From the NCBI RefSeq assembly GCF_000296465.1, contig NZ_JH815204.1, forward strand, positions 612,113-676,112: a stretch of 64,000 nt of DNA, read 5' to 3'. Numbering within the stretch: the stretch's first letter is position 1; each line of letters begins with the position of its first letter. Of this stretch, positions 1 to 64,000 are shown in pieces. The stretch is from Barnesiella intestinihominis YIT 11860. Its GTDB lineage: Bacteria; Bacteroidota; Bacteroidia; Bacteroidales; Barnesiellaceae. The notes under the pieces were generated by a model. It had not been told where the DNA came from and did no database searches. It saw only the letters and a program-made list of their open reading frames with translations. The translations under genes were made by a program, and so were the position numbers.

Positions 1-137
1 GATTGCTGTCGGTTTTCTTTTTCTAGATTATATTCGAATAGTAAAATAATAGCGATAAAAACGATGAAAAGAGAGCCGATAGAAAAAAATAATTTTCTAT
101 CGAACGTCATAGATTTTCGAACCTTCTCGGTAGACAT
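1..137 (-). CDS. Sensor histidine kinase, N-terminal fragment (cut by window edge)
   Basis: Only the first 45 or so residues are inside the window. They show a short basic N-terminus followed by one hydrophobic membrane segment (FFSIGSLFIVFIAIILLF), as expected for a membrane-bound sensor kinase. The ATG lies three bases after the stop codon of the response regulator gene, so the two genes form a regulator-then-kinase operon on the minus strand. The kinase assignment rests on this pairing and the membrane segment; the catalytic part is outside the window. The signal it senses cannot be deduced. Confidence 0.6.
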   Translation of the reverse strand, partial: MSTEKVRKSMTFDRKLFFSIGSLFIVFIAIILLFEYNLEKENRQQ

Positions 138-140
138 AAA

Positions 141-821
141 TTAAGCTGTTTCAAAACAATATCCGTATCCGAGACGAGTTACGATGCGCTTACCGTATTC
201 TCCTATTTTTTTGCGTAGGCGGGTAATATTGACATCGATAGTTCTGTCTAAAACATATACCTCGTCTGTCCATATTTTCGATAATATTTCTTCACGAGAG
301 AAAACTTGTCCCGGGTGGGAAAGCAGGAGGGATAATATTTCAAATTCTTTTTTAGTCAATGGGAGTTCTGTATTGTCTATGAACGCTCGTTTTTTTACAG
401 GGTCTATGTACAATTTTTCAAATTGTAAAATAGCCGGGTCTTCTTTGTCTACAATCCGTCTTAGTACGGCTTTGACCCTTGCGATCACTTCTCGGATAGA
501 AAACGGTTTCGATATATAATCGTCCGCACCGATATTAAATCCCATGAGTTTGTCGTCTTCGGTATCTTTGGCCGTTAAAAAAATGATGGGAATATGTTTC
601 AGCTTCTCGTTTTTTCTTAACAGAGAGGCCATTTTGAATCCGTTCATTTCGCCCATCATGACATCGAGCAACAATAAGTTATAATTGGTCAGGTTCATTT
701 GTAGCGCTTCTTCTGCCGAATTTGCCGTATCTACGTCATATCCTTCGACCTCCAAATTGAATTTCAAAATTTCGCATAAATCTTCTTCGTCATCGACGAC
801 TAAAATTTTGTAATTGGCCAT
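141..821 (-). CDS. OmpR/PhoB-family response regulator
   Basis: A 226-residue two-domain regulator. The receiver domain (about residues 4-118) has the acidic pair at D10/D11, the phospho-acceptor D53 (LLLLDVMMGEMN), T83 and K105 (YISKPFS). The C-terminal winged-helix DNA-binding domain (about 130-225) carries the OmpR-type pattern TKKEFEILSLLLSHPGQVFSRE and ends in RLGYGYCFE. Phosphorylated by its partner kinase, it should bind DNA and control transcription. The kinase gene follows three bases downstream in the same direction. PhoB/PhoP-like regulators of this length are common in Bacteroidales; the regulon is not visible here. Confidence 0.93.
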   Translation of the reverse strand: MANYKILVVDDEEDLCEILKFNLEVEGYDVDTANSAEEALQMNLTNYNLLLLDVMMGEMNGFKMASLLRKNEKLKHIPIIFLTAKDTEDDKLMGFNIGADDYISKPFSIREVIARVKAVLRRIVDKEDPAILQFEKLYIDPVKKRAFIDNTELPLTKKEFEILSLLLSHPGQVFSREEILSKIWTDEVYVLDRTIDVNITRLRKKIGEYGKRIVTRLGYGYCFETA

Positions 822-898
822 AGTTTCAATTTTTATGATAGTGCAAAATTGAGAAACAGATATTTCAACAATGTGACAAACATTTTACTTTTTAATCT

Positions 899-2617
899 TC
901 ATTCTGCTGTGTTTTCTTGAAAATTGAAAAGTAGAATATAATCTTTCACGTCGTTTCCCTTACGGTCGCTTCGTAGGGTTTGTTCAAAAGTATATTGTTC
1001 TCCGTACTTTTCTTTTATATAATTGAAATCCCGTTCGCCAACGAGTAAATAACCATTTTTAGGCATTTCTTTTTCGAAGTCAATGACTCGGTTTTGTGCA
1101 TAAAAATTAATAATGAAAAATCGCATCATAGAGGACGATACATAAGAATATATCTCTCCATTTGGGACAGTCGATACTACTTTGTCTGCAAACGGTTTCA
1201 TCGATTTTGCATTAAGTATAGCCGGCAAAGTAGAAGCGTCCAACATCAGTTGAATGCCGAAAAACAGGGCTACGACCGAGTAAAGATAACGGTTATTATA
1301 GGTTAGGTATCGTTTGCTCTTATAGATGTCATAAATTAAGAATACTATAAATATGGCAGTAATGATGAATATGATATCCCACGATTCGGAAAGGGCTGTT
1401 ACATAGTGACTGATGTCACTCGTAGAAGACATGACGTATTTGTCTATAATTCCGCTTTTGACGATAGTTAGAACCACCAATAAAAATCCCCCGATAAAAG
1501 CTATGAAAATTGAAAATATTCTCCATATTCGCGGTCTTTGTTTGAGTAGAAAGAGCATGTATTCTGCCAAAAAATAGGCTATGAATGGGTAAATGGGAAG
1601 AATATATACCGATCTTTTACTTTTGGGGATACAATAAAAAACGAATATGATGACAATGGATAAGAGACTGAACAGTCTCATTTTATCCATGTGTGTGATA
1701 TAGTCTTTGAATCGTTCCCAATATAGTTTGACCGTACTCTGTGGTCTCTTGTATTTTAAGGTAAATAATGACATGATAACTAAAAGCGACCATGGTAACC
1801 AACCCGCTAAGGTAATATAAACATAATAGATGATGGGTTGCTCGTGTGAACCGTATGACATTTTTCCCAAGAAGCGATCGACGTTTTCTTCCATAACGAG
1901 CCGTAGAAATGCTTCTCCTCCCTGTTGATAGGCCGCATAATACCAGAGTAAAGGCAAGATACAGGATAGTAGTGCTATGGGGATAATTTTATAGAAGGCT
2001 TTCCATACAGACACTTTTTGGAAAAGAAGGAATATGCCGATTACGGCGCATGGAAGTACGATGCCCACCGGTCCCTTAGTGAGCGTAGCTATACTCATAA
2101 ATAGTATTGCCCAAATGGGGATTCCTTTCAACCCGAGTTCCCACCATCGATATAATTGGAGCATGGCTAAGACGATGAAGCAGGTCAGTACCATATCGAC
2201 TCGCGACGCCATTGCAGCTCGATGCACTTCAAATCCCGACAGCAGCAATAGAGAGGCAAGGAATGCTATGTCGTTTCTGCTACGTTTGGCAAAAAAGAGA
2301 AAACACACGATTGCCATAAGGATTGCCGCCAGTGCCGAAGGAAGGCGCGAAGTGAACTCTGTTACCTCTCCGACAGGAAGGGACAACGCTGCGATACACC
2401 AATGAAAAAAAGGAGGTTTGTAGGCGATGTCTCCGCCATTGTTTATAGGTAGTATCCAGTTGTCGTTTTGTAACATACTGACTGCCACGATGGCTTCCCG
2501 GGGTTCTCCTTTGGTGTGGAAGTTGGTTAGCCCCAAATAGGGTATGATCGTTAAGGTACTGATGACTAACAGTAAAAGAAATAGAGATGTCTTGGAACTT
2601 ATTTTAGGCACATTCAT
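899..2617 (-). CDS. GT39/ArnT-like membrane glycosyltransferase
   Basis: A 572-residue polytopic membrane protein with about a dozen hydrophobic segments. The N-terminal part has the features of the dolichyl-phosphate-mannose protein mannosyltransferase / ArnT superfamily (GT-C fold): an early luminal loop with acidic residues (KGEPREAIVAVSM), a second conserved patch (YKPPFFHWCIAAL) and R-V-D (MASRVDMVL). Such enzymes move a sugar from an undecaprenyl-phosphate carrier onto lipid A, glycans or proteins on the outer face of the inner membrane. It is the last gene of a minus-strand operon after a GT2 enzyme and a GtrA flippase-like protein, with a 14-bp gap, so it probably uses the lipid-linked sugar they make. 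The acceptor is unknown. Confidence 0.85.
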   Translation of the reverse strand: MNVPKISSKTSLFLLLLVISTLTIIPYLGLTNFHTKGEPREAIVAVSMLQNDNWILPINNGGDIAYKPPFFHWCIAALSLPVGEVTEFTSRLPSALAAILMAIVCFLFFAKRSRNDIAFLASLLLLSGFEVHRAAMASRVDMVLTCFIVLAMLQLYRWWELGLKGIPIWAILFMSIATLTKGPVGIVLPCAVIGIFLLFQKVSVWKAFYKIIPIALLSCILPLLWYYAAYQQGGEAFLRLVMEENVDRFLGKMSYGSHEQPIIYYVYITLAGWLPWSLLVIMSLFTLKYKRPQSTVKLYWERFKDYITHMDKMRLFSLLSIVIIFVFYCIPKSKRSVYILPIYPFIAYFLAEYMLFLLKQRPRIWRIFSIFIAFIGGFLLVVLTIVKSGIIDKYVMSSTSDISHYVTALSESWDIIFIITAIFIVFLIYDIYKSKRYLTYNNRYLYSVVALFFGIQLMLDASTLPAILNAKSMKPFADKVVSTVPNGEIYSYVSSSMMRFFIINFYAQNRVIDFEKEMPKNGYLLVGERDFNYIKEKYGEQYTFEQTLRSDRKGNDVKDYILLFNFQENTAE

Positions 2618-2631
2618 AATGGGGATAGTCT

Positions 2632-3585
2632 TTAAATCGTTTGGTTGTTATGAGGATCAAAATTGATTTTTTTATCTATAATGTATTCTGGGCGATTTTT
2701 GGTTTCATCGAAGATATTTCCAATGTACTCTCCGAGTATTCCGATGGTAAACAATTGCACTCCACCTAAAAATACGATAGTAATGATTGTCGAAGACCAC
2801 CCCGGAACGATAGATTCTTTGCCGGAAAGGTACATGATAAATATCCAGATAGCAAAAGCCAATGCTATAAAAATGGAAAGTGTTCCTAATGATATGGCCA
2901 ATTTTAATGGCTTTTTAGAAAAACCGAAGATACCGGCCGAGGCTAATGAAAACATTTTTCGTATGGAATATTTCGTTCTGCCGGCAGCACGTTCGTTACG
3001 GGTATAATAGAACGGAGTTTGTTTAAATCCCATCCAACTGAAAAGTCCCCGCAAATATTTATGCTTTTCGGGAAACTGTTTGAATGCATCCAAAACCTTG
3101 CGATCGATGAGCCTGAAATCGCCTGTATCGACAGGAAATGTGTAGTCAGATAGAGAGTTGAGCATGCGATAATAAATCTTGGCGGTGAATTTTTTCATGA
3201 AAGTTTCCCCTTCACGTTTATTGCGTACCGCATATACGACATTACTGCCTTCTTTCAAATAAGTATCTATCATTTGGGGAATAACTTCGGGCGGGTCTTG
3301 CAGGTCCACATCGATGATAACGGCAATGTCTCCGGTACAGTTGTGTAATCCTGCACTCACGGCATTTTGATGTCCGAAGTTTCTGGAAAACGATATTACT
3401 TTTGTATGAGGATCATCGTTGGCGAAACCGAGTAAAAGTTCTTCTGTGTGGTCTTTGCTCCCATCGTTAACGAAAATAAGTTCATAATCGTGAGCCGTAC
3501 TTTCCATTACTTGGGAAAATCGCTTATGGGACAAGGGTAGTACTTCTTCTTCGTTATAACAGGGAATGATTACAGATACTTTCAT
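2632..3585 (-). CDS. GT2 family polyprenyl-phosphate glycosyltransferase (GtrB/ArnC-like)
   Basis: A 317-residue protein. Residues 1-230 are a GT-A fold GT2 domain starting MKVSVIIPCYNEEEVLP, with the sugar-nucleotide/metal region DIAVIIDVDLQDPPEVI and the DTGDFRLIDRKV motif typical of DPM1/GtrB/ArnC enzymes. Two C-terminal membrane helices (about 230-255 and 265-290) follow, as in GtrB. The expected reaction transfers a sugar from a nucleotide donor to undecaprenyl phosphate on the cytoplasmic face. It sits between gtrA-like and GT39 genes with gaps of 12 and 14 bp. This order (flippase, synthase, transferase) is a classic three-part cassette for periplasmic glycan decoration. Confidence 0.92.
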   Translation of the reverse strand: MKVSVIIPCYNEEEVLPLSHKRFSQVMESTAHDYELIFVNDGSKDHTEELLLGFANDDPHTKVISFSRNFGHQNAVSAGLHNCTGDIAVIIDVDLQDPPEVIPQMIDTYLKEGSNVVYAVRNKREGETFMKKFTAKIYYRMLNSLSDYTFPVDTGDFRLIDRKVLDAFKQFPEKHKYLRGLFSWMGFKQTPFYYTRNERAAGRTKYSIRKMFSLASAGIFGFSKKPLKLAISLGTLSIFIALAFAIWIFIMYLSGKESIVPGWSSTIITIVFLGGVQLFTIGILGEYIGNIFDETKNRPEYIIDKKINFDPHNNQTI

Positions 3586-3597
3586 GGTATGAAACTT

Positions 3598-4005
3598 TTA
3601 TTTTTTAAAAGTGATACATCTATTCATAATGAAATTACACAGTGTATATACGATCATACTCAAAAGTTGAGCCCAAGAATCGGGTACATATAATATCTCT
3701 ACCAAAATGAGTAACGATATAAATTGTATGCCATAGCATATCCCGAAACAGACGAGGAATAAGATGGCTTCGCGGATAAAGTTACTATTTAATTTTTTAA
3801 ATACCCAAAGTTTGTTCCAGAAGAAACTATTGACGACACCTGCTATATAGCCTATAAAATTGGATATGGTATATTTTACATGTAGAATCTCTTGCAGGAA
3901 GTAAATGACGATAAGCGTTATAAGGGTATTTATGATACCGACAATACCGAAACGAATAAATTGTCCTATTGCTTTTTTATCGTATTTTTTCAGTCGTTCG
4001 AACAT
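3598..4005 (-). CDS. GtrA-family membrane protein (putative lipid-linked sugar flippase)
   Basis: A 135-residue protein with four hydrophobic segments and the family pattern QFIRFGIVGIINTLITLIVIY at the start, a central GYIAGVVNSFFWNKLWVF and a C-terminal CNFIMNRCITF. GtrA proteins are thought to flip undecaprenyl-phosphate-linked sugars across the inner membrane. Length and topology match the family. It lies directly before the GT2 gene (12-bp gap) and nine bases after the TRIC gene, inside one minus-strand operon. The transported sugar depends on the specificity of the GT2 partner, which the sequence does not reveal. Confidence 0.88.
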   Translation of the reverse strand: MFERLKKYDKKAIGQFIRFGIVGIINTLITLIVIYFLQEILHVKYTISNFIGYIAGVVNSFFWNKLWVFKKLNSNFIREAILFLVCFGICYGIQFISLLILVEILYVPDSWAQLLSMIVYTLCNFIMNRCITFKK

Positions 4006-4014
4006 GATGAAATG

Positions 4015-4647
4015 TCAGTCTTTAATGGGGTTGGTCGTGTCATCTTTCAAGGCTGGCAAAGACCAGTGAAATTTTACAGCGAGTAAGCGAACCGCAACGA
4101 CCGATATGCCGCAAATGGATTGGTTGGTTATACTGTTGAACCCCATTTTTTCTCCTAGATAAAACATGATTCCTCCGGCGACACAAGCTAAGGCATAGAT
4201 GTCTTTACGAAATAGCAGAGGTTCTTCGTTGATGAGGATATCGCGAATGATACTGCCGACCGATCCCGTAATGGTTCCCATGACGATCGCTACCCAAAAC
4301 GGAAATCCGAACATAAGTGTTTTTTCTACTCCCACGACGACAAATAGAGCTAACCCGATCGTATCGAATATGAAGAACGTATTTTCGAGTTTTACCAAGT
4401 ATTGTTTGAAAATAATGACGAAAATAAGAGCTATGGCCGTTACGGTGAGGTAGCTGCCGTTTATCATCCAGAAAGGAGTTGCATTCAACAAGACATCTCG
4501 GAGCGTTCCACCTCCTATGGCTGTTACAAGCCCGACAGCATAGGCTCCGAACCAATCGAATTGTTTTGCGGCTGCTAATCGAATGCCACTAATGGCGAAG
4601 GCCAGTGTGCCGACAATTTCTAATATGGTGGCGAAAGTTGTATTCAT
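4015..4647 (-). CDS. TRIC-family (YicG/UPF0126) membrane protein
   Basis: A 210-residue protein made of two related halves of three helices. Each half carries the glycine-rich family signature: GLVTAIGGGTLRDVLLN in the first and GTITGSVGSIIRDILIN in the second. Bacterial TRIC proteins are trimeric channels; potassium or sodium permeation has been shown for some homologues. It is the first gene of the operon that continues into gtrA, GT2 and GT39, with a Bacteroides-type promoter just upstream. Whether it has a functional link to glycan assembly or merely shares the promoter is unknown. Confidence 0.88.
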   Translation of the reverse strand: MNTTFATILEIVGTLAFAISGIRLAAAKQFDWFGAYAVGLVTAIGGGTLRDVLLNATPFWMINGSYLTVTAIALIFVIIFKQYLVKLENTFFIFDTIGLALFVVVGVEKTLMFGFPFWVAIVMGTITGSVGSIIRDILINEEPLLFRKDIYALACVAGGIMFYLGEKMGFNSITNQSICGISVVAVRLLAVKFHWSLPALKDDTTNPIKD

Positions 4648-4666
4648 AATCTTTCGTATGGAATTG

Positions 4667-4674
4667 CAAAGGTA
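4667..4674 (-). promoter_or_regulatory. -7 promoter box (TACCTTTG) of the TRIC-GtrA-GT2-GT39 operon
   Basis: A perfect match to the Bacteroides -7 consensus TAnnTTTG, read on the minus strand, about 20 bases upstream of the TRIC start codon. No convincing -33 TTTG was found at 19-21 bp. Confidence 0.55.
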
Positions 4675-4775
4675 CTATTTTTTATGATAATCTGTCGTTC
4701 TTATTTTATTTTTGGGAGTTGAGTTTTTGTCGTATGAAATAAGTTCTGTAAAGCTATTTTGTGGGAATAAAAATG

Positions 4776-4848
4776 TACCTTTGCACCAAATGTGGAAATA
4801 GACTGTGCTCGTAGAGTCCGATAAATTTGTTTCTGCTTTTGTTTGCAC
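4776..4848 (+). repeat. 73-bp promoter-bearing repeat unit, decayed copy
   Basis: The unit begins at a good -7 box (TACCTTTG, 4776-4783) and ends 73 bases later where the next -7 box should be, but there the sequence reads TATTTCTC. The right third (ATAAATTTGTTTCTG...GTTTGCAC) is nearly the same as the units at 22.4 and 62.7 kb, while the middle has diverged. It lies upstream of the GHL10 gene, which is therefore probably transcribed from the proximal box. Confidence 0.6.
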
Positions 4849-4872
4849 TATTTCTCTTAATACAAATCTTTA

Positions 4873-6327
4873 ATGAAAAAACGACTGCTAATACTTCTTT
4901 CAGTTTGTTTTATCTGTGTTTCCATATTTCCTTCTTCTCCGAAATATGAAATGAGGGCGGTGTGGATAACAACGAACTGGGGATTGGATTGGCCTTCGCG
5001 TCCGGTAAAGGTTTTGTCCGATAGATATATACAGCAAAAAGAGTTGTGCTATATTCTCGATGAGTTGCAATCGGTAGGAATCAATACGGTGTTTTTTCAA
5101 GCGCGTATTCGAGGTGAGGTTTTTTATTCTTCTCGATACGAACCGTGGGCTGCCGTTTTAAGTCATGGGCGGGAACCCGGATACGATCCTCTTGCTTTCG
5201 TCATTGAGGAATGTCATAAACGGGCCATCGAATGCCACGCTTGGCTCGTCACTTTTCCGGTGGGATCGAATAGGCAAGTGAAAAAACAAGGTCGTTCTTC
5301 GGTTGTTGCCCGCCATCGTTCATGGTGTAAGCAATTATCGGGGGAATGGTTTCTCGATCCGGGGAATCCGGCGGTGAAGGATTATTTAAGAGCATTAGTC
5401 GGGGAAGTCGTTTCTAAATATGATGTCGACGGTATTCATTTGGATTATGTGCGTTATCCCGATAATGCGATGAAATTTCCCGATTCCGATTCGTTTAGGA
5501 AGTGGGGAAGTAGAAGCAAGTCTTTGTTTCGTTGGAGAGAAGACAATATAACCGGTATCGTCACAGCCATTTATGAAGAGGTGAAACGATTAAAGCCGTG
5601 GGTGAAAGTCAGTAGTTCACCGTTAGGTAGATATGCTTCATTAGAAGGTTTCCCTGCGGAATGGAGCTGCATGGAGGCTGTTTCGCAAAATCCGAAAGAT
5701 TGGTTGCAGAGCGGACGGCATGATTTTATTGTCCCGATGATGTATTTCAGAGAAGAAAATTATTATCCGTTCTTGTATGACTGGACAAATTCTTGTCCTC
5801 CCGGAAAAGTAATAAGTGGCTTGGGAGTTTACCGGTTGGATAAGAACGAAGGTAATTGGCCTTTCATAGAAATAAAGAGACAAATCGAGACCACTCGGAA
5901 AATGGGAGTGGGACAGGCCTATTTCCGATATGAAAATTTACATACGCATACGATTTTGAGGCAATGGCTCGTTTCCTGTTTTTACAGGTATCCGGCCTTG
6001 ACACCCGGGTTGAAAAATCCTATATCGCAAATACCGGATACCCCGAACAATTTACGAGTGGAGACACAGGGCGGCATTTCTAATATTTCTTGGAGTCCGG
6101 CAGATGGTGCATTCACCTATGTATTGTATGCGACAAATGATTCTTTGGATATGAATACAGGAGATCAGATAGTGGCTGTATTACCTAAAAATATACATTC
6201 ATGTTCATTGTCGATTCCTTATAGGAATTATGCCATAGTGGCTCGTGACAGGTATGGGACCGAGAGCAAGCCTGCGTTTTGGACGGGTAAAAATATAGAA
6301 CCGGATAAGTATCGAATAACTCTATAA
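4873..6327 (+). CDS. GHL10-type (DUF187) family 10-like glycosylhydrolase, secreted
   Basis: A 484-residue protein with a signal peptide (MKKRLLILLSVCFICVSIFP). The catalytic barrel (about 25-375) opens with EMRAVWITTNWGLDWPSR and contains VDGIHLDYVRYPD, the hallmark of the GHL10/YngK family. A fibronectin-III-like domain follows (about 395-465, starting IPDTPNNLRVETQGGISNISW). The substrate of this family is poorly established; a peptidoglycan or other envelope-glycan role has been suggested for relatives. Export to the periplasm or surface is predicted. manA follows after a 29-bp gap in the same direction, so the two may be co-transcribed. Confidence 0.85.
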   Translation: MKKRLLILLSVCFICVSIFPSSPKYEMRAVWITTNWGLDWPSRPVKVLSDRYIQQKELCYILDELQSVGINTVFFQARIRGEVFYSSRYEPWAAVLSHGREPGYDPLAFVIEECHKRAIECHAWLVTFPVGSNRQVKKQGRSSVVARHRSWCKQLSGEWFLDPGNPAVKDYLRALVGEVVSKYDVDGIHLDYVRYPDNAMKFPDSDSFRKWGSRSKSLFRWREDNITGIVTAIYEEVKRLKPWVKVSSSPLGRYASLEGFPAEWSCMEAVSQNPKDWLQSGRHDFIVPMMYFREENYYPFLYDWTNSCPPGKVISGLGVYRLDKNEGNWPFIEIKRQIETTRKMGVGQAYFRYENLHTHTILRQWLVSCFYRYPALTPGLKNPISQIPDTPNNLRVETQGGISNISWSPADGAFTYVLYATNDSLDMNTGDQIVAVLPKNIHSCSLSIPYRNYAIVARDRYGTESKPAFWTGKNIEPDKYRITL

Positions 6328-6356
6328 TTATAATGTTGATATAAAAAATAAAAGCT

Positions 6357-7331
6357 ATGTATCCTTTGAAATTTGAAGACATTCTTCGTCCTATGATTTG
6401 GGGGGGAGAAGAAATCAGCCGATTCAAACAGTTACCCGAAGTTCACCCCGGTATCGGTGAAAGTTGGGAAATTTCACAAGTAGGCGATCGTATATCGGTC
6501 GTTAGCGAAGGGGAAGATAAAGGGAAAACGATTACGGAGTTGATTAAGCGCGACGGGGCGAATTTGCTGGGGAAGCATGTCGCAGCTCGCTATGCCGATA
6601 AATTCCCGTTGTTGATTAAATTTATCGACGCACACGATAATCTCTCTATTCAAGTTCACCCCAATGATGAGTTGGCGATGGCCCGGCACAATTCATTTGG
6701 GAAAACCGAGATGTGGTATGTCATCGACGCTAAACCGGGAGCAGGCCTCTATTCGGGATTTTCTAAGCAAATAACTCCCGCAGAGTATGTAGAGCGAATC
6801 AAAAATAATACGATTACCGACGTATTGCAATTTCATGAAGTGAAAAGCGGCGATGTGTTCTTTCTTCCGGCAGGCCGTATTCATGCTATTTGTGAGGGAA
6901 TATTGATAGCCGAGATTCAGCAAAGCTCCGATATTACTTATCGCATATACGATTATGATCGTAGAGATGCGCAGGGCAATGCCAGAGAGTTGCATATCGA
7001 GCAGTCTATCGATGCAGTCGATTTTAAAATGTATGATAATTTACGAACCGATTATGCGGCTAAAAATAACGATGCTGTCGGTTTAGTCAAATGCCCGTAT
7101 TTCGAAACGAATTTAATCGAAGTGGATAAAAGTGTGAAGCGTTCCGTTTCGGGACATGATTCGTTCGTTATCTATATGTGTATGGGTGGAAAAGTGCGAT
7201 TGACCGATAATAACGGTTACACGATATCTTTACATCAAGGACAAACCGCATTGATTCCCGCTACACTCTCATGGGTGACAATCGAGGCAGAAACTTCTGC
7301 GAAGTTACTCGAATGTTATATTCCCGAATAA
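6357..7331 (+). CDS. manA: Mannose-6-phosphate isomerase (class I, short form)
   Basis: A 324-residue cupin enzyme interconverting mannose 6-phosphate and fructose 6-phosphate. The zinc site is visible as QVHPND (about 100-105), the glutamate in KTEMWYVI (about 120) and the histidine in FLPAGRIHAI (about 175). The start MYPLKFEDILRPMIWGGEEI is typical of the short Bacteroidetes/Firmicutes form, and the length fits. It links mannose catabolism or GDP-mannose supply to central metabolism. It follows the secreted glycosidase gene and ends opposite nth, with a shared hairpin terminator between them. Confidence 0.93.
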   Translation: MYPLKFEDILRPMIWGGEEISRFKQLPEVHPGIGESWEISQVGDRISVVSEGEDKGKTITELIKRDGANLLGKHVAARYADKFPLLIKFIDAHDNLSIQVHPNDELAMARHNSFGKTEMWYVIDAKPGAGLYSGFSKQITPAEYVERIKNNTITDVLQFHEVKSGDVFFLPAGRIHAICEGILIAEIQQSSDITYRIYDYDRRDAQGNARELHIEQSIDAVDFKMYDNLRTDYAAKNNDAVGLVKCPYFETNLIEVDKSVKRSVSGHDSFVIYMCMGGKVRLTDNNGYTISLHQGQTALIPATLSWVTIEAETSAKLLECYIPE

Positions 7332-7347
7332 TGAAGTGTTTTTTATA

Positions 7348-7390
7348 AAAAGAATAATGCCGGAGAATTATTCTTCGGCATTATTCTTTT
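7348..7390. terminator. Bidirectional hairpin terminator between manA and nth
   Basis: Positions 7348-7367 and 7371-7390 can form a 20-bp stem with one G-U pair and a 3-base loop, with T-rich flanks on both strands. The right arm lies inside the last codons of nth. Confidence 0.8.
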
Positions 7391-8024
7391 GGTTATGATT
7401 GTAATATTTGCAATATGGGCGGATTCCGCATTCCAAGCAATTGGGTTTGCGAGCCATACAAATGTAACGTCCGTGTAGAATCAACCAATGATGTGCGATG
7501 GGGAGTAGGTGTCCCGGAATATTTTTTACCAATGTTTTTTCTGTTTCGAGGGGAGTTTTTGAATGGTTGGTAAGTCCGATTCTGTTGGAGACTCTGAAAA
7601 CGTGAGTATCGACAGCCATCGCTTCTTTGTTAAATACGACCGATGCTATGACGTTGGCTGTTTTTCGACCCACTCCCGGTAATTTTTGCAAATCTTCTAT
7701 TTCGGAAGGTACGACACCGTTGAACTGTTCGATGAGTGTACGAGCCATTCCCACCAAATGTTTCGATTTGTTATTGGGATATGATACGCTTTTAATGTAT
7801 GTATAAACTTCTTCCGGTGTAGCTGCGGCCAGATCTTGTGGAGTAGGGAATGCTTCGAATAGAGCCGGGGTTATCATGTTTACCCGTTTGTCGGTACATT
7901 GTGCCGACAGAATGACTGCAATCAGTAATTGAAATGGGTCGTGATATTGCAATTCGGTTTCGGCGATAGGTTTGTTTTCTTGAAACCATTTAATGACTCC
8001 GGCATATCTTTCTTTGGTAGTCAT
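7368..8024 (-). CDS. nth: Endonuclease III (DNA glycosylase/AP lyase)
   Basis: A 218-residue base-excision repair enzyme that removes oxidised pyrimidines. The helix-hairpin-helix is LPGVGRKTANVIASVV (lysine about 120), followed by the catalytic aspartate in AVDTHVFRVSNRIGL. The C-terminal 4Fe-4S cluster loop C-x6-C-x2-C-x5-C is complete (CMARKPNCLECGIRPYC). It is the last gene of a pheS-crcB-nth operon on the minus strand, four bases after crcB. Its final codons form one arm of the shared terminator. Confidence 0.95.
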   Translation of the reverse strand: MTTKERYAGVIKWFQENKPIAETELQYHDPFQLLIAVILSAQCTDKRVNMITPALFEAFPTPQDLAAATPEEVYTYIKSVSYPNNKSKHLVGMARTLIEQFNGVVPSEIEDLQKLPGVGRKTANVIASVVFNKEAMAVDTHVFRVSNRIGLTNHSKTPLETEKTLVKNIPGHLLPIAHHWLILHGRYICMARKPNCLECGIRPYCKYYNHNQKNNAEE

Positions 8025-8028
8025 GGCG

Positions 8029-8424
8029 TTATAAAAATTTTATCATATGAAGACTATATTTCGCTAAGAAAAATCCTCCGAAAACGGCAATAATACCTCC
8101 GAGATTAGTACCGATGATATAGAATAGGGCACTGTGGACTTTCCCTAAATTCAATAGATTCATCGTTTCCAAAGAGAATGAGGAGAACGTGGTAAATCCA
8201 CCTAATAATCCGACGAATAAAAAAACTCTCAGATTAGGTGAAAAATCAAAAGAATAACAAAAAGCCCAAAGTATCCCGATGATAAAAGAGCCTGCTAAGT
8301 TTACGCATAATGTTCCCCACGGATAAGCCGGGAAAAGACGTTGAATTTCCGAAGCGATAAAAAACCTTGCAACAGAACCTATGCCTCCTCCCGCGAGAAC
8401 ACAAGCGACTTTACAAAACTCCAT
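8029..8424 (-). CDS. crcB: Fluoride channel CrcB/Fluc
   Basis: A 131-residue protein with four membrane helices. Family signatures are GGGIGSVARFFIASEI near the start, the asparagine in CVNLAGSFIIGIL and the GLLGGFTTFSSFSLE motif with its pore phenylalanines. Fluc proteins work as dual-topology dimers that export fluoride. Only one copy is present, so a homodimer is expected. It lies between pheS and nth with gaps of 11 and 4 bp. No fluoride riboswitch was recognised upstream. Confidence 0.93.
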   Translation of the reverse strand: MEFCKVACVLAGGGIGSVARFFIASEIQRLFPAYPWGTLCVNLAGSFIIGILWAFCYSFDFSPNLRVFLFVGLLGGFTTFSSFSLETMNLLNLGKVHSALFYIIGTNLGGIIAVFGGFFLAKYSLHMIKFL

Positions 8425-8435
8425 TCACATAAATT

Positions 8436-9455
8436 TTAATGAGCCGATTCGAATTCTTCGAGGAAACGTACATCGTTCTCAGAGAACATTCGTAAATCTT
8501 TGACTTTATATTTCAGATTGGTGACTCGTTCGATACCCATGCCTAATGCATAACCGCTGTATATTTTACTATCTATGCCACATGCTTCGAGGACATTGGG
8601 GTCTACCATGCCGCAACCCAGAATTTCGACCCAACCGGTATGTTTGCAAAATGCACATCCTTTACCCCCGCAGATATTACAGGATATATCCATTTCGGCA
8701 GAAGGTTCGGTAAACGGGAAATAAGAAGGACGGAGTCGAATTTGAGTTTCTGATCCGAACATTTCTTTGGCAAAATAAAGCAACGCTTGCTTCAAATCGG
8801 CAAAAGAAACATTTTTGTCTATATATAAGGCTTCTACTTGATGGAAAAAGCAGTGTGCCCGGTAAGATATAGCTTCGTTGCGGTAAACACGACCCGGACA
8901 AATGATGCGGATAGGGGGTTGGGAGTGCTCCATCGTTCTTGTTTGTACAGACGAGGTGTGTGTACGAAGAAGAATATCGGGAGAACGTTGTATAAAGAAT
9001 GTGTCCTGCATATCGCGAGCCGGGTGGTCTTCGGCAAAATTCAATGCTGAGAACACATGCCAATCGTCTTCGATTTCGGGACCTTCTGCAATTGAAAATC
9101 CCAAACGGGCGAAGATATCGCATATTTCGTTTTTTACTAAGGAAAGCGGGTGTCTCGATCCTAACGGAATGGGGTAGGCTGTTCGTGTCAAGTCTATATT
9201 TTGAGATTCCGAATGGGTATCTTCGAATTCGCTTTTCAAGGCATTGATTCTTTCTGTTGCAAGAGTCTTCAATTCATTCAGTTGTTTTCCTACTTCTCTC
9301 TTTTGTTCGGCGGCGACAGTTCTGAAATCATTGAAAAGTTGAGAAATTTCTCCTTTTTTACTTAGATATTTTATACGAATATTCTCTAAATCTTCTGATT
9401 TAGAAACTTTTAATGCCTCGATTTCTGCTTTGATACGTTGGATTTTTTCAATCAT
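8436..9455 (-). CDS. pheS: Phenylalanine--tRNA ligase alpha subunit
   Basis: A 339-residue subunit of the heterotetrameric synthetase. An N-terminal coiled-coil tRNA-binding arm (about 1-90) is followed by a class II catalytic core with motif 2 (GRVYRNEAISYRAHCFFHQVE) and the phenylalanine-specific region SYFPFTEPSAEMDI. A cysteine cluster (CNICGGKGCAFC) lies in the loop before ILGCGMVDPNV, as in many bacterial PheS. pheT is not adjacent, which is common in Bacteroidales. It heads the pheS-crcB-nth operon. Confidence 0.96.
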   Translation of the reverse strand: MIEKIQRIKAEIEALKVSKSEDLENIRIKYLSKKGEISQLFNDFRTVAAEQKREVGKQLNELKTLATERINALKSEFEDTHSESQNIDLTRTAYPIPLGSRHPLSLVKNEICDIFARLGFSIAEGPEIEDDWHVFSALNFAEDHPARDMQDTFFIQRSPDILLRTHTSSVQTRTMEHSQPPIRIICPGRVYRNEAISYRAHCFFHQVEALYIDKNVSFADLKQALLYFAKEMFGSETQIRLRPSYFPFTEPSAEMDISCNICGGKGCAFCKHTGWVEILGCGMVDPNVLEACGIDSKIYSGYALGMGIERVTNLKYKVKDLRMFSENDVRFLEEFESAH

Positions 9456-9481
9456 ACCTGTATAATTCTTATTTTTAAATG

Positions 9482-9489
9482 CAAATTTA
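9482..9489 (-). promoter_or_regulatory. -7 promoter box (TAAATTTG) of the pheS operon
   Basis: Matches TAnnTTTG on the minus strand, about 27 bases upstream of the pheS ATG. No clear -33 box. Confidence 0.5.
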
Positions 9490-9582
9490 ATAATAAATGA
9501 CTTCTTTTTGGGTGGATTTTTGAGAAATATTTTTTTTGACGAATAAAAAAGGGAATCTGCTGAAAAAATATTCCTTTATTAC

Positions 9583-9590
9583 TAATTTTG
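9583..9590 (+). promoter_or_regulatory. -7 promoter box (TAATTTTG) that favours the internal tilS start
   Basis: TAnnTTTG match on the plus strand. A transcript starting about 7 bases downstream would not contain the upstream TTG (9536) or the ATG at 9593, so the ATG at 9614 is the best tilS start. Confidence 0.5.
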
Positions 9591-9613
9591 TTATGAATTT
9601 AAGAAGTAACGAT

Positions 9614-10963
9614 ATGTCTGTCTCTCCATTTTTACAAAGTATACACGAGTTTGTCGAGGATAAAAAACTTTTAGACAAATCTGGCCCTGTTATCGTTGGT
9701 GTGAGCGGAGGAGCCGACTCTATTGCGTTACTTCATGTCTTGAAGAGTTTGGGATATTCGTGTATAGTCTGTCACTGTAATTTCAATTTGAGAGGTGAAG
9801 AATCTTTGCGGGACAGGAATTTTACTCGGCAGATAGCTTTTGAGTGGAATTTGCCGTTCGAGGAGATTTCGTTTGATGCTTCATGTTATGCGATGACCAA
9901 TAATGTGTCGGTCGAGATGGCTTGCCGCCAACTGCGATATGATTGGTTTGAAGAGAAAAGGAAACAATATCGGGCACAGGCGATAGCCGTGGCCCATCAT
10001 CGGGACGATAGTGTGGAAACCCTGTTGCTGAATTTAATTCGAGGAACCGGGATTGCCGGTCTTACGTCGATGAAACCACGTAACGGATTTGTTGTGCGAC
10101 CGTTGTTGACCGTTTCCCGTAAAGATATAGAATCGTATTTGTCGGAACATGGGGTGTCGTATGTGGTCGATTGTACCAATTTAGAATCGGTTTATATCAG
10201 AAATAAAATTCGATTACAAGTATTGCCTTTGTTACGTTCGATCAATCCGTCGGTTGACCATTCCATATATTCTTCTATTTTGAATTTGAGGGAAGTGGAA
10301 TCGGTCTATAAAGCGGCTATACATGAGCAGGAGCAAAACGTGTTGGAATATAAAGGTGAATATATTTATATTCCGGTGGAGAAACTGAAACAGCTTCCGT
10401 CGCCTAAGGCTTTCTTATTTGAATTTTTGACTCCTTACGGCTTTGTTTCCGAACAGATAACAGAGATAATATCGTCTTGTGGCGGTATTTCTGGGAAGGT
10501 GTTTTTATCTCGGAATTACAGAATCGTTAAAGACAGGGAATATTTGATATTGGAATCACAGGAAAGAGAAGAGGCTGGGACGGTGGTAGAGAAAATCGAA
10601 AGTCTCGAAGAATGTGGAACTTTGTTACACGGAAATTTATTGTATCGATGTCTGGACAACGATGAAACGTATTGTTTCTCTCGTGATAAATCCTATGCTT
10701 GTTTCGACTTGGACAAACTTGTATTTCCGCTAATTATTCGCCGGTGGGAGACGGGAGATCGTTTTACCCCCTTTGGAATGAGAGGCAGCCGTAAATTGAG
10801 CGATTATTTTAGAGATAAAAAATATTCTCTAATCGATAAAGCCAATGCTTTGCTGCTATGTTCGGGAAATACGATAATATGGATATTGGGAGAGCGTGCG
10901 GCCGATGGATATCGAGTGACTGTGGATACAAAGAGAATAATCGAATTTAAATATGAAAAATAG
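9614..10963 (+). CDS. tilS: tRNA(Ile)-lysidine synthase
   Basis: A 449-residue enzyme from the ATG at 9614; the reading frame is open upstream to a TTG at 9536. The PP-loop ATP site is VGVSGGADSIALLHVL (about residues 26-41), followed by HCNFNLRGEES and the downstream HHRDDSVETLLLNLIRGTG motif. The C-terminal TilS domain (about 370-445) is present, so this is the long form. It makes lysidine at position 34 of the minor tRNA-Ile that reads AUA, using ATP and lysine, and is normally essential. It stands alone between divergent pheS and co-directional rho. Confidence 0.94.
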   Translation: MSVSPFLQSIHEFVEDKKLLDKSGPVIVGVSGGADSIALLHVLKSLGYSCIVCHCNFNLRGEESLRDRNFTRQIAFEWNLPFEEISFDASCYAMTNNVSVEMACRQLRYDWFEEKRKQYRAQAIAVAHHRDDSVETLLLNLIRGTGIAGLTSMKPRNGFVVRPLLTVSRKDIESYLSEHGVSYVVDCTNLESVYIRNKIRLQVLPLLRSINPSVDHSIYSSILNLREVESVYKAAIHEQEQNVLEYKGEYIYIPVEKLKQLPSPKAFLFEFLTPYGFVSEQITEIISSCGGISGKVFLSRNYRIVKDREYLILESQEREEAGTVVEKIESLEECGTLLHGNLLYRCLDNDETYCFSRDKSYACFDLDKLVFPLIIRRWETGDRFTPFGMRGSRKLSDYFRDKKYSLIDKANALLLCSGNTIIWILGERAADGYRVTVDTKRIIEFKYEK

Positions 10964-11015
10964 TTAAATAATAAACTTATTTTTACATTTCTTGTTTTGT
11001 TTGACAAATCGGCCG

Positions 11016-11023
11016 TATATTTG
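11016..11023 (+). promoter_or_regulatory. -7 promoter box (TATATTTG) of rho with about 130-nt leader
   Basis: Good TAnnTTTG match about 138 bases upstream of the rho ATG, with CTTG at 10991-10994 as a possible -33 (21-bp spacer). The leader (about 11030-11160) is long enough to hold autoregulatory sites, but I see no clear structure in it. Confidence 0.5.
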
Positions 11024-11160
11024 TACGGTGAAATTGCGTAGTGAAATTCTGTACGCAGTAAATTCAAAAATCCAATAATTATATTTGTTCTTTCAGCCAG
11101 TATGAGTAATCATGCAGGTAGCTTTAATAAATATAAAGTGTAAATCATATTTATTTATTC

Positions 11161-13233
11161 ATGTATAATATTTTAGAATTGAGCGCTAAAACTCTTGACC
11201 AGTTGAAAGTGATAGCTGCTGAAATGGGTATCCAAAAGATTGATGGTATAGAACAAGAAGATCTTGTCTATAAAATTCTTGATCAACAAGCTATTGATAT
11301 GGCAAGTAAAGCTGCCGCTAATCCTCCTGCTCCGAAAAAGAGAGGTCCTAAACCTAAGAAAAATAAAGAGAAGCCTGTACTTGAAAAACCGAATGAACTA
11401 GAAAGTAAATCAAATACGGAGCCGACACCGTCTCCATCTGTGGAATCGACAGGTGTGGAAGATACGAAAGAGGTGAAAAAGAAAGGCAGAAAGAAAAAAA
11501 GCGATGTAACGAGTGAAACCTCGAAAAAAGAAGATTCAAAACAGGATAATGTTATAGAAGTAAAAGATATTCCTTCTATTATAGAAGAGACTGGGTTATC
11601 TTCTCATCCCGCTTTGAAAGAGCCGGTAGCCGAACTATTTGAGAATTTAAAAGAAAGCTCTATGGCGTTGGTGGAAAATAGCGGTTCCAATGAAAACGAA
11701 GAGCTTCCTCAGCAAAGTACACAAGGAGGGCAACCCAAACAACGCAAACGGATACAAAAGAAAGCTCTTCCAGCTGAATTGATAAATGAAGCTCAAAACA
11801 CACTGCAAACACCCTCGCCTTCTGTTCCGGTTACAACGCCTTCCACCCCGGTAGAAAACAAGCAACAGGAAATTATTCAACAACAGCCCGCTACCGCAAA
11901 TCAAGGACAACAAGCACCGTTGCCTACATCGTCGTTACAGACATTCTTCCCACATAGCGAAAAGCAAAGATTTGTTCCGAGAGGACAGCGCACATTCGTC
12001 CCACAGAATAGGAATAGCCAGAATAATGCAGGAAATAACAATGGGCAAAACCAAAACTCGAATAATCAACAAACGTTTGTCCCTGAGCCGAAACCTGTCG
12101 AGAGACCATACGATTTCGATGGAATATTGACAGGTGTGGGGGTATTGGAGATGATGCCCGATGGGTATGGATTTCTTCGTTCGTCCGACTACAATTATTT
12201 GACTTCTCCCGATGATGTCTATGTTTCTCAATCGCAAATAAAGTTGTTTGGTTTGAAGACGGGCGATGTCGTTGAAGGACCTATTCGTCCTCCTAAGGAA
12301 GGAGAGAAATATTTTCCGCTGGTGAAGGTGGAGAAAATAAATGGTCGCACACCCGAATATGTTCGAGACCGTGTCCCGTTCGATCATCTTACTCCTCTTT
12401 TCCCCGATGAAAAATTTGATTTGACGAGTGGAAAATACTGTAATTTATCTACTCGTGTGGTCGATATGTTTTCTCCTATCGGTAAAGGACAGCGTGGATT
12501 GATCGTTGCACCTCCTAAGACGGGTAAGACCGTGTTGTTGAAAGATATAGCCAATGCTATCTCTGAGAATCACCCGGAGGTTTATATGATTATATTGTTG
12601 ATCGACGAGCGTCCCGAAGAGGTTACCGATATGGCCCGTAGTGTAAAAGCCGAGGTTATCTCATCTACTTTCGACGAGCCGGCCGAACGTCATGTGAAAG
12701 TGGCTAGTATCGTATTGGAAAAAGCCAAACGTATGGTTGAATGTGGTCACGATGTTGTCATTCTGTTAGACTCCATCACTCGTTTGGCGAGAGCTTATAA
12801 TACGGTTTCTCCGGCCTCCGGTAAAGTGCTCTCTGGTGGTGTCGATGCCAATGCGTTGCATAAGCCTAAACGCTTTTTCGGTGCGGCTCGTAATATAGAG
12901 AACGGGGGAAGCCTTACGATTATCGCTACTGCTTTGACCGAGACCGGTTCGAAGATGGACGAGGTGATATTCGAGGAGTTCAAGGGAACGGGTAATATGG
13001 AGTTGCAGCTCGATCGGAAATTGTCTAACAAACGCATTTTCCCGGCTGTTGACATCACGGCATCGAGTACTCGTCGGGACGATTTGTTGTTACCGAAAGA
13101 CACACTCAACCGTATGTGGATATTGCGTCGATACTTGTCCGATATGAATTCGATAGAGGCAATGGAATTTATGCGAGACCGTATGGAGCGTACTTCTTCG
13201 AATGAAGAACTTTTGCTGTCGATGAACGATTGA
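11161..13233 (+). CDS. rho: Transcription termination factor Rho with long disordered insert
   Basis: A 690-residue Rho, against about 420 in E. coli. The N-terminal Rho_N domain (about 1-45) is followed by a roughly 260-residue low-complexity insert, first lysine/glutamate/proline-rich and then N/Q-rich ([17 protein letters not shown]). The cold-shock RNA-binding domain starts near residue 319 ([20 protein letters not shown]). The hexameric ATPase core has the P-loop APPKTGKT near 450 and the Q-loop [20 protein letters not shown] near 558. It terminates transcription at untranslated RNA. Such inserts occur in Bacteroidetes Rho; the one in Bacteroides thetaiotaomicron has been reported to drive phase separation. 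The gene has its own promoter and a strong terminator. Confidence 0.97.
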
Positions 13234-13246
13234 GTATCGTAATAGA

Positions 13247-13296
13247 TATAAAAAGAAGGCCGGTGAAAATTCCAATTCACCGGCCTTCTTTTTATA
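13247..13296 (+). terminator. Intrinsic terminator after rho
   Basis: A perfect 21-bp stem (13247-13267 with 13276-13296) with an 8-base loop; the 3' arm ends in TTTTTATA. It begins 14 bases after the rho stop codon. Confidence 0.9.
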
Positions 13297-13337
13297 TGGA
13301 CCAAACAAAGTGAACAGAGTGTGTGTTATATGAATAA

Positions 13338-13835
13338 ATGTATAAGAAAATGGAGATACCCTCGATACAACTGAGTTTGGAACATATAGAGGAGTTAGAT
13401 TTTACCTGTCCTGCGGCAAAAAAATCGATAAATATAGGAAAAGAGATTATTCCGGTTAAGTTTGTGGTAAATATTTATCCCGATGTTAAACGGGATTATT
13501 TTAAGTTGATAACAGGAGTCCGTTATATTCGTCGTCGTAATTTTATCGGTCAAGAACTTCTTTTTTATAGAATCGCTGTGGTTTATAAAATTGAGAAATT
13601 GAAGGATTTTGTTAAGCTCGAAAATTCCCAAGTCACAGTTGATACTCGGTTACTTGCATTGTTATTGAGTATATCAATCGGGTCGATGAGAGGAATGTTG
13701 GCACTACGTACGCAAAATACAGTGTTCAAAAATTATCCGTTACCTCTGATAAATGTATCCGAAATATTAACTTCCATGAATATAACCGATTCTGAGGGTA
13801 TCTGGGAGAACTTGAATATATATTACAATAATTGA
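13338..13835 (+). CDS. SecB-like small protein (tentative)
   Basis: A 165-residue soluble protein without a signal peptide. It has an N-terminal beta-rich region (residues 8-90) and a C-terminal helix followed by a segment ending LPLINVSEIL. The spacing of SIGSMRGMLALRT and NYPLPLINVSEIL recalls the end of SecB-family chaperones (a helix starting small-residue-R-G, then a P-L/P-x-N segment), and divergent SecB-like proteins are common in Bacteroidetes. This is fold-level resemblance only. It is seven bases upstream of gpmA, likely in one transcript. The start could also be the second ATG at 13350. Confidence 0.45.
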   Translation: MYKKMEIPSIQLSLEHIEELDFTCPAAKKSINIGKEIIPVKFVVNIYPDVKRDYFKLITGVRYIRRRNFIGQELLFYRIAVVYKIEKLKDFVKLENSQVTVDTRLLALLLSISIGSMRGMLALRTQNTVFKNYPLPLINVSEILTSMNITDSEGIWENLNIYYNN

Positions 13836-13842
13836 ATCCTCG

Positions 13843-14532
13843 ATGAATAAATTGATTTTGCTCCGGCATGGAGAGAGTATATGGAATAAGGAGAACCGAT
13901 TTACGGGGTGGACAGATGTCCCATTGTCCGAAAAGGGGAGAGATGAAGCTCGTCGGGCAGGAGAGCTGTTACGGAGTTTTTCCATATATCCCGATATTTC
14001 GTTTACGTCTTTGTTAAAGCGTGCTATTGTTACTCGCTTTTTAGTTATGGAAGAATTGGATAGGTTGTGGACTCCGGCATATAAAGATTGGAGGCTCAAT
14101 GAACGACATTATGGTGCGCTGCAAGGCTTGAATAAGTTGGAAACATCTGAGAAGTATGGGGCGGAGCAAGTTCATATTTGGCGACGGAGTTATGATGTCA
14201 GACCTCCGCAAGTAGGAGACGAGGATCCCAGATATCCGGCTCATGATGCCCGTTATCAGATGGTTCAAGAAAAACTGTTACCTCATGGTGAATCGCTTGA
14301 AGATACTGTTCATAGAGTGTTGCCTTGTTGGAAAGAGCGTATTTTGCCAGAGGCTGAGAAAGGCAAAACGATACTGGTTGCAGCTCATGGAAATAGTTTG
14401 AGGGCCTTGATAATGATGCTACAAAATTTATCGCCCAAACAAATTGTAGATGTAGAAATACCCACGGGAAAACCTTTAATCCTTGAATTAGGAGAAAATT
14501 TAACGGTTTTGAATCAATACTATTTGGGGTAA
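13843..14532 (+). CDS. gpmA: 2,3-bisphosphoglycerate-dependent phosphoglycerate mutase
   Basis: A 229-residue histidine phosphatase superfamily enzyme. The phosphohistidine motif is LILLRHGESIWN (residues 3-14), with FTGWTDVPLSEKG, the acid/base region RLNERHYGALQG and the second histidine in VAAHGNSLRALI all present. It interconverts 3- and 2-phosphoglycerate in glycolysis. Many Bacteroidales also have a cofactor-independent enzyme, so redundancy is possible. It follows the SecB-like gene with a 7-bp gap. Confidence 0.95.
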   Translation: MNKLILLRHGESIWNKENRFTGWTDVPLSEKGRDEARRAGELLRSFSIYPDISFTSLLKRAIVTRFLVMEELDRLWTPAYKDWRLNERHYGALQGLNKLETSEKYGAEQVHIWRRSYDVRPPQVGDEDPRYPAHDARYQMVQEKLLPHGESLEDTVHRVLPCWKERILPEAEKGKTILVAAHGNSLRALIMMLQNLSPKQIVDVEIPTGKPLILELGENLTVLNQYYLG

Positions 14533-14610
14533 AATAAGCAGCATGGGCTGTGGAAGTAAAATCTTTTTTAGCTTCCATGATATATTCTTTTTCGGTTTTC
14601 TGTAAATAGC

Positions 14611-14618
14611 TATATTTG
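14611..14618 (+). promoter_or_regulatory. -7 promoter box (TATATTTG) of the ybaK gene
   Basis: TAnnTTTG match 20 bases upstream of the deacylase ATG. A weak imperfect hairpin at about 14547-14575 may end the gpmA transcript. Confidence 0.5.
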
Positions 14619-14637
14619 TCCGATTATTGATTTAGGT

Positions 14638-15114
14638 ATGAAGACGAATAAGACGAATGCGGCTCGGCTGTTGGATAGGGCGAAAATACCATACGAATTG
14701 ATTCCCTATGAAGTCGACGAGAATAATTTAGCTGCTACTCATGTTGCCGAACAACTGGGTGAGAATATAGAACAAGTATTCAAGACTTTGGTATTGCGTG
14801 GCGATAAACACGGGATATTCGTTTGTGTGATTCCGGGCGACAAAGAGGTCGATTTGAAAAAGGCTGCTAAAATATCGGGAAATAAGAGTGCCGAGATGAT
14901 TGCCATGAAGGAACTGTTGCCGACTACCGGATATATTCGGGGTGGTTGTTCTCCCATTGGCATGAAGAAAAATTATCCTGTATATATCCACGAAAGTTGT
15001 CTGTCGCATGACCCTATTTATATTAGTGCCGGACAACGAGGATTACAGATAAAAATAGCAGCCGGGGCTCTTATAGAGTTTGTTTCAGCGGAGGTCGGAG
15101 ACCTTGTCGGTTAA
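14638..15114 (+). CDS. ybaK: Cys-tRNA(Pro)/Cys-tRNA(Cys) deacylase YbaK/EbsC
   Basis: A 158-residue YbaK-fold protein that hydrolyses mischarged Cys-tRNA(Pro). Family landmarks are KTLVLRGDKHGIFVCVIPGD (about 45-65), the following DLKKAAKISG with its conserved lysines, and the glycine-rich GYIRGGCSPIGMKK loop. Length matches stand-alone YbaK. It has its own promoter and faces the convergent Nudix gene. Confidence 0.93.
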   Translation: MKTNKTNAARLLDRAKIPYELIPYEVDENNLAATHVAEQLGENIEQVFKTLVLRGDKHGIFVCVIPGDKEVDLKKAAKISGNKSAEMIAMKELLPTTGYIRGGCSPIGMKKNYPVYIHESCLSHDPIYISAGQRGLQIKIAAGALIEFVSAEVGDLVG

Positions 15115-15230
15115 TCTTGGTACGCGATAGATTCAGTGTGATTAGTCCACAGGGTGTAAAATGTCTTGTCCATATAAGATGATTATAGAACCCGAAGGGG
15201 GATACATAGGTGTGAACAGAGTCTTCGTCT

Positions 15231-15773
15231 TTATTCACAGTCTTTTTTCATAGTTTCCTGTTTAAAGGCTCGGATAAGCCGGGATTCTATGCGGAGAAAT
15301 TCTTGTTCGAAATTAGGAGTGAAGATTCCTTTCCCCATATTTTCATGTATTTCTGAAAATGTCCAGAACTTTCCGTCGTCGATTTCGACTGGATCGATTT
15401 GCATTTTTCCGGTATATACCGTATAGAATGTGTTTACCATCTCGCGTTCCTGATCCGATTCGAAGATATAAGTAAGCACATGTATCGGAATGAAATGCGT
15501 GATTCCCAACTCTTCGCGAACTTCTCTTGCCAACGCTTCTTCGACGGTCTCCCCGTAATCGATATGACCGCCTACGGCCGTATCCCATTTGCCGGGTTGA
15601 ATGTCTTTATTCGTCGATCGCTTTTGAAGATACAACTCCCCGTCGTTATTTATAATATGTAGGTGGACTACCGGGTGGAGTAATTTCGATCCGTTGTGGC
15701 ATTCACGGCGGGTCGCTTTTCCTATTGTGTTACCTTGTTCGTCTATCAGAGGAAACCATTCTTCTTTATTCAT
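15231..15773 (-). CDS. Nudix hydrolase
   Basis: A 180-residue protein with a complete Nudix box, GHIDYGETVEEALAREVREELGI (about 65-87). The N-terminus (EWFPLIDEQGNTIGKATRRECH) and the LLHPVVHLHIINNDGELYLQKRS segment resemble the isopentenyl-diphosphate isomerase-like/YfcD subgroup. It should hydrolyse a nucleoside-diphosphate-linked compound; the substrate cannot be told. The ATG overlaps the end of topB by eight bases, which suggests translational coupling. Confidence 0.88.
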   Translation of the reverse strand: MNKEEWFPLIDEQGNTIGKATRRECHNGSKLLHPVVHLHIINNDGELYLQKRSTNKDIQPGKWDTAVGGHIDYGETVEEALAREVREELGITHFIPIHVLTYIFESDQEREMVNTFYTVYTGKMQIDPVEIDDGKFWTFSEIHENMGKGIFTPNFEQEFLRIESRLIRAFKQETMKKDCE

Positions 15774-17829
15774 GATTCAAATGAGTATTCGGGTTATAGT
15801 CTTGAATACGTTTTTGCAGCGTTTCTTCATCGAGAGGGTTCCCGGCTTCGTCGAATGGCAACCTGAAACCGCATCCTTCTTTCCATCGGCTGCATCCGTA
15901 TGCCGTCTTTCCCTGTATGATATGGCCGGTGTGGCATACGGGACATGATAAAAGTTGTTCTTTTGGTTTCTTCTCCGTAGATGTTTTATTTGTTGTTTTT
16001 TTCTTCCCGGGTTTGGCCGATGTCGTTGATTTTTTCTTCGGTTCCTCCGGGGGTGGAGCCGCTGTGATTTTGCCGGAATTGTCGCTTAGTACGTACAAAA
16101 CGATTTCGCCCACCATTTTTTTCAGTTCTTCCAGGAAATCGGCGGCACGATATTCGTTGCGTTCTATTTTACGCAATTTGTTTTCCCAAATACCGGTCAA
16201 TTCGGCCGATTTTAGCAACTCGTTGCGAATAGTCCCGATTAGTTCCACTCCTGTTTGAGTGGCAACCAGATTCTTCCTTTCTTTACGGATATAGTGGCGT
16301 TTGAACAGCGTTTCAATAATGGCGGCTCTCGTGGAAGGACGTCCGATACCGTTTTCTTTCAAGGCATCTCTCAGTTCTTCGTCCTCTACCGATTTTCCAG
16401 CCGTCTCCATGGCTCGCAATAATGTGGCTTCGGTATACGGTTTGGGAGGCTGGGTCCATTTTTCTGCCAAAGAAGGTGTGTGGGGGCCGGTTTCACCTTT
16501 GGTGAAAGCAGGCAAGGTGCTTTCCAACTCTTCGTTATTTTCTTCTTTCCCGAATACGGTTCTCCACCCCGGAGATAAGATTTGTTTCCCCGTGGCTTTA
16601 AATTCGATTTGATTTACCTCGCCCAGTACGACCGTATTGGAAACGATACAATCGGGATAGAATGCCGCAATAAATCTTCGGGCCACTAAGTCGTACACTT
16701 TTTGCTCTTCGCCCGTGAGGTTGGTTGCCTTTACGTTCGTGGGAATGATAGCATGGTGATCGGTCACTTTGGAGTTGTCGAATACCTTTTTGCTCTTGGG
16801 GATCTTCCCGGTCGAAAAAAGGGCTGTTAATGTTGTGTAAGCTGTTAATGCCGACATTATGCCCGGAACCTTCGGATATATGTCGTCGCTTAGAAATGTA
16901 GTGTCGACGCGAGGGTAGGTGGTTACTTTTTTTTCGTAAAGCGACTGAATGATTTTCAAAGTGTTTTCTGCCGAGAAAGAGAATTTTTTATTACACTCGA
17001 CTTGAAGGCTGGTTAAGTCGAATAATCTCGGTGGCGCTTCTTTTCCTTGTTTGGTCGTTATATCGGTAACCGTGAAGGGGAATCCCTCTATCTTTTGTAG
17101 AAATTCTTTTCCCTCTGCTTCGGTTTGAAATTTCCCTTTGGTGACGGCGAATGTCGTTTCCCGATATAAGGTTTTCAATTCCCAATAAGGTTGAGGAACA
17201 AAATGTTCGATTTCGAGTTGACGGTTTACGATTAATGCCAAAGTGGGAGTCTGTACCCTCCCGATGGAAAGGACTTGACGGTTCTGTCCATATTTCAACG
17301 TGTAAAGCCGGGTAGCGTTCATTCCTAATAACCAATCGCCGATAGCCCGTGAAAGTCCGGCAAAATAAAGAGAGTCGAATTCTGTTTGAGGTTTGAGATT
17401 TTGAAATCCCTCTCGTATGGCTTCTTCTGTCAAGGACGATATCCAAAGGCGGTAGACCGGGCATTTACAAGCAGCTTTTTGCATAACCCATCGTTGAATG
17501 AGTTCCCCTTCTTGACCGGCATCACCACAGTTTATGACGGCTTCGGCGTTGGACATGAGCGATTCTATGATACCGAATTGTTTTTCGATACCCCGGTCGG
17601 AGATTAATTTAATCCCGAATCGGGTGGGTATCATGGGCAGGGATCTCAATGTCCATTGTTTCCACGAGTCGGTATATTCATGAGGCTCTTTTAATGTGCA
17701 GAGATGGCCGAAAGTCCAAGTCACCTGATAGCCGTTTCCTTCGTAATATCCGTCATGTCGGTTTTTTGCGCCTACTATATCGGCTATTTCTTTGGCTACA
17801 CTGGGTTTTTCGGCTATACAGACTTTCAT
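15766..17829 (-). CDS. topB: DNA topoisomerase III
   Basis: A 687-residue type IA topoisomerase starting MKVCIAEKPSVAKEIADIVG at 17829; the open frame extends upstream, but a promoter box lies inside that extension. The Toprim domain (about 1-140), the active-site tyrosine in TTYPRVDTTFLSDD and the PPKPYTEATLLRAME region are present. A lysine/threonine-rich linker (about 610-640) leads to a C-terminal four-cysteine zinc ribbon (CPVCHTGHIIQ...CSRWKEGC). It decatenates replication intermediates and joins RecQ-type helicases in recombination. Chromosomal and mobile-element TopB look alike; the neighbours here argue for a chromosomal gene. Confidence 0.92.
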   Translation of the reverse strand: MKVCIAEKPSVAKEIADIVGAKNRHDGYYEGNGYQVTWTFGHLCTLKEPHEYTDSWKQWTLRSLPMIPTRFGIKLISDRGIEKQFGIIESLMSNAEAVINCGDAGQEGELIQRWVMQKAACKCPVYRLWISSLTEEAIREGFQNLKPQTEFDSLYFAGLSRAIGDWLLGMNATRLYTLKYGQNRQVLSIGRVQTPTLALIVNRQLEIEHFVPQPYWELKTLYRETTFAVTKGKFQTEAEGKEFLQKIEGFPFTVTDITTKQGKEAPPRLFDLTSLQVECNKKFSFSAENTLKIIQSLYEKKVTTYPRVDTTFLSDDIYPKVPGIMSALTAYTTLTALFSTGKIPKSKKVFDNSKVTDHHAIIPTNVKATNLTGEEQKVYDLVARRFIAAFYPDCIVSNTVVLGEVNQIEFKATGKQILSPGWRTVFGKEENNEELESTLPAFTKGETGPHTPSLAEKWTQPPKPYTEATLLRAMETAGKSVEDEELRDALKENGIGRPSTRAAIIETLFKRHYIRKERKNLVATQTGVELIGTIRNELLKSAELTGIWENKLRKIERNEYRAADFLEELKKMVGEIVLYVLSDNSGKITAAPPPEEPKKKSTTSAKPGKKKTTNKTSTEKKPKEQLLSCPVCHTGHIIQGKTAYGCSRWKEGCGFRLPFDEAGNPLDEETLQKRIQDYNPNTHLNHE

Positions 17830-17916
17830 TATATTGTTTTGTAGTTTAAACGAAGAAACAAGGAACGACAAAATCCGTTTTTCCGGTCGTGTCTTACTGC
17901 TGCTCTTTTCCGAATG

Positions 17917-17924
17917 CAAAGTTA
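17917..17924 (-). promoter_or_regulatory. -7 promoter box (TAACTTTG) of topB
   Basis: TAnnTTTG on the minus strand, about 88 bases upstream of the chosen topB ATG, in the short gap after the TlpA-like gene. It supports the internal start at 17829 over the longer open frame. Confidence 0.55.
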
Positions 17925-17955
17925 CATTTTTATTTTCATTCTTCGTAATATCCGG

Positions 17956-19593
17956 TCAATGGCCTTGTAGAGATTGGGGCTTGTAAGAAAAATTTGTCTG
18001 GTCGATAACTTTTAGAAGTCTGCGGTCGGTAATCGGGGCGGTAAATTCTTTTATTTCAGTTTCAGTCAGTTTCCTGTCGAGGGAGTGTATAAGCCTGATG
18101 ATCGAGAGGGTATTAATAAGCTGGCAAGTGAAATCGGTAGATGGTCCGAAATAGGTTTCGTATGTTTGTTTTCTGAGTGCTCGGAGTTTCTCTTCTCTCA
18201 TGGAAATTTGTTCTTTTTCGGATTTTTTGTTGAACGACTCTATGGTTCTTTCTACATTATCGGGTGGCGTTTGGATCTCTCCGAATACAAATTTCAGAGT
18301 CTCTTTTTCGGTATTTGATAAGTCCATATTTCGCTTTTCGAGAGCTTTTATAAAGTCTGAATATTCCCAATTAGGAGGTGTCGTCATGGCTCTCCAACTT
18401 TCCAATAACATTAAAAAAGGCAGGTAATATTCCGAAGTCGTAGATAAAGGGTCATTCATGGCAAAAATATCTGCGAATGATATATAATCTATATTTTTAA
18501 TACTATATTCGTTTATAATATTTTCGTCTATAATATTCATATATACAAATATATGATAAATAAAATTATAGTAATTATTTAGAATTGATAAATGATAAGA
18601 TGTATCAGATATTTCTCCTTGATTATATTTCGAGTTTACATATTCAAGTTTTACTTTAAATTTATTTTCTTCCGAAGTATAATATTTTTGTGTTGAAAGG
18701 GTGTTTAGGCTTTTTATCCAATCTTCCGTTTCTGAAATGTTTTTTAATCGTATTTCCCTTAATTCGTAATTGATTCGGGCATTCTTGCCTCGGTATGTCG
18801 AATGAACGCAGTTTTGTTCTATTTCTCCTGAATATCGATAGGGAGCGAATAATTCGTCCAAATACGTTTCTATGTAAAGCGTATCTGTTGATTCGATATA
18901 AAAAGGGATATATCGATCCCCAAAAATTAGTTTTTGTTGGATTGGATAGCGTGTAGGGATTTTTGCGGAGAACGAACCGTCTGGTGCGATAGGAATGTTT
19001 ATTTCGGTCTGTTTCCCGGAGAACAGATCGTCCAGTATGATTTTCCCGTCGGGTAAATTCAACCGTTTGTGATATCCGACGAATTTACCTTGTAGTATAG
19101 CTGTGTCTGTGTCGAAGGTTATTGCTGGTGTAGCAGATCTGTATATAGGGTTGGGTTGTGGATATATGGAAGTCTTGTTCCTTTTTTCGGTTAGAGATAA
19201 ACCTATAATTCTGATTTCGTTGGATTTTTGATTTCCGATGATATCGACCTCCGTTAAGGACGGAGGGAGTGCAGGAAAATCCATTTCTATATGGATCGTA
19301 CTGTCGCTATCGAATTGGAAAATTCGGTCGAAATCGACACCGTCTATATCCCGTACTTTCCCAGAAAACCGTTTTATACTGTCTTGGACGACCCAATCGT
19401 CGTGTATGGTGAGAGACGTATGTGGTAGTTGTTTTAGCGTGATGTACATTCGGCTTACGGTGTCTCGTAATAGAATGCTGTCGACTGTTACAACCGGCGT
19501 ATTTCGAGCGACCCAGTTCGGGTTGGTTATTATTTTTTCTGCATGAAGCGAAGATATGAGCAGAGGTAGGAAGAGTGATAAAAAAGCTCTCAT
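17956..19593 (-). CDS. TlpA-like N-terminal region protein lacking a thioredoxin domain
   Basis: A 545-residue exported protein with a signal peptide (MRAFLSLFLPLLISSLHA, start at 19593). The middle (about 150-260) has a beta-sandwich pattern with ILQGKFVGYHKRLNLPDGKI and DTLYIETYLDELF, and the C-terminal half is long and helical. This layout is that of Bacteroidales TlpA-family proteins, whose periplasmic N-terminal region precedes a C-terminal thioredoxin domain. Here translation stops at residue 545 and there is no CxxC motif. Only 126 bp separate the stop from topB, so no lost domain lies downstream. Function is unknown; it may be a truncated or scaffold form. Confidence 0.6.
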   Translation of the reverse strand: MRAFLSLFLPLLISSLHAEKIITNPNWVARNTPVVTVDSILLRDTVSRMYITLKQLPHTSLTIHDDWVVQDSIKRFSGKVRDIDGVDFDRIFQFDSDSTIHIEMDFPALPPSLTEVDIIGNQKSNEIRIIGLSLTEKRNKTSIYPQPNPIYRSATPAITFDTDTAILQGKFVGYHKRLNLPDGKIILDDLFSGKQTEINIPIAPDGSFSAKIPTRYPIQQKLIFGDRYIPFYIESTDTLYIETYLDELFAPYRYSGEIEQNCVHSTYRGKNARINYELREIRLKNISETEDWIKSLNTLSTQKYYTSEENKFKVKLEYVNSKYNQGEISDTSYHLSILNNYYNFIYHIFVYMNIIDENIINEYSIKNIDYISFADIFAMNDPLSTTSEYYLPFLMLLESWRAMTTPPNWEYSDFIKALEKRNMDLSNTEKETLKFVFGEIQTPPDNVERTIESFNKKSEKEQISMREEKLRALRKQTYETYFGPSTDFTCQLINTLSIIRLIHSLDRKLTETEIKEFTAPITDRRLLKVIDQTNFSYKPQSLQGH

Positions 19594-19656
19594 TAGTGAT
19601 TCGTTATATGTGTTATAGCGAATGAACAAATGAGAGCCGTAGTAAGTTCAATTTGA

Positions 19657-20445
19657 TTACAGTCCTTTTTGTTTGGCTTCGTCCCAAATGGCATCCATTT
19701 CGGCGAGAGACATATCTTTTAGATTTTTACCTTTTTGTAATGTTTCCTGTTCGAGGTAGTTAAACCGTCGTATAAACTTTTGGTTCGTATGTTCCAATGC
19801 ATTTTCCGGGTTGATGTCATAAAGTCTTGCCGCATTGATGAGACTGAAAAATAGATCTCCGAATTCATTTTCCATATTATCCGGGTTCATGTTTTCTATT
19901 TCATTTTTCAGTTCGCCGAACTCTTCAAAAACTTTGTCCCAGACTTGGCTTTTTTCTTCCCAGTCGAAGCCTACATTGCGTGCTTTATCTTGTATTCGAT
20001 AAGCCTTTATTAGAGCCGGTAAGGCCGATGGCACGCCTTCGAGTACGGTTTTATTACCGCCTTTTTCTTTCAGTTTGAGTTCCTCCCAATTTTGCTCAAC
20101 CTCGTTCGATCCATCGACATGGGTTGTACCGAATACATGAGGGTGGCGATAGATTAGTTTTTCACAAAGAGCATTGCAAACATCGGCAATATCGAAAGAA
20201 CCGTTTTCTTCTCCTATTTTAGCATAGAAAGCGATATGTAACAATACGTCTCCCAACTCTTTTTTAGTGGCTTCGTTGTCCTTTCTGATAAGAGCATCAC
20301 AGAGTTCGTAGGTCTCTTCTATCGTGTTGGGACGTAAACTTTCATTCGTTTGCTTATGATCCCACGGACACTTTTCGCGTAGAATATCGAGGATATCGAT
20401 AAACCGGCCGAATGCCTCTATTTTTTCTTCTCTCGTGTGTGACAT
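19657..20445 (-). CDS. mazG: Nucleoside triphosphate pyrophosphohydrolase MazG
   Basis: A 262-residue tandem-domain MazG. The first domain has CPWDHKQTNESLRPNTIEETYE and the metal-binding pattern E-x2-E...KKELGDVLLHIAF. The second has a parallel FDWEEKSQVWDKVFEEFGELKNEI followed by EFGDLFFSLINAARL. It hydrolyses NTPs, including damaged nucleotides, to NMP and pyrophosphate, and in E. coli can lower ppGpp. It starts four bases after the dsbD stop, so it is co-transcribed with dsbD. Confidence 0.94.
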   Translation of the reverse strand: MSHTREEKIEAFGRFIDILDILREKCPWDHKQTNESLRPNTIEETYELCDALIRKDNEATKKELGDVLLHIAFYAKIGEENGSFDIADVCNALCEKLIYRHPHVFGTTHVDGSNEVEQNWEELKLKEKGGNKTVLEGVPSALPALIKAYRIQDKARNVGFDWEEKSQVWDKVFEEFGELKNEIENMNPDNMENEFGDLFFSLINAARLYDINPENALEHTNQKFIRRFNYLEQETLQKGKNLKDMSLAEMDAIWDEAKQKGL

Positions 20446-20449
20446 GTGT

Positions 20450-22405
20450 TTATTTATTAAATGCTTTTAGTCCTTTTTGTAAGAAATCGATAAATTTAGC
20501 TACGCTTTCATTGTATCCGTATGGGGCGGCTAATGGCTCTCCGTCACTATTGATAATAACATAGTATGGTTGAGCATTGGCTCCGAATTTATGTCTTTGT
20601 AAGAAACTCCATTTTTCACCGACGGTCGTTAGTTTTACCGATTTCCCATTTTCGGTTACCGTAATGGGCTTCTTTAATTTTTCTTTGTCATCGACCATTA
20701 AGGTAATAAGTACGTATTTGTTTTCAAGAATCTGTTTTACAACCGGGTCGGTCCACACGGAAGCCTCCATTTTACGGCAGTTGACACAACCATACCCCGA
20801 AAAGTCGATGAGTATGGGCTTCTTTTCTTGTCGGGCGTACGCCAAACCCTCGTTATAGTCGTTGAAAGCTGCGTGAACTTCTTTATTATATAAGTTGAAA
20901 TCCTGGGTATATAAGGGGGGCGCGAATGCACTGATCGCTTTTAACGGAGCTCCCCACAATCCGGGAATCATATATAATGAAAAAGATAGCGAAATGATGG
21001 CGAGGAATAGACGGGGGACGGAGACGTGTTTAATCGGGGAATCGTGCGAAAAGTTGAGCTTACCGAGCAGATAAAATCCCAACAATGCGAAGATAACGAT
21101 CCAAAGCACCAAAAATGTTTCCCGGTCGAGTATGTGCCACCCATAGGCGAGATCGGCTACCGATAGGAATTTAAGTGATAATGCCAATTCCAAAAAGCCT
21201 AATATGACTTTGACGGTGTTTAACCAGCCTCCCGATTTAGGCAATTGTTTCATTAAAGAAGGGAACATGGCAAATAATGCGAACGGTATGGCTAAGGCGA
21301 TGGCGAAACCTCCCATTCCGACAGCAGGTGCGAGCGTCCCGCCCCAAGAAGCGGCTTCTACTAATAGAGTGCCGATTATGGGTCCGGTACAAGAGAAAGA
21401 AACCAAAACCAATGTAAACGCCATGAAAAAGATAGCGATGATACCGGTTGCGGTGTCGGCCTTCCTATCGAGTTTATTACTCCATGATGCAGGTAGGGTT
21501 ATATCGAAAGCCCCGAAGAAGGAGACTGCGAAAAGAACCAACAGTGCGAAAAACAGTATGTTGAACAAAGCGTTTGTCGCTAAATCGTTAAGGGCACTGG
21601 CTCCGAATAGTAGGGTAATCAGTAAACCCAGTCCTACATAGATAATGATGATGGACAAACCGTATAAGATGGCTTCGCCGATCGCCTTGTGCCGGCTTTG
21701 TTGTTTTTTCAGGAAAAAGCTCACTGTTAGGGGAATCATGGGCCAAACACAGGGTGTTAGTAATGCTAACAATCCTCCGATAAATCCCGATATGAAAATA
21801 AACCAAAGAGAACTTTCTTGCAATAATTTTTCGGTACTCATTGCTCGAAGTTCTTCAACTACTGGCTGCCAGCCTTTTTGACTGGTTAAATTGGAAGATG
21901 AGTTTGTATTAAGATTTACAGGAGTCATAACCGGGGCGGTTGTCGTTGGAGTTTTGCTTTCTCCAAAGGAAAATTCATGTTTGGTTGGAGGCAAACAAGT
22001 TACATCGTTACACGCTTGGTAAGTAATGTATCCTGTAATTTTAAAACTATCGGGATTTTCTATAAATATAGTTTGCTTGAAATCTATTGTAGAATTATAC
22101 CACCCCAATTTCATATCGAATAAAGCGCTATATTCTTCATGAGGTCGTTTAGACGGGGTTACATCTCCCTTTAACGACACATTAGATATATCGTCGAAAG
22201 AGAACGAAGTAGGAATAGGTCCTCCGGAGGGAATATCGGTAGCATATAAATGCCAACCATCTTCTATATATGCGTGAAAAACAATCTCCTTCTCATTACC
22301 TTCTCCTTGCATGGAAACTTTCCATTTGACAGGCTCTATAATTTGAGAATAACTACTCATGCAAAAAAGCATGCCGACGATCAATAAACCTAAAAACTTT
22401 TTCAT
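20450..22405 (-). CDS. dsbD: Thiol:disulfide interchange protein DsbD
   Basis: A 651-residue protein from the ATG at 22405, with a signal peptide (MKKFLGLLIVGMLFCMSSYS). The N-terminal DsbD-alpha domain keeps two cysteines (TYQACNDVTCLPPTK). The membrane domain of eight helices has its redox cysteines in LLTPCVWPMIPLTVSFF and VSFSCTGPIIGTLLVEA. The C-terminal thioredoxin-like gamma domain has CVNC (SGYGCVNCRKMEASVW). All three cysteine pairs are intact, so it should carry reductant from cytosolic thioredoxin to the periplasm. It is driven by a striking array of tandem promoters and followed by mazG. Confidence 0.95.
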   Translation of the reverse strand: MKKFLGLLIVGMLFCMSSYSQIIEPVKWKVSMQGEGNEKEIVFHAYIEDGWHLYATDIPSGGPIPTSFSFDDISNVSLKGDVTPSKRPHEEYSALFDMKLGWYNSTIDFKQTIFIENPDSFKITGYITYQACNDVTCLPPTKHEFSFGESKTPTTTAPVMTPVNLNTNSSSNLTSQKGWQPVVEELRAMSTEKLLQESSLWFIFISGFIGGLLALLTPCVWPMIPLTVSFFLKKQQSRHKAIGEAILYGLSIIIIYVGLGLLITLLFGASALNDLATNALFNILFFALLVLFAVSFFGAFDITLPASWSNKLDRKADTATGIIAIFFMAFTLVLVSFSCTGPIIGTLLVEAASWGGTLAPAVGMGGFAIALAIPFALFAMFPSLMKQLPKSGGWLNTVKVILGFLELALSLKFLSVADLAYGWHILDRETFLVLWIVIFALLGFYLLGKLNFSHDSPIKHVSVPRLFLAIISLSFSLYMIPGLWGAPLKAISAFAPPLYTQDFNLYNKEVHAAFNDYNEGLAYARQEKKPILIDFSGYGCVNCRKMEASVWTDPVVKQILENKYVLITLMVDDKEKLKKPITVTENGKSVKLTTVGEKWSFLQRHKFGANAQPYYVIINSDGEPLAAPYGYNESVAKFIDFLQKGLKAFNK

Positions 22406-22423
22406 ATTACCCAATTTTGTGTG

Positions 22424-22569
22424 GCAAAGATAGTGCAAACGAGGGCAGAAACAAATTTATTTGATTATGCCGAGTGCCGCCTATTTTCGCATTTTTGCAA
22501 AGATAGTGCAAACGAGGGCAGAAACAAATTTATTTGGTTATGCCGAGTGTCGCCTATTTTCGCATTTTT
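22424..22569 (-). repeat. Two tandem 73-bp promoter-bearing repeats upstream of dsbD
   Basis: Units 22424-22496 and 22497-22569 differ at only two of 73 positions, and a third partial copy continues to about 22583. On the minus strand each boundary is a -7 box TATCTTTG (22425-22432, 22498-22505, 22571-22578). For the first two boxes TTTG lies exactly 19 bp upstream (22452-22455 and 22525-22528). The array therefore supplies two full promoters and a third -7 box, all pointing into dsbD. Confidence 0.9.
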
Positions 22570-22685
22570 GCAAAGATAGTGCATATTAGTCAAATCGAAA
22601 ACCGATTCGGCGATATGATTTGGGAAATAATAGATAAAATATGTAGATGAACAAAAATAGTGTTCGCTATGTGGATAATAATTTT

Positions 22686-22693
22686 TACCTTTG
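22686..22693 (+). promoter_or_regulatory. -7 promoter box (TACCTTTG) of the DHH phosphoesterase operon
   Basis: TAnnTTTG on the plus strand, 57 bases upstream of the DHH gene ATG and divergent from the dsbD promoter array. No strong -33 box. Confidence 0.55.
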
Positions 22694-22750
22694 CCATGAA
22701 TGTAAGTATAGTCTTTTCATCGTTAAGTAAAAATCAGACAATAAAGACAA

Positions 22751-23788
22751 ATGATCAATAAGATAATTGCAGAAGAAAAAATACAGCAGGTTCGTAAGTT
22801 CTTGGAGAAAAAGGAAAAGATTGTGATTACATGTCATGTATCTCCTGATGGAGATGCTATCGGAGCTTCGTTGGGGTTGTATCATTTTCTTGATGGGTTA
22901 GGGAAAGAAGTAAATGTGGTTGTCCCGGATTTACTCCCTAGGAATCTTCTGTTTTTGAAAGGGACGAAAGAAATCGTAGTCTATACTCGTTATCCCGAGT
23001 TTGCCGAAAAATTGATGTCGGAGGCTGAGCTTATATTCTGTTTGGATTTTAATGCTATCAGCCGTATCGACCGGTTGCAAAAGTCTGTGTCTTTATCCGA
23101 AGCGAAGAAAGTCCTTATCGACCATCATTTGAATCCGGAGGATTTTTGCGATGTTACCATCTCTCACCCGGAGGTTGCATCAACCAGCGAATTGATTTTC
23201 AGGTTGATTTGTCGCATGGGTATGTTTGATCGCATGGGGCTGTATTCCGCAGAAGCCATCTACACGGGAATGATGACCGATACGGGGAATTTTACCTATA
23301 ACTCCAACATTCCCGAAATGTATTACATCATAGCAGAGTTGGTAAAATTAGGTATCAATAAAGATAAAATTTATGCTTTGGTATATAATACCAATTCGGT
23401 AGATAAGATAAAATTGAACGGATATGCCGTCAGTGAGAAAATGGAAGTTTTCCCGGAATATAAGGCGGCTATGATATCGCTTACCCGAGAAGAATTGAAG
23501 CGGTATGATTATCACAAGGGTGACAGCGAGGGTCTGGTAAACGTACCTTTGGGTATCGAAGGAATAAGGTTTTCTACTTTTTTCAGAGAGGATAAGGAGT
23601 ATATAAAAGTCTCTATGCGTTCCAAAGGATTTTTCCCGGTTAATAAAGTTGCTGCGGAGCATTTCAACGGCGGAGGGCATTTAAATGCCGCCGGTGGAGA
23701 ATTTCATGGTACGATGGAAGAGGCTCAGGCTCTGTTAAGGAGTATACTACCTTTGTATGATAAATATATGGTGAAGGATAAAGACTAA
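22751..23788 (+). CDS. DHH/DHHA1 phosphoesterase (NrnA-like nanoRNase / pAp phosphatase)
   Basis: A 345-residue protein. The DHH domain has ITCHVSPDGDAIGASLGLYH (metal site), a FCLDFNA region, the signature LIDHHLNPEDF and MMTDTGNFTYN. The C-terminal DHHA1 domain carries EHFNGGGHLNAAGGEF. NrnA-type enzymes degrade 2-5-nt RNAs and 3'-phosphoadenosine 5'-phosphate; some relatives cleave cyclic dinucleotides. Length and lack of extra domains favour NrnA over GdpP. The DUF4827 gene follows at 16 bp and glmM after that, in one direction. Confidence 0.9.
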   Translation: MINKIIAEEKIQQVRKFLEKKEKIVITCHVSPDGDAIGASLGLYHFLDGLGKEVNVVVPDLLPRNLLFLKGTKEIVVYTRYPEFAEKLMSEAELIFCLDFNAISRIDRLQKSVSLSEAKKVLIDHHLNPEDFCDVTISHPEVASTSELIFRLICRMGMFDRMGLYSAEAIYTGMMTDTGNFTYNSNIPEMYYIIAELVKLGINKDKIYALVYNTNSVDKIKLNGYAVSEKMEVFPEYKAAMISLTREELKRYDYHKGDSEGLVNVPLGIEGIRFSTFFREDKEYIKVSMRSKGFFPVNKVAAEHFNGGGHLNAAGGEFHGTMEEAQALLRSILPLYDKYMVKDKD

Positions 23789-23804
23789 GAAGTATTTGAT
23801 AAAT

Positions 23805-24389
23805 ATGGTAAAGATAGCACGAATTTTATTTGTTTTTTTTACGGTTATGATGGTATTATCGTCTTGCGATAATGGAAAATCCTATGCCGATTTGTTGAAA
23901 GAAGAAGATAAGGCGGTGAAAGCCTTTTTGGCCGATAAAATAGTAATTAACAGCATTCCGGCCGATTCGGTATTTGTTACTTTGCAAGATGTCGGTAACA
24001 ACGATACGTTGGCAGTGCCCTATTATCGTTTGGACGATGACGGCAATGTATATATGCAGGTTCTTGATGCCGGGATACAAGACGATCGTTTTGAGAAGGG
24101 GAATGATGTAAACATTCGTTTTCTTAGGGTCGATTTGAAAGCATTGATGAATGGCGAGAATCCCGATCCGGTGGGTAATACGAATCCGGCCGATTACATA
24201 ACGATTCGTTTCGGTGAAACGACATTGTCTTCGACAACTCAATATGGGACGGGTATTCAATACCCGATGTATTTTCTCGGCAATGAATGTAAAGTCAATT
24301 TGTTGATTCGTGCAAAGTTGGGATTTACGGCTGAAACTTCTACGGTTATACCGTATCTGTATACTATTAGCTATAACAAATCAAAATAA
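23805..24389 (+). CDS. DUF4827 family lipoprotein (FKBP-like)
   Basis: A 194-residue protein starting at the ATG at 23805 (a TTG nine bases upstream is also open). A lipoprotein signal ends in MMVLSSCDNG with the cysteine near residue 20. The rest matches the short Bacteroidales DUF4827 family, with SYADLLKEEDKAVKAFLAD after the lipobox, the DYITIRFGETTL strand and the closing VIPYLYTISYNKSK. The order (charged helix, then strands) recalls FKBP-type isomerases without proving activity. It is probably anchored to a membrane facing the periplasm. It lies between the DHH gene and glmM (6-bp gap). Confidence 0.75.
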   Translation: MVKIARILFVFFTVMMVLSSCDNGKSYADLLKEEDKAVKAFLADKIVINSIPADSVFVTLQDVGNNDTLAVPYYRLDDDGNVYMQVLDAGIQDDRFEKGNDVNIRFLRVDLKALMNGENPDPVGNTNPADYITIRFGETTLSSTTQYGTGIQYPMYFLGNECKVNLLIRAKLGFTAETSTVIPYLYTISYNKSK

Positions 24390-24395
24390 AACAAA

Positions 24396-25787
24396 ATGTC
24401 TCTCATTAAATCTATTTCAGGAATTCGCGGTACAATCGGAGGAAAAGCCGGCGATGGGCTGAATCCTTTGGATATCGTTAAGTTTACGGCAGCGTATGCT
24501 ACCTTTATTCGTAAAAACACACCGGTAAAAACGAACAAAATTGTTGTCGGACGTGATGCCCGCATCTCTGGCGAGATGGTGAAACATACGGTTATCGGGA
24601 CTCTTATGGGAATGGGATTCGATGTCGTGAACATCGGATTGGCTACTACTCCGACCACCGAGATTGCCGTGACTATGGAGAAGGCTTGCGGTGGAATTAT
24701 ATTGACAGCAAGTCACAATCCCAAACAATGGAATGCTTTGAAATTGCTGAATGAGAAAGGTGAATTTCTTAATGCCGCCGAGGGACAAGAAGTATTAAAT
24801 ATAGCTGCTGCCGAGGCATTCGATTTTGCAGACGTCGATCATTTGGGGCGTTTGTATGAAAACAACACATATACGCAAAAACATATCGAGAGTGTTTTGG
24901 CATTGGATTTGGTCGATGTCGATGCGATTCGCTCGGCCGGATTCAAAGTAGCCATAGATTGTGTAAATTCGGTAGGCGGTATTGTTATCCCTGAATTGTT
25001 AAAGGCTTTGGGAGTAAAAGACGTTATAGAACTGAACTGTACGCCTGACGGAAAATTCCCTCATAACCCCGAACCTCTTCCGGAAAATTTAACTCAAATA
25101 GCCGGTGTAATGAAGGAAGGAAAAGCCGACGTCGGATTCGTTGTGGATCCCGATGTAGACCGTTTGGCAATCGTATGCGAGAATGGCGAAATGTTTGTCG
25201 AAGAATATACCTTAGTCGCTGTGGCGGATTATGTGTTGAAACATACTCCCGGAAATACGGTTTCGAACCTAAGTTCTTCGAGAGCGTTGCGCGATGTCAC
25301 ACGTCTGTATGGACAACAATATAACGCCTCGGCCGTGGGAGAGGTCAATGTAGTGACTTTGATGAAACAGACCGGAGCGGTTATAGGCGGCGAGGGCAAT
25401 GGCGGTGTGATTTATCCGGCCAGCCATTACGGTCGTGACGCTTTGGTGGGTATCGCTTTATTCTTGTCGCATTTGGCGAAAGAGAAAAAGACTGTCAGCC
25501 AGTTGAAAGCCACATATCCGGCTTACAGTATAGCCAAACAGAAAATACAACTTACTCCCGATATCGATGTCGATGCCTTGTTGGTTGCTGTTAAGGAAAA
25601 GTATGCTCAATACGATATTACGGATATCGATGGAGTAAAGATCGATTTTCCCGATCGTTGGGTGCATTTGCGTAAGTCCAATACGGAGCCTATCATTCGA
25701 GTGTATTCCGAAGCCCGTACTCCCGGATTGGCCGAAGAGACAGCTGCCGGAGTAATGGCTGTAATTGCAGAGATGACAAGGAAATAA
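24396..25787 (+). CDS. glmM: Phosphoglucosamine mutase (alpha-D-phosphohexomutase family)
   Basis: A 463-residue enzyme. The active serine loop is ILTASHNPKQWNALK (serine about 104), the metal loop DPDVDRLAIV, the sugar loop GGEGNGGVIYP and the phosphate-binding loop RKSNTEPIIRVYSE. It converts glucosamine 6-phosphate to glucosamine 1-phosphate for UDP-GlcNAc synthesis; a phosphomannomutase activity cannot be excluded from sequence. It is the last gene of the plus-strand DHH-DUF4827-glmM group and ends at a shared terminator. Confidence 0.88.
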   Translation: MSLIKSISGIRGTIGGKAGDGLNPLDIVKFTAAYATFIRKNTPVKTNKIVVGRDARISGEMVKHTVIGTLMGMGFDVVNIGLATTPTTEIAVTMEKACGGIILTASHNPKQWNALKLLNEKGEFLNAAEGQEVLNIAAAEAFDFADVDHLGRLYENNTYTQKHIESVLALDLVDVDAIRSAGFKVAIDCVNSVGGIVIPELLKALGVKDVIELNCTPDGKFPHNPEPLPENLTQIAGVMKEGKADVGFVVDPDVDRLAIVCENGEMFVEEYTLVAVADYVLKHTPGNTVSNLSSSRALRDVTRLYGQQYNASAVGEVNVVTLMKQTGAVIGGEGNGGVIYPASHYGRDALVGIALFLSHLAKEKKTVSQLKATYPAYSIAKQKIQLTPDIDVDALLVAVKEKYAQYDITDIDGVKIDFPDRWVHLRKSNTEPIIRVYSEARTPGLAEETAAGVMAVIAEMTRK

Positions 25788-25804
25788 TGCATGATTATAT
25801 TCTG

Positions 25805-25841
25805 ACAGAAGGAGGAGACTCGTCGAGCCTCCTCCTTCTGT
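25805..25841. terminator. Bidirectional terminator between glmM and the metallophosphoesterase gene
   Basis: A 13-bp stem (25805-25817 with 25829-25841) whose loop can fold into a further 4-bp stem, followed by TTTTTATCT on the plus strand. It serves two convergent genes. Confidence 0.85.
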
Positions 25842-25843
25842 TT

Positions 25844-28800
25844 TTATCTAGATGTTTTTACAATCCGTTCGCTTCTCGTTTTTTCGTTTGTGAATATCTG
25901 TACTACATATATACCGTCGGTCAGATTTGAGACATCTATATGCTGATTGTCAAAAGGCAGGGGGTATATTTTCCCGGTAAGGTCTATGGCGTTTACTCGA
26001 ATTATATCGCTCTCGGTAGTATTAATTTTATCTTTTGCATAGGTAGGATACAACTTTGCCGATTGTTTGTTTTCTTCGATTCCTGTATTTCCGTTTTTCA
26101 CGATTTTGAAAGTATCGAATAGAGTCGCTTGGGCATTTGCATCCGATGTGTATGTTTTGACTTCTATTTCAGAACTGCTTACGCTTATTTCACTAAATGC
26201 AGGTGCTCCGGGTTGTCCATATTTCCCTGTGAATAAATCCCAATAACCTTCGACTTTATGTTTGTCAAATCCTGCTTCCATTTCGTCTTGTGTATAAGGA
26301 TAGTAACGTTTTCGTCCACAGGTTCCGTTTACAAAGTAAAGAGTCCCGTCCTTTACATTGAATGTCCCGCCTTGTTGTCCTTTGGGGTTTTTATTGCTGT
26401 CGGGAGAAACTAGTTCTACATTTGTCACGCTTCCCGGAACGATCGTTTTCGTCGTATTGTTTATGGGACCCATTACTTCATAAATGTGGTCATGCCCTTG
26501 TATGACAAAATCTATGTTCAATTCTTGAAATACAGGCAGTAGGGTGGCTCTGAACAAAGCCCCGTCTTCATCGGTCTGATGTCCGCTACCGGTAAATAAG
26601 TTTTTATGTACGGCAGCAATTCTCCATTTGGTATCGGGATATTTTTCTACTTGGTCTCTAAACCAATTGGCTACGTCGTTGCTCAGATATGTACTGGTCC
26701 CATTCGCATAACTGTAACTTCCCCGCCAAAAATCTTGATGGCTATATACCATAAATAAAGCATCGCCATAAACGAATGAGTAGGTAATTCCATCGAATTG
26801 AGGTTTGACTGTCGCTGTTTCGTTGAAAGTCTTGTCGGTATTGAAATGATATGTATAATTCAAATTAGGAGTGTCATCGTGGTTTCCATCGGTCGGAGCT
26901 AAGGCCATTCGGGATAAAAGAGGTTTCATGCTTACTTCGAACCATTGTTCCCATTCCCATTCGGAGTTTTGTTCTGTTCCTGTTTCTACAAAATCACCTG
27001 TGAACAACAAGAATTTTGCATCGGGAACTTGTTGGGCTGCCGTGATTGCAGACCATCGTGCATTTTCTACATACTCATTGTCCATAATATGGGAGTCTGT
27101 CATATATAAGAATTTAAATTCTTCCTTGTTCGTATTAGCTGTAATGAAGGATTTAATATCGCTCCAATTCCCATCATATCCCACACGATAGGAATAGGTT
27201 GTATTCGGGGTAAGTCCGGTAGCGATGGCTTTATGGCTTGTGTAATTGAATTTTGTGTTAGTGGGTAGTGCGGCTGCTTTTAATATGCCACTGGTACTTA
27301 CCGCATAATTTAGATTGTTTGCAGCTTGATGAGCCGCTTCTATTTCTGTGGCATTTGTAAAATCCGATTCGACAGCATTGCTTTTGGCTACAATTTGTAC
27401 TTTCCCGGAAGAAATACCACTGTTTGTAAACCAAGCGAAAGCCATTCGGGTGGACGGGTCTCCGTTGATATTTGTAACTACGCAATAGGGCATACCTTTG
27501 GGTACGAGTGCTTGAACCTCTTCTTTCAAGGCGAGAAGGTTGATTTGAGAGCTGTCAGCTCTTGCGGCCTCTTTGGCCATAAGCATTTTTATGTAAGAGG
27601 GAATCGTATAGTCATCTTGTGACAGTTTATCGGCTTCTAATACATCGGGGTGTATAATGATAACAGGTTTTTCGGTGACTGTTATGTGGCAAGTATCTTT
27701 AAAGTTGCCGTCTAGGGTCGTAACGATAATTTTTGTTTCGCCTATACCTTTTCCTGTAACTAATCCACCCTCGACGACAGCTATCGAATTGTTTAAAGAA
27801 TTCCAAGAAACTTTTTTATTAGAGGCATCGGACGGTAGTACGATAGCAGATAACCACTGTTGTTGCTCTTCTTCAATAGATAGAGATTTAAGTGTCAGAG
27901 AAACAGATTGTACAGCTACATCTTTTGCTTCTGGATCATATTCATAAGCTCCCAAATCATATCCGGTTCCTTTGGGACGAACGGTCCCTTTTATGTCGTA
28001 GGCAGGAGCATCGTTATCGGCAACCCCTTTGTCGATACACGGGGAGTTATTTGAGAATGTCCAGTCTGCTGCACGCATGGCTTCTATATCGGCGGCAGAG
28101 GTGGGAATACCTATAAATAGAGTGGGGGATTTGAAGTTGGGCCCGGTCGCATCTGTATTTATGGAACTTAGAGTTAAAGCATCTTTGGCATCGGCAAATC
28201 CACTGACCGCCGCGTTGTGGCTCGAACCGTTTCCTTCAATAAAAGCGATAGGATCGCCGAATCCTTCTTCTGCTTGATTGTTCCAACAAATCGTATTGAT
28301 TGTTTTTCCTTCACTATGGATTGCGGCATATTGGGAGCCATAATTACAAGCTATTATACAGTTTGCCACAATGCCGGAAGGATTATAAATACCACCACTA
28401 TTGGGCCAACCGCTTACTGTTGCCGAATTGTTATGGATAATACAGTTTCTGACGATACCGCCGTTCTCGTTGCGTATGGTTCCATATTTGCCTTGATTGC
28501 CTCGCATGATACAGTTTTCGACAATACCACCGGAGTTACGTATCGCACCACCGGAACTGGTGGAGGAGCATAGCTCTATAATACAATCTTTTATAACTCC
28601 TCCATCATTGAAAACTCCTCCTCCGTTTTGTCCTTTACAGTTTTTGATACGGCATTTCGAAAGAGTAATATTCGCCCGGATATAAGCTGCTCCTCCATCG
28701 CTGCTATGTTCGGCATTTTGAAGTGTAAGTCCTTCTATGAGGGTTGGATTTTCGCACGGGGAATCGTATTTGACGATTAAGTATTTTCCCAAACCTGTTC

Positions 28801-29098
28801 CGTCGAGTATGGTTTCGAATGTTTCGATGTTTCGTGCACCTGTATCTGCATTATATCCGCCTAAAATATTTACTCCGTCTACAATAGATACATATTCATT
28901 GTAGAGTCCCGAAGACACAAATACCGTATCTCCTGTATGGCAGCTTTCTACGGCCGATTTGATGGAACCTTTTGCGGTAGCCCAAGATAACCCGTCACCA
29001 TCACAACCTGCCGATACATATCGGTTTGTGGCATTACACCAATTACTCGATGCCAATAAGGCTATCGATAATGTCAAGCAAGATAATTTTTGTTTCAT
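25844..29098 (-). CDS. T9SS-secreted metallophosphoesterase with beta-helix and Ig-like domains
   Basis: A 1084-residue exported protein. In order: a signal peptide (about 1-23); a right-handed beta-helix (about 25-390) with many short N/G/C-rich turns ending in YDLGAYEYDPE; a BIg2-like domain (about 395-475); a fibronectin-like domain as in purple acid phosphatases (about 560-660); a calcineurin-type phosphoesterase (about 665-960) with intact metal motifs TDSHIMD, FTGDFVETG, DGNHDD, AVHKN and QGHDH; and a C-terminal T9SS type A sorting domain (last 75 residues, IDVSNLTDGIYVVQIF). It is probably a cell-surface phosphatase or nuclease; the beta-helix may bind polysaccharide. The substrate is unknown. 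It appears monocistronic. Confidence 0.85.
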   Translation of the reverse strand: MKQKLSCLTLSIALLASSNWCNATNRYVSAGCDGDGLSWATAKGSIKSAVESCHTGDTVFVSSGLYNEYVSIVDGVNILGGYNADTGARNIETFETILDGTGLGKYLIVKYDSPCENPTLIEGLTLQNAEHSSDGGAAYIRANITLSKCRIKNCKGQNGGGVFNDGGVIKDCIIELCSSTSSGGAIRNSGGIVENCIMRGNQGKYGTIRNENGGIVRNCIIHNNSATVSGWPNSGGIYNPSGIVANCIIACNYGSQYAAIHSEGKTINTICWNNQAEEGFGDPIAFIEGNGSSHNAAVSGFADAKDALTLSSINTDATGPNFKSPTLFIGIPTSAADIEAMRAADWTFSNNSPCIDKGVADNDAPAYDIKGTVRPKGTGYDLGAYEYDPEAKDVAVQSVSLTLKSLSIEEEQQQWLSAIVLPSDASNKKVSWNSLNNSIAVVEGGLVTGKGIGETKIIVTTLDGNFKDTCHITVTEKPVIIIHPDVLEADKLSQDDYTIPSYIKMLMAKEAARADSSQINLLALKEEVQALVPKGMPYCVVTNINGDPSTRMAFAWFTNSGISSGKVQIVAKSNAVESDFTNATEIEAAHQAANNLNYAVSTSGILKAAALPTNTKFNYTSHKAIATGLTPNTTYSYRVGYDGNWSDIKSFITANTNKEEFKFLYMTDSHIMDNEYVENARWSAITAAQQVPDAKFLLFTGDFVETGTEQNSEWEWEQWFEVSMKPLLSRMALAPTDGNHDDTPNLNYTYHFNTDKTFNETATVKPQFDGITYSFVYGDALFMVYSHQDFWRGSYSYANGTSTYLSNDVANWFRDQVEKYPDTKWRIAAVHKNLFTGSGHQTDEDGALFRATLLPVFQELNIDFVIQGHDHIYEVMGPINNTTKTIVPGSVTNVELVSPDSNKNPKGQQGGTFNVKDGTLYFVNGTCGRKRYYPYTQDEMEAGFDKHKVEGYWDLFTGKYGQPGAPAFSEISVSSSEIEVKTYTSDANAQATLFDTFKIVKNGNTGIEENKQSAKLYPTYAKDKINTTESDIIRVNAIDLTGKIYPLPFDNQHIDVSNLTDGIYVVQIFTNEKTRSERIVKTSR

Positions 29099-29507
29099 AA
29101 TATTAATTATTTGTTAATGAATTTGTTATAAAATTATTTTAAACGGGCATATTTGATTTCTTATTTTTATATGTTTTATAGCACATATTTTGAATGGATA
29201 TATTTTAATAAATTGACAATTAGGTGTTTGTGTCTTGTCTGTGGATATAGATATACCTTTCGGATACTTTCGAAATGAAATATATCGAAACCTTATACAG
29301 AGGAATAAGCCAATAGAAGAATTATTTGCTCCTTATATCGGAATGAAGAACAGATGAAATTGAAAGGATTGCTTTCTTTTGAATGAGAATTTTAGAACAT
29401 TTTTGTTGATGGGGTAGGTATATTATAGCCTTTCGTTCAAGAGGTTTGCAATATCGGTGGTGAGGTTTTCCTCGGTGACAGTCTGTACGGTAGATAGTCG
29501 AATGAAT
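29099..29507. other. 409-bp intergenic region between the metallophosphoesterase and focA genes
   Basis: AT-rich upstream region of the minus-strand metallophosphoesterase gene plus the 3' region of focA. No repeat, RNA gene or clear -7 box was recognised. A short minus-strand frame running past the focA stop to about 29429 looks protein-like but has no start of its own. Confidence 0.4.
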
Positions 29508-30290
29508 TTATCGCTTGGTGTACAGATAACTGTAAATACAGCCGACAAACAGGGCTCCGCCTACGATGTTGCCGAATGTGGCAGGAATGAGATTTGCCAA
29601 GATGAAATCGCTCCAACTTATCGCAGCTCCTTGCAGCATGCCTAATGGGATAAAGAACATATTAGCTATGCTGTGTTCGTAACCTATGGCGACGAAACAC
29701 ATGACCGGAAACCAGAGACCCATCATTTTCCCAGCGGTGGAGTGTGCACTGAATCCAAGCCAGACAGCGAGGCAAACTAACCAATTCGCTCCGATTCCTT
29801 TGAGGAAGACGACCCACCCAGACATGTCTACTTTGGCTTGTGCGATTTGGACAATGGCGCTTTTCCACGGGTCGGCATCAACGATGCCCGTACACCATAC
29901 CATTATATAAACGAAGAAAATCGCTCCTATGAAATTGCCTATATAGACGATCGTCCAGTTTTTCAATATGGGCATGATTCCGTATTTCTTCTTCATAAAT
30001 CCGGGAATCAGCACGGCATTGTTACCGGTGAAAAGCTCTGCCCCGGCCAAAACGACCAAGATAAGTCCCAAAGGGAACATGCAACCTGACAATAGTTTTT
30101 GTAACCCCGGATTTCCTGCTGTCCATTCGGGGAATCCGTATCCGATGAGTAGGGAGAGAAGTCCTCCCATAGCGATGTAAATCCCTGCCAGCATTGCTGC
30201 GACGAGCGTTCGAGGAAAGGATAACGAGATTTTATTCAGTGCAGCCCGTTCGGCTTGGGCTACTATTTCGGCGGGTGTAGAAAATGACAT
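29508..30290 (-). CDS. Formate/nitrite transporter family protein (FocA-like)
   Basis: A 260-residue protein with six hydrophobic helices. Family markers are the N-terminal FSTPAEIVAQAERAALNK, the first-helix pattern LAGIYIAMGGLLSLLIGYGF, the AGAELFTGNNAVLIPG broken helix and the GIGANWLVCLAVWLGF segment with the second broken helix. FNT channels are pentamers passing formate, nitrite or hydrosulfide; the exact anion is not predictable here. In an anaerobic gut organism formate is the likely cargo. It is monocistronic with a promoter box about 140 bp upstream. Confidence 0.9.
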   Translation of the reverse strand: MSFSTPAEIVAQAERAALNKISLSFPRTLVAAMLAGIYIAMGGLLSLLIGYGFPEWTAGNPGLQKLLSGCMFPLGLILVVLAGAELFTGNNAVLIPGFMKKKYGIMPILKNWTIVYIGNFIGAIFFVYIMVWCTGIVDADPWKSAIVQIAQAKVDMSGWVVFLKGIGANWLVCLAVWLGFSAHSTAGKMMGLWFPVMCFVAIGYEHSIANMFFIPLGMLQGAAISWSDFILANLIPATFGNIVGGALFVGCIYSYLYTKR

Positions 30291-30647
30291 GATAAATTTG
30301 TAATTACGAGGATAGGAGACGGTTCTACATTGTCAAACCACAAACAAGATTTACCTTTTGTTATCTTTGTTATAGCAACCACAAATATTACTTTGATTGC
30401 CACATTTTTTATTGCTGGAAATTCGTCATCAAAGGTAGACAATTAAAATAATATACGCACTACTTTATTTGTTTTTATTATAAAATATTGTTTGGGAGGT
30501 TGGCGGGGGGATTATCGAGGAAAATACTTAGAGGAATATAGTAAAAACGGCTGTCGATTTTCTATCGGCAGCCGTTTGGGTGATTGGGTGTACCGACAAA
30601 TAAGTAAATCTATTTATCGGCCAGTTAAGCATGAATTTGTTTTATGG
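30291..30647. other. 357-bp intergenic region upstream of focA
   Basis: Holds a minus-strand -7 box TACCTTTG at 30430-30437 (focA promoter candidate, about 130-nt leader), a plus-strand TATCTTTG at 30362-30369 that faces no gene, and the terminator of the neighbouring surface-protein gene at 30545-30577. Confidence 0.5.
30545..30577 (-). terminator. Intrinsic terminator of the T9SS surface protein gene
   Basis: A 14-bp stem (30545-30558 with 30564-30577, one G-U pair) with a 5-base loop, followed on the minus strand by TTTTTAC, about 70 bases after the stop codon. Confidence 0.85.
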
Positions 30648-33600
30648 CTATTTGACGAGTACTTTGGTAACTCCTTTTTCTGTATGGACAAGGTAGCAGC
30701 CTGCGTGCTGCATGGGAATGACTTCGTAATCCGTATGCAAAGAGGCATTCGTTATCGTTTTACCATCGAGCGAGTAAACGGTGACCTGTACTCCTTTCAA
30801 TCCGGTCAATATGATGTTTCGTCCTTCGCTGTATATCGAGCTGTTGTCTGCTGTGTTATCTGCTATACCGGTACTGCCGGAAGTCAAGGTAATGTTGTCT
30901 ATGGCTATGCGTGCACCGGCTTTTTCTGTTTTCCCACGGAAACCTAACTGTATGCGTTTATTGCCGGCCAATTGGTCGAGCGGGAGGCTTACTTTGGTCC
31001 ATTCGTTAGAACCGTCCGATCGAAGAGCCTCGCTTGCTGCTTCGTAGATTGTGCCGTTTACGGTGGTTTCTACCGTCAGTTCTGCGTCTTCCGTGTGCAG
31101 GTAGAATTCAAGCGTGAGTTTGTCTTGCCCGGTAATGTTGATAATAGGGGATTCAAGGCGACTGTCATCTGCTTCCGCTTTTTTATTTACCAACATGGCG
31201 TAGCCGTTATCTTCATCTTGAGCGTCCAGAGAACCGCCGTTCTGATACATACCCCACGCATCATCTCCGCCTACGGTAGCTACCGACCATGTTTCGGTGG
31301 AAACGTTTCCTTGGGTAAACGATTCGGCGAAGGGGAATGCGAGAGGCGTACCCAACATAATGCCGAATGGGGTGTAAGCACCCTTACCTCCGGCAGACAC
31401 GGCGCAGATGTATCCTTGTGTGTAAGTTTGTTTGGTAAGCCCGGCAGTTGTCATGAGATAAGAGGTTTCTTTTATGCCGGTAGCCATGTCTATTATACTG
31501 CCGAAAAGGTATGTCCCGTAGTTGTAAGTCAGCTCTTCGGGATTGATGAATCCTCCGTTGGCTCCTGTTTCCGCCGGGGCATCCCACGTCAATAGAGCGG
31601 CCTGGTCGTTTTCATCGTCCCAACTGGCAATGAGGTTTTGTACGTGTTGCGGGATATCCGTGCCGATGAAAACAGACTTTTCGGCATCGCGCCCGCGTCC
31701 TTGTTCATCGTACACGATGACGTTATAATGGTTCATACCTTGCACGCCATCGACCGTGAAGGAGTATTCTTTCCCTTTTTCCACTTCATTTTCAGTTAGG
31801 ATAACGTTCCCTTCCTTGAGAATCTCGATTTTGGAGAGGGTGGTGAGTTCATCGCCATTGATGGCTTTGTTCGGGGCTTTGAATGTCAGAACAGCTTTCA
31901 AGGCGCCGGTCGGATCGGGAGTGGCGGTGAAGTCGGTTACCGAATCGGGAGCGGTGGTCGGTATGAATGGCTCGATAACGATGTCGTCTATGTAAAGCAT
32001 ATACATACCTTGGCTTGTGTGGTGGAAGCCGAAGTAGTAAGTGCCTGCTTCCTGTACTTCAATGACCGATGACTTTTCGAGGTAAGTGTCACCGCTGACT
32101 GTGTAGTCGCCAAGCGCATTAAGCATACCTTCAACCGTGTTTTTGGAACCGAATGCGGTGCTGAAACTTTCTGTGTAGAATTCACCGTATCCTTTTGTTT
32201 TGAATGACAGTTTATACAGATAATCCGTTCCCAATTCGATGGGAGGTGTGATGATCCAATCGTCGGCGTTCTTGTCTAACTGGTCGCTTCCGGCAGCATT
32301 GTTTATCCAAGCCCAAGTCTTGCCGTCTTCGTTGGCATCGATAATGGTGAAGATGTCGAGTGCGCTGGCGTGGTCGAACGTTTCTTTAAATTCACCCTTG
32401 AACGCCGAGCCGAAGTGGATGCGGTTCGATTCGGTGGAGACTCCCGCTTTTTCAGCTACCGCTGTTACCGTGTAGTAGTAATTGCCCAGCACGTCTGGCA
32501 GGTCTTCCGTGAAAACGGTCGCCGTGTATTCGGCATTTATCGTATCATTGCCGGGATAGCGCACGAGGATATATTTCAGTAGTTCGGCGTCGAAGTGTCC
32601 GCCGTTGGCTCCATTGACGGGAGCCTCCCAGCTTACGGTGGCATGGTTGTCTTCCAGTGTGAATTGCAGATTGCCCACGGCTGCGGGGCTATCTATGCCG
32701 GCGTAGATTTCGATTTTGCTTTTCACACCGTCACCTTCGGCGTTCGATACGAAAGCTTCCACTTTGTGCGTGCCTTCCGTAAAGGTGTAAAGCGTGGAGA
32801 ATTCGGCTCCGGCAACGACTGTTGCGTTTTCGAGTGTGAGCTTTTGGTGGTCGACGTAGATGGATACCTCCAACGAACCTTCCAGTTTGTCTCCTTCGAA
32901 TGTTTTGTTTGGAGCGGTGAAGGTAATGTTGGCATCTAATCTTTCCGGCGAAGTATAGTTTACGCTCAGCTTATCGACGGCTGCGGGTGCTTGAAGGGCT
33001 GCTGCCGGTGGCACAGTGTAAAGTCCGAGTAGGACGACGGTTTCGTCATAATCGCTCACGAGTGAAGCCTTGCCGTTGTCGAGGTTGACTTCATAGAGGG
33101 CGGATTGCAATTTGTTGTTGATGGCAGCCCAATACATTTTACCTGTGTTCAGGTCGATAGTTGCGCTTTGACTGTTTGAGGGCATGATCCCAGTGGCGCC
33201 GATGGAGGCTGCCGTGCCCGTGGCGGTGTTGATAGTATAAAGGTTGCCATCATCGGCTATGCCGTAAAGAGTCCCTTCTTTGTCAAAAGACAGAGTGAAG
33301 TACATGCGGTCGCCGGTGCTTGCCACTTGTGTTGGTTGTCCGGAGAGTAGGTCGACCGTGCAGAGCCTCGTCGTACCTGCTTCGGACATGAATTGTCCGT
33401 AAATGGTTTTGGTCTTGCTATCGTAAGCGAGGCTGATAGGATAGTTGTCGTACGAGGCTTTGAGTGTCTGCTGTATGTCTCGCGTCCAGCCGTCCGTGTC
33501 GAAGAGGTAGTAATTGACGCCATACACGGTAGAGCCGTAGGTCGTGACTCGGTATCCGCAGAATTTCCCGTCGGCATAGACGGCTGCCGACAGATTGAAA

Positions 33601-33926
33601 TCGGCTGCTGTTTTGACTGGCGTGAAAGCGGTTCCTTCCTCTGCGGGGAAGGAATAAATGCCGAATTCCCCATTTTCGGAAGTACTCCACTTGGAAGAGT
33701 AGGTCATACAGCCGAACAGTTTTACACTTTCAGCGGAAGCAGCGGTTTTCAGAGAATGACGGATAGCAGCAGTTCGCTTGCGGATTGTTTTCTGCGGTTT
33801 TTTTTCTATGGCGGACAGTTTCTCTAACTGTGCCACTTTGTTGTTTGATTGGGCTTGCAAGTCTCCCAAACCGTTTACAGTGCATACAAGCAGCACTGCC
33901 AAAAACAAATTTAAAACTCTTTTCAT
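30648..33926 (-). CDS. T9SS-secreted multi-domain surface protein (cleaved-adhesin / choice-of-anchor J type)
   Basis: A 1092-residue exported protein. A signal peptide (MKRVLNLFLAVLLVCTVNG) is followed by a propeller-like region (about 60-305; units such as YGIADDGNLYTINTATG), fibronectin-like modules (about 310-510 and 665-860), and two choice-of-anchor J/cleaved-adhesin-like domains (about 510-660 and 870-1015; each has a FxESF or FKETF opening, a DDxW centre and an SPI or TPPIxL strand). The last 70 residues are a T9SS type A sorting domain (GCYLVHTEKGVTKVLVK). No catalytic motif is visible; binding to host or matrix is the likely role. The gene looks GC-richer than genes before 29 kb. 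A TPR/AraC regulator gene lies just upstream. Confidence 0.82.
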   Translation of the reverse strand: MKRVLNLFLAVLLVCTVNGLGDLQAQSNNKVAQLEKLSAIEKKPQKTIRKRTAAIRHSLKTAASAESVKLFGCMTYSSKWSTSENGEFGIYSFPAEEGTAFTPVKTAADFNLSAAVYADGKFCGYRVTTYGSTVYGVNYYLFDTDGWTRDIQQTLKASYDNYPISLAYDSKTKTIYGQFMSEAGTTRLCTVDLLSGQPTQVASTGDRMYFTLSFDKEGTLYGIADDGNLYTINTATGTAASIGATGIMPSNSQSATIDLNTGKMYWAAINNKLQSALYEVNLDNGKASLVSDYDETVVLLGLYTVPPAAALQAPAAVDKLSVNYTSPERLDANITFTAPNKTFEGDKLEGSLEVSIYVDHQKLTLENATVVAGAEFSTLYTFTEGTHKVEAFVSNAEGDGVKSKIEIYAGIDSPAAVGNLQFTLEDNHATVSWEAPVNGANGGHFDAELLKYILVRYPGNDTINAEYTATVFTEDLPDVLGNYYYTVTAVAEKAGVSTESNRIHFGSAFKGEFKETFDHASALDIFTIIDANEDGKTWAWINNAAGSDQLDKNADDWIITPPIELGTDYLYKLSFKTKGYGEFYTESFSTAFGSKNTVEGMLNALGDYTVSGDTYLEKSSVIEVQEAGTYYFGFHHTSQGMYMLYIDDIVIEPFIPTTAPDSVTDFTATPDPTGALKAVLTFKAPNKAINGDELTTLSKIEILKEGNVILTENEVEKGKEYSFTVDGVQGMNHYNVIVYDEQGRGRDAEKSVFIGTDIPQHVQNLIASWDDENDQAALLTWDAPAETGANGGFINPEELTYNYGTYLFGSIIDMATGIKETSYLMTTAGLTKQTYTQGYICAVSAGGKGAYTPFGIMLGTPLAFPFAESFTQGNVSTETWSVATVGGDDAWGMYQNGGSLDAQDEDNGYAMLVNKKAEADDSRLESPIINITGQDKLTLEFYLHTEDAELTVETTVNGTIYEAASEALRSDGSNEWTKVSLPLDQLAGNKRIQLGFRGKTEKAGARIAIDNITLTSGSTGIADNTADNSSIYSEGRNIILTGLKGVQVTVYSLDGKTITNASLHTDYEVIPMQHAGCYLVHTEKGVTKVLVK

Positions 33927-33985
33927 GCGATAACTAAAATTTGATGAATATACGATGGTTTTTAATACCTATTTATTATTAAATA

Positions 33986-33993
33986 CAAAAATA
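33986..33993 (-). promoter_or_regulatory. -7 promoter box (TATTTTTG) of the T9SS surface protein gene
   Basis: TAnnTTTG on the minus strand, 60 bases upstream of the ATG; no convincing -33 box. Confidence 0.45.
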
Positions 33994-34150
33994 GTTGATG
34001 AAAAGAAAGCAGAAAAATATAAATCTTCTCAATTTGTCAATTTTGATAATTTGCGAAAAGATTGAGGGTATGCCGGGAAATATCAGCTGAGGTATACGAC
34101 TCTGGTTGGATAAAGAGGATTAGCTGTGTTTAAAAGTGGGTTGAGAGGGA

Positions 34151-35839
34151 TTACGAGTCCAAATGTAGTTTTTTTATTTCTTGGCGGAAACGGGAAGGAG
34201 GAACTCCCATTTCTTTTTGGAATGCTCTGTAAAAAGAAGAAAGTGAGTTGTAGCCGAGCGAATCGGAAAGCACTTTCAGAGGAATGTCATTTTCAGGCTC
34301 AGATAACAGAGCGAGCGCTTCCCGGATGCGGTATGAATTGATGTATTCGGAGAAAGAGGTGTTTTGCTCCGTAAACATGCGCGACAAGTAGGTGCGGTTG
34401 GAGTGAAGCCGTTCTACGAGCATGTCGATGGAGATACTGTTGCTGCGGTATAAGTGTTCGTCGTTCATCAGCTTTTCTACGGCATCAAAGAGTGCTTTGT
34501 TTTTCTGGCTGGTGTTTACCAGATCGGTTTTCTCGTCCCGTTGTTCGAGCAGTTGTCTTTCCCGCTGACGGTGGGTGTCGTATAATATCACCAGTTGCCG
34601 GTACATGTGGTTCTTCCGTACATAAAGAACATATAGAGCTATGAGTATGACGGCTATGAGCCCGGTCACGAAGACGGCTAATTGAAGTTTCCGGTTCTTT
34701 TCAGACAAGAGCAGTTCTTTTCGGCTAAGTTCTTTTTCAGCTTTTTCTGTCTCGTAGTTTAGTATCATGTGGCTGAATGAACGTTCTTGTTCTATATTAA
34801 AAATGCTATCGGCGAGGGATTGATGTCTTTCCTTATGTTGGGATGCCATAGCAATATCTCCTTTTTCTTGAAATAACTCGGCCATACCTTTGTAAAATTG
34901 GAGGCGGTAATAGTAATGGTTTTGCTGTTCGGCTAGTATAAGCCCATTTTGGTAAGCTGTATTTGCTTCGTCGTAACGTCTTTCCGCTTTCAGAAAGTTG
35001 CCGTAATAAAGGTAGGCTTCGGTGAGTACGTCTATATTGGTGCGTTGCGTGTGGTTTAGTACTTTTCGGAAATATAGTTCGGCTTGTTGAGGTTTTCCAA
35101 TGGCGGCAAGTATGTTCCCGTGGATTACGTCCGGTTCGTCGGTGTTGGCCATATGTGTCGCAATGGCGGTGGCTTCAGATATATAATGTAGCGCTTCGTC
35201 ATAATTTTTCGAAAGATAGTACATGGTGGCAACGTTCAATGCGCCGAGAAAGCGTACATAATCATTATGTAGTTTGCTTCCCCCTTCGTATACCTCCAAT
35301 GCGTATTTTATACCTGAGGGGTCGTTTCGAAGGTAGTAAATCCTCGTCATATTGCTTAAAATGATATAATAATTTGTTTTATCCTCACTTGCGTCGGCAT
35401 ATTGCAGAGCCTCTTGGAAGTAGGCGAGGGAGGCATTGTAATTGAGTGTCGTATTGCGTGCGTTTATTCCTAACCCGTTGGCTATAATGGTCTGTATATA
35501 GGTGTCGTGATATTCTTCTACATAGGGAATAGCTGCATTAAAATACGTGAACATGGAGTCTGCTTGGCCGGAAAGTATATAAGCTTGTCCGATGTATGCG
35601 CCCACATAGGCTTGTGTTTTCTTGTCGTGGTTGGCAATGGCTTTACGGTAGTAAGTTTTAGCTGTGTCTATCAGTATTTCGTATTCTCCTTTACGTACGT
35701 ACTCTCCCCAACTTTTGATAAGTGCGTAGGAATCTGTATGTGTTGCAGGCGTCTGTACGGTCATGGCGTTCTTCTCCTGTTCCTTACAGCCGGAGAGAAG
35801 CAATATTATCAGAAATATGTATGATAAAATGCTGTTCAT
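34151..35839 (-). CDS. Membrane-spanning TPR / AraC-type transcriptional regulator
   Basis: A 562-residue single-chain sensor-regulator. It starts with a lipoprotein-like signal (FLIILLLSGCKEQEKN), followed by tetratricopeptide-type helices (about 40-340), a coiled-coil stretch, one membrane helix (about 388-410, AVFVTGLIAVILIALYVLYV) and a C-terminal AraC-type DNA-binding domain (about 460-555; two helix-turn-helix units, SIDMLVERLHSNRTYLSRMF and LKVLSDSLGYNSLSSFYRAF). This topology puts the TPR region in the periplasm and the DNA-binding part in the cytosol. Such proteins are frequent in Bacteroidales and often regulate adjacent surface-protein genes. The neighbouring T9SS protein gene is the obvious candidate target. 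Confidence 0.88.
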   Translation of the reverse strand: MNSILSYIFLIILLLSGCKEQEKNAMTVQTPATHTDSYALIKSWGEYVRKGEYEILIDTAKTYYRKAIANHDKKTQAYVGAYIGQAYILSGQADSMFTYFNAAIPYVEEYHDTYIQTIIANGLGINARNTTLNYNASLAYFQEALQYADASEDKTNYYIILSNMTRIYYLRNDPSGIKYALEVYEGGSKLHNDYVRFLGALNVATMYYLSKNYDEALHYISEATAIATHMANTDEPDVIHGNILAAIGKPQQAELYFRKVLNHTQRTNIDVLTEAYLYYGNFLKAERRYDEANTAYQNGLILAEQQNHYYYRLQFYKGMAELFQEKGDIAMASQHKERHQSLADSIFNIEQERSFSHMILNYETEKAEKELSRKELLLSEKNRKLQLAVFVTGLIAVILIALYVLYVRKNHMYRQLVILYDTHRQRERQLLEQRDEKTDLVNTSQKNKALFDAVEKLMNDEHLYRSNSISIDMLVERLHSNRTYLSRMFTEQNTSFSEYINSYRIREALALLSEPENDIPLKVLSDSLGYNSLSSFYRAFQKEMGVPPSRFRQEIKKLHLDS

Positions 35840-35956
35840 TCGAATGCTGATTAAGAGCTTAAAGTCGGGTAATCATTACCAGTTTATCACTCTTTTTGTG
35901 GTATGTGCAACCGGTAGGTCTTGTTTGTTATTTAACAATATTGTACCTTTCGACAA

Positions 35957-35988
35957 CAAAGATAGTGCAAAGAAAAAGCACAGGCAAA
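35957..35988 (-). promoter_or_regulatory. Full Bacteroides-type promoter of the TPR/AraC gene
   Basis: -7 box TATCTTTG at 35957-35964 and -33 TTTG at 35985-35988 with a 20-bp spacer (minus strand). The core resembles the distal end of the 73-bp repeat units (AAATTTG...TTTGCACTATCTTTG). Confidence 0.7.
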
Positions 35989-36078
35989 TTTACAGGTTCA
36001 TAAAAGTGCTGTGCGATAGGGCGGAAGTACCCACAGGCGAGGGGAATACATTTTACAATTAAACGTTTTTTTGCAATC

Positions 36079-36128
36079 CCTCTCCTCTATACTGTTTCGT
36101 AAAGCTACGGAACATGGCAGGGGAGAGG
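36079..36128. repeat. Short palindromic GC-rich intergenic repeat
   Basis: Bounded by CCTCTCC (left) and GGAGAGG (right), with a GTAAAGCTACGGAACATGGCAG core. Related in layout to the units at 36.2-36.4 and 63.8 kb. Confidence 0.5.
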
Positions 36129-36188
36129 CCGATGCTTGACTTTTTCTCCGTTACTGCCTGTATTTTTCGATATATCCATTGAATTAAC

Positions 36189-36376
36189 CCCTCCGTCACT
36201 TCGTGCCACCTCCCCTATATTTTGCTGTGCAAAACACAGAGGAGGAGGTTTAATACCCTTCTATCGTATTATTTATCGAATGAGACGGATCGTGTTTGTC
36301 CTTCTCCCTTGCCGTGCCTCGTAGCATTGCGGGGTGTGGCGCAGCCATAGGGGAGGTGGCACGAAGTGACGGAGGG
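36189..36376. repeat. Large inverted repeat with perfect 30-bp arms
   Basis: Arms at 36189-36218 and 36347-36376 are exact reverse complements over 30 bases (arm starts CCCTCCGTCACTTCGTGCCA), separated by 128 bp. The inner right part (about 36300-36346) closely matches the reverse complement of 63797-63843. It is non-coding. Confidence 0.85.
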
Positions 36377-36568
36377 ATTGAGAAGATATTATATAATCTT
36401 TGATTGAGGAGTTAGAGGTATAAAACGGGTAATCCCCATTAATTATCGACAGAGCCCTGATTGTTTTTGATCGTTGTTTTGTGTGGATATATGCCTCTGC
36501 CCTGTATTCCACAAGAAAATGGGATACAGGGGGGTGAGATGTGTATTTGGAGAATGAAATATTTTCTT

Positions 36569-37267
36569 TTATTCTCGTCTATTGCAGCCGAAAGAGGCGG
36601 CATGGAATCCGGGATTCGGTTCACCGATCGGAGTTCTTACGTAAGTTTCGCACCAGATATTGCCGGAAAGAGGCGAAAGGGGACTGGGCCGATATTCCGG
36701 TGTATCGATGTGATTCGTAAGGTTCTCTTCCCGGTTCCCGAATTCATTTTCTAATGATTCGGGGGTGTCACCGGGTTTTCTTTCGTATGAATCGGATTCT
36801 TTTTCTTCTCTGTTTTCGGGGGTTGATGCGGTTTCCGAGGCGGCTTTTTCGTTCTCCTCGTTTTTTCTTTCCTCTTGTTTCCTGAGCGCTTCGCGCCGGC
36901 AGGCTTCGAATTGTTCGCGTTCCTCCCGTTCCTCGGGTGTGTCGAATATCTCTTCGTGGTCGACAAGGTACTGTGTGGACTCGATGTCGTATAGCCCGGC
37001 TTTCCGAAAGAGTTGGTTTCTCTTTTGGTAGTGCCAAGCGAGTGTTCCATCGGCTTGCATTTTCTTCCGGTCGCAGCGGGGACGTTTTCTCTCTTGGGAA
37101 TGTCTTTCGAGCTTGTCGATACATCGAAGGACGGCGAGCAAGGTCAACCGGTCCTTTTTAGGATCGATTTCGAGGAGCATCTTGTAGTACTTGATTAGGG
37201 CTACTTGACGGTAGTTCTCGATTTCTCCTCTTAAATCTATGCTCGTGTCGAATCTTGTATCTATCAT
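36569..37267 (-). CDS. Unknown protein with highly charged C-terminal tail
   Basis: A 232-residue protein I do not recognise. Residues 1-110 look folded and helical (IENYRQVALIKYYKMLLEID, then DRLTLLAVLRCIDKLERH). About residues 115-205 are extremely rich in glutamate, lysine and arginine, with TPENREEKESDSYERKPGD, and likely disordered. There is no signal peptide or membrane segment, so it is probably cytosolic. A good promoter box at 37289-37296 and sensible codon use support a real gene. It is not linked to a neighbour by close spacing. It could be a remnant accessory gene, since the region downstream is packed with repeats. Confidence 0.6.
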   Translation of the reverse strand: MIDTRFDTSIDLRGEIENYRQVALIKYYKMLLEIDPKKDRLTLLAVLRCIDKLERHSQERKRPRCDRKKMQADGTLAWHYQKRNQLFRKAGLYDIESTQYLVDHEEIFDTPEEREEREQFEACRREALRKQEERKNEENEKAASETASTPENREEKESDSYERKPGDTPESLENEFGNREENLTNHIDTPEYRPSPLSPLSGNIWCETYVRTPIGEPNPGFHAASFGCNRRE

Positions 37268-37288
37268 CGCTCGTTTGTTTTTTCGACA

Positions 37289-37296
37289 AAGGTATA
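37289..37296 (-). promoter_or_regulatory. -7 promoter box (TACCTTTG) of the charged unknown protein gene
   Basis: TAnnTTTG on the minus strand, 22 bases upstream of the ATG. Confidence 0.5.
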
Positions 37297-37410
37297 TTCT
37301 TGTTGTCGGAGGTTTATGGCATGATGATACTTTGATGAAAGAGACGTTCTTACCGTTTTTTATTTTTGTTATTTCTGTTATGGACTTGTCACAATTTTTG
37401 GAAAATAAAT

Positions 37411-38541
37411 TTATAATGGAACGACTCCAATGCCGGGGCGATCCAGCAGTGTTATTTTTCCTTCGACAATTTTCACTCCATCGAATAGATCGTTGGATAT
37501 AAGCAGGTTTCCGTCAAGGTCGGCCCAGTGGGCCAACGGCGACAGTTGTGCCGCGGCAGAGATGGCACAGGAGGTCTCGGTCATGCAACCGATCATCACT
37601 TTCATATCCAAAGCTCTTGCCAATATGGCCATTCGGTAGGCTTCGCGCATACCGGTGCTTTTCATTAGTTTTATATTGATACCATCGTAGAGCCCGTATG
37701 CTCGTCGTACATCGGGCATACGTTGCAAAAATTCATCGGCGATGATAGGCAGAGGAGCGCGTTCGTGGAGCCAAGCCTGTTCGTTTATCTTTTCTTTGGG
37801 CATGGGTTGTTCCACGAACAGGCAGTTTTGTTCACTAAGCCATTGTATCATTTCGAGCGCATACTCCTTATTGTCCCAACCTTGATTGACATCGACACAG
37901 ATGGGGCGGTCGGTCTCTGAACGAATGATTTTTACCAATTCTTTATCGTTGTCCAATCCCATCTTGATTTTCAATACATTGTAGGGGGATGCTTCCCGCA
38001 GTTTCTGACGGACAACTTCTGCGGTATCTATCCCGATAGTAAAGGAGGTATCGGGGCATTTTTCGGGGGAGAGTCCCCATATTTTGTACCACGGTTGTCC
38101 CATGATTTTACCGACGAGATCGTGCAAAGCTATATCTACCGATGCTTTTGCCGACCGGTTGTCGGGTGCAACGGAATCTACATAGTCGAGAATTTCTTCC
38201 ATGCGGAAAGGATCGGTAAACTGCTTCAAGTCGAGTTGCCCAAGAAAGCGGCATACCGATTCTTGGGTTTCGCCCAAATAAGGCGGCATGGAGGCTTCTC
38301 CGTATCCTGTCCATTCTCCGAAACGGAGTTGTACTTGTACATCGGGGGTGTGGGTACGAGAACTTTTCGCCAAATTGAAGGCGTGTTTCAATTTCAAATC
38401 ATACGGTTTGAAAGAAAGTTGCAATCTATCTGAACTTGTTCCTTTGGATACGGAAGTTCCGCAACTATTAAAAAAAGCGGGGGATAGTGTCAATCCTAAT
38501 GTGCCTATCGCACTTTTGCGCAAAAAATCTCGTCTGTCCAT
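37411..38541 (-). CDS. Dipeptide epimerase (L-Ala-D/L-Glu epimerase type), Tat-exported
   Basis: A 376-residue enolase-superfamily enzyme. The N-terminus has a twin-arginine signal (MDRRDFLRKSAIGTLGL) ending near C27 (FFNSCG), so a Tat-exported lipoprotein is possible. The catalytic set is complete: K191 and K193 (KIKMG), metal ligands D217, E244 and D269 (CVDVNQGW, FVEQPMP, IIADE), and K291 (INIKLMKSTG). These enzymes epimerise L-Ala-D-Glu from peptidoglycan to L-Ala-L-Glu. The gene begins seven bases after an NlpC/P60 endopeptidase gene, which would release that dipeptide, so the pair forms a murein-peptide recycling operon. An exported location would be unusual for the family. Confidence 0.9.
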   Translation of the reverse strand: MDRRDFLRKSAIGTLGLTLSPAFFNSCGTSVSKGTSSDRLQLSFKPYDLKLKHAFNLAKSSRTHTPDVQVQLRFGEWTGYGEASMPPYLGETQESVCRFLGQLDLKQFTDPFRMEEILDYVDSVAPDNRSAKASVDIALHDLVGKIMGQPWYKIWGLSPEKCPDTSFTIGIDTAEVVRQKLREASPYNVLKIKMGLDNDKELVKIIRSETDRPICVDVNQGWDNKEYALEMIQWLSEQNCLFVEQPMPKEKINEQAWLHERAPLPIIADEFLQRMPDVRRAYGLYDGINIKLMKSTGMREAYRMAILARALDMKVMIGCMTETSCAISAAAQLSPLAHWADLDGNLLISNDLFDGVKIVEGKITLLDRPGIGVVPL

Positions 38542-38548
38542 TTTCAGT

Positions 38549-39718
38549 TTATTTTTGCTCGAAGTACCACGGGTGTCGTTTTACGGTCGTGATTCCCGGA
38601 GTCCCTATCTTGTTCACGATTCTGCTGATACCGAGAAGCGGAATAGCGTAATAGTCGGTATCAGCAGAATCGATACTGTTTATTTTGACTTGTCCCGAAG
38701 AGTGTATATATTTCCCATCGTTCAGGTAGAGAGCCACGTGCGAGACTTTGCCGGGGGCGTTGCCGAAGAACAGGAGGTCTCCGGTCTGACATTCGTCCCG
38801 TTGTTCTGCCGGCATGATGTCGCCGGTGAGGGCTTGTTGCGAAGCATCACGGGAGAGAATGATTCCGGCAGAAAAATAGGCCGTTTTGACAAATCCCGAA
38901 CAGTCGGCACTTTTGACCGAAGTGCCGCCCCAGAGGTAAGTCGTTCCCATCATTCCTTCGGCGGTCTGTATGATTTTATTCATGTTTACAGGGGTCGATG
39001 CCCACTCGGAGAGTTCGCGACATTCGTCGTGTTTCAAGAATCCGGTTCTTCCATCGGGGAAAGACACAGGTATGAACTTTTTTCCCGCCTTTCCTGCGGC
39101 TTGCAGAATACAGCCCGATACGATGTCGGACACGGTCTCGGCATTTTTATCTGCGGAGGCATATACATAGCCTTGCAGTCCGGTATAGACATATCGGGTG
39201 GCATTTTTCCATTCGGTCCACTCGGCAGTAGTTTTTACGGAGATCGAATTTGCGATTATCCAACTGATGTAATTATCGGGAGTTTGCACTCTGTACCAAC
39301 CCTTTTGCTCTTCCAAGATGAGCAGGGGCGTACCGAGAATAGCCTGAGAGACCATCTCGGCCGAATGCCTCGGCTCGCTTCTCAAATGTGCACAGCAGAC
39401 TGTGACAATACCTCTTGTCTTTTCGCCAAGACGACGGTCGGGCAGTAGCTTTATCGCATTTATATAGGAGATACCGGCCGTGTCGAGCGTTCGGAGCAAT
39501 GTTTCGACGGCTTGCCGGTTGTCGCACTTTCCTTTCAGAATATGGATAGAATCGTTCAATAGCTCGCTCGATACCGTATAAACGGCTGTGCGGGAATCGG
39601 GTGCATATTGCCGTCCGATTTGTTCTATCCAAGTTTGCATATCATTGGACTGGGCATTTGCCATAATCGGGATAATCAACAGAAAACAAAGTATGATCTT
39701 TACAGTCGATGTGTTCAT
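38549..39718 (-). CDS. NlpC/P60 (C40) endopeptidase with SH3-like domains, YkfC-like
   Basis: A 389-residue exported protein from the ATG at 39718, with a signal peptide (VKIILCFLLIIPIMANAQ). Two bacterial SH3-like domains (about 115-190 and 190-250) precede the NlpC/P60 domain (about 255-375). The catalytic cysteine is in YLWGGTSVKSADCSGFVKTA, the histidine in KVSHVALYL, and the third polar residue follows near YIHSSGQVKINS. YkfC-type enzymes cut gamma-D-Glu-diamino acid bonds in free murein peptides, giving L-Ala-D-Glu. The epimerase gene follows in the same operon. A promoter-bearing repeat lies upstream. Confidence 0.9.
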   Translation of the reverse strand: MNTSTVKIILCFLLIIPIMANAQSNDMQTWIEQIGRQYAPDSRTAVYTVSSELLNDSIHILKGKCDNRQAVETLLRTLDTAGISYINAIKLLPDRRLGEKTRGIVTVCCAHLRSEPRHSAEMVSQAILGTPLLILEEQKGWYRVQTPDNYISWIIANSISVKTTAEWTEWKNATRYVYTGLQGYVYASADKNAETVSDIVSGCILQAAGKAGKKFIPVSFPDGRTGFLKHDECRELSEWASTPVNMNKIIQTAEGMMGTTYLWGGTSVKSADCSGFVKTAYFSAGIILSRDASQQALTGDIMPAEQRDECQTGDLLFFGNAPGKVSHVALYLNDGKYIHSSGQVKINSIDSADTDYYAIPLLGISRIVNKIGTPGITTVKRHPWYFEQK

Positions 39719-39746
39719 GGGGGTGTTCGAATAGTAAACAATTATA

Positions 39747-39832
39747 GCGAACGGTAAGAGCCGTGTAAACGGAAATCGCATTTCCGACTTGGCTATGCCG
39801 AACCGCTTCTTATCTTCGTAGCTACAAATATA
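39747..39832 (-). repeat. 86-bp promoter-bearing repeat unit upstream of the NlpC/P60 gene
   Basis: On the minus strand it runs from a -7 box TATATTTG (39825-39832) to the next box TATAATTG (39739-39746), and contains the family core CGGTTCGGCATAGCCAAGTC. It is closely related to the units at 44.9, 45.0 and 46.1 kb but in the opposite orientation. The distal promoter is somewhat degenerate (TATAATTG, -33 TTTA). Confidence 0.8.
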
Positions 39833-39896
39833 TTGAAAAGCCTCGATAGATCGAACTTTACAACCCGATAAATTTCATCTGTTTTTTACAATCCGG

Positions 39897-40544
39897 TTAT
39901 CGGTGTAAAGCAATCTCGGGTAGTGTCCAAAAATGTGCTTGGGGAAAATGTTCGTTCAAATAGGTTTTCAAATATTCCTCGGTGTCTTTGTCTATCCGCT
40001 CGTCTGTTTTCGGAAAGGTATTGTAGACCATTCCGTAAAGGGGAATATTCCTATTTACCAGCGCTTCGATAGAGAGCAGCGTGTGGTTGATGCTGCCCAA
40101 ACGTCCGGACGTTACCAAGATAACCGGCAGCTTTTGGTCGGCGATGTAATCGACCGTCAGGTATCGGCGAGTAATAGGAACCATCAAACCTCCGGCTCCT
40201 TCGAGCAGAACCACGTCGTACCTGCTTTGGAGTATCCGGGTAGACTCTGTTATTTTTTCTATGGGAATAATGCGGTCGTCTATCTCGGCTGCCAAATGCG
40301 GAGAAGCGGGGTAGGAATAGACAATGGGGAATGTGATTCGCTCCTTATCCTCCGGGGTGAACGGTATTCCCATAATTTCCCGATGCAGGTCTATGTCTTC
40401 GGAGTGGCCTACATTCCCGGTCTGTATCATTTTTTGAGTGATCGTTTTAATCCCTTTGCTGTTCCATTCACGCGCCAGCCACCCCGTGGCGTAACTTTTC
40501 CCGATGTTGGTATCTATACCGGTGATAAAAAAAGTTCCTTTCAT
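39897..40544 (-). CDS. bioD: Dethiobiotin synthetase
   Basis: A 215-residue ATP-dependent carboxylase/cyclase. The P-loop is FFITGIDTNIGKSYATGWLA (residues 4-23), followed by KMIQTGN with the conserved lysine region and the VVLLEGAGGLMVPI motif. It closes the ureido ring of dethiobiotin from DAPA and CO2. It is the last gene of the biotin operon and overlaps the bioG-bioC stop by four bases (ATGA). bioB is not in the window. Confidence 0.94.
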   Translation of the reverse strand: MKGTFFITGIDTNIGKSYATGWLAREWNSKGIKTITQKMIQTGNVGHSEDIDLHREIMGIPFTPEDKERITFPIVYSYPASPHLAAEIDDRIIPIEKITESTRILQSRYDVVLLEGAGGLMVPITRRYLTVDYIADQKLPVILVTSGRLGSINHTLLSIEALVNRNIPLYGMVYNTFPKTDERIDKDTEEYLKTYLNEHFPQAHFWTLPEIALHR

Positions 40545-41929
40545 ATCTGTGTTTTTTTATGTGCGACGATGTAGACGGGTCGATAGGTGAGCGTGATCTC
40601 TTTTTTCCCGTCGAAAGTCTTTCTATATCGCTTTATAAAGTCGAATCCTTTTTGCCGGGAGTGTCCCGAAATACCTGTCACGCCGGTGTTTTTGAGATGC
40701 CGGAGTAACTCGACGGGAGTGTCGAAACGAAGGGTGTATTCCTCTTGTTCGAAAAGTTCGACCCGAAAGTGTTTTTCGAACAATCGTTTTAACTCGGCAT
40801 ACTCCCAATAGGGCATTTCTGCGGTCATTAAAGATTGTATTTCGGGCAGATTGCCGGCTGCGAATGTGCTGACAGCGATCGTGCCCGTATCGGACAAATT
40901 GCCGGATATGCGCTTCAAGAATCCTTCCAAATCGGTGAACCATTGAATCGTCGAAGCGGAGGTAATTAAATGGTATGTTTCGTCGAACTCGATTTTTTCG
41001 GCATCGCCTTCCTTGAAACTCAACTGTTTGAACGGCAATGCGGTTATGTAGTCTTTCATTTCGGGCGACAGGTCGTTTATCGTGAACCGGGCATCGGGGA
41101 ACCTGTCGATGAGGCAGCGGGTCAGTTTTCCTGTCCCGCAACCGATTTCCAGTATATTGTCGATGCATTTGTTCAAACGGCTCGGAATCTTGTCGTTCAG
41201 CTGTCGGGCTATCCGGCTTTGGATAAGGCCTTCCCGTTCATAGGTGGAGGCTGCATTTCCGAAGCTGTTTTTAATGGTCGCTTTGTCGAGCCTATTTTCC
41301 AACACAACCGGGCGGAAATGGAAAAAATGGGGTTCGTCCAGCTCTTGAACGACCGTTGTCCCTTCCCATGCGTTCACTTGGTTTCTTGCGGGAAATATGA
41401 GGTCTCTTGTCCCGATTATCGCTTTGTCCCAACGGAAACGGGGACGAGGGTGCAGGGTTATGTTCTCGCCTATGGCACGCAATTCGTCGTACAAGCTGTT
41501 CATGTCTCTTTCGGGGAAAGCCTCCTTAAAATCGTCGAGGTGTTCGCAACACATGCGCCGGTAGAATTTTTTCAAGCTCGCTTCGTTCAAATGTTCGAGA
41601 GTCGCCCGGAATATTTCGGGGGGGATGCCTTTCTCGATGTCGATTCCGCATTCGGTTCCGTTGATGGCCGTGGCGTGTCTTATGGGGAGTCCTTTATCGG
41701 GTAAGACCGTTGCCGCCGCCCAAACGCCAAACGACCACGCATAGACTTCGATGTTTTTATAGTCGAGGAATGGGGTGGTGTCGAAGTTCAGGTCGGTGTA
41801 GTCGTAGCAGACACAACAGTCGCAGCCTATGTGACTCAGATAGGCAAACGGATGCGTATCCATTCCCCAACCGGCGAAGAGGAGGATTAAGTCGTCGGTG
41901 TGTCTGCGAGAAATGAAAGTTTGTATCAT
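40541..41929 (-). CDS. BioG-BioC fusion: pimeloyl-ACP methyl ester esterase + malonyl-ACP O-methyltransferase
   Basis: A 462-residue two-domain protein. Residues 1-215 are a BioG (DUF452) hydrolase: LILLFAGWGMDTHPF, the nucleophile serine in YAWSFGVWAA, and a late histidine region (QELDEPHFFHF). Residues about 220-462 are a BioC methyltransferase with the SAM motif ILEIGCGTGKLTRCL and NDLSPEM, and DKATIKNSFGNAASTYE at its start. BioC methylates malonyl-ACP to prime pimelate synthesis and BioG removes the methyl ester at the end, so one chain holds the first and last steps of the pimeloyl module. It overlaps bioF and bioD by four bases each. Confidence 0.92.
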   Translation of the reverse strand: MIQTFISRRHTDDLILLFAGWGMDTHPFAYLSHIGCDCCVCYDYTDLNFDTTPFLDYKNIEVYAWSFGVWAAATVLPDKGLPIRHATAINGTECGIDIEKGIPPEIFRATLEHLNEASLKKFYRRMCCEHLDDFKEAFPERDMNSLYDELRAIGENITLHPRPRFRWDKAIIGTRDLIFPARNQVNAWEGTTVVQELDEPHFFHFRPVVLENRLDKATIKNSFGNAASTYEREGLIQSRIARQLNDKIPSRLNKCIDNILEIGCGTGKLTRCLIDRFPDARFTINDLSPEMKDYITALPFKQLSFKEGDAEKIEFDETYHLITSASTIQWFTDLEGFLKRISGNLSDTGTIAVSTFAAGNLPEIQSLMTAEMPYWEYAELKRLFEKHFRVELFEQEEYTLRFDTPVELLRHLKNTGVTGISGHSRQKGFDFIKRYRKTFDGKKEITLTYRPVYIVAHKKTQI

Positions 41930-43092
41930 AGGCCCGATGAAATCTTGGTTAACGTGTGAATGAGCTGGTCTATCTCCGTGTCGGTATGTCCGGCGCTCAG
42001 CGAAATCCTTAACCGGGAGGTTCCTTGTGGTACGGTGGGCGGGCGAACCGGCAACAGATAAAAGCCTTCGTGCTGTAATTTTAAGGCGGTTTGTACGGTG
42101 CGTTCCGTTTCGCCCAATACGAAAGGGACGATGTGGCTGCTGCTGCTGACAATCGCTCCGTTCAACGGATTGAGCGCTTGTCTTACTTTGTGGCCGATTG
42201 CCTCCAAATGTTCCCGGTGCGATTGCATATCGACGATTTTATCGATGATGAACAGCGTCCATTCGAGATTGACAGGTGGCAATGCGGTCGTAAAAATCAG
42301 CGTCCGCATTTTGTTGACCAAATATCGTTTCATTTCATCGGAGCAGATAACGAATGCTCCTACCGAGGCGGCCGCTTTTCCGAACGTGCCGACCAAGAAA
42401 TCTATCTCTTTAATAACGTCTTGTTCTTCGGCGCAGCCCAATCCGCATTGACCTCTCACGCCGAAAGCATGGGCTTCGTCGACATACAGGTAAATATTGG
42501 GGTAGTGTTTCTTCAACGCCACCAAGCGGGGCAAGTCGCATTCGTCACCGTCCATGCTGAATATGCTTTCGGTCACGATGAATATCGCTTCGTATTGCGA
42601 GGCCGACTCGGAAACCAACCGTTCCAATTGTTCGTAATCGTTATGTCGGTAGCGTATGCAGCGGGCTTTGGAGAGTCCTATCCCGTCGACTATGCTCGCA
42701 TGGACGAGTTTATCGGCCAAAATCAAAGAGCGGTTGTCGGTCACTGCCGGCAGGATGCCGCTGTTGGCATGGTAACCGCTGTTGAATACGAGAGAGGCTT
42801 CGGCTTTGTACAGTTCGGCGAGTCTTTTTTCCAATCGAGCGTACACGGGGAAATTGCCGGTCAACAACCGAGAAGATGTCGAGGAAAAACGAACATTACG
42901 GGAATTCAGGTTTTGCAAAAATTCCTTTTTCAGGTTCGTGTCATCGGCCAGTCCCAGATAATCGTTCGAGGAGAAATTCAACATGGTGTTCCCGTCACGG
43001 ACGATGGACAGGCCTTGTGCATCCACGGCCGGCAAGGATCGCAAATTTCCTTGTCGAGAGAGTTGTTCCAATTGGGAAGAATAGGTATTCAT
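41926..43092 (-). CDS. bioF: 8-amino-7-oxononanoate synthase
   Basis: A 388-residue PLP enzyme from the ATG at 43092; the frame is open further upstream inside bioA. Motifs: NYLGLADD near the start, VTESIFSMDGDECDLPRL, the cofactor-binding YVDEAHAFGVRG and the PLP lysine in LVGTFGKAAASVGAF. It condenses pimeloyl-ACP with alanine to KAPA. Start and stop codons overlap with bioA (TAATG) and bioG-bioC (ATGA), showing tight translational coupling. Confidence 0.94.
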   Translation of the reverse strand: MNTYSSQLEQLSRQGNLRSLPAVDAQGLSIVRDGNTMLNFSSNDYLGLADDTNLKKEFLQNLNSRNVRFSSTSSRLLTGNFPVYARLEKRLAELYKAEASLVFNSGYHANSGILPAVTDNRSLILADKLVHASIVDGIGLSKARCIRYRHNDYEQLERLVSESASQYEAIFIVTESIFSMDGDECDLPRLVALKKHYPNIYLYVDEAHAFGVRGQCGLGCAEEQDVIKEIDFLVGTFGKAAASVGAFVICSDEMKRYLVNKMRTLIFTTALPPVNLEWTLFIIDKIVDMQSHREHLEAIGHKVRQALNPLNGAIVSSSSHIVPFVLGETERTVQTALKLQHEGFYLLPVRPPTVPQGTSRLRISLSAGHTDTEIDQLIHTLTKISSGL

Positions 43093-44360
43093 TATCGCAG
43101 GGTTTTTACTACCTCCAACAGAGCCGAGGTGAGTGTGGAAAGTTGGGAAGGGGTTATGATGAACGGCGGCATGATGTATACCAATTTCCCGAACGGCCTT
43201 ACCCAAATGCCCCGCTCGACAAATTGTTTCTGTATGGAAGCCATATCGACTGGTTTTTTCATTTCGATGACTCCGATAGCACCCAGTATTCTTACGTCGG
43301 AAACTTGGGGCAGTGTCGCCGCCGGACTCAGCTCCCGTTTTAACTGGGCTTCGATGGCGGCGACTTTCTCTTTCCAGCCGGAAGAGAGGAGGAGAGAGAC
43401 GGACGCACAGGCCACGGCACAGGCCAAAGGGTTACCCATGAAGGTGGGCCCGTGCATGAATACTCCCGGATTCCCGCTGGAAATCGTGTGGGCGACTTCG
43501 TGTGTCGTCAAAGTGGCCGCCATAGTCATGTATCCTCCGGTCAGGGCTTTGCCTATGCACATGATGTCGGGGGTGACTCCCGCATGTTCCCAAGCGAACA
43601 GTTTCCCGGTGCGGCCGAATCCGGTGGCGATTTCGTCGAAAATGAGCAGCAGGTTGTATCGTTCGCATAGCTGCTTGGCTTCCCGAAGGTATTGCGGGTG
43701 ATAGAACCACATGCCGCCGGCTCCTTGCACGATGGGTTCGAGGATAAGTGCCGCCAATTCTTCGTGATGGGCTTCTATGGCTTCCCGAAGAGGAGCGATA
43801 CAGGCGGGATCCCATTCGTCGTCGAATCGGCAGGAGGGAGACGGAACAAAATAGCGGGTGGGGAGCGCATCCCCGAAAATGGAGTGCATACCGGTTACCG
43901 GGTCGCACACCGACATGGCATTCCATGTGTCGCCATGATACCCCGACCGTATGGTGATGAGGTTACATTTAGAGACCTTTCCGCGGGCGTGCCAATATTG
44001 TATAGCCATTTTCATGGCGACTTCGACCGATACGGAACCCGAATCGCAATAAAATATGTGTTGTATGGACGGGGGAACGATTTGCAAAAGCAGTTTCCCG
44101 AGGTCGATCGCCGGTTGGTGGGTGAGCCCACCGAACATGACGTGCGACATTTTTTTCAGTTGCTCTTCCGCCGCCTTGTTGAGCGTGGGGTTGTTGTATC
44201 CGTGTACGGCTGCCCACCATGACGACATGCCGTCAATGAGCTTTTGTCCGTTTTCCAATTCTATGTATACCCCTTCCGCCCTCTTGACGGGATAGCAGGG
44301 CAGGGGGGCAATGGTCGAGGTGTAGGGATGCCATAGATGTTCGGCATCAAAATTATCCAT
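43092..44360 (-). CDS. bioA: Adenosylmethionine--8-amino-7-oxononanoate aminotransferase
   Basis: A 422-residue class III aminotransferase from the ATG at 44360 (a TTG two codons upstream is less likely). It starts [17 protein letters not shown], with [19 protein letters not shown], the metal/PLP aspartate in [16 protein letters not shown] and the PLP lysine in [12 protein letters not shown]. It converts KAPA to DAPA using SAM as amino donor. Its start overlaps the stop of the small upstream gene by eight bases and its stop overlaps the bioF start, so it is the second gene of a coupled operon. Confidence 0.95.
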
Positions 44361-44757
44361 AAGCAAGCGTTTTTAGAATATGAAAAATCCGGTATAAAGC
44401 GAAACGGCCGCTGTTATCCCGGAATATATAGTTAGTAAATGTCTGTTTATTGTCGCACGAATGACCGGTGGAGCAGCTTGTCACCGGAGTATCTACGGTA
44501 CTCGCCAAAATTTTGGGGAGAAAAAAACTTCCCGCCGTGTGTTCTTCTTCGGACGGTTTATCCGAACGTTCCATATTTCCCACGACAGTATCGGTGGAAG
44601 TTGTGGAAAGTCCTTTTTTCAAAGACTTGTCGGCTATTTCCTTACGGACACTTCCTATGTTTACACATTTGCCTATACTGCAAAAGGTAGCATAGTTGTG
44701 GCGATTCCATCGGCGGAACCATACCCTGTGAACCGATAAGGAGGTAGAAGTTTCCAT
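44353..44757 (-). CDS. Small basic protein at the head of the biotin operon
   Basis: A 134-residue protein I cannot name. Residues 10-45 carry a patterned stretch ([20 protein letters not shown], then [18 protein letters not shown]). I recall similar R-R-W-x-R-x-x-Y-A-x-F-x-S-I/L-G-K segments near the N-termini of some Bacteroidales TonB-dependent receptors and small neighbouring proteins, but cannot confirm it here. The rest is polar with several cysteines ([11 protein letters not shown]). Codon use looks native. The stop codon overlaps the bioA start by eight bases, and a promoter box sits immediately upstream, which favours a real, coupled gene. It could be a leader protein or a biotin-uptake accessory. 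Confidence 0.55.
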
Positions 44758-44761
44758 ATCG

Positions 44762-44769
44762 CAAAAGTA
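44762..44769 (-). promoter_or_regulatory. -7 promoter box (TACTTTTG) of the biotin operon
   Basis: TAnnTTTG on the minus strand ending five bases before the ATG of the small first gene, so the transcript would be leaderless or nearly so. No BirA-type operator was recognised, and no -33 TTTG is at the expected distance. Confidence 0.5.
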
Positions 44770-44929
44770 CGAAAAAAATTAGAAACGACTTCTCTTTTTT
44801 TCTTATTGAAATCGTGCGGATAAAAAAACGGCTGACGGTGTAAGATAGTAGTTCGAGCTATAAATGTTAAATACTGCCCGATTTACCGAAAAAAGTGCGG
44901 TGTGTCGTTCGTGGTGTACATTACTTTTT

Positions 44930-45103
44930 TATATTTGTAACCACGAATATAGGATGCGGCTCGGTATAGCCAAGTCGGAAATGGGATTTCCTCTTGTCTT
45001 TGCTCTCGCCTTTCGCTATATTTGTAAACACGAATATAGGATTCGGTTCGGCATAGTCAAATCGGAAATATAATTCCCTCTTGTCTCTGCACTCACCTTT
45101 CAC
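44930..45103 (+). repeat. Two tandem 87-bp promoter-bearing repeats
   Basis: Units 44930-45016 and 45017-45103 each start at a -7 box TATATTTG, and a third box sits at 45104-45111. Upstream of the second and third boxes CTTG lies 20 bp away (44993-44996, 45080-45083). The units share the core GGTTCGGCATAGCCAA but differ at roughly a sixth of positions, so this duplication is older than that at dsbD. The array points into the gene at 45195. Confidence 0.88.
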
Positions 45104-45194
45104 TATATTTGTTCACAAAGTGATATGTTTGAAAAGAACAACAGTCAAATCGGCTGATAGTATAATTTATCCAACAAATAAAATCATAGAAAAT

Positions 45195-45740
45195 ATGGAC
45201 CTAACATTGAATTTGAACTCACGTTTGCAACCCATGCACAGACATGATTTGGAAGATGCACTTCAAGAAATTCTTGAAAAGGGAAAATTGGGAGAAGTAA
45301 CGGGTGGAGGAACACTACAAAGACAAACCGGAGAAATTGTATCCTGTGATATAGAGATTCACCTAAATGATGATAAACAAGATAGTGTAAACCGTTTGGT
45401 GGAGCTTATGAATATAATAGGAATCCCCAAAGGCTCAGCTTTATTATGCACAGTACCTGAAATTAAGATAGAAGTAGGGACTTTGGAGGGATTGGCTTTT
45501 TATGTCAATGGAACGGATTTACCAGATGAAATTTATGAGAGTTGCGATATCAATCACGTCATTGAGCAGATGGAATCAGCAATGAATGGCATAGGTCGTT
45601 TTTATAGTTATTGGGAAGGTAATGAATGGACAGCCTTGTATTTTTACGGGGTTTCATTTGTTGAAATGAAACAAAAAATAGAACCGTTCATTGCTTCTTA
45701 TCCTTTATGTCAAAAAAGTCGAATAGAACAGATTGCGTAG
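45195..45740 (+). CDS. Unknown soluble protein of atypical style
   Basis: A 181-residue protein from the ATG at 45195 with no signal peptide or membrane helix. It shows alternating strands and helices, with DLEDALQEILEKGKLGEVTG, GEIVSCDIEIHLND and a tryptophan-containing strand (FYSYWEGNEWTALYFYGVSF). I do not recognise the family. Size, acidity and isolation are like those of immunity proteins for polymorphic toxins, but no toxin gene is adjacent. It uses AGA, CTA and other AT-rich codons more than its neighbours, which hints at transfer. Three tandem promoter boxes drive it. Confidence 0.65.
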   Translation: MDLTLNLNSRLQPMHRHDLEDALQEILEKGKLGEVTGGGTLQRQTGEIVSCDIEIHLNDDKQDSVNRLVELMNIIGIPKGSALLCTVPEIKIEVGTLEGLAFYVNGTDLPDEIYESCDINHVIEQMESAMNGIGRFYSYWEGNEWTALYFYGVSFVEMKQKIEPFIASYPLCQKSRIEQIA

Positions 45741-46236
45741 TTGGATAACAGGCGCCTATTCTAATGGTGGCAAACTGTACCCCGTTAGCAATCTCGAAAT
45801 GACAGAAATACAATGAATAGAATTTAACACTATACATCTCATTTTTATTGTTGTGCGGTATGGTTCCCGCACAATAAATAGTAAAGGAGCGATTTGCAGA
45901 CTATAATGGATAACTCGACGGTTCTTATTGTGTGGAATCGACACGGGACTGCAAGCCTTATATGTTGCTAAATCGTTGCCTCTACTTCTTAAATAATTAG
46001 ATAAAAGTTTATTTTTCAATTAGTTAAGCTGATTTTATGAAAATCTAAAATAAATTTGTTTCTCTACATCGCTTCTGCTATCTTTGTAAATACGAAGATA
46101 GGATGCGGTTCGGCATAGCCAAGTCGGGAATGTGATTTCCGTTTGTCTCTGCGCTCACCTTTCGCTATCTTTGTAAATTATACGTCTATGATTCATATAA
46201 CATAGATAAATGGAAATCATCGGAATTTAATGAGAT
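45741..46236. other. 496-bp intergenic region with palindrome and promoter repeat
   Basis: The first 300 bases hold no recognisable gene; a small palindrome (TTGTGCGG at 45851-45858 with CCGCACAA at 45867-45874) lacks a T-run. The rest contains an 87-bp promoter-bearing repeat (46079-46165). Confidence 0.55.
46079..46165 (+). repeat. 87-bp promoter-bearing repeat unit upstream of the SmpA-like lipoprotein gene
   Basis: Runs from one -7 box TATCTTTG (46079-46086) to the next (46166-46173). Both boxes have TTTG exactly 20 bp upstream (46055-46058 and 46142-46145), so two complete promoters precede the lipoprotein gene. Core CGGTTCGGCATAGCCAAGTC as in the neighbouring array. Confidence 0.88.
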
Positions 46237-47172
46237 ATGAGAACTGGTATAGTTTATATGGTGGCAACGGTTTTGTGTATTTTCGTAACCTCTTGTTTTA
46301 CAGGAGTCGAGAGTACAAAGAAAATAACTATGCCCGATACAGGCGAAATTGCGGCACAGAGTCCCGAAGATCGTTTTATAGAGTCTTATTTCGTTCAACA
46401 AGGGTGCGATACGTGGCGCATAGGAAAGCCATTTTATTATACCGATGAAAAACTTTCGTTCGTTTTCAGACCGGAAAAGCCTACATTCCCGGATAGTATC
46501 TCTTTGAAGGGAAAAATTTTTACGTATGCCGGAAGTATAGAAGAAAGTCCTTTCGGCGGGGACGACAAAGTTGTTTTGTTATTCGATTGCGAAGGTCATA
46601 AGTTTCGCTATGAAACAGGGAAGACCCGGGAGGAGATCGGTCGGTTGAAATATACGCCATTGATACCTCCGTTCATCGATATCGATGATTTAAATATGGC
46701 TCGCTCCCTTTTGAAAGACAGAGTTCTGTATATAAAAACGCCTATGTGGTACAATGAAAAATCGGAAGCGATAGAGGGGCGAAAGTTGATACCTGTCCGA
46801 GTTGTGGATATTCGTCCGGGAAATAACGTGTTGCCGGTCGAAGTTTGGTTCGAGGACGATAAAGGAAATCAAGCGGGAGTTTTCATGTCATTGCTTTCTT
46901 CGTCCCGCTCCCAATATATCACGTTCGACCGCTTGTTTTCTTTCGAGAATCCGCGTTTGCAATATAAGGAAATACAGGACGATGCTTGGGAGCAAATTAC
47001 GTTGGGAAAAGTAAAAACGGGTATGACGAAGGCCGAATGTAAACTTTCGTTGGGCAATCCGAACGAGGTGAAGAAGATTCCCACATACAGCGGATTGAGA
47101 GAGCAGTGGATATACAACTCGGGAGCGTATCTGTTTTTTGTCGATGATTTGTTGGCCGATTATAGGTTATGA
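46237..47172 (+). CDS. Lipoprotein with SmpA/BamE-like C-terminal domain
   Basis: A 311-residue protein with a lipoprotein signal (YMVATVLCIFVTSCFTG; cysteine near residue 20). The middle part is unrecognised. The last 60 residues (ITLGKVKTGMTKAECKLSLG, then NPNEV and EQWIYNSGAYLFFVDDLLADYRL) follow the SmpA/OmlA (BamE) pattern: a G-M-T-K-x-E helix, a G-x-P turn and a W-x-Y strand. It is probably periplasmic and membrane-anchored. Two repeat-borne promoters lie upstream and murB follows two bases downstream, so it likely shares a transcript with murB and the PhnP-like gene. Confidence 0.7.
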   Translation: MRTGIVYMVATVLCIFVTSCFTGVESTKKITMPDTGEIAAQSPEDRFIESYFVQQGCDTWRIGKPFYYTDEKLSFVFRPEKPTFPDSISLKGKIFTYAGSIEESPFGGDDKVVLLFDCEGHKFRYETGKTREEIGRLKYTPLIPPFIDIDDLNMARSLLKDRVLYIKTPMWYNEKSEAIEGRKLIPVRVVDIRPGNNVLPVEVWFEDDKGNQAGVFMSLLSSSRSQYITFDRLFSFENPRLQYKEIQDDAWEQITLGKVKTGMTKAECKLSLGNPNEVKKIPTYSGLREQWIYNSGAYLFFVDDLLADYRL

Positions 47173-47173
47173 T

Positions 47174-48190
47174 ATGATTAAGATAGAGGAGAATTATTTT
47201 ATAAAGGACAGGCATACATTCCGCATACCCGTTTATACCAAGTGGTTTGTAGAGTATGAAACGGTCGAGGAGCTGGTGACGTTGTTGCAGTCCGATTTAT
47301 TGCGGGAACATACTTTTTTCCCGATAGGAGGGGGAAGCAATTTGCTTTTTGTAAAAGAAATGTACAATGGCGTATTGTTGCATTCTGCCATACAGGGCAT
47401 GGCTGTGTCGGAGGAGACCGATACCGAGGTGCTTGTGGAAATAGGAGCAGGTGTCGTGTGGGACGACTTCGTCGCTTGGACGGTCTCTAACGGTTGGGGG
47501 GGAGCCGAGAATTTGTCGTATATACCGGGCGAAGTGGGAGCGAGCGCTATTCAAAATATAGGAGCTTACGGCGTGGAGGTGAAAGATATTATCCATGAAG
47601 TAAAAGCGGTAGATGTCGAGACTTGCGAATCCCGTACCTTTCGAAATGCAGAGTGTAGGTATGGTTACAGAAGCAGTGTTTTCAAGCACGATTGGAAGGG
47701 TAGATATATCGTTACATCGGTAGTGTACAGATTGCAAAAATCGCCCGAGCTGCATTTGGATTATGGAAATCTGCGGGCTTCATTGCCCGGCGATGACATT
47801 TCTATCGCAGATGTCCGTAAAGTTGTCATAGAAATCAGGCGGTCGAAATTGCCGGAACCCGATGAATATGGCAGTGCCGGTAGTTTTTTCATGAATCCTG
47901 TAATTTCTACGGAACAATATGAGAAGCTGAAATCGTCTTATCCCGATATGCCTCATTACGTCGTAGACGATATGCATGTTAAGGTCCCTGCCGGTTGGCT
48001 TATCGATCGTTGCGGCTGGAAAGGAAAAAGTTTCGGCGGTGCGGCGGTTTATGAGAAGCAGTGCTTGGTATTGATAAATAAAAACAATGCAAAGCCCAAC
48101 GATGTGGTTGCTCTCGCGGAAATGATTCGTAAATCGGTATCGGACACTTATGGTATCGTTATCAATCCTGAGGTTAATTATATTGAATGA
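47174..48190 (+). CDS. murB: UDP-N-acetylenolpyruvoylglucosamine reductase
   Basis: A 338-residue flavoenzyme from the ATG at 47174. FAD-binding motifs are FFPIGGGSNLLF and ENLSYIPGEVGASAIQNIGAYG; the proton-donor serine lies in EYGSAGSFFMNPVI, and the C-terminal ends with the glutamate region GIVINPEVNYIE. It is the E. coli-type (type I) enzyme with the extra domain (RNAECRYGYRSSVFK). It reduces UDP-GlcNAc-enolpyruvate to UDP-MurNAc. The stop overlaps the next gene by four bases. Confidence 0.95.
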   Translation: MIKIEENYFIKDRHTFRIPVYTKWFVEYETVEELVTLLQSDLLREHTFFPIGGGSNLLFVKEMYNGVLLHSAIQGMAVSEETDTEVLVEIGAGVVWDDFVAWTVSNGWGGAENLSYIPGEVGASAIQNIGAYGVEVKDIIHEVKAVDVETCESRTFRNAECRYGYRSSVFKHDWKGRYIVTSVVYRLQKSPELHLDYGNLRASLPGDDISIADVRKVVIEIRRSKLPEPDEYGSAGSFFMNPVISTEQYEKLKSSYPDMPHYVVDDMHVKVPAGWLIDRCGWKGKSFGGAAVYEKQCLVLINKNNAKPNDVVALAEMIRKSVSDTYGIVINPEVNYIE

Positions 48191-48954
48191 GTATGATGCA
48201 GGTTACTTTCTTAGGGACAGGAACTTCAACCGGAATACCGCAAATCGGTTGTACGTGTTCGGTATGTACTTCTACCGATCCGAGGGACAGTCGGTTGAGA
48301 ACCTCGGCCATAGTTGAGATAGAGGGTAAGAACATATTGATTGATTGTGGCCCCGATTTTCGTCAGCAAATGTTGCGATTCCATATTAAACGAATCGATG
48401 CGGTATTGGTTACTCATATACATTATGACCATACCGGAGGGATAGACGATTTGCGTCCTTTCGGGGAAAACGGTACTGTTCCTATTTATTTGGAGCCTTC
48501 GGTCGCCGAGGGAATACGAAACAGGTTGCCTTATTGTTTTGCCGATCATCGCTATCCGGGAGTTCCCAATATTTGTTTGCAGGAGATAGGTTTGTCACCG
48601 TTTTTAATAGCTGGAATAGAAATTGTTCCCATAAGGGTGATGCATTATAAATTGCCTATCTTGGGGTATCGTATAGGACGGTTTGCTTATATAACGGATG
48701 CTCTTACTATTCCTGAATCGGAATATGAGAAGTTAAAAGATATAGATGTATTGGTCGTAAATGCTTTGCGGAAAAAGCCCCATCTTTCGCATCAAACGTT
48801 AGCCGATGCGTCGCGAATCATCGATAGAGTGGGGCCGCGGGAAGCCTACTTGGTTCACATGAGTCATCATATGGGATTGACTTCGGAGGTAGAAAAAGAA
48901 TTGCCTGCCCATGTGCATTTCGCATACGATGGTTTGGTTATCGACAGCTTGTGA
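48187..48954 (+). CDS. MBL-fold phosphodiesterase, PhnP-like
   Basis: A 255-residue metallo-beta-lactamase-fold protein. It starts VTFLGTGTSTGIPQIGCTC with a cysteine-rich zinc site (CTCSVCTSTDPRD) typical of PhnP-like members, then LIDCGPDFRQQML, the metal motif THIHYDHTGGIDDLRPF, an ITDA aspartate and a late SHHMG histidine. PhnP cleaves cyclic phosphates; the physiological substrate outside C-P lyase operons is unclear. It overlaps murB by four bases (ATGA). Confidence 0.88.
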   Translation: MSMMQVTFLGTGTSTGIPQIGCTCSVCTSTDPRDSRLRTSAIVEIEGKNILIDCGPDFRQQMLRFHIKRIDAVLVTHIHYDHTGGIDDLRPFGENGTVPIYLEPSVAEGIRNRLPYCFADHRYPGVPNICLQEIGLSPFLIAGIEIVPIRVMHYKLPILGYRIGRFAYITDALTIPESEYEKLKDIDVLVVNALRKKPHLSHQTLADASRIIDRVGPREAYLVHMSHHMGLTSEVEKELPAHVHFAYDGLVIDSL

Positions 48955-49015
48955 TTATTTTGAACCATCTTCTTTATAGCTTGTTTTAGCTATAAGAATA
49001 AAAAACAATTTGATT

Positions 49016-49777
49016 ATGGCAAAAACAATTCAAACTGCTATCGAAGCCGGTTCTCGTATGGCTCCCGCGAAATTCTATATAAAGATTACGCCGGACGGCC
49101 CTTATTTGCTTTATGGTAATCCTCCTATGGATCAAGAGATTATAGTTCCTAATGACGAAGGTTCTTCTTGGACCTATCGTAAGGGTAACCATTTTAGTAC
49201 GACAGAGGAGCCTACGGCTTTATGCCGATGCGGAGCATCCAAGAACAAGCCTTATTGCGATGGTTCCCATCATCACACGGACTGGGACCCGAAAGAGACG
49301 GCCTCTCATAAGCCTTTATTGGAAGATGCCGAAGAATATATAGGGCCAACTATGGTGCTCGCTGATAATGAAGAATATTGCGCTTTCGCTCGTTTTTGCG
49401 ATGCCTACGGTAGAATTTGGAATTTGGTACAAACGGCCGAATCCCAAGAAGAACGTGATTTAGTCATTCATGAAGCCGAGCATTGTCCGGCCGGCCGTTT
49501 GGTCGTTTGGGATAAAGAAACAGGCGAGATTTTTGAACCTCCATTTGATCCGGCGATAGGATTGATCGAAGACCCTGTGATTAAAGTCAGTGGCCCCATT
49601 TGGGTAAAGGGAGGAATTCGTATAGAAAGTTCGGACGGAAGCAGTTATGAGATAAGAAACAGGGTTACCTTGTGTCGGTGCGGACAATCGCAAAACAAGC
49701 CTTTTTGCGACGGGACACATGTGTCGGCTAAATGGCATGACAAATTACCGATGGAGCAGGAAGCAGAAGTAGAATAA
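49016..49777 (+). CDS. Double-CDGSH iron-sulfur protein
   Basis: A 253-residue protein from the ATG at 49016. Two CDGSH 2Fe-2S sites are present: CRCGASKNKPYCDGSH (about 67-82) and CRCGQSQNKPFCDGTH (about 222-237), each with the C-x-C-x8-C-x3-H ligand set. Between them a region EYCAFARFCDAYGRIWNLVQ...HEAEHCPAGRLVVWD has further cysteines, as in the bacterial CDGSH/Fer4_19-type proteins. Likely a cytosolic redox or cluster-transfer protein; its partner is unknown. The YhcH gene follows eight bases later. Confidence 0.9.
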   Translation: MAKTIQTAIEAGSRMAPAKFYIKITPDGPYLLYGNPPMDQEIIVPNDEGSSWTYRKGNHFSTTEEPTALCRCGASKNKPYCDGSHHHTDWDPKETASHKPLLEDAEEYIGPTMVLADNEEYCAFARFCDAYGRIWNLVQTAESQEERDLVIHEAEHCPAGRLVVWDKETGEIFEPPFDPAIGLIEDPVIKVSGPIWVKGGIRIESSDGSSYEIRNRVTLCRCGQSQNKPFCDGTHVSAKWHDKLPMEQEAEVE

Positions 49778-49785
49778 GACGATAT

Positions 49786-50232
49786 ATGATTTTAGGAGAT
49801 TTGAGTGACACGAAGCGGGTAGAGGCTTTGCATCCTTTGCTGGGGAAACTTTTCAGTTATATTAAAGAGCATGATTTTCTTTCCGATTCGATTGGGCGTA
49901 TCGAATTGGACGGTGATCGAGTTTTCATCAACAACGATTATCCGATATTACGTTCTCAATCGGAACAGGTTATAGAGGTACATCGACGTTACCTCGATGT
50001 GCATGTCCCTCTTGATGCTCCTGAAATAGTGGGGTGGAAGCCTCTGTGCGATTTGAAGGAGGTGCAGCAAGCGTATTCCGAGGAGAAAGATTGTGCCTTT
50101 TATTCCGATAGGCCGTCGACTTATTTCACCGTATATCCCGGTCAGTTCCTAATTGTATTTCCAGAGGACGGCCATGCTCCTATTATCGGGGAGGGTAGAC
50201 TGCGCAAAATTTGTGCTAAAATAAAGTTGTGA
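49786..50232 (+). CDS. YhcH/YjgK/YiaL family protein
   Basis: A 148-residue cupin-like DUF386 protein. Family features include EVHRRYLDVHVPLDAPEIVGW with its metal-binding histidines, YSEEKDCAFYSD, and the C-terminal FLIVFPEDGHAPIIGEGRLRKICAKIKL. Members act on sugars, and some are anomerases linked to sialic acid or other sugar catabolism; the substrate here is not indicated by neighbours. Close spacing suggests co-transcription with the CDGSH gene. Confidence 0.9.
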   Translation: MILGDLSDTKRVEALHPLLGKLFSYIKEHDFLSDSIGRIELDGDRVFINNDYPILRSQSEQVIEVHRRYLDVHVPLDAPEIVGWKPLCDLKEVQQAYSEEKDCAFYSDRPSTYFTVYPGQFLIVFPEDGHAPIIGEGRLRKICAKIKL

Positions 50233-50360
50233 TCGGGTATCGATTGAGAATCGATAAATATTTTTATTCGTATTATTTACAAAGGCAAATATATATACGA
50301 CAATACCCTAAATTTTGTTACCACGAGATTTCGAGTATTGTTTGTCGTATATGGTTACTT

Positions 50361-50933
50361 TTATAAATTATCCTTTATTACTTTGCAAGGATTTCCGACG
50401 GCTATGCAATTGGCGGGTGTAGATTTGGTGACGACACTTCCCGCTCCGATTGTCGTACCGTCTCCTATGGTTACGCCGGGTAAGATTATACTACCACCTC
50501 CAATCCAAACGTTTTTCCCGATGTTCACCGGTTTGGTGAGAGATTTCCAAAAACTGCTGTTTTCGCCCAAACGTTCCTGAGGTGCGGTGTGATGGAAGAC
50601 TGTATAGATATGTACACCCGGACCTATTCCCGAATAATCGCCGATAGTGATGGTATTACAATCCAAAAATACGCAGTTCATATTTATTTCCACATTTCGC
50701 CCGATATGTATATTCTCACCGTAGTCCACGAAGAAGGGAGCTGAAATCCAAACATTTTCTCCTCTTGATCCAATTAAATCGTCTAATAATGAGGATAGTT
50801 TTTCTATATCGTCAGATGGGGTATCGTTATATTCTTTTTGTAATTGCTTTGCTTTATGCCATCTGTTGATTAATTCCGTGTCACCGCAATCATAGGGCTC
50901 TCCGGCAAGCATTTTCTCTTTTTCTGTTTTCAT
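50361..50933 (-). CDS. Sugar O-acetyltransferase (maltose/galactoside acetyltransferase family)
   Basis: A 190-residue left-handed beta-helix enzyme. The N-terminal maltose-acetyltransferase segment (KMLAGEPYDCGDTELINRW) is followed by hexapeptide repeats, the catalytic histidine region (HIYTVFHHTAP) and the typical GKNVWIGGGSIILPGVTIGD. It transfers acetyl from acetyl-CoA to a sugar hydroxyl. A promoter box lies at 50960-50967 and the gene is monocistronic. The acceptor sugar is unknown. Confidence 0.93.
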   Translation of the reverse strand: MKTEKEKMLAGEPYDCGDTELINRWHKAKQLQKEYNDTPSDDIEKLSSLLDDLIGSRGENVWISAPFFVDYGENIHIGRNVEINMNCVFLDCNTITIGDYSGIGPGVHIYTVFHHTAPQERLGENSSFWKSLTKPVNIGKNVWIGGGSIILPGVTIGDGTTIGAGSVVTKSTPANCIAVGNPCKVIKDNL

Positions 50934-50959
50934 AATCTTAAATTATTCTCATGGTCTAA

Positions 50960-50967
50960 CAAATATA
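50960..50967 (-). promoter_or_regulatory. -7 promoter box (TATATTTG) of the acetyltransferase gene
   Basis: TAnnTTTG on the minus strand, 27 bases upstream of the ATG and directly after the OPT gene terminator. Confidence 0.5.
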
Positions 50968-50970
50968 CGA

Positions 50971-51008
50971 AAAACGGATTGAAATTTTAATATCTCAATC
51001 CGTTTTTA
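50971..51008 (-). terminator. Intrinsic terminator of the OPT transporter gene
   Basis: A perfect 13-bp stem (50971-50983 with 50996-51008) with a 12-base AT-rich loop, ending in TTTTT on the minus strand, 21 bases after the stop codon. Confidence 0.88.
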
Positions 51009-51028
51009 TGATTCACATCAAGAAGTTT

Positions 51029-52990
51029 CTAATCTTGTTTTTTTGCTTTCATGCTCGATATGGTTAAAAAGGCAATGAGCAGCAAATACATAATCAATCC
51101 GACAGTTTGCAGAGTCGCTTCACTCAAATCGTGGGTATACTCGAATCCTGCAAATTTCATTCCCGCACTGACGACTCCCATGAGCGCACCGCCGGCAATG
51201 AATCCCGAAGCCAATAATGTGCCCTTATCCAAACGGGCTTTGTTCAGAGCGGTATCTTTTGAACGGCTGCCTACATACCAACTGATAAGCCCTCCGATGA
51301 CCAAAGGTGTATTTAGTTCCAACGGAATGAACATACCCAAAGCGAACGCCAAAGCCGGGACATTCAGCCATGTCAGCAGAACGGCAAGAATAGCACCGAT
51401 TCCGTAGAGCAGCCACGGTGCGCCTTGTCCCATCATGAGGGGCTCGATAACTGCCGCCATAGCATTGGCCTGAGGTGCTACCAACGCGTTTTCCCCGGAG
51501 AATCCGTACGATTTGTTCAGAATGAGAATAACACCTCCTACGGTTGCGGCAGAGACGAGTGTACCGAGGAATTTCCAAGTCTCTTGTTTGCGAGGAGTGG
51601 AGCCTATCCAGTAACCTATTTTCAAGTCGGTAATGAATCCACCGGCCATCGAGAGCGCCGTACAGACCACTCCTCCAATAACCAACGCGGCAACCATTCC
51701 GCTTGTCCCTTTAAGTCCGACCGCCACAAGGATAACCGACGCTAAAATCAGTGTCATCAGTGTCATTCCCGAAACGGGGTTCGTTCCCACGATAGCGATA
51801 GCATTTGCCGCTACGGTGGTGAACAGGAATGAAATTCCGGCGACTACCAAGAAAGCGACCGTTGCTTGCATGAAATTATTGATAACTCCCAAATAGAAGA
51901 ATAGGAATGTGATAATCAAGGCGAATACGGCAGCCGAGATGATGAATTTCATAGAGAGGTCTCGTTGTGTGCGGGGGGCTTGATCCTCTATCGCTTCCTT
52001 ATTTTTCCCCGAAAATTCTTTTGTAGCCAGTCCTACGGCTCCTTTAATGATACCCCAAGAGCGGATAATACCTATCACTCCCGCCATAGCTATACCGCCG
52101 ATACCTATGTACCGGCCGTAATCGGTAAATATTTGTTCGGGAGCAGCCGCTGCTAATTCGCTACCGGGTATGCTGCCCAGCAGAGGAATGATGACGAACC
52201 AAACGAAAAGAGAGCCGGAACAAATAATCAAGCAGTATTTCAAGCCGACAATGTATCCGAGTCCTAACACGGCTGCGCCTGTATTCACTTTAAATACCAT
52301 TTTCGCTTGGTTGGCGATCTCTGTTCCCCACGGTAAAATGCGGGTGGTAAGCACTTCGCTCCACCAGCCGAACGTCGAGAGGCAAAAATCGTACAGACCA
52401 CCCACCAATCCTGCCAGAATCAAAGGCTTGGCTTGGTTACCGGCTTTTTCTCCCGAAACAAGTACCTGAGTCGTAGCCGTAGCTTCGGGGAAGGGGTATT
52501 TCCCGTGCATATCCGAAACGAAATATTTGCGGAACGGAATGAGAAACAAGATACCCAATATACCGCCTAGCAGTGAACTCATGAATACTTCCATAAAGTT
52601 CACGGTCAGTTCGGGGTATTTGGCTTGTAAAATGTATAGAGCCGGCAAAGTGAAGATAGCACCGGCGACAATCACTCCTGAACAGGCTCCGATGGACTGG
52701 ATAATCACGTTCTCGCCCAATGCGTTTTTCCGTTTAGCGGCTCCCGATAGTCCTACGGCTATTATGGCGATAGGTATGGCGGCCTCGAATACTTGGCCGA
52801 CTTTCAATCCTAGAAATGCTGCGGCGGCCGAGAAGATAACAGCCATGACAATACCCCACGAGACTGACCATGCATTGACTTCGGGATAGACTTTTTCGGG
52901 CGAAAGAATGGGTTTGTATTCTTCGCCCGGTTTTAATTCCCGAAATGCGTTTTCGGGCAAATCGACAGGTTGTTTTTCGTTTGTTTCCAT
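51029..52990 (-). CDS. OPT-family oligopeptide transporter
   Basis: A 653-residue polytopic protein with about 14-16 hydrophobic segments, matching bacterial OPT transporters (YsL/OPT superfamily). Recognisable stretches are FRELKPGEEYKPILSPEKVYPEVN at the N-terminus, SAAAAFLGLKVGQVFEAAIPIA, FRKYFVSDMHGKYPFPEATA and the late NVPALAFALGMFIPLELNTP. It should be a proton-coupled importer of small peptides or metal-peptide complexes. Monocistronic, with promoter box TATATTTG at 53053-53060 and its own terminator. Confidence 0.92.
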   Translation of the reverse strand: METNEKQPVDLPENAFRELKPGEEYKPILSPEKVYPEVNAWSVSWGIVMAVIFSAAAAFLGLKVGQVFEAAIPIAIIAVGLSGAAKRKNALGENVIIQSIGACSGVIVAGAIFTLPALYILQAKYPELTVNFMEVFMSSLLGGILGILFLIPFRKYFVSDMHGKYPFPEATATTQVLVSGEKAGNQAKPLILAGLVGGLYDFCLSTFGWWSEVLTTRILPWGTEIANQAKMVFKVNTGAAVLGLGYIVGLKYCLIICSGSLFVWFVIIPLLGSIPGSELAAAAPEQIFTDYGRYIGIGGIAMAGVIGIIRSWGIIKGAVGLATKEFSGKNKEAIEDQAPRTQRDLSMKFIISAAVFALIITFLFFYLGVINNFMQATVAFLVVAGISFLFTTVAANAIAIVGTNPVSGMTLMTLILASVILVAVGLKGTSGMVAALVIGGVVCTALSMAGGFITDLKIGYWIGSTPRKQETWKFLGTLVSAATVGGVILILNKSYGFSGENALVAPQANAMAAVIEPLMMGQGAPWLLYGIGAILAVLLTWLNVPALAFALGMFIPLELNTPLVIGGLISWYVGSRSKDTALNKARLDKGTLLASGFIAGGALMGVVSAGMKFAGFEYTHDLSEATLQTVGLIMYLLLIAFLTISSMKAKKQD

Positions 52991-53052
52991 ATTATATTTT
53001 TATTTTTTGTGTATTGCTTTTTCTTAAAAACGTGGCAAGTTAATAAAAAATG

Positions 53053-53060
53053 CAAATATA
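53053..53060 (-). promoter_or_regulatory. -7 promoter box (TATATTTG) of the OPT gene
   Basis: TAnnTTTG on the minus strand, 63 bases upstream of the ATG. Confidence 0.5.
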
Positions 53061-53138
53061 GCCGATAACTTAGGCGGCGTTTTTGATAATTATATTACAA
53101 AATGAAAATTTATGCGAGGAAGAAAGTAAAAAAACTTG

Positions 53139-53146
53139 TACATTTG
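53139..53146 (+). promoter_or_regulatory. -7 promoter box (TACATTTG) of the DUF2461 gene
   Basis: TAnnTTTG on the plus strand, 22 bases upstream of the ATG at 53169. It overlaps the longer open frame that starts at a TTG and so argues for the internal ATG. Confidence 0.55.
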
Positions 53147-53168
53147 TTACGGTATAAACACTGAGAAG

Positions 53169-53834
53169 ATGAAAGAAATATTGGATTATTTGTCCCGATT
53201 GAGAGAAAACAACAATAGAGAATGGTTTCAAGCTCATAAGGAAGAGTATGATCGGTTGCGTCCTTTGTTTGTTGAGAAAATCCAAGAACTTATACAGCAA
53301 ATATCGCAGTTCGACGAAGATATCGTGGGGTTGGAGGCTAAGAACTGTATGTATCGCATTTATCGTGATATTCGTTTCTCGCCGGATAAAACTCCGTATA
53401 AATCGTATATGTCCGCTTATATAGCGAAGGGTGGCCGTAAAAGTTTGCGTGCCGGGTATTATTTCCATTTCGAACCGGGGAATTGTCTGTTGAGCGGGGG
53501 CGTTTGGTGTCCGGAACCCAAATTGTTGAAAGCTCTGCGCCAAGCGGTTTACGATAATTATGACGAGCTGAAAGATATTGTGGAAAACAAAGAGTTTAAA
53601 TCGTTGTATCGGGACTGGGTAGGGGAAACTTTGAAAATCGTTCCCAGACCGTTTCCACGGGATTGCGAACAAGCCGCATGGCTTAAACGAAAAGATTATG
53701 TGGTGGTGAATGTGAAGCCTGATGATTTTTTCGGTTCGCCCGATTGGATCGAAAAAGCGGCTCATGATTTTCACATCATGAAACCGCTGAACGATTTTCT
53801 CAATTATACGGTCGATGAAGTTTACGATTTATAG
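53169..53834 (+). CDS. DUF2461 domain protein
   Basis: A 221-residue soluble protein. It follows the DUF2461 pattern closely: EILDYLSRLRENNNREWFQAHKEEYD at the start, then MYRIYRDIRFSPDKTPYKSYMSAYIAKGGRK, a YYFHFEPGNCLLSGGVWCPEPK strand and the LKRKDYVVVNVKPDDFF region. The family is widespread in bacteria and fungi but has no established biochemical role. It is monocistronic with its own promoter, and an IS-derived fragment lies just downstream. Confidence 0.9.
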   Translation: MKEILDYLSRLRENNNREWFQAHKEEYDRLRPLFVEKIQELIQQISQFDEDIVGLEAKNCMYRIYRDIRFSPDKTPYKSYMSAYIAKGGRKSLRAGYYFHFEPGNCLLSGGVWCPEPKLLKALRQAVYDNYDELKDIVENKEFKSLYRDWVGETLKIVPRPFPRDCEQAAWLKRKDYVVVNVKPDDFFGSPDWIEKAAHDFHIMKPLNDFLNYTVDEVYDL

Positions 53835-53867
53835 GAAATAGGAAGGGGAGAGGAATTGCCTGACTAA

Positions 53868-54059
53868 GAAGTTGTTTTAAATTTATAGAGAAATAATATA
53901 ATCATTGCAAGCAGGTATGTTCCGGCCATATTGCGCCCCTGTCTCGCATCTAGAATCCCTTGATTTTTGTCAATAGCCCGCTATTGACTGCATATCTCGG
54001 ACTCCAATCTGCTTCAACATAGGGCTCAATCTGTCTCGGAATAAATTTAAAACAGCTTC
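53868..54059 (-). mobile_element. Deleted IS5-like element (192 bp) with inverted repeats and TAA duplication
   Basis: Terminal repeats of 19 bp (53868-53886 and 54041-54059) match at 18 positions. The element is flanked by TAA on both sides (53865-53867 and 54060-54062). Inside, read on the minus strand, a proximal frame (FIPRQIEPYVEADWSPRYAV) and a distal frame (ARQGRNMAGTYLLAMIILFL) look like the beginning and end of a transposase joined by a large internal deletion that also shifts frame. The 3-bp TNA target and the end sequence fit the IS5/IS1031 group. It cannot move by itself but may respond to a full-length relative. Confidence 0.75.
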
Positions 54060-54083
54060 TAAGGTGGTTCGCTCCTCCTTTTT

Positions 54084-56552
54084 TCAGTTTAGTTCCACGA
54101 CCGTAATACCGGCTCCTCCCAACTGGACGTGTTCGTCTTGGAAGTGGGAGACTCCCGATACAGTTTTGAGGTATTGTCTGATGACTTGTCGAAGAACGCC
54201 AGTTCCAGTGCCATGCAAAATGCGTACGCGAGTACAACCTACTTGTATGGCATCGTCTATGAAATAGGTAACAGCTTGTAACGCTTCGTCGGCCCGCATG
54301 CCTCTCACATCGATTTCTTGCTTGAAATTCAGTTGCTTTTCCCTCATATCGTCGGTTGTTTGCGAACTGATAAAAGTGGCTTTCGAATTTTCTTTTTTGA
54401 TTTGGTTTTTGCTGACCTTTTCCAAACGGTCGGCTTTGACGGTCGATTTCAGCAGTCCGAAAGCGACGGTAATTTCATTACCGTTGACGGAAAGGACTTC
54501 ACCCACAGAATTTTGGCCTTTCAAGCGAACGGAGTCGCCTTTCATTAAAACGGTGTGAGTGGTAGGTTGTAGATTGCTTTCTTCTCTTTTTTGTTGTTTC
54601 CGTTTTTTCCGGTCGTTGATCTGTTTGAGTTTTTTACTGATTTTGTCGTCGACGGTCGGGGTTTCTTCCAATTCGGTTTTGAATTGTTCGAATTTCTGCC
54701 GGGCTATGCGGGTTTTTTCTTTCTCTGCTTGCGCCTCTTTAATTTCCCGTATCGTGTTTTCGATACGTGCATTGGCTTCTGCGAGAAGTTGAGCGGCATC
54801 TCCTTTCGCCTGTTTTAACAGTTCTTTGCGTTGTTTTTCCAAAGCGATCAAATCGGCTTCATACCGGGCAGTTAGTTCTTCGAGTTTTTTCTCCCGTTGG
54901 CGTATGTTCTGACGTTTACTTTCCCAGTAGCGTTTGTCCCGAACGATGTCTTGCAAATATTTATCCATATCTATGTATGCCGAACCTACTTTTTCTGATG
55001 CGGCAGCGATTACTTCTTCGGGAAGTCCTATCTTACGGGCGATTTCAATGGCGAACGAACTCCCCGGATTGCCAATGGATAGTTTGAACAAGGGTTGCAT
55101 CAGATGGCGGTCATAAAGCATGGCTCCGTTTATGATTCCTTCTGAATCTTCGGCAAAGTGTTTCAAGTTTTGATAGTGGGTCGTGATGATTCCATAGGCA
55201 TGTTTTTGGTTGAATCGGTCCAATAATGCTTCTGCTATGGCTCCTCCGATTTGCGGTTCGGTTCCCCCGCCGAATTCATCGATAAGTAAAAGGCTGTTCT
55301 CATTCGCATTACGTACGAAATACTTCATGTGTGTGAGGTGAGAACTATATGTACTCAAATCGTCTTCGATAGATTGCTCATCGCCGATATCGATAAATAT
55401 ATCCTTGAATATGCCGGTTCGGGAATTGTCGTGCATGGGAACCAACAGTCCGCATTGCAACATATATTGTAAAAGCCCGACGGTTTTGAGACAGACCGAT
55501 TTTCCTCCGGCATTCGGGCCGGAGATAAGCAGTATTCTGTTCTTTTCGTCTAACGTCAAATCGAGTGGTACGATTGTTTTCCCTTGCCGTTTCAACGATA
55601 GGTAAAGCAAGGGGTGTACGGCGTGAAACCATTCGATTTGCCGAGTATTTTCAAAAGTGGGTAAGACTCCGCCTATTTCCTCGGCAAAGAGGGCTTTCGC
55701 CCGAATAAAGTCGATTTCGGCGAGGAATTCATAGGAGTAGATGATTTCATCGATAGCCGGACGAAGTTCGTCGGTAAACGATGTTAAAATACGTGTGATT
55801 TCTCGACGTTCTTCGTTTTCGAGTTCCCTAACTCGATTGTTCGCTTCCACAACTTCGGCAGGTTCGATGAATATGGTCTTTCCGCTAGCCGATTCGTCGT
55901 GTACGATACCCCTGATTTTTCGTTTGTACGAAGGTGCTACTGGTATTACCAAGCGTCCGTCTCGCATAGTGGGGCTGACTTCTTTATCTACGAATCCTTC
56001 ACTCTGGGCAGTCCTCAGTATTGCATTCAGGCTTCGGGATATACCAGATAACGTGGAGGATATATTACTGCGAATGTGAGCCAGTTGGGGGGAGGCATTG
56101 TCTTTGATATGTCCGAACTTATCGAGAATGAGATCGATTCGTTTGATTAAATCGGGAAAAGAACTTATCTCTTTCGACAGTTTATATAGATAAGGGTATT
56201 TGATTTCTTCCTCTTCTCCGGGATATAAAAATCGGATAATGCGTTGTATGGTGTCGAGCGACCTCCGCAGGTCGAATAATTCGGTTTCTTCCAAAAAGGT
56301 TCCTTCTATACGAACTCGTTTTATCGACGGTCGTACATCGAAAAAGAAATCGGCGGGAAAGTCATCGGCATTTTCAAGAATGCGTACAAATTCCCATGTT
56401 TGATTCAGTTGTTCCCGTATGGATTCGTAACCGGTAGAAAACGTCATTCTATCGGTATAATCGATACCCAATGTGCTGAGACATTTTTCTTTAATGAGCG
56501 ATCGAATTTGGTCGAATCCTATTTTTTGTTCGAAATTTTGTGGATATATCAC
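54084..56552 (-). CDS. mutS2: MutS2 endonuclease/ribosome-rescue ATPase
   Basis: An 822-residue protein starting with GTG at 56552; a stop codon lies two codons upstream in frame and MIYPQNFEQKIGFDQIRSLI is the usual Bacteroidales start. The core lever region is followed by the ABC ATPase with Walker A LLISGPNAGGKSVCLKTVGL, Walker B SLLLIDEFGGGTEP, a coiled-coil and a C-terminal Smr nuclease domain (EIDVRGMRADEALQAVTYF, RVRILHGTGTGVLRQVI). MutS2 suppresses homologous recombination in some species and splits collided ribosomes in Bacillus subtilis. A promoter box is at 56576-56583. Confidence 0.95.
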   Translation of the reverse strand: MIYPQNFEQKIGFDQIRSLIKEKCLSTLGIDYTDRMTFSTGYESIREQLNQTWEFVRILENADDFPADFFFDVRPSIKRVRIEGTFLEETELFDLRRSLDTIQRIIRFLYPGEEEEIKYPYLYKLSKEISSFPDLIKRIDLILDKFGHIKDNASPQLAHIRSNISSTLSGISRSLNAILRTAQSEGFVDKEVSPTMRDGRLVIPVAPSYKRKIRGIVHDESASGKTIFIEPAEVVEANNRVRELENEERREITRILTSFTDELRPAIDEIIYSYEFLAEIDFIRAKALFAEEIGGVLPTFENTRQIEWFHAVHPLLYLSLKRQGKTIVPLDLTLDEKNRILLISGPNAGGKSVCLKTVGLLQYMLQCGLLVPMHDNSRTGIFKDIFIDIGDEQSIEDDLSTYSSHLTHMKYFVRNANENSLLLIDEFGGGTEPQIGGAIAEALLDRFNQKHAYGIITTHYQNLKHFAEDSEGIINGAMLYDRHLMQPLFKLSIGNPGSSFAIEIARKIGLPEEVIAAASEKVGSAYIDMDKYLQDIVRDKRYWESKRQNIRQREKKLEELTARYEADLIALEKQRKELLKQAKGDAAQLLAEANARIENTIREIKEAQAEKEKTRIARQKFEQFKTELEETPTVDDKISKKLKQINDRKKRKQQKREESNLQPTTHTVLMKGDSVRLKGQNSVGEVLSVNGNEITVAFGLLKSTVKADRLEKVSKNQIKKENSKATFISSQTTDDMREKQLNFKQEIDVRGMRADEALQAVTYFIDDAIQVGCTRVRILHGTGTGVLRQVIRQYLKTVSGVSHFQDEHVQLGGAGITVVELN

Positions 56553-56575
56553 GCTTTATGATTTATAAAACGTTG

Positions 56576-56583
56576 CAAATGTA
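56576..56583 (-). promoter_or_regulatory. -7 promoter box (TACATTTG) of mutS2
   Basis: TAnnTTTG on the minus strand, 24 bases upstream of the GTG start. Confidence 0.5.
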
Positions 56584-56666
56584 ATAAAAAGACAGATGAT
56601 ATACATTATTTATCGTTGAACAATACATGTGATTCGGGTGTATTATGAATAACTAAAATAAAAATT

Positions 56667-57035
56667 ATGGAAGCTGTGAATAGTGTTTATAAAGAAGTGA
56701 AGAAAATGTTTCAGACGGCGGTTCCACCGTATGTCGCTACCGTTAACGACGATTATCATTATGAAGTTTGGGCTATAAAGAAGCAGGCAGGGGAATCCCA
56801 AGTTTCGGAAGAATTATTGGGGTATGTAGCCAAGCATGAAGACAGTGTCACTGTGGGATTTAACAATAAACTCGGTGAAAAGATAAGAAAAGAGGCCTTT
56901 TCGTCGCTTTTATTGGCTAAAATGAATATTCATGGAAGAATCCGTATTCATCGTATGACGCATCAGTTACACATCGATTTACAGAATGCGATAGATAATT
57001 TAATGCGATATTATACAGAGATGAACTGGATTTGA
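56667..57035 (+). CDS. Small conserved-looking hypothetical protein
   Basis: A 122-residue soluble protein without a signal peptide. Its first half has a strand pattern (YVATVNDDYHYEVWAIKK) and the second half is helical and basic (KLGEKIRKEAFSSLLLAKMN, then MTHQLHIDLQNAIDNLMRYY). I do not recognise the family. Codon use agrees with neighbours and the frame has no obvious rival, so it is probably a real gene. It lies between divergent mutS2 and co-directional glnS. Confidence 0.65.
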   Translation: MEAVNSVYKEVKKMFQTAVPPYVATVNDDYHYEVWAIKKQAGESQVSEELLGYVAKHEDSVTVGFNNKLGEKIRKEAFSSLLLAKMNIHGRIRIHRMTHQLHIDLQNAIDNLMRYYTEMNWI

Positions 57036-57157
57036 TGAAGGACTATGGTTATTTCACTTTTCTTGTATGTTGCCATATCATTTTTTTTGAATAGAAGTTT
57101 CGTGCATGGGAAAAGTAAAATGGACGGTTGGGTTTGGTATGAAAAATACTCGTTCAT

Positions 57158-57188
57158 TTTGTCCTTCTCTTAGCTTTTCGTATATTTG
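57158..57188 (+). promoter_or_regulatory. Full Bacteroides-type promoter of glnS
   Basis: -33 TTTG at 57158-57161, a 19-bp spacer and -7 TATATTTG at 57181-57188; about 24 bases upstream of the glnS ATG. Confidence 0.75.
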
Positions 57189-57212
57189 CGCACTTATAAA
57201 TAATGCGCATTT

Positions 57213-58919
57213 ATGACACAGATTGAAACTAACAATGAGATAGAAGACAAGAAAAGTCTTAATTTCATAGAACAGATAGTTGAATCCGATTTGAAAGCCG
57301 GAAAGAATGGCGGCCGTTTGAATACGCGTTTCCCGCCAGAGCCTAACGGTTATCTGCATATAGGGCATGCGAAAGCGATCTGTATGGATTTCGGAATTGC
57401 CGAAAAGTTCGGAGGTACATGTAATTTGCGATTTGACGATACCAACCCGGTGAAGGAGGACGTAGAATATGTAGACTCCATAATGGAAGATATTCATTGG
57501 TTGGGGTTCGATTGGGGAGACCGGTTGTATTATGCATCCGATTACTTTCCCAAGTTATGGGACTTGGCCATTCGTTTAATCAAGGAGGGTAAAGCTTATG
57601 TCGACGAACAATCTTCGGAAGAGATAGCCCGCCAAAAGGGTACTCCTACACAGCCGGGAATAGAAAGCCCTTATCGGAATAGAAGCGTAGAGGAAAATCT
57701 CGATTTGTTCGAGCGAATGAATAAGGGCGAATTCGAGGAAGGTCGTTTTGTCTTACGTGCGAAAATAGACATGGCTTCTCCCAATATGCACTTCCGCGAT
57801 CCTATCATGTACCGTATTATCAAGCATCCTCATCATCGTACCGGAACGAAATGGAATGTATATCCCATGTATGATTTCGCACATGGGCAATCGGATTATT
57901 TCGAAGGGGTGACTCATTCGATTTGTACCTTGGAGTTCGAGGTGCATCGTCCTTTATATGAGTATTTTGTAAAGGAATTGGCCGACGATAGTTATTGCCC
58001 TCGCCAGATAGAGTTCAACCGTTTGAATTTGACCTATACGGTGATGAGCAAACGGAAACTTTTACAGTTGGTAAAAGAGGGTCTGGTTGCCGGCTGGGAC
58101 GATCCTCGTATGCCGACGATTTGCGGATTGCGCCGTCGTGGATATACGCCTGAATCCATAAAGAATTTTATACAGAAAATAGGTTATACAAAATACGACG
58201 GAATCATCAGTGTTTCTTTACTCGAACATAGTATCCGGGAAGATTTGAATAAAACAGCGACCCGTGTATCGGCAGTTCTTAATCCTGTTAAATTGATTAT
58301 TACCAATTATCCGGAAAATAAAGTGGAATATTTGGAAACCGAGAATAATCCCGAAGACCCGGAGGCCGGAACCCATCAAATACCTTTCACCCGAGTGCTA
58401 TACATAGAGCGGGACGATTTTATGGAAAATCCTCCCAAAAAATTCTTCCGTTTAGCTCCCGATCAGGAAGTGAGATTGAAGTCGGCATATATAATCAAGT
58501 GCACCGGAATTAAAAAAGATTCCGATGGAAACGTAGAAGAAATTTATTGTGAATACGATCCCGATACACGAAGCGGTATGCCGGGAAGTATGCGCAAAGT
58601 GAAAGGTACGTTACATTGGGTATCGGCAGAATATAGTTCGACGGCAGAAGTCAGGTTGTATGACCGGCTATTCAATGTAGAAAATCCGGCAGAGGAGAAA
58701 GATGTGGATTTCAGAGAATTATTAAATCCCGATTCTCTAAAAATCGTCGATAATTGCCGTATCGAGCCTTACTTGGCCGAGAATGCCAAGCCCGGCAATC
58801 GATATCAATTCCAGCGTACAGGATATTTTTGTGTGGACCCAGATTCGACCGATGGACATTTGGTATTCAATAGGACCGTATCTTTGAAAGACAGCTGGGA
58901 AAAATTAAAATCGAAGTAA
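57213..58919 (+). CDS. glnS: Glutamine--tRNA ligase
   Basis: A 568-residue class I synthetase. The HIGH motif is in [20 protein letters not shown] (about 35-54), and the KMSKS-equivalent is [11 protein letters not shown]. GlnRS-specific stretches are present, such as [17 protein letters not shown] and [20 protein letters not shown], and the two C-terminal anticodon-binding beta-barrels are complete (ending in the [12 protein letters not shown] strand). Its presence means glutamine is attached directly to tRNA-Gln. The gene has its own consensus promoter and a terminator after it. Confidence 0.96.
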
Positions 58920-58939
58920 AGTATAAATTTATTTTCTAT

Positions 58940-58975
58940 ACTGTCGGATTCCTTATGTATAAGGGATTCGACAGT
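58940..58975 (+). terminator. Intrinsic terminator after glnS
   Basis: A 15-bp stem (58940-58954 with 58961-58975, two G-U pairs), a 6-base loop and a following TTTTTAT run, 21 bases after the stop codon. Confidence 0.88.
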
Positions 58976-58992
58976 TTTTATCTGAATCTGCG

Positions 58993-60411
58993 ATGTCAGC
59001 TAAAAAGCCGAATGAACTCATAGACCGCTACGAAGAAATGTTGCGCGGGACAGTTAGTTGTTATTTCGATACCGACGAGATAGATGAAATCTCGGATTAT
59101 TATGAGTCCAAAGGGCAGTTGTCCAAAGCGTTGCACGCTATTGAGTTCGGGTTGAATCTTCACCCCGACAATGTGGATTTGAAGCTCAAAGAGGCTCGTT
59201 ATATGCTTTATCTCGATAGAGCAGATGAAGCGAAAAGAATTATGTCCGAACTGGCCGATTATAGTCTTGATGCCACACTTATTCGGGCTGAGCTGTTATT
59301 TATCGACGGTTATATGAAAGATGGCCATGCGTTGTTGCTTGCTATGTTGGATAACGACGATATTCGGGAAGATTTTTGTTTCGATGCCGTGGATATATAT
59401 ACCGATTACGATTGTTTCGATGAATTGGTGGAGTTCGTGGAGAAAGCGGGAAAGGTATTACCCGATAGCCGGGAGTTGTTTCGAGAAATGGCTGCTATCT
59501 GCGAAGAGCGTTCGGAGTATGAGAGATCTGTCATTATTTATAATAAATTGATAGACAAAGACCCTTATTCGTTGCAGGATTGGTTTTCTTTGGCCAAAGT
59601 CGAGGCTTTGTTAAAACATTATGATAAAGCGGTAGAGGCTTGTGATTTTGCATTGGCGGTGAAGGAAAATGAAGAGTCGATAATCTCGTTTAAAGGATAT
59701 TGTTATTACGACTCCGGACAATATGAGAAGGCCATAGAACAGTTTCTTGAATATGAGTCTATCACAAAGGAAAAATCGGTTGCTTATGAATTGATCGGGG
59801 AGTGCTATGTGAAATTGGACGATAACAACAACGCGTTGAAGTTTTTTCACAAGGCTCTCGATATAGAGCCTTCGAACTCGAATATATGTTATCAGTTGGC
59901 TACTTGTTATTATGAATTGGGAGATATACAGAAAGCCGTTGTTTATTTGAGAGATACTTTAAGCCTTGATAGTAGGGACGACGAGGCTCATTCGTTTTTA
60001 GGTGAAATTCTTTTGCAGGAAGGAGACTACGAAGAGGCCTATTATCATTTGTCTAAGTCGTTGGAGTTGAATGAAGACGATATGGAAACTATGAAACTCA
60101 AAGGCGAAGCGTGCCTTCATCTCGAATATTATGAAGAGGCTGTTTCTGTGTTTGAAACAGTGCTTCGGGAAGATTCGTACGACCTGCATTGCAGGCTTAA
60201 ATTAGCCCTCGCTTATGCGAAGATGGGCGATGACGCGAATGCTGAGCGCCAGATACAAATCATAGACCAAATGAGCCAGTCTTCCGATTTTAGCGGTTTA
60301 CCGAATGAGAAGTCGCAACAGTGGAAAAATGTGCATGGAGCCATTCAATCGTTAAAGCGCTTTTTATTGGATCATATAGATGATTCGGAAAATAAAGAAT
60401 CCCTTTCATAA
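58993..60411 (+). CDS. Tetratricopeptide repeat protein
   Basis: A 472-residue soluble protein composed of about a dozen TPR-like helix pairs without signal peptide or membrane segment. Clear units include AVEACDFALAVKENEESIIS, AYELIGECYVKLDDNNNALK, FFHKALDIEPSNSNICYQLA, AVVYLRDTLSLDSRDDEAHS and YYHLSKSLELNEDDMETMKL. It is acidic and likely a cytosolic scaffold; no catalytic domain is seen. It begins 18 bp after the glnS terminator and overlaps the convergent metallo-hydrolase gene by six bases. Confidence 0.88.
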   Translation: MSAKKPNELIDRYEEMLRGTVSCYFDTDEIDEISDYYESKGQLSKALHAIEFGLNLHPDNVDLKLKEARYMLYLDRADEAKRIMSELADYSLDATLIRAELLFIDGYMKDGHALLLAMLDNDDIREDFCFDAVDIYTDYDCFDELVEFVEKAGKVLPDSRELFREMAAICEERSEYERSVIIYNKLIDKDPYSLQDWFSLAKVEALLKHYDKAVEACDFALAVKENEESIISFKGYCYYDSGQYEKAIEQFLEYESITKEKSVAYELIGECYVKLDDNNNALKFFHKALDIEPSNSNICYQLATCYYELGDIQKAVVYLRDTLSLDSRDDEAHSFLGEILLQEGDYEEAYYHLSKSLELNEDDMETMKLKGEACLHLEYYEEAVSVFETVLREDSYDLHCRLKLALAYAKMGDDANAERQIQIIDQMSQSSDFSGLPNEKSQQWKNVHGAIQSLKRFLLDHIDDSENKESLS

Positions 60412-60422
60412 AAAGGGATTCT
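60396..60422. terminator. Hairpin inside overlapping 3' ends of convergent genes
   Basis: Positions 60396-60406 and 60412-60422 form an 11-bp stem with a 5-base loop. It spans the stop codons of both the TPR gene and the metallo-hydrolase gene; minus-strand readout continues into CTTTATTTT. Confidence 0.65.
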
Positions 60423-61044
60423 CAATTTGTTCGATACCGATCTCTGTTTCCGGTCCGTGACCGGGATATACGATTGTTCCTTTCGGTAGAGTAAGTAATC
60501 TTGTTCGTATAGATTCGACCAACTGATGATGATTTCCTCCCGGCAAATCGGTTCTTCCAATGCTCATTTGGAAAAGCGCGTCACCCGACAGTACAAACCC
60601 TGAATCGGGAGCATAAAAAGCCATACTTCCCGGAGAGTGCCCGGGTACGGCAATCGCTTTTAATTTTTCATGACCGAGGTCAAATGTGTCTTTATCGGAA
60701 ATATAATGCCCAATCGGCTGTATTTCTCCTCGAAACGGAATACCGAAAGATTCGCATTGGCGTACCATATTTTGTAAGAGAAATTCGTCGGCTTCTGCTG
60801 CACATAATATAACTCCATATTTTTTTGCCACGAAAGAATTACCGAAACAGTGATCGAAGTGCAGATGCGTAGCTAACGAATATTTTACGGTCAGCTTATT
60901 ATCATCAATGAATTCGGCGAGAGTTTCTTCTTCTTTCGGATAATAGCATCCGGCATCGACAATGGCGCATTCCCTACTGGCCGTGTCCCATAAAACATAG
61001 GTATTTACCGGGAGCATGTTGAATTGAAATCGGGCAATTCTCAT
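60406..61044 (-). CDS. MBL-fold hydrolase, glyoxalase II-like
   Basis: A 212-residue metallo-beta-lactamase-fold enzyme with the glyoxalase-II type metal motif LATHLHFDHCFGN (about 58-70), VPGHSPGSMAFY, SGDALFQMSIGRTDLPGG and the late YPGHGPET histidine. The short form lacks the C-terminal glutathione-binding domain, so glyoxalase II activity is uncertain; it may hydrolyse other thioesters. It follows rsmG by six bases in the same direction. Confidence 0.9.
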   Translation of the reverse strand: MRIARFQFNMLPVNTYVLWDTASRECAIVDAGCYYPKEEETLAEFIDDNKLTVKYSLATHLHFDHCFGNSFVAKKYGVILCAAEADEFLLQNMVRQCESFGIPFRGEIQPIGHYISDKDTFDLGHEKLKAIAVPGHSPGSMAFYAPDSGFVLSGDALFQMSIGRTDLPGGNHHQLVESIRTRLLTLPKGTIVYPGHGPETEIGIEQIENPFL

Positions 61045-61050
61045 TTGAAC

Positions 61051-61680
61051 CTATTTTTTTACAATTTGCACATAGACGACTTTTTTCGTGTCGAAATAAT
61101 CTTCTTTGAAGTAGTCTTTCAGGTCGAATACGATCGATGTCTTTTTCACTGTAACGAGTTCGTTTTGTAATTCACCGCCTTTTAGACAGAGAAGTCCGTT
61201 GGGAAGCGCGTTTCGTTGTTCTTTTTTTATGTTTTTCCGTATCAGTTTCAATAGATCGGGTAGGGGCATAACCGCCCGGCTTACCACGAAATCGTATTCG
61301 GACTTGTTTTCTTCTACGCTTCCGTGCTGAAAAGTCACATTTTCCAAATCAATGGATTCGGCGACGTTCGCGGCGACTTTTATTTTTTTCCCGATGCGGT
61401 CTATCAGATGGAATTTACATTCCGGGAAAAGTATGGCGAGGGGAATACCGGGAAACCCTCCTCCGGTTCCCACGTCGAGAATCTCGGAACCATCTGCGAA
61501 ATTTATCGTTTTGGCAATTCCCAAAGAGTGCAGGATATGGTGGAGGTACAAGTTCTCTATGTCTTTGCGAGAGATAACATTGATCTTTGCATTCCAGTCG
61601 GTATATAACTGTCCCAAAGCCATAAATTGATTTTCCTGCTTCGGTGTCAGATTCGGGAAATACGTTTTTATATATTGCAT
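61051..61680 (-). CDS. rsmG: 16S rRNA (guanine527-N7)-methyltransferase
   Basis: A 209-residue SAM-dependent methyltransferase. The SAM loop is EILDVGTGGGFPGIPLAILF (about 70-89), preceded by the family N-terminus with NVISRKDIENLYLHHILHSL and followed by FHLIDRIGKKIKVAANVAES and the DFVVSRAVMPLPDLL motif. It methylates G527 of 16S rRNA; its loss gives low-level streptomycin resistance in several bacteria. It lies between the DUF3298 lipoprotein gene (10-bp gap) and the MBL gene. Confidence 0.95.
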   Translation of the reverse strand: MQYIKTYFPNLTPKQENQFMALGQLYTDWNAKINVISRKDIENLYLHHILHSLGIAKTINFADGSEILDVGTGGGFPGIPLAILFPECKFHLIDRIGKKIKVAANVAESIDLENVTFQHGSVEENKSEYDFVVSRAVMPLPDLLKLIRKNIKKEQRNALPNGLLCLKGGELQNELVTVKKTSIVFDLKDYFKEDYFDTKKVVYVQIVKK

Positions 61681-61690
61681 GGTTTGCTGT

Positions 61691-62530
61691 TTATTTGATT
61701 AAACGACGAACGGGGCTGTCGGGTAAAATATAGCTGTCGATCTCTTTGAACGGTATTTCTATACTGGTTTGCCCTGTCGCATAACAAGCTATTTCGTAAG
61801 GGTTATATACCCAACAGATACCGGTATCGGTCAGATAGAAGTTTTCGGTAGCCATGATATCTTCCGTGTCGAAATAGCCTAATTCCAGTAGGGAGTCGGG
61901 TGACGATACATTCAGTTGTTTCATCAGCCGGTTTAATAAGATAGAACTAAGTGTATCCGATGAATCGGGCTGGAAAATATCGTCTAAACCGATTCTTTTC
62001 CAGTTGGAGAGGTCTATCGTGTAATAACGATTCGAATACATGCCGTGGGCTCCACCCGTATATTCGGACGAAGATACTCCATAACAGAAGAAATCATTGC
62101 GATTGTAAACGGGAGAAAGGGTGTAATCGAAGTCCCATTCGAAAGAATAAGCCTCTCCGCTTTTCGCCAGTTCTTTTTCGAATTCGGGTTCTATTTCTTT
62201 ATAGGCGTTTACATGAGACTCTACGACCTTTTGCGCGGCTTGTTTCAAGGAGTCTCCCGTATATTCGTCTCCAAAGGTTAGAGGGGAAAGTATTTTTTGC
62301 AAATGAAGGTAATCGCTGTCTTGTTTGTATTTTACAGGAATTTCCATTGTCAAGACAACTTTACAAGCAGGCTTTGCGGTATCTCCGGAGAGATGGTAGG
62401 TGTCTGCGATGACTAATTTTTCCACCACAACAGAATCGGCATTCGTTTCATTTGAATGATTATTCTTGAAATTACAAGAGTACAGACAGCTTATCAATGC
62501 TATTATACTCAATAACGATACTTTTTTCAT
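61691..62530 (-). CDS. DUF3298/RsiV-like lipoprotein
   Basis: A 279-residue lipoprotein from the ATG at 62530; the long upstream open frame is not used because the promoter lies within it. Signal: KKVSLLSIIALISCLYSCNF with the cysteine near residue 19. The body has the DUF4163-DUF3298 layout: an N-terminal strand region (VVLTMEIPVKYKQDSDYLHL), FCYGVSSSEYTGGAHGMYSNRYYTIDL with the typical TGGAHG motif, then LDDIFQP and the closing PYEIACYATGQTSIEIPFKE. Such domains bind lysozyme in RsiV, but most members are uncharacterised. It heads a probable operon with rsmG and the MBL gene. Confidence 0.88.
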   Translation of the reverse strand: MKKVSLLSIIALISCLYSCNFKNNHSNETNADSVVVEKLVIADTYHLSGDTAKPACKVVLTMEIPVKYKQDSDYLHLQKILSPLTFGDEYTGDSLKQAAQKVVESHVNAYKEIEPEFEKELAKSGEAYSFEWDFDYTLSPVYNRNDFFCYGVSSSEYTGGAHGMYSNRYYTIDLSNWKRIGLDDIFQPDSSDTLSSILLNRLMKQLNVSSPDSLLELGYFDTEDIMATENFYLTDTGICWVYNPYEIACYATGQTSIEIPFKEIDSYILPDSPVRRLIK

Positions 62531-62546
62531 ATAAATAAGTTTTTTA

Positions 62547-62577
62547 CAAAAATACACCTTTTGTCGTGCTTGGCAAG
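62547..62577 (-). promoter_or_regulatory. Promoter of the DUF3298-rsmG-MBL operon
   Basis: -7 TATTTTTG at 62547-62554 with CTTG 19 bp upstream on the minus strand, inside the upstream open frame of the lipoprotein, supporting the internal ATG at 62530. Confidence 0.6.
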
Positions 62578-62657
62578 GGAAAAGAAGCAAAAAAGGAATA
62601 GTATTATGCGAGCACCCGGTTTTCGGGATTTTTATAATTTCTGTTGAAAGATTTGTG

Positions 62658-62730
62658 TACATTTGCATAAGCGCGAAGATGGGCTACATTCGGCATAACC
62701 AAATAAATTTGTTTCTGCCCTCGTTTGCAC
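62658..62730 (+). repeat. 73-bp promoter-bearing repeat unit upstream of the CvfB-like gene
   Basis: Runs from a -7 box TACATTTG (62658-62665) to the next, TATCTTTG (62731-62738). The second has TTTG at 62708-62711, exactly 19 bp upstream, making a full consensus promoter. The last half is almost identical to the units upstream of dsbD but in plus orientation. Confidence 0.88.
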
Positions 62731-62766
62731 TATCTTTGCAATAAGATTCGTGTAAAATAAACCTAT

Positions 62767-63603
62767 ATGTTACAAGTCGGAAAATTCAATAAGCTCAAAG
62801 TTGTTAAAACGGTCGATTTCGGCGTTTACCTCGACGGGGGAGAGAAGGGAGAAATTTTATTACCACGGAAATTCGTTCCGGAACAATCATGCAGTGAAGG
62901 CGGAGAGATAGATGTCTTTGTTTATTATGATTCGGAAGACCGGCTTATTGCAACGACACAAAAACCGTATGCACAAGTAGGTGAATTTGCGTGGTTACAG
63001 GTAAAGTCGGTGAATAGAATCGGCGCATTTTTGGATTGGGGAGTAGAGGCGAAAGATTTGTTGGTCCCGTTTCGGGAACAAAATACGGATATGCAGCAAG
63101 GCGAGTTTTATATTGTATATGTATATCTCGACTTTGCTACCGGCCGAATAGTCGCTTCCGCAAAATTGGATAAATTTTTAGACAATGTCCCTCCTGAATA
63201 TGAGGCGAATCAACCTGTCGAAATCATAGTAACTCAAAGGACTCCGCTCGGATACAAGGTTATTATCGATAATTTGCATTGGGGGGTGATTTATCACAAC
63301 GAGATTTTCAGACCGATAACCATTGGGGAGCACTTGCGTGCTTATGTAAAACAAGTGAGAGAAGATGATAAGATCGATGTGATGTTACAGCTTCCGGGAT
63401 ATGAAAAAATAGACCCGTTGTGTGAATCGATTTTACAGAAGTTGAATGAAGCGGGAGGGGTGTTACGACTTTCGGATAAATCGCCCGCCGAGGAGATTGC
63501 ACATTATTTCCAGTGTAGCAAGAAGAGCTTTAAAAAAGCGATAGGCGCTTTGTATAAAGCTCGACGCATTGTTATCGAAGAGAACTCTATTCGTAAGTCA
63601 TAA
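62767..63603 (+). CDS. S1-like RNA-binding protein, CvfB family
   Basis: A 278-residue protein. Two or three S1-like beta-barrels are visible: about 1-60 (FNKLKVVKTVDFGVYLDGGE, GEILLPRKFVP), 65-135 (FAWLQVKSVNRIGAFLDWGV, KDLLVPF) and 145-215 (VIIDNLHWGVIYHNEIFRP). The C-terminal winged helix (about 220-278; LRLSDKSPAEEIAHYFQCSK, FKKAIGALYKARRIVI) completes the CvfB layout. CvfB binds RNA and influences virulence-factor expression in staphylococci; the role in Bacteroidetes is unknown. Its promoter is delivered by a 73-bp repeat. Confidence 0.92.
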   Translation: MLQVGKFNKLKVVKTVDFGVYLDGGEKGEILLPRKFVPEQSCSEGGEIDVFVYYDSEDRLIATTQKPYAQVGEFAWLQVKSVNRIGAFLDWGVEAKDLLVPFREQNTDMQQGEFYIVYVYLDFATGRIVASAKLDKFLDNVPPEYEANQPVEIIVTQRTPLGYKVIIDNLHWGVIYHNEIFRPITIGEHLRAYVKQVREDDKIDVMLQLPGYEKIDPLCESILQKLNEAGGVLRLSDKSPAEEIAHYFQCSKKSFKKAIGALYKARRIVIEENSIRKS

Positions 63604-64000
63604 TAACGGTTCGGTAGAAAATCCGAGGGGGTAGGCCGGAATTTTAACGAATGCGATGGATTGCATCCCCTGTGTTTCAGTAGCAATAGGGGAGTTGCCG
63701 ACGGAACGGTAGTTTTTGAGGAGAGGGATTGGAAAGATTTCATAAGTCTTTTTAGCAGTAGGGGTTAACCCCTCCGTCCTTGCGGACACCTCTCCTATTG
63801 CTTCGCCACACCCCGCAATGCTACGGGGCACGGCAGGGGAGGTGTTTTAAAATATCTCTGATAGTAAAAATTGAAACACCCCGTAAGGCTATGGGATACG
63901 GCAAGGGAGAGGGTCTAAAAAGTCTCTACGAATATTCTTTTTCCTCTCTATCTGCGAGTACAAGAGTTAAAAGATAATCTCCACTAATTATTGACTGAAC
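63604..64000. other. 397-bp gene-free end region with palindromic repeats
   Basis: No credible gene. It holds GC-rich palindromic repeat copies related to those at 36 kb, the clearest at 63786-63845, and degenerate ones near 63650-63700 and 63875-63915. Confidence 0.6.
63786..63845. repeat. Palindromic GC-rich intergenic repeat
   Basis: Ends ACACCTCTCCT and AGGGGAGGTGT are near-perfect reverse complements. The core CCACACCCCGCAATGCTACG matches, in reverse complement, the right half of the inverted repeat at 36.3 kb. Confidence 0.75.

Follow-up and report, generated by a model that had tools for sequence, protein, structure and literature searches.

REP/RAYT systems are present in genomes as many small palindromic intergenic copies, and the integrase of CTnDOT prefers a core much like TAnnTTTGC. 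Small elements that bear promoters have also been described. BrickBuilt, a MITE of Porphyromonas gingivalis, is presented in the accessible part of its description as a 23-nt repeat with a leader and a tail, occurring in 19 copies at 49-591 nt from genes, with GAAA or AAAA target duplications; promoter activity was reported, and the element was proposed to be a putative mobile promoter (PMC4596501). The Correia elements of Neisseria, according to the available portion of a MITE review, are short, carry inverted repeats and promoters and lie mostly just upstream of genes, one of them immediately downstream of the mtrCDE promoter (PMC10969869). For B. thetaiotaomicron, a -33/-7 promoter consensus and a 5' UTR of mostly 23 nt are given in the accessible sections of the corresponding study (PMC7366714).

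The locus considered here is an array of two promoter-bearing units upstream of dsbD in Barnesiella intestinihominis YIT 11860, located in a 64,000-nucleotide stretch of DNA (the window, meaning the whole stretch analysed). Its features are as follows:

19657-20445, minus strand: mazG (MazG domain)
20450-22405, minus strand: dsbD (DsbD_N, DsbD_TM and thioredoxin domains)
22406-22424, minus strand: leader of 19 nt, from the proximal box to the dsbD ATG
22425-22497, minus strand: proximal 73-bp unit in the TTTG-to-TTTG register (model R1, 78.7 bits)
22425-22432 and 22452-22455, minus strand: the proximal unit's own -7 box TATCTTTG and its -33 TTTG
22498-22570, minus strand: distal 73-bp unit (model R1, 77 bits)
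22498-22505 and 22525-22528, minus strand: the distal unit's -7 box and its -33 TTTG
22571-22578, minus strand: ancestral dsbD -7 box TATCTTTG, assigned by the match of its flank to the single promoter of congeners

Tandem Repeats Finder reported 22424-22583 with a period of 73, 2.2 copies, 97% matches and a score of 306, the top score among its nine rows in the window, and a repeat search divided the region into units at 22424-22496 and 22497-22569, followed by the 14-nt GCAAAGATAGTGCA at 22570-22583. Between the two units, 2 of 73 positions differ, so that the near-identical tandem repeats described in the initial annotation are real. Both complete units, read on the minus strand, have the form TTTG-N19-TATCTTTG, which matches the Bacteroides -33/-7 pattern as given in the accessible part of the source (PMC7366714). 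As had also been noted, the unit is as long as one box-to-box distance, its end falls at a -7 box, and every unit brings one further -33/-7 pair. Allowing up to 3 mismatches, the window contains the core GGCAGANACAAATTTATTTG four times (two of these being the dsbD units), compared to 0.01 expected from shuffles. Both dsbD and mazG lie on the minus strand downstream of the array with 4 nt between them, mazG being the probable operon partner of dsbD, and the divergent neighbour of dsbD encodes a DHH-family protein. An Rfam search of the whole window at the gathering score returned no known RNA family.

The dsbD site was compared with that of eight Barnesiella congeners. In six of them, one promoter lies in a conserved block and is followed by 20-25 nt and then the dsbD ATG, so that these sites read as empty ones. 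In B. intestinihominis, the conserved block ends at box 22571-22578, after which come the two units and 19 nt to the ATG; the flank upstream of this box matches the congeners' single promoter above all 22 null genes in each of the six relatives scored. What had been taken for a partial third copy therefore resembles the units in the box only, and the relatives identify it as the ancestral dsbD promoter box, now 146 bp from its original place. The copy number across species is zero units in six, 65 unrecognised extra nt in two (G002 and G006) and two units in B. intestinihominis. The 65 nt lie at the insertion point and end in GTTTGCnCTATnGTTG, which by eye resembles a worn right arm; the family model described below did not recognise them on that strand at E <= 1, and their reading as a diverged unit was dropped. 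A tree from part of DsbD places B. intestinihominis basal to the other eight, then G007, followed by G002, G006 and a clade of five whose order is not settled.

Two further observations concern the region between dsbD and the divergent DHH gene. Approximately 60 nt (ATTATTATCCACATAGCGAACACTATTTTTGTTCATCTACATATTTTATCTATTATT; within 22579-22700 and the same region in L040-L048) are, by eye, near-identical across the eight congeners with diverged flanks, and perhaps represent a shared regulatory site. On the DHH side, weak family matches with E of 4e-4 to 0.013 were obtained near 3605-3738 on the plus strand in L040, L041, L042, L043 and L046; the divergent promoter may carry worn units.

The dsbD units belong to a large dispersed family. 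BLAST of the unit against its own genome (3.44 Mb, five contigs) gave 34 matches at E <= 1e-3, of which 31 start at base 1 or 2 of the box end. A sequence-only family model, built from 29 of these copies, gave 154 matches at E <= 1 in the same genome; among the 150 matches listed, at least 98 had E <= 1e-5 and at least 133 had E <= 1e-3, and these counts are lower bounds since 150 of 2,260 first-look candidates were scored. At E <= 1e-5, the eight congeners contain 23-54 copies each, G036 (from another family of the order) contains 89 and G029 (from a further family) contains 16; G010, G015 and G030, which were chosen among genomes with no BLAST matches, yielded no family member at the same threshold. 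Order-wide BLAST with the consensus, with at most three candidates scored per genome, found matches in 20 of 295 genomes and 12 of 183 genera. The other members in the window are as follows:

4784-4853, plus strand: single unit after ancestral box TACCTTTG (4776-4783), its own box decayed; gene start at 4873
35957-35996, minus strand: right-arm-only family match (E 8.8e-6)
44938-45024, plus strand: unit of an 87-bp subtype after box TATATTTG (44930-44937), with its own box at 45017-45024
45025-45111, plus strand: second unit of the 87-bp subtype, with its box at 45104-45111
46087-46173, plus strand: unit of the 87-bp subtype after box TATCTTTG (46079-46086), preceded by a partial right-arm match at 46048-46086
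62666-62738, plus strand: single 73-bp unit after ancestral box TACATTTG (62658-62665); gene start at 62767

Near-identical promoter-bearing sequence thus stands before unrelated genes, with three copies at 97%, and the proposal that the array is an expression device for dsbD-mazG is not supported, since the family to which its unit belongs is dispersed and stands before such genes. A plasmid search with the unit gave no match. In the phage collection, eight unannotated fecal contigs named "Bacteriophage sp." (MT835691.1 and seven other MT83xxxx records) showed partial unit matches with 74-93% identity and may stem from the host or from a prophage; a scan of viral contigs for exact 20-mers found none.

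Units measure 73-92 bp from box to box. At the resolvable loci, a unit opens with an arm (GCGAAAATAGG is an example) that mostly lies 4-8 nt beyond the TTTG of the box upstream, has a centre that is often palindromic, and closes with its own -33/-7 pair. The unit is an imperfect palindrome with a variable centre (CAAATAAATTTG, CAAGCGAGCTTG, CAAATCGGAAATGAATTTTCCGTTTG, CAAACCTGCAAGGTTTG), and its ends GCGAAAATAG and CTATCTTTGC form imperfect inverted repeats. The TTTG (or TAnnTTTG) is common to both unit ends, being part of the unit and of the host; by eye, we found no duplicated host bases beyond this shared TTTG. Whole-unit folding gave a mean z of -1.77 over 53 distinct units, which is moderate, with p <= 0.05 for 12 of 46 distinct centres, and the dsbD unit folded as DNA gave a z of -0.18. 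RNAalifold kept the central hairpin alone (five pairs, two with double-sided changes, energy about 0), and, its support being confined to this hairpin, we do not claim a conserved RNA structure.

The comparison made at dsbD was extended to other loci, chosen as BLAST matches. Gene starts were assigned downstream of 23 of the 34 unit places, an ORF start 4-216 nt downstream being required, so the closeness of units to start codons is partly a matter of choice. Orthologues of 22 genes were taken from up to six congeners, 120 of 121 upstream regions were read, and dsbD was added. For each relative, the 40 nt leading up to its last box were aligned to every own box, with the other 22 genes serving as the null. 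Six of the 20 scored loci were resolved (dsbD, L004, L014, L021, L026 and L030), and at each of the six, one or two unit lengths separate the ancestral promoter from its former place, the unit beginning directly 3' of the ancestral -7 TTTG. Relatives exceeding all 22 nulls numbered 6/6 at dsbD, 5/5 at L021, 6/6 at L026, 4/6 at L004, 3/4 at L030 and 2/6 at L014, and the inserted lengths were 146 bp at dsbD, about 70 bp at L021, 76 bp at L026, 73 bp at L004, 74 bp at L030 and 158 bp (82 + 76) at L014. No scored locus, out of 20, had a relative whose promoter matched the last own box better than every null. At the other 14 scored loci the ancestral promoter was too diverged to place the insertion, and three further loci were unscored; L011 passed in one of four relatives, a match that is probably of unit against unit.

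The clearest case is L026, where the relatives read tatatttg|CTACCAAACTAGTTAGAT and B. intestinihominis reads tatatttg|unit...tatctttg|TTGCCAAACTATTTAAAT; of the own boxes, the first still has the TATATTTG of the relatives and the last has the family's TATCTTTG. At L014, upstream of a gene that seems ispD-like from the start of its protein, B. intestinihominis carries two unlike units. The match is to the ancestral box in G002 and G006 and to an inner unit in G007; the family model finds two matches in G001 and one in G007, and none at E <= 0.01 in G002, G003, G005 and G006, a pattern which suggests that one site has been used repeatedly. The leader 3' of the last own box is most like the leader of the same gene in relatives for 10 of 17 genes and is not distinctive for the remaining 7, dsbD included. 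Leader lengths differ from those of relatives by a median of 1.25 nt (16 of 22 loci with enough values); their correlation is weak (Spearman 0.44, p 0.09), most genes sharing 20-25 nt, and as one of the values (L021) was taken inside a unit with a decayed own box, we rely on the paired difference instead. At the resolvable loci, these comparisons place the entry of the unit directly 3' of the TTTG of an existing TAnnTTTG, with the host box remaining upstream and the leader downstream.

The same rule was seen when boxes were counted across the family, using 48 matches at E <= 1e-3 in 30 own loci (5 of 53, with E above 0.001, were excluded). A TAnnTTTG ends 0-10 nt upstream of 25 of the 40 units with a full left end, about one or fewer being expected; allowing for the 1-nt offset of one subtype, a perfect TAnnTTTG stands upstream of 28 of 40, compared to 0.8% at shifted positions of the same loci. 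Some of the boxes so counted belong to upstream units, i.e., reflect nesting. With arrays counted once, the first unit is preceded by a perfect box in 21 of 32, by one with one mismatch in 2 and by neither in 9, which leaves 11 of 32 arrays without a perfect upstream box. G036 contains nine arrays with 2-6 boxes spaced 80-86 bp apart, reaching six boxes at 81-bp steps, and in five of the nine the first box follows, by eye, sequence with no family resemblance. Also in G036, the spacers between box and left arm in L261-L275 form small hairpins whose stems covary by eye (CCG..CGG, CTG..CAG). A second array type in this genome (L264, L268 and L269) has a 73-75-bp period with altered inner -7-like boxes (CACTTCTTTG, CGCTAATTTG, CACTAATTTG), the last box alone reading CACTATCTTTG, CGCTATATTTG or CACTATATTTG.

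We consider it likely that a small mobile repeat, non-autonomous and promoter-bearing, inserted twice to give the dsbD array. Because a -33/-7 pair of its own closes the unit, the new box comes to stand where the old one stood with respect to the start codon, and because that end reads TAnnTTTG, the landing site is made anew at every insertion, which explains the arrays. Judging by consensus and position, each insertion would add a working sigma-ABfr promoter; the host promoter would be demoted to a distal one, and its transcript would run through the unit. The -7 box would itself be the target, read by a recombinase supplied in trans or by a single-strand process; we infer targeting because insertions upstream of the promoter would also be tolerated, and survival alone would not align all six cases. 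Two kinds of mover would fit, namely a tyrosine recombinase that uses TAnnTTTG as its core and a process at the opened box that works on single strands or by repair. According to the first of these, a circle released from an array and carrying one TAnnTTTG core would integrate at any -7 box; the TAnnTTTG direct repeats that flank every unit and the two different boxes at L026 are as this would predict, but a double-stranded circle of 73 bp would be strongly strained, and we regard this route as possible though somewhat unlikely. A wider proposal, by which the landing site would be the melted -7 box of active sigma-ABfr promoters, reached under the guidance of RNA polymerase and outside known transposase families, with each insertion rebuilding its target together with a new promoter, perhaps stronger or under different regulation, and thereby rewiring and stacking Bacteroidales promoters, is speculative, and we think it rather doubtful as a whole.

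The growth of the array can alternatively be explained by local tandem duplication of the dsbD promoter, through slippage or unequal crossing-over, giving a tunable promoter counter. The dsbD units are indeed 97% identical and head to tail, and recombination between two such near-identical units, once present, can alter their number. The unit, however, does not derive from the dsbD promoter: it is absent from six congeners, and the ancestral box shares only 14 nt with it. Furthermore, the two dsbD units and the unit before the gene at C2:791417, which lies 157 kb from them, differ pairwise at 2 of 73 positions with one private change each, and these equal distances form a star, as expected if all three copies came from one source. 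Across the 15 arrayed units of the B. intestinihominis genome, the best match elsewhere is closer than the neighbour for 10 and ties with it for 4, the neighbour being strictly closer for 1, and arrays combine unlike subtypes (82 + 76 bp at L014, score 0.42). On the other hand, among the nine arrayed units of G036 the neighbour is closest for six, with one tie and two closer to a copy elsewhere, and L265 contains two identical neighbouring units, so that local duplication does occur in the family too, and arrays that begin by insertion can grow in either way. For the arrays of B. intestinihominis, these distances favour repeated insertion, and we judge duplication to be an improbable origin of the dsbD array; slippage as the source of that array is not favoured, given units equidistant from a copy 157 kb away and, for 14 of 15 arrayed units, a neighbour no closer than the best match elsewhere. 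A change in copy number at the dsbD array is possible, and the origin of the array is not explained thereby. In L006 (C2:27074-27219), two units of an array share the spacer AAACAGAT with bodies that score only 0.60 against each other, which hints at partial conversion between neighbouring units.

It is very unlikely, in our view, that the units are operator-promoter sequences of a regulon, held before many genes by selection and with no mobility: the palindromic centre overlaps the -33 TTTG and the -33 to -7 spacer is conserved, which speaks for this reading, but the units are present or absent at orthologous sites, fall into lineage-specific subtypes and precede unrelated genes. Least credible of all are REP-like elements whose single strands a Y1 transposase (RAYT/IS200-IS605) would insert 3' of a tetranucleotide with no target duplication, for despite the imperfect palindrome, the insertion 3' of TTTG with duplication not evident and the single Y1_Tnp found in B. 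intestinihominis and in G033 (which has two weak unit matches), PF01797 is absent from all eight congeners and from the unit-rich G036 and G029, and G010, G015 and G030, with 3-6 Y1 matches each, contain no family members at E <= 1e-5, so that a general need for the transposase is effectively refuted, barring an enzyme that was lost or has diverged beyond what the model recognises.

Insertion of a mobile promoter-bearing unit at -7 boxes offers a concrete and testable account of how the genes of this lineage may have gained stacked promoters. By landing behind a -7 box, a unit would leave leader and reading frame intact and add a start site at the old distance, and the event could recur. If this is true, promoter turnover in a major gut group is a process of mobile elements, with filled and empty sites at orthologous positions. 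It also calls for caution, since a single array of this kind should not be taken for a gene-specific regulatory device.

A literature search, with most subscription papers outside its scope, found no units inserted at Bacteroidetes -7 boxes; within the literature searched, promoter-bearing MITEs are known, and none that inserts at a -7 box and rebuilds its target was found among them. REP/RAYT sequences resemble the units in being numerous, small, palindromic and intergenic, but the family enzyme is absent from the congeners, and the units have promoter motifs and box-to-box boundaries. The target core of CTnDOT is said to resemble the TAnnTTTG of the units, CTnDOT itself being a large conjugative element. 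The Correia elements belong to another phylum, and the available portion of their description contains no -7 box rule or self-nesting arrays (PMC10969869). BrickBuilt differs from the 73-92-bp units in its 23-nt tandem core with leader and tail, which the units lack, and the accessible part of its description, unlike ours, includes neither placement at a -7 box nor rebuilding of the target; what BrickBuilt shares with the units, on the same account, is that it is dispersed, intergenic and built of tandem repeats (PMC4596501).
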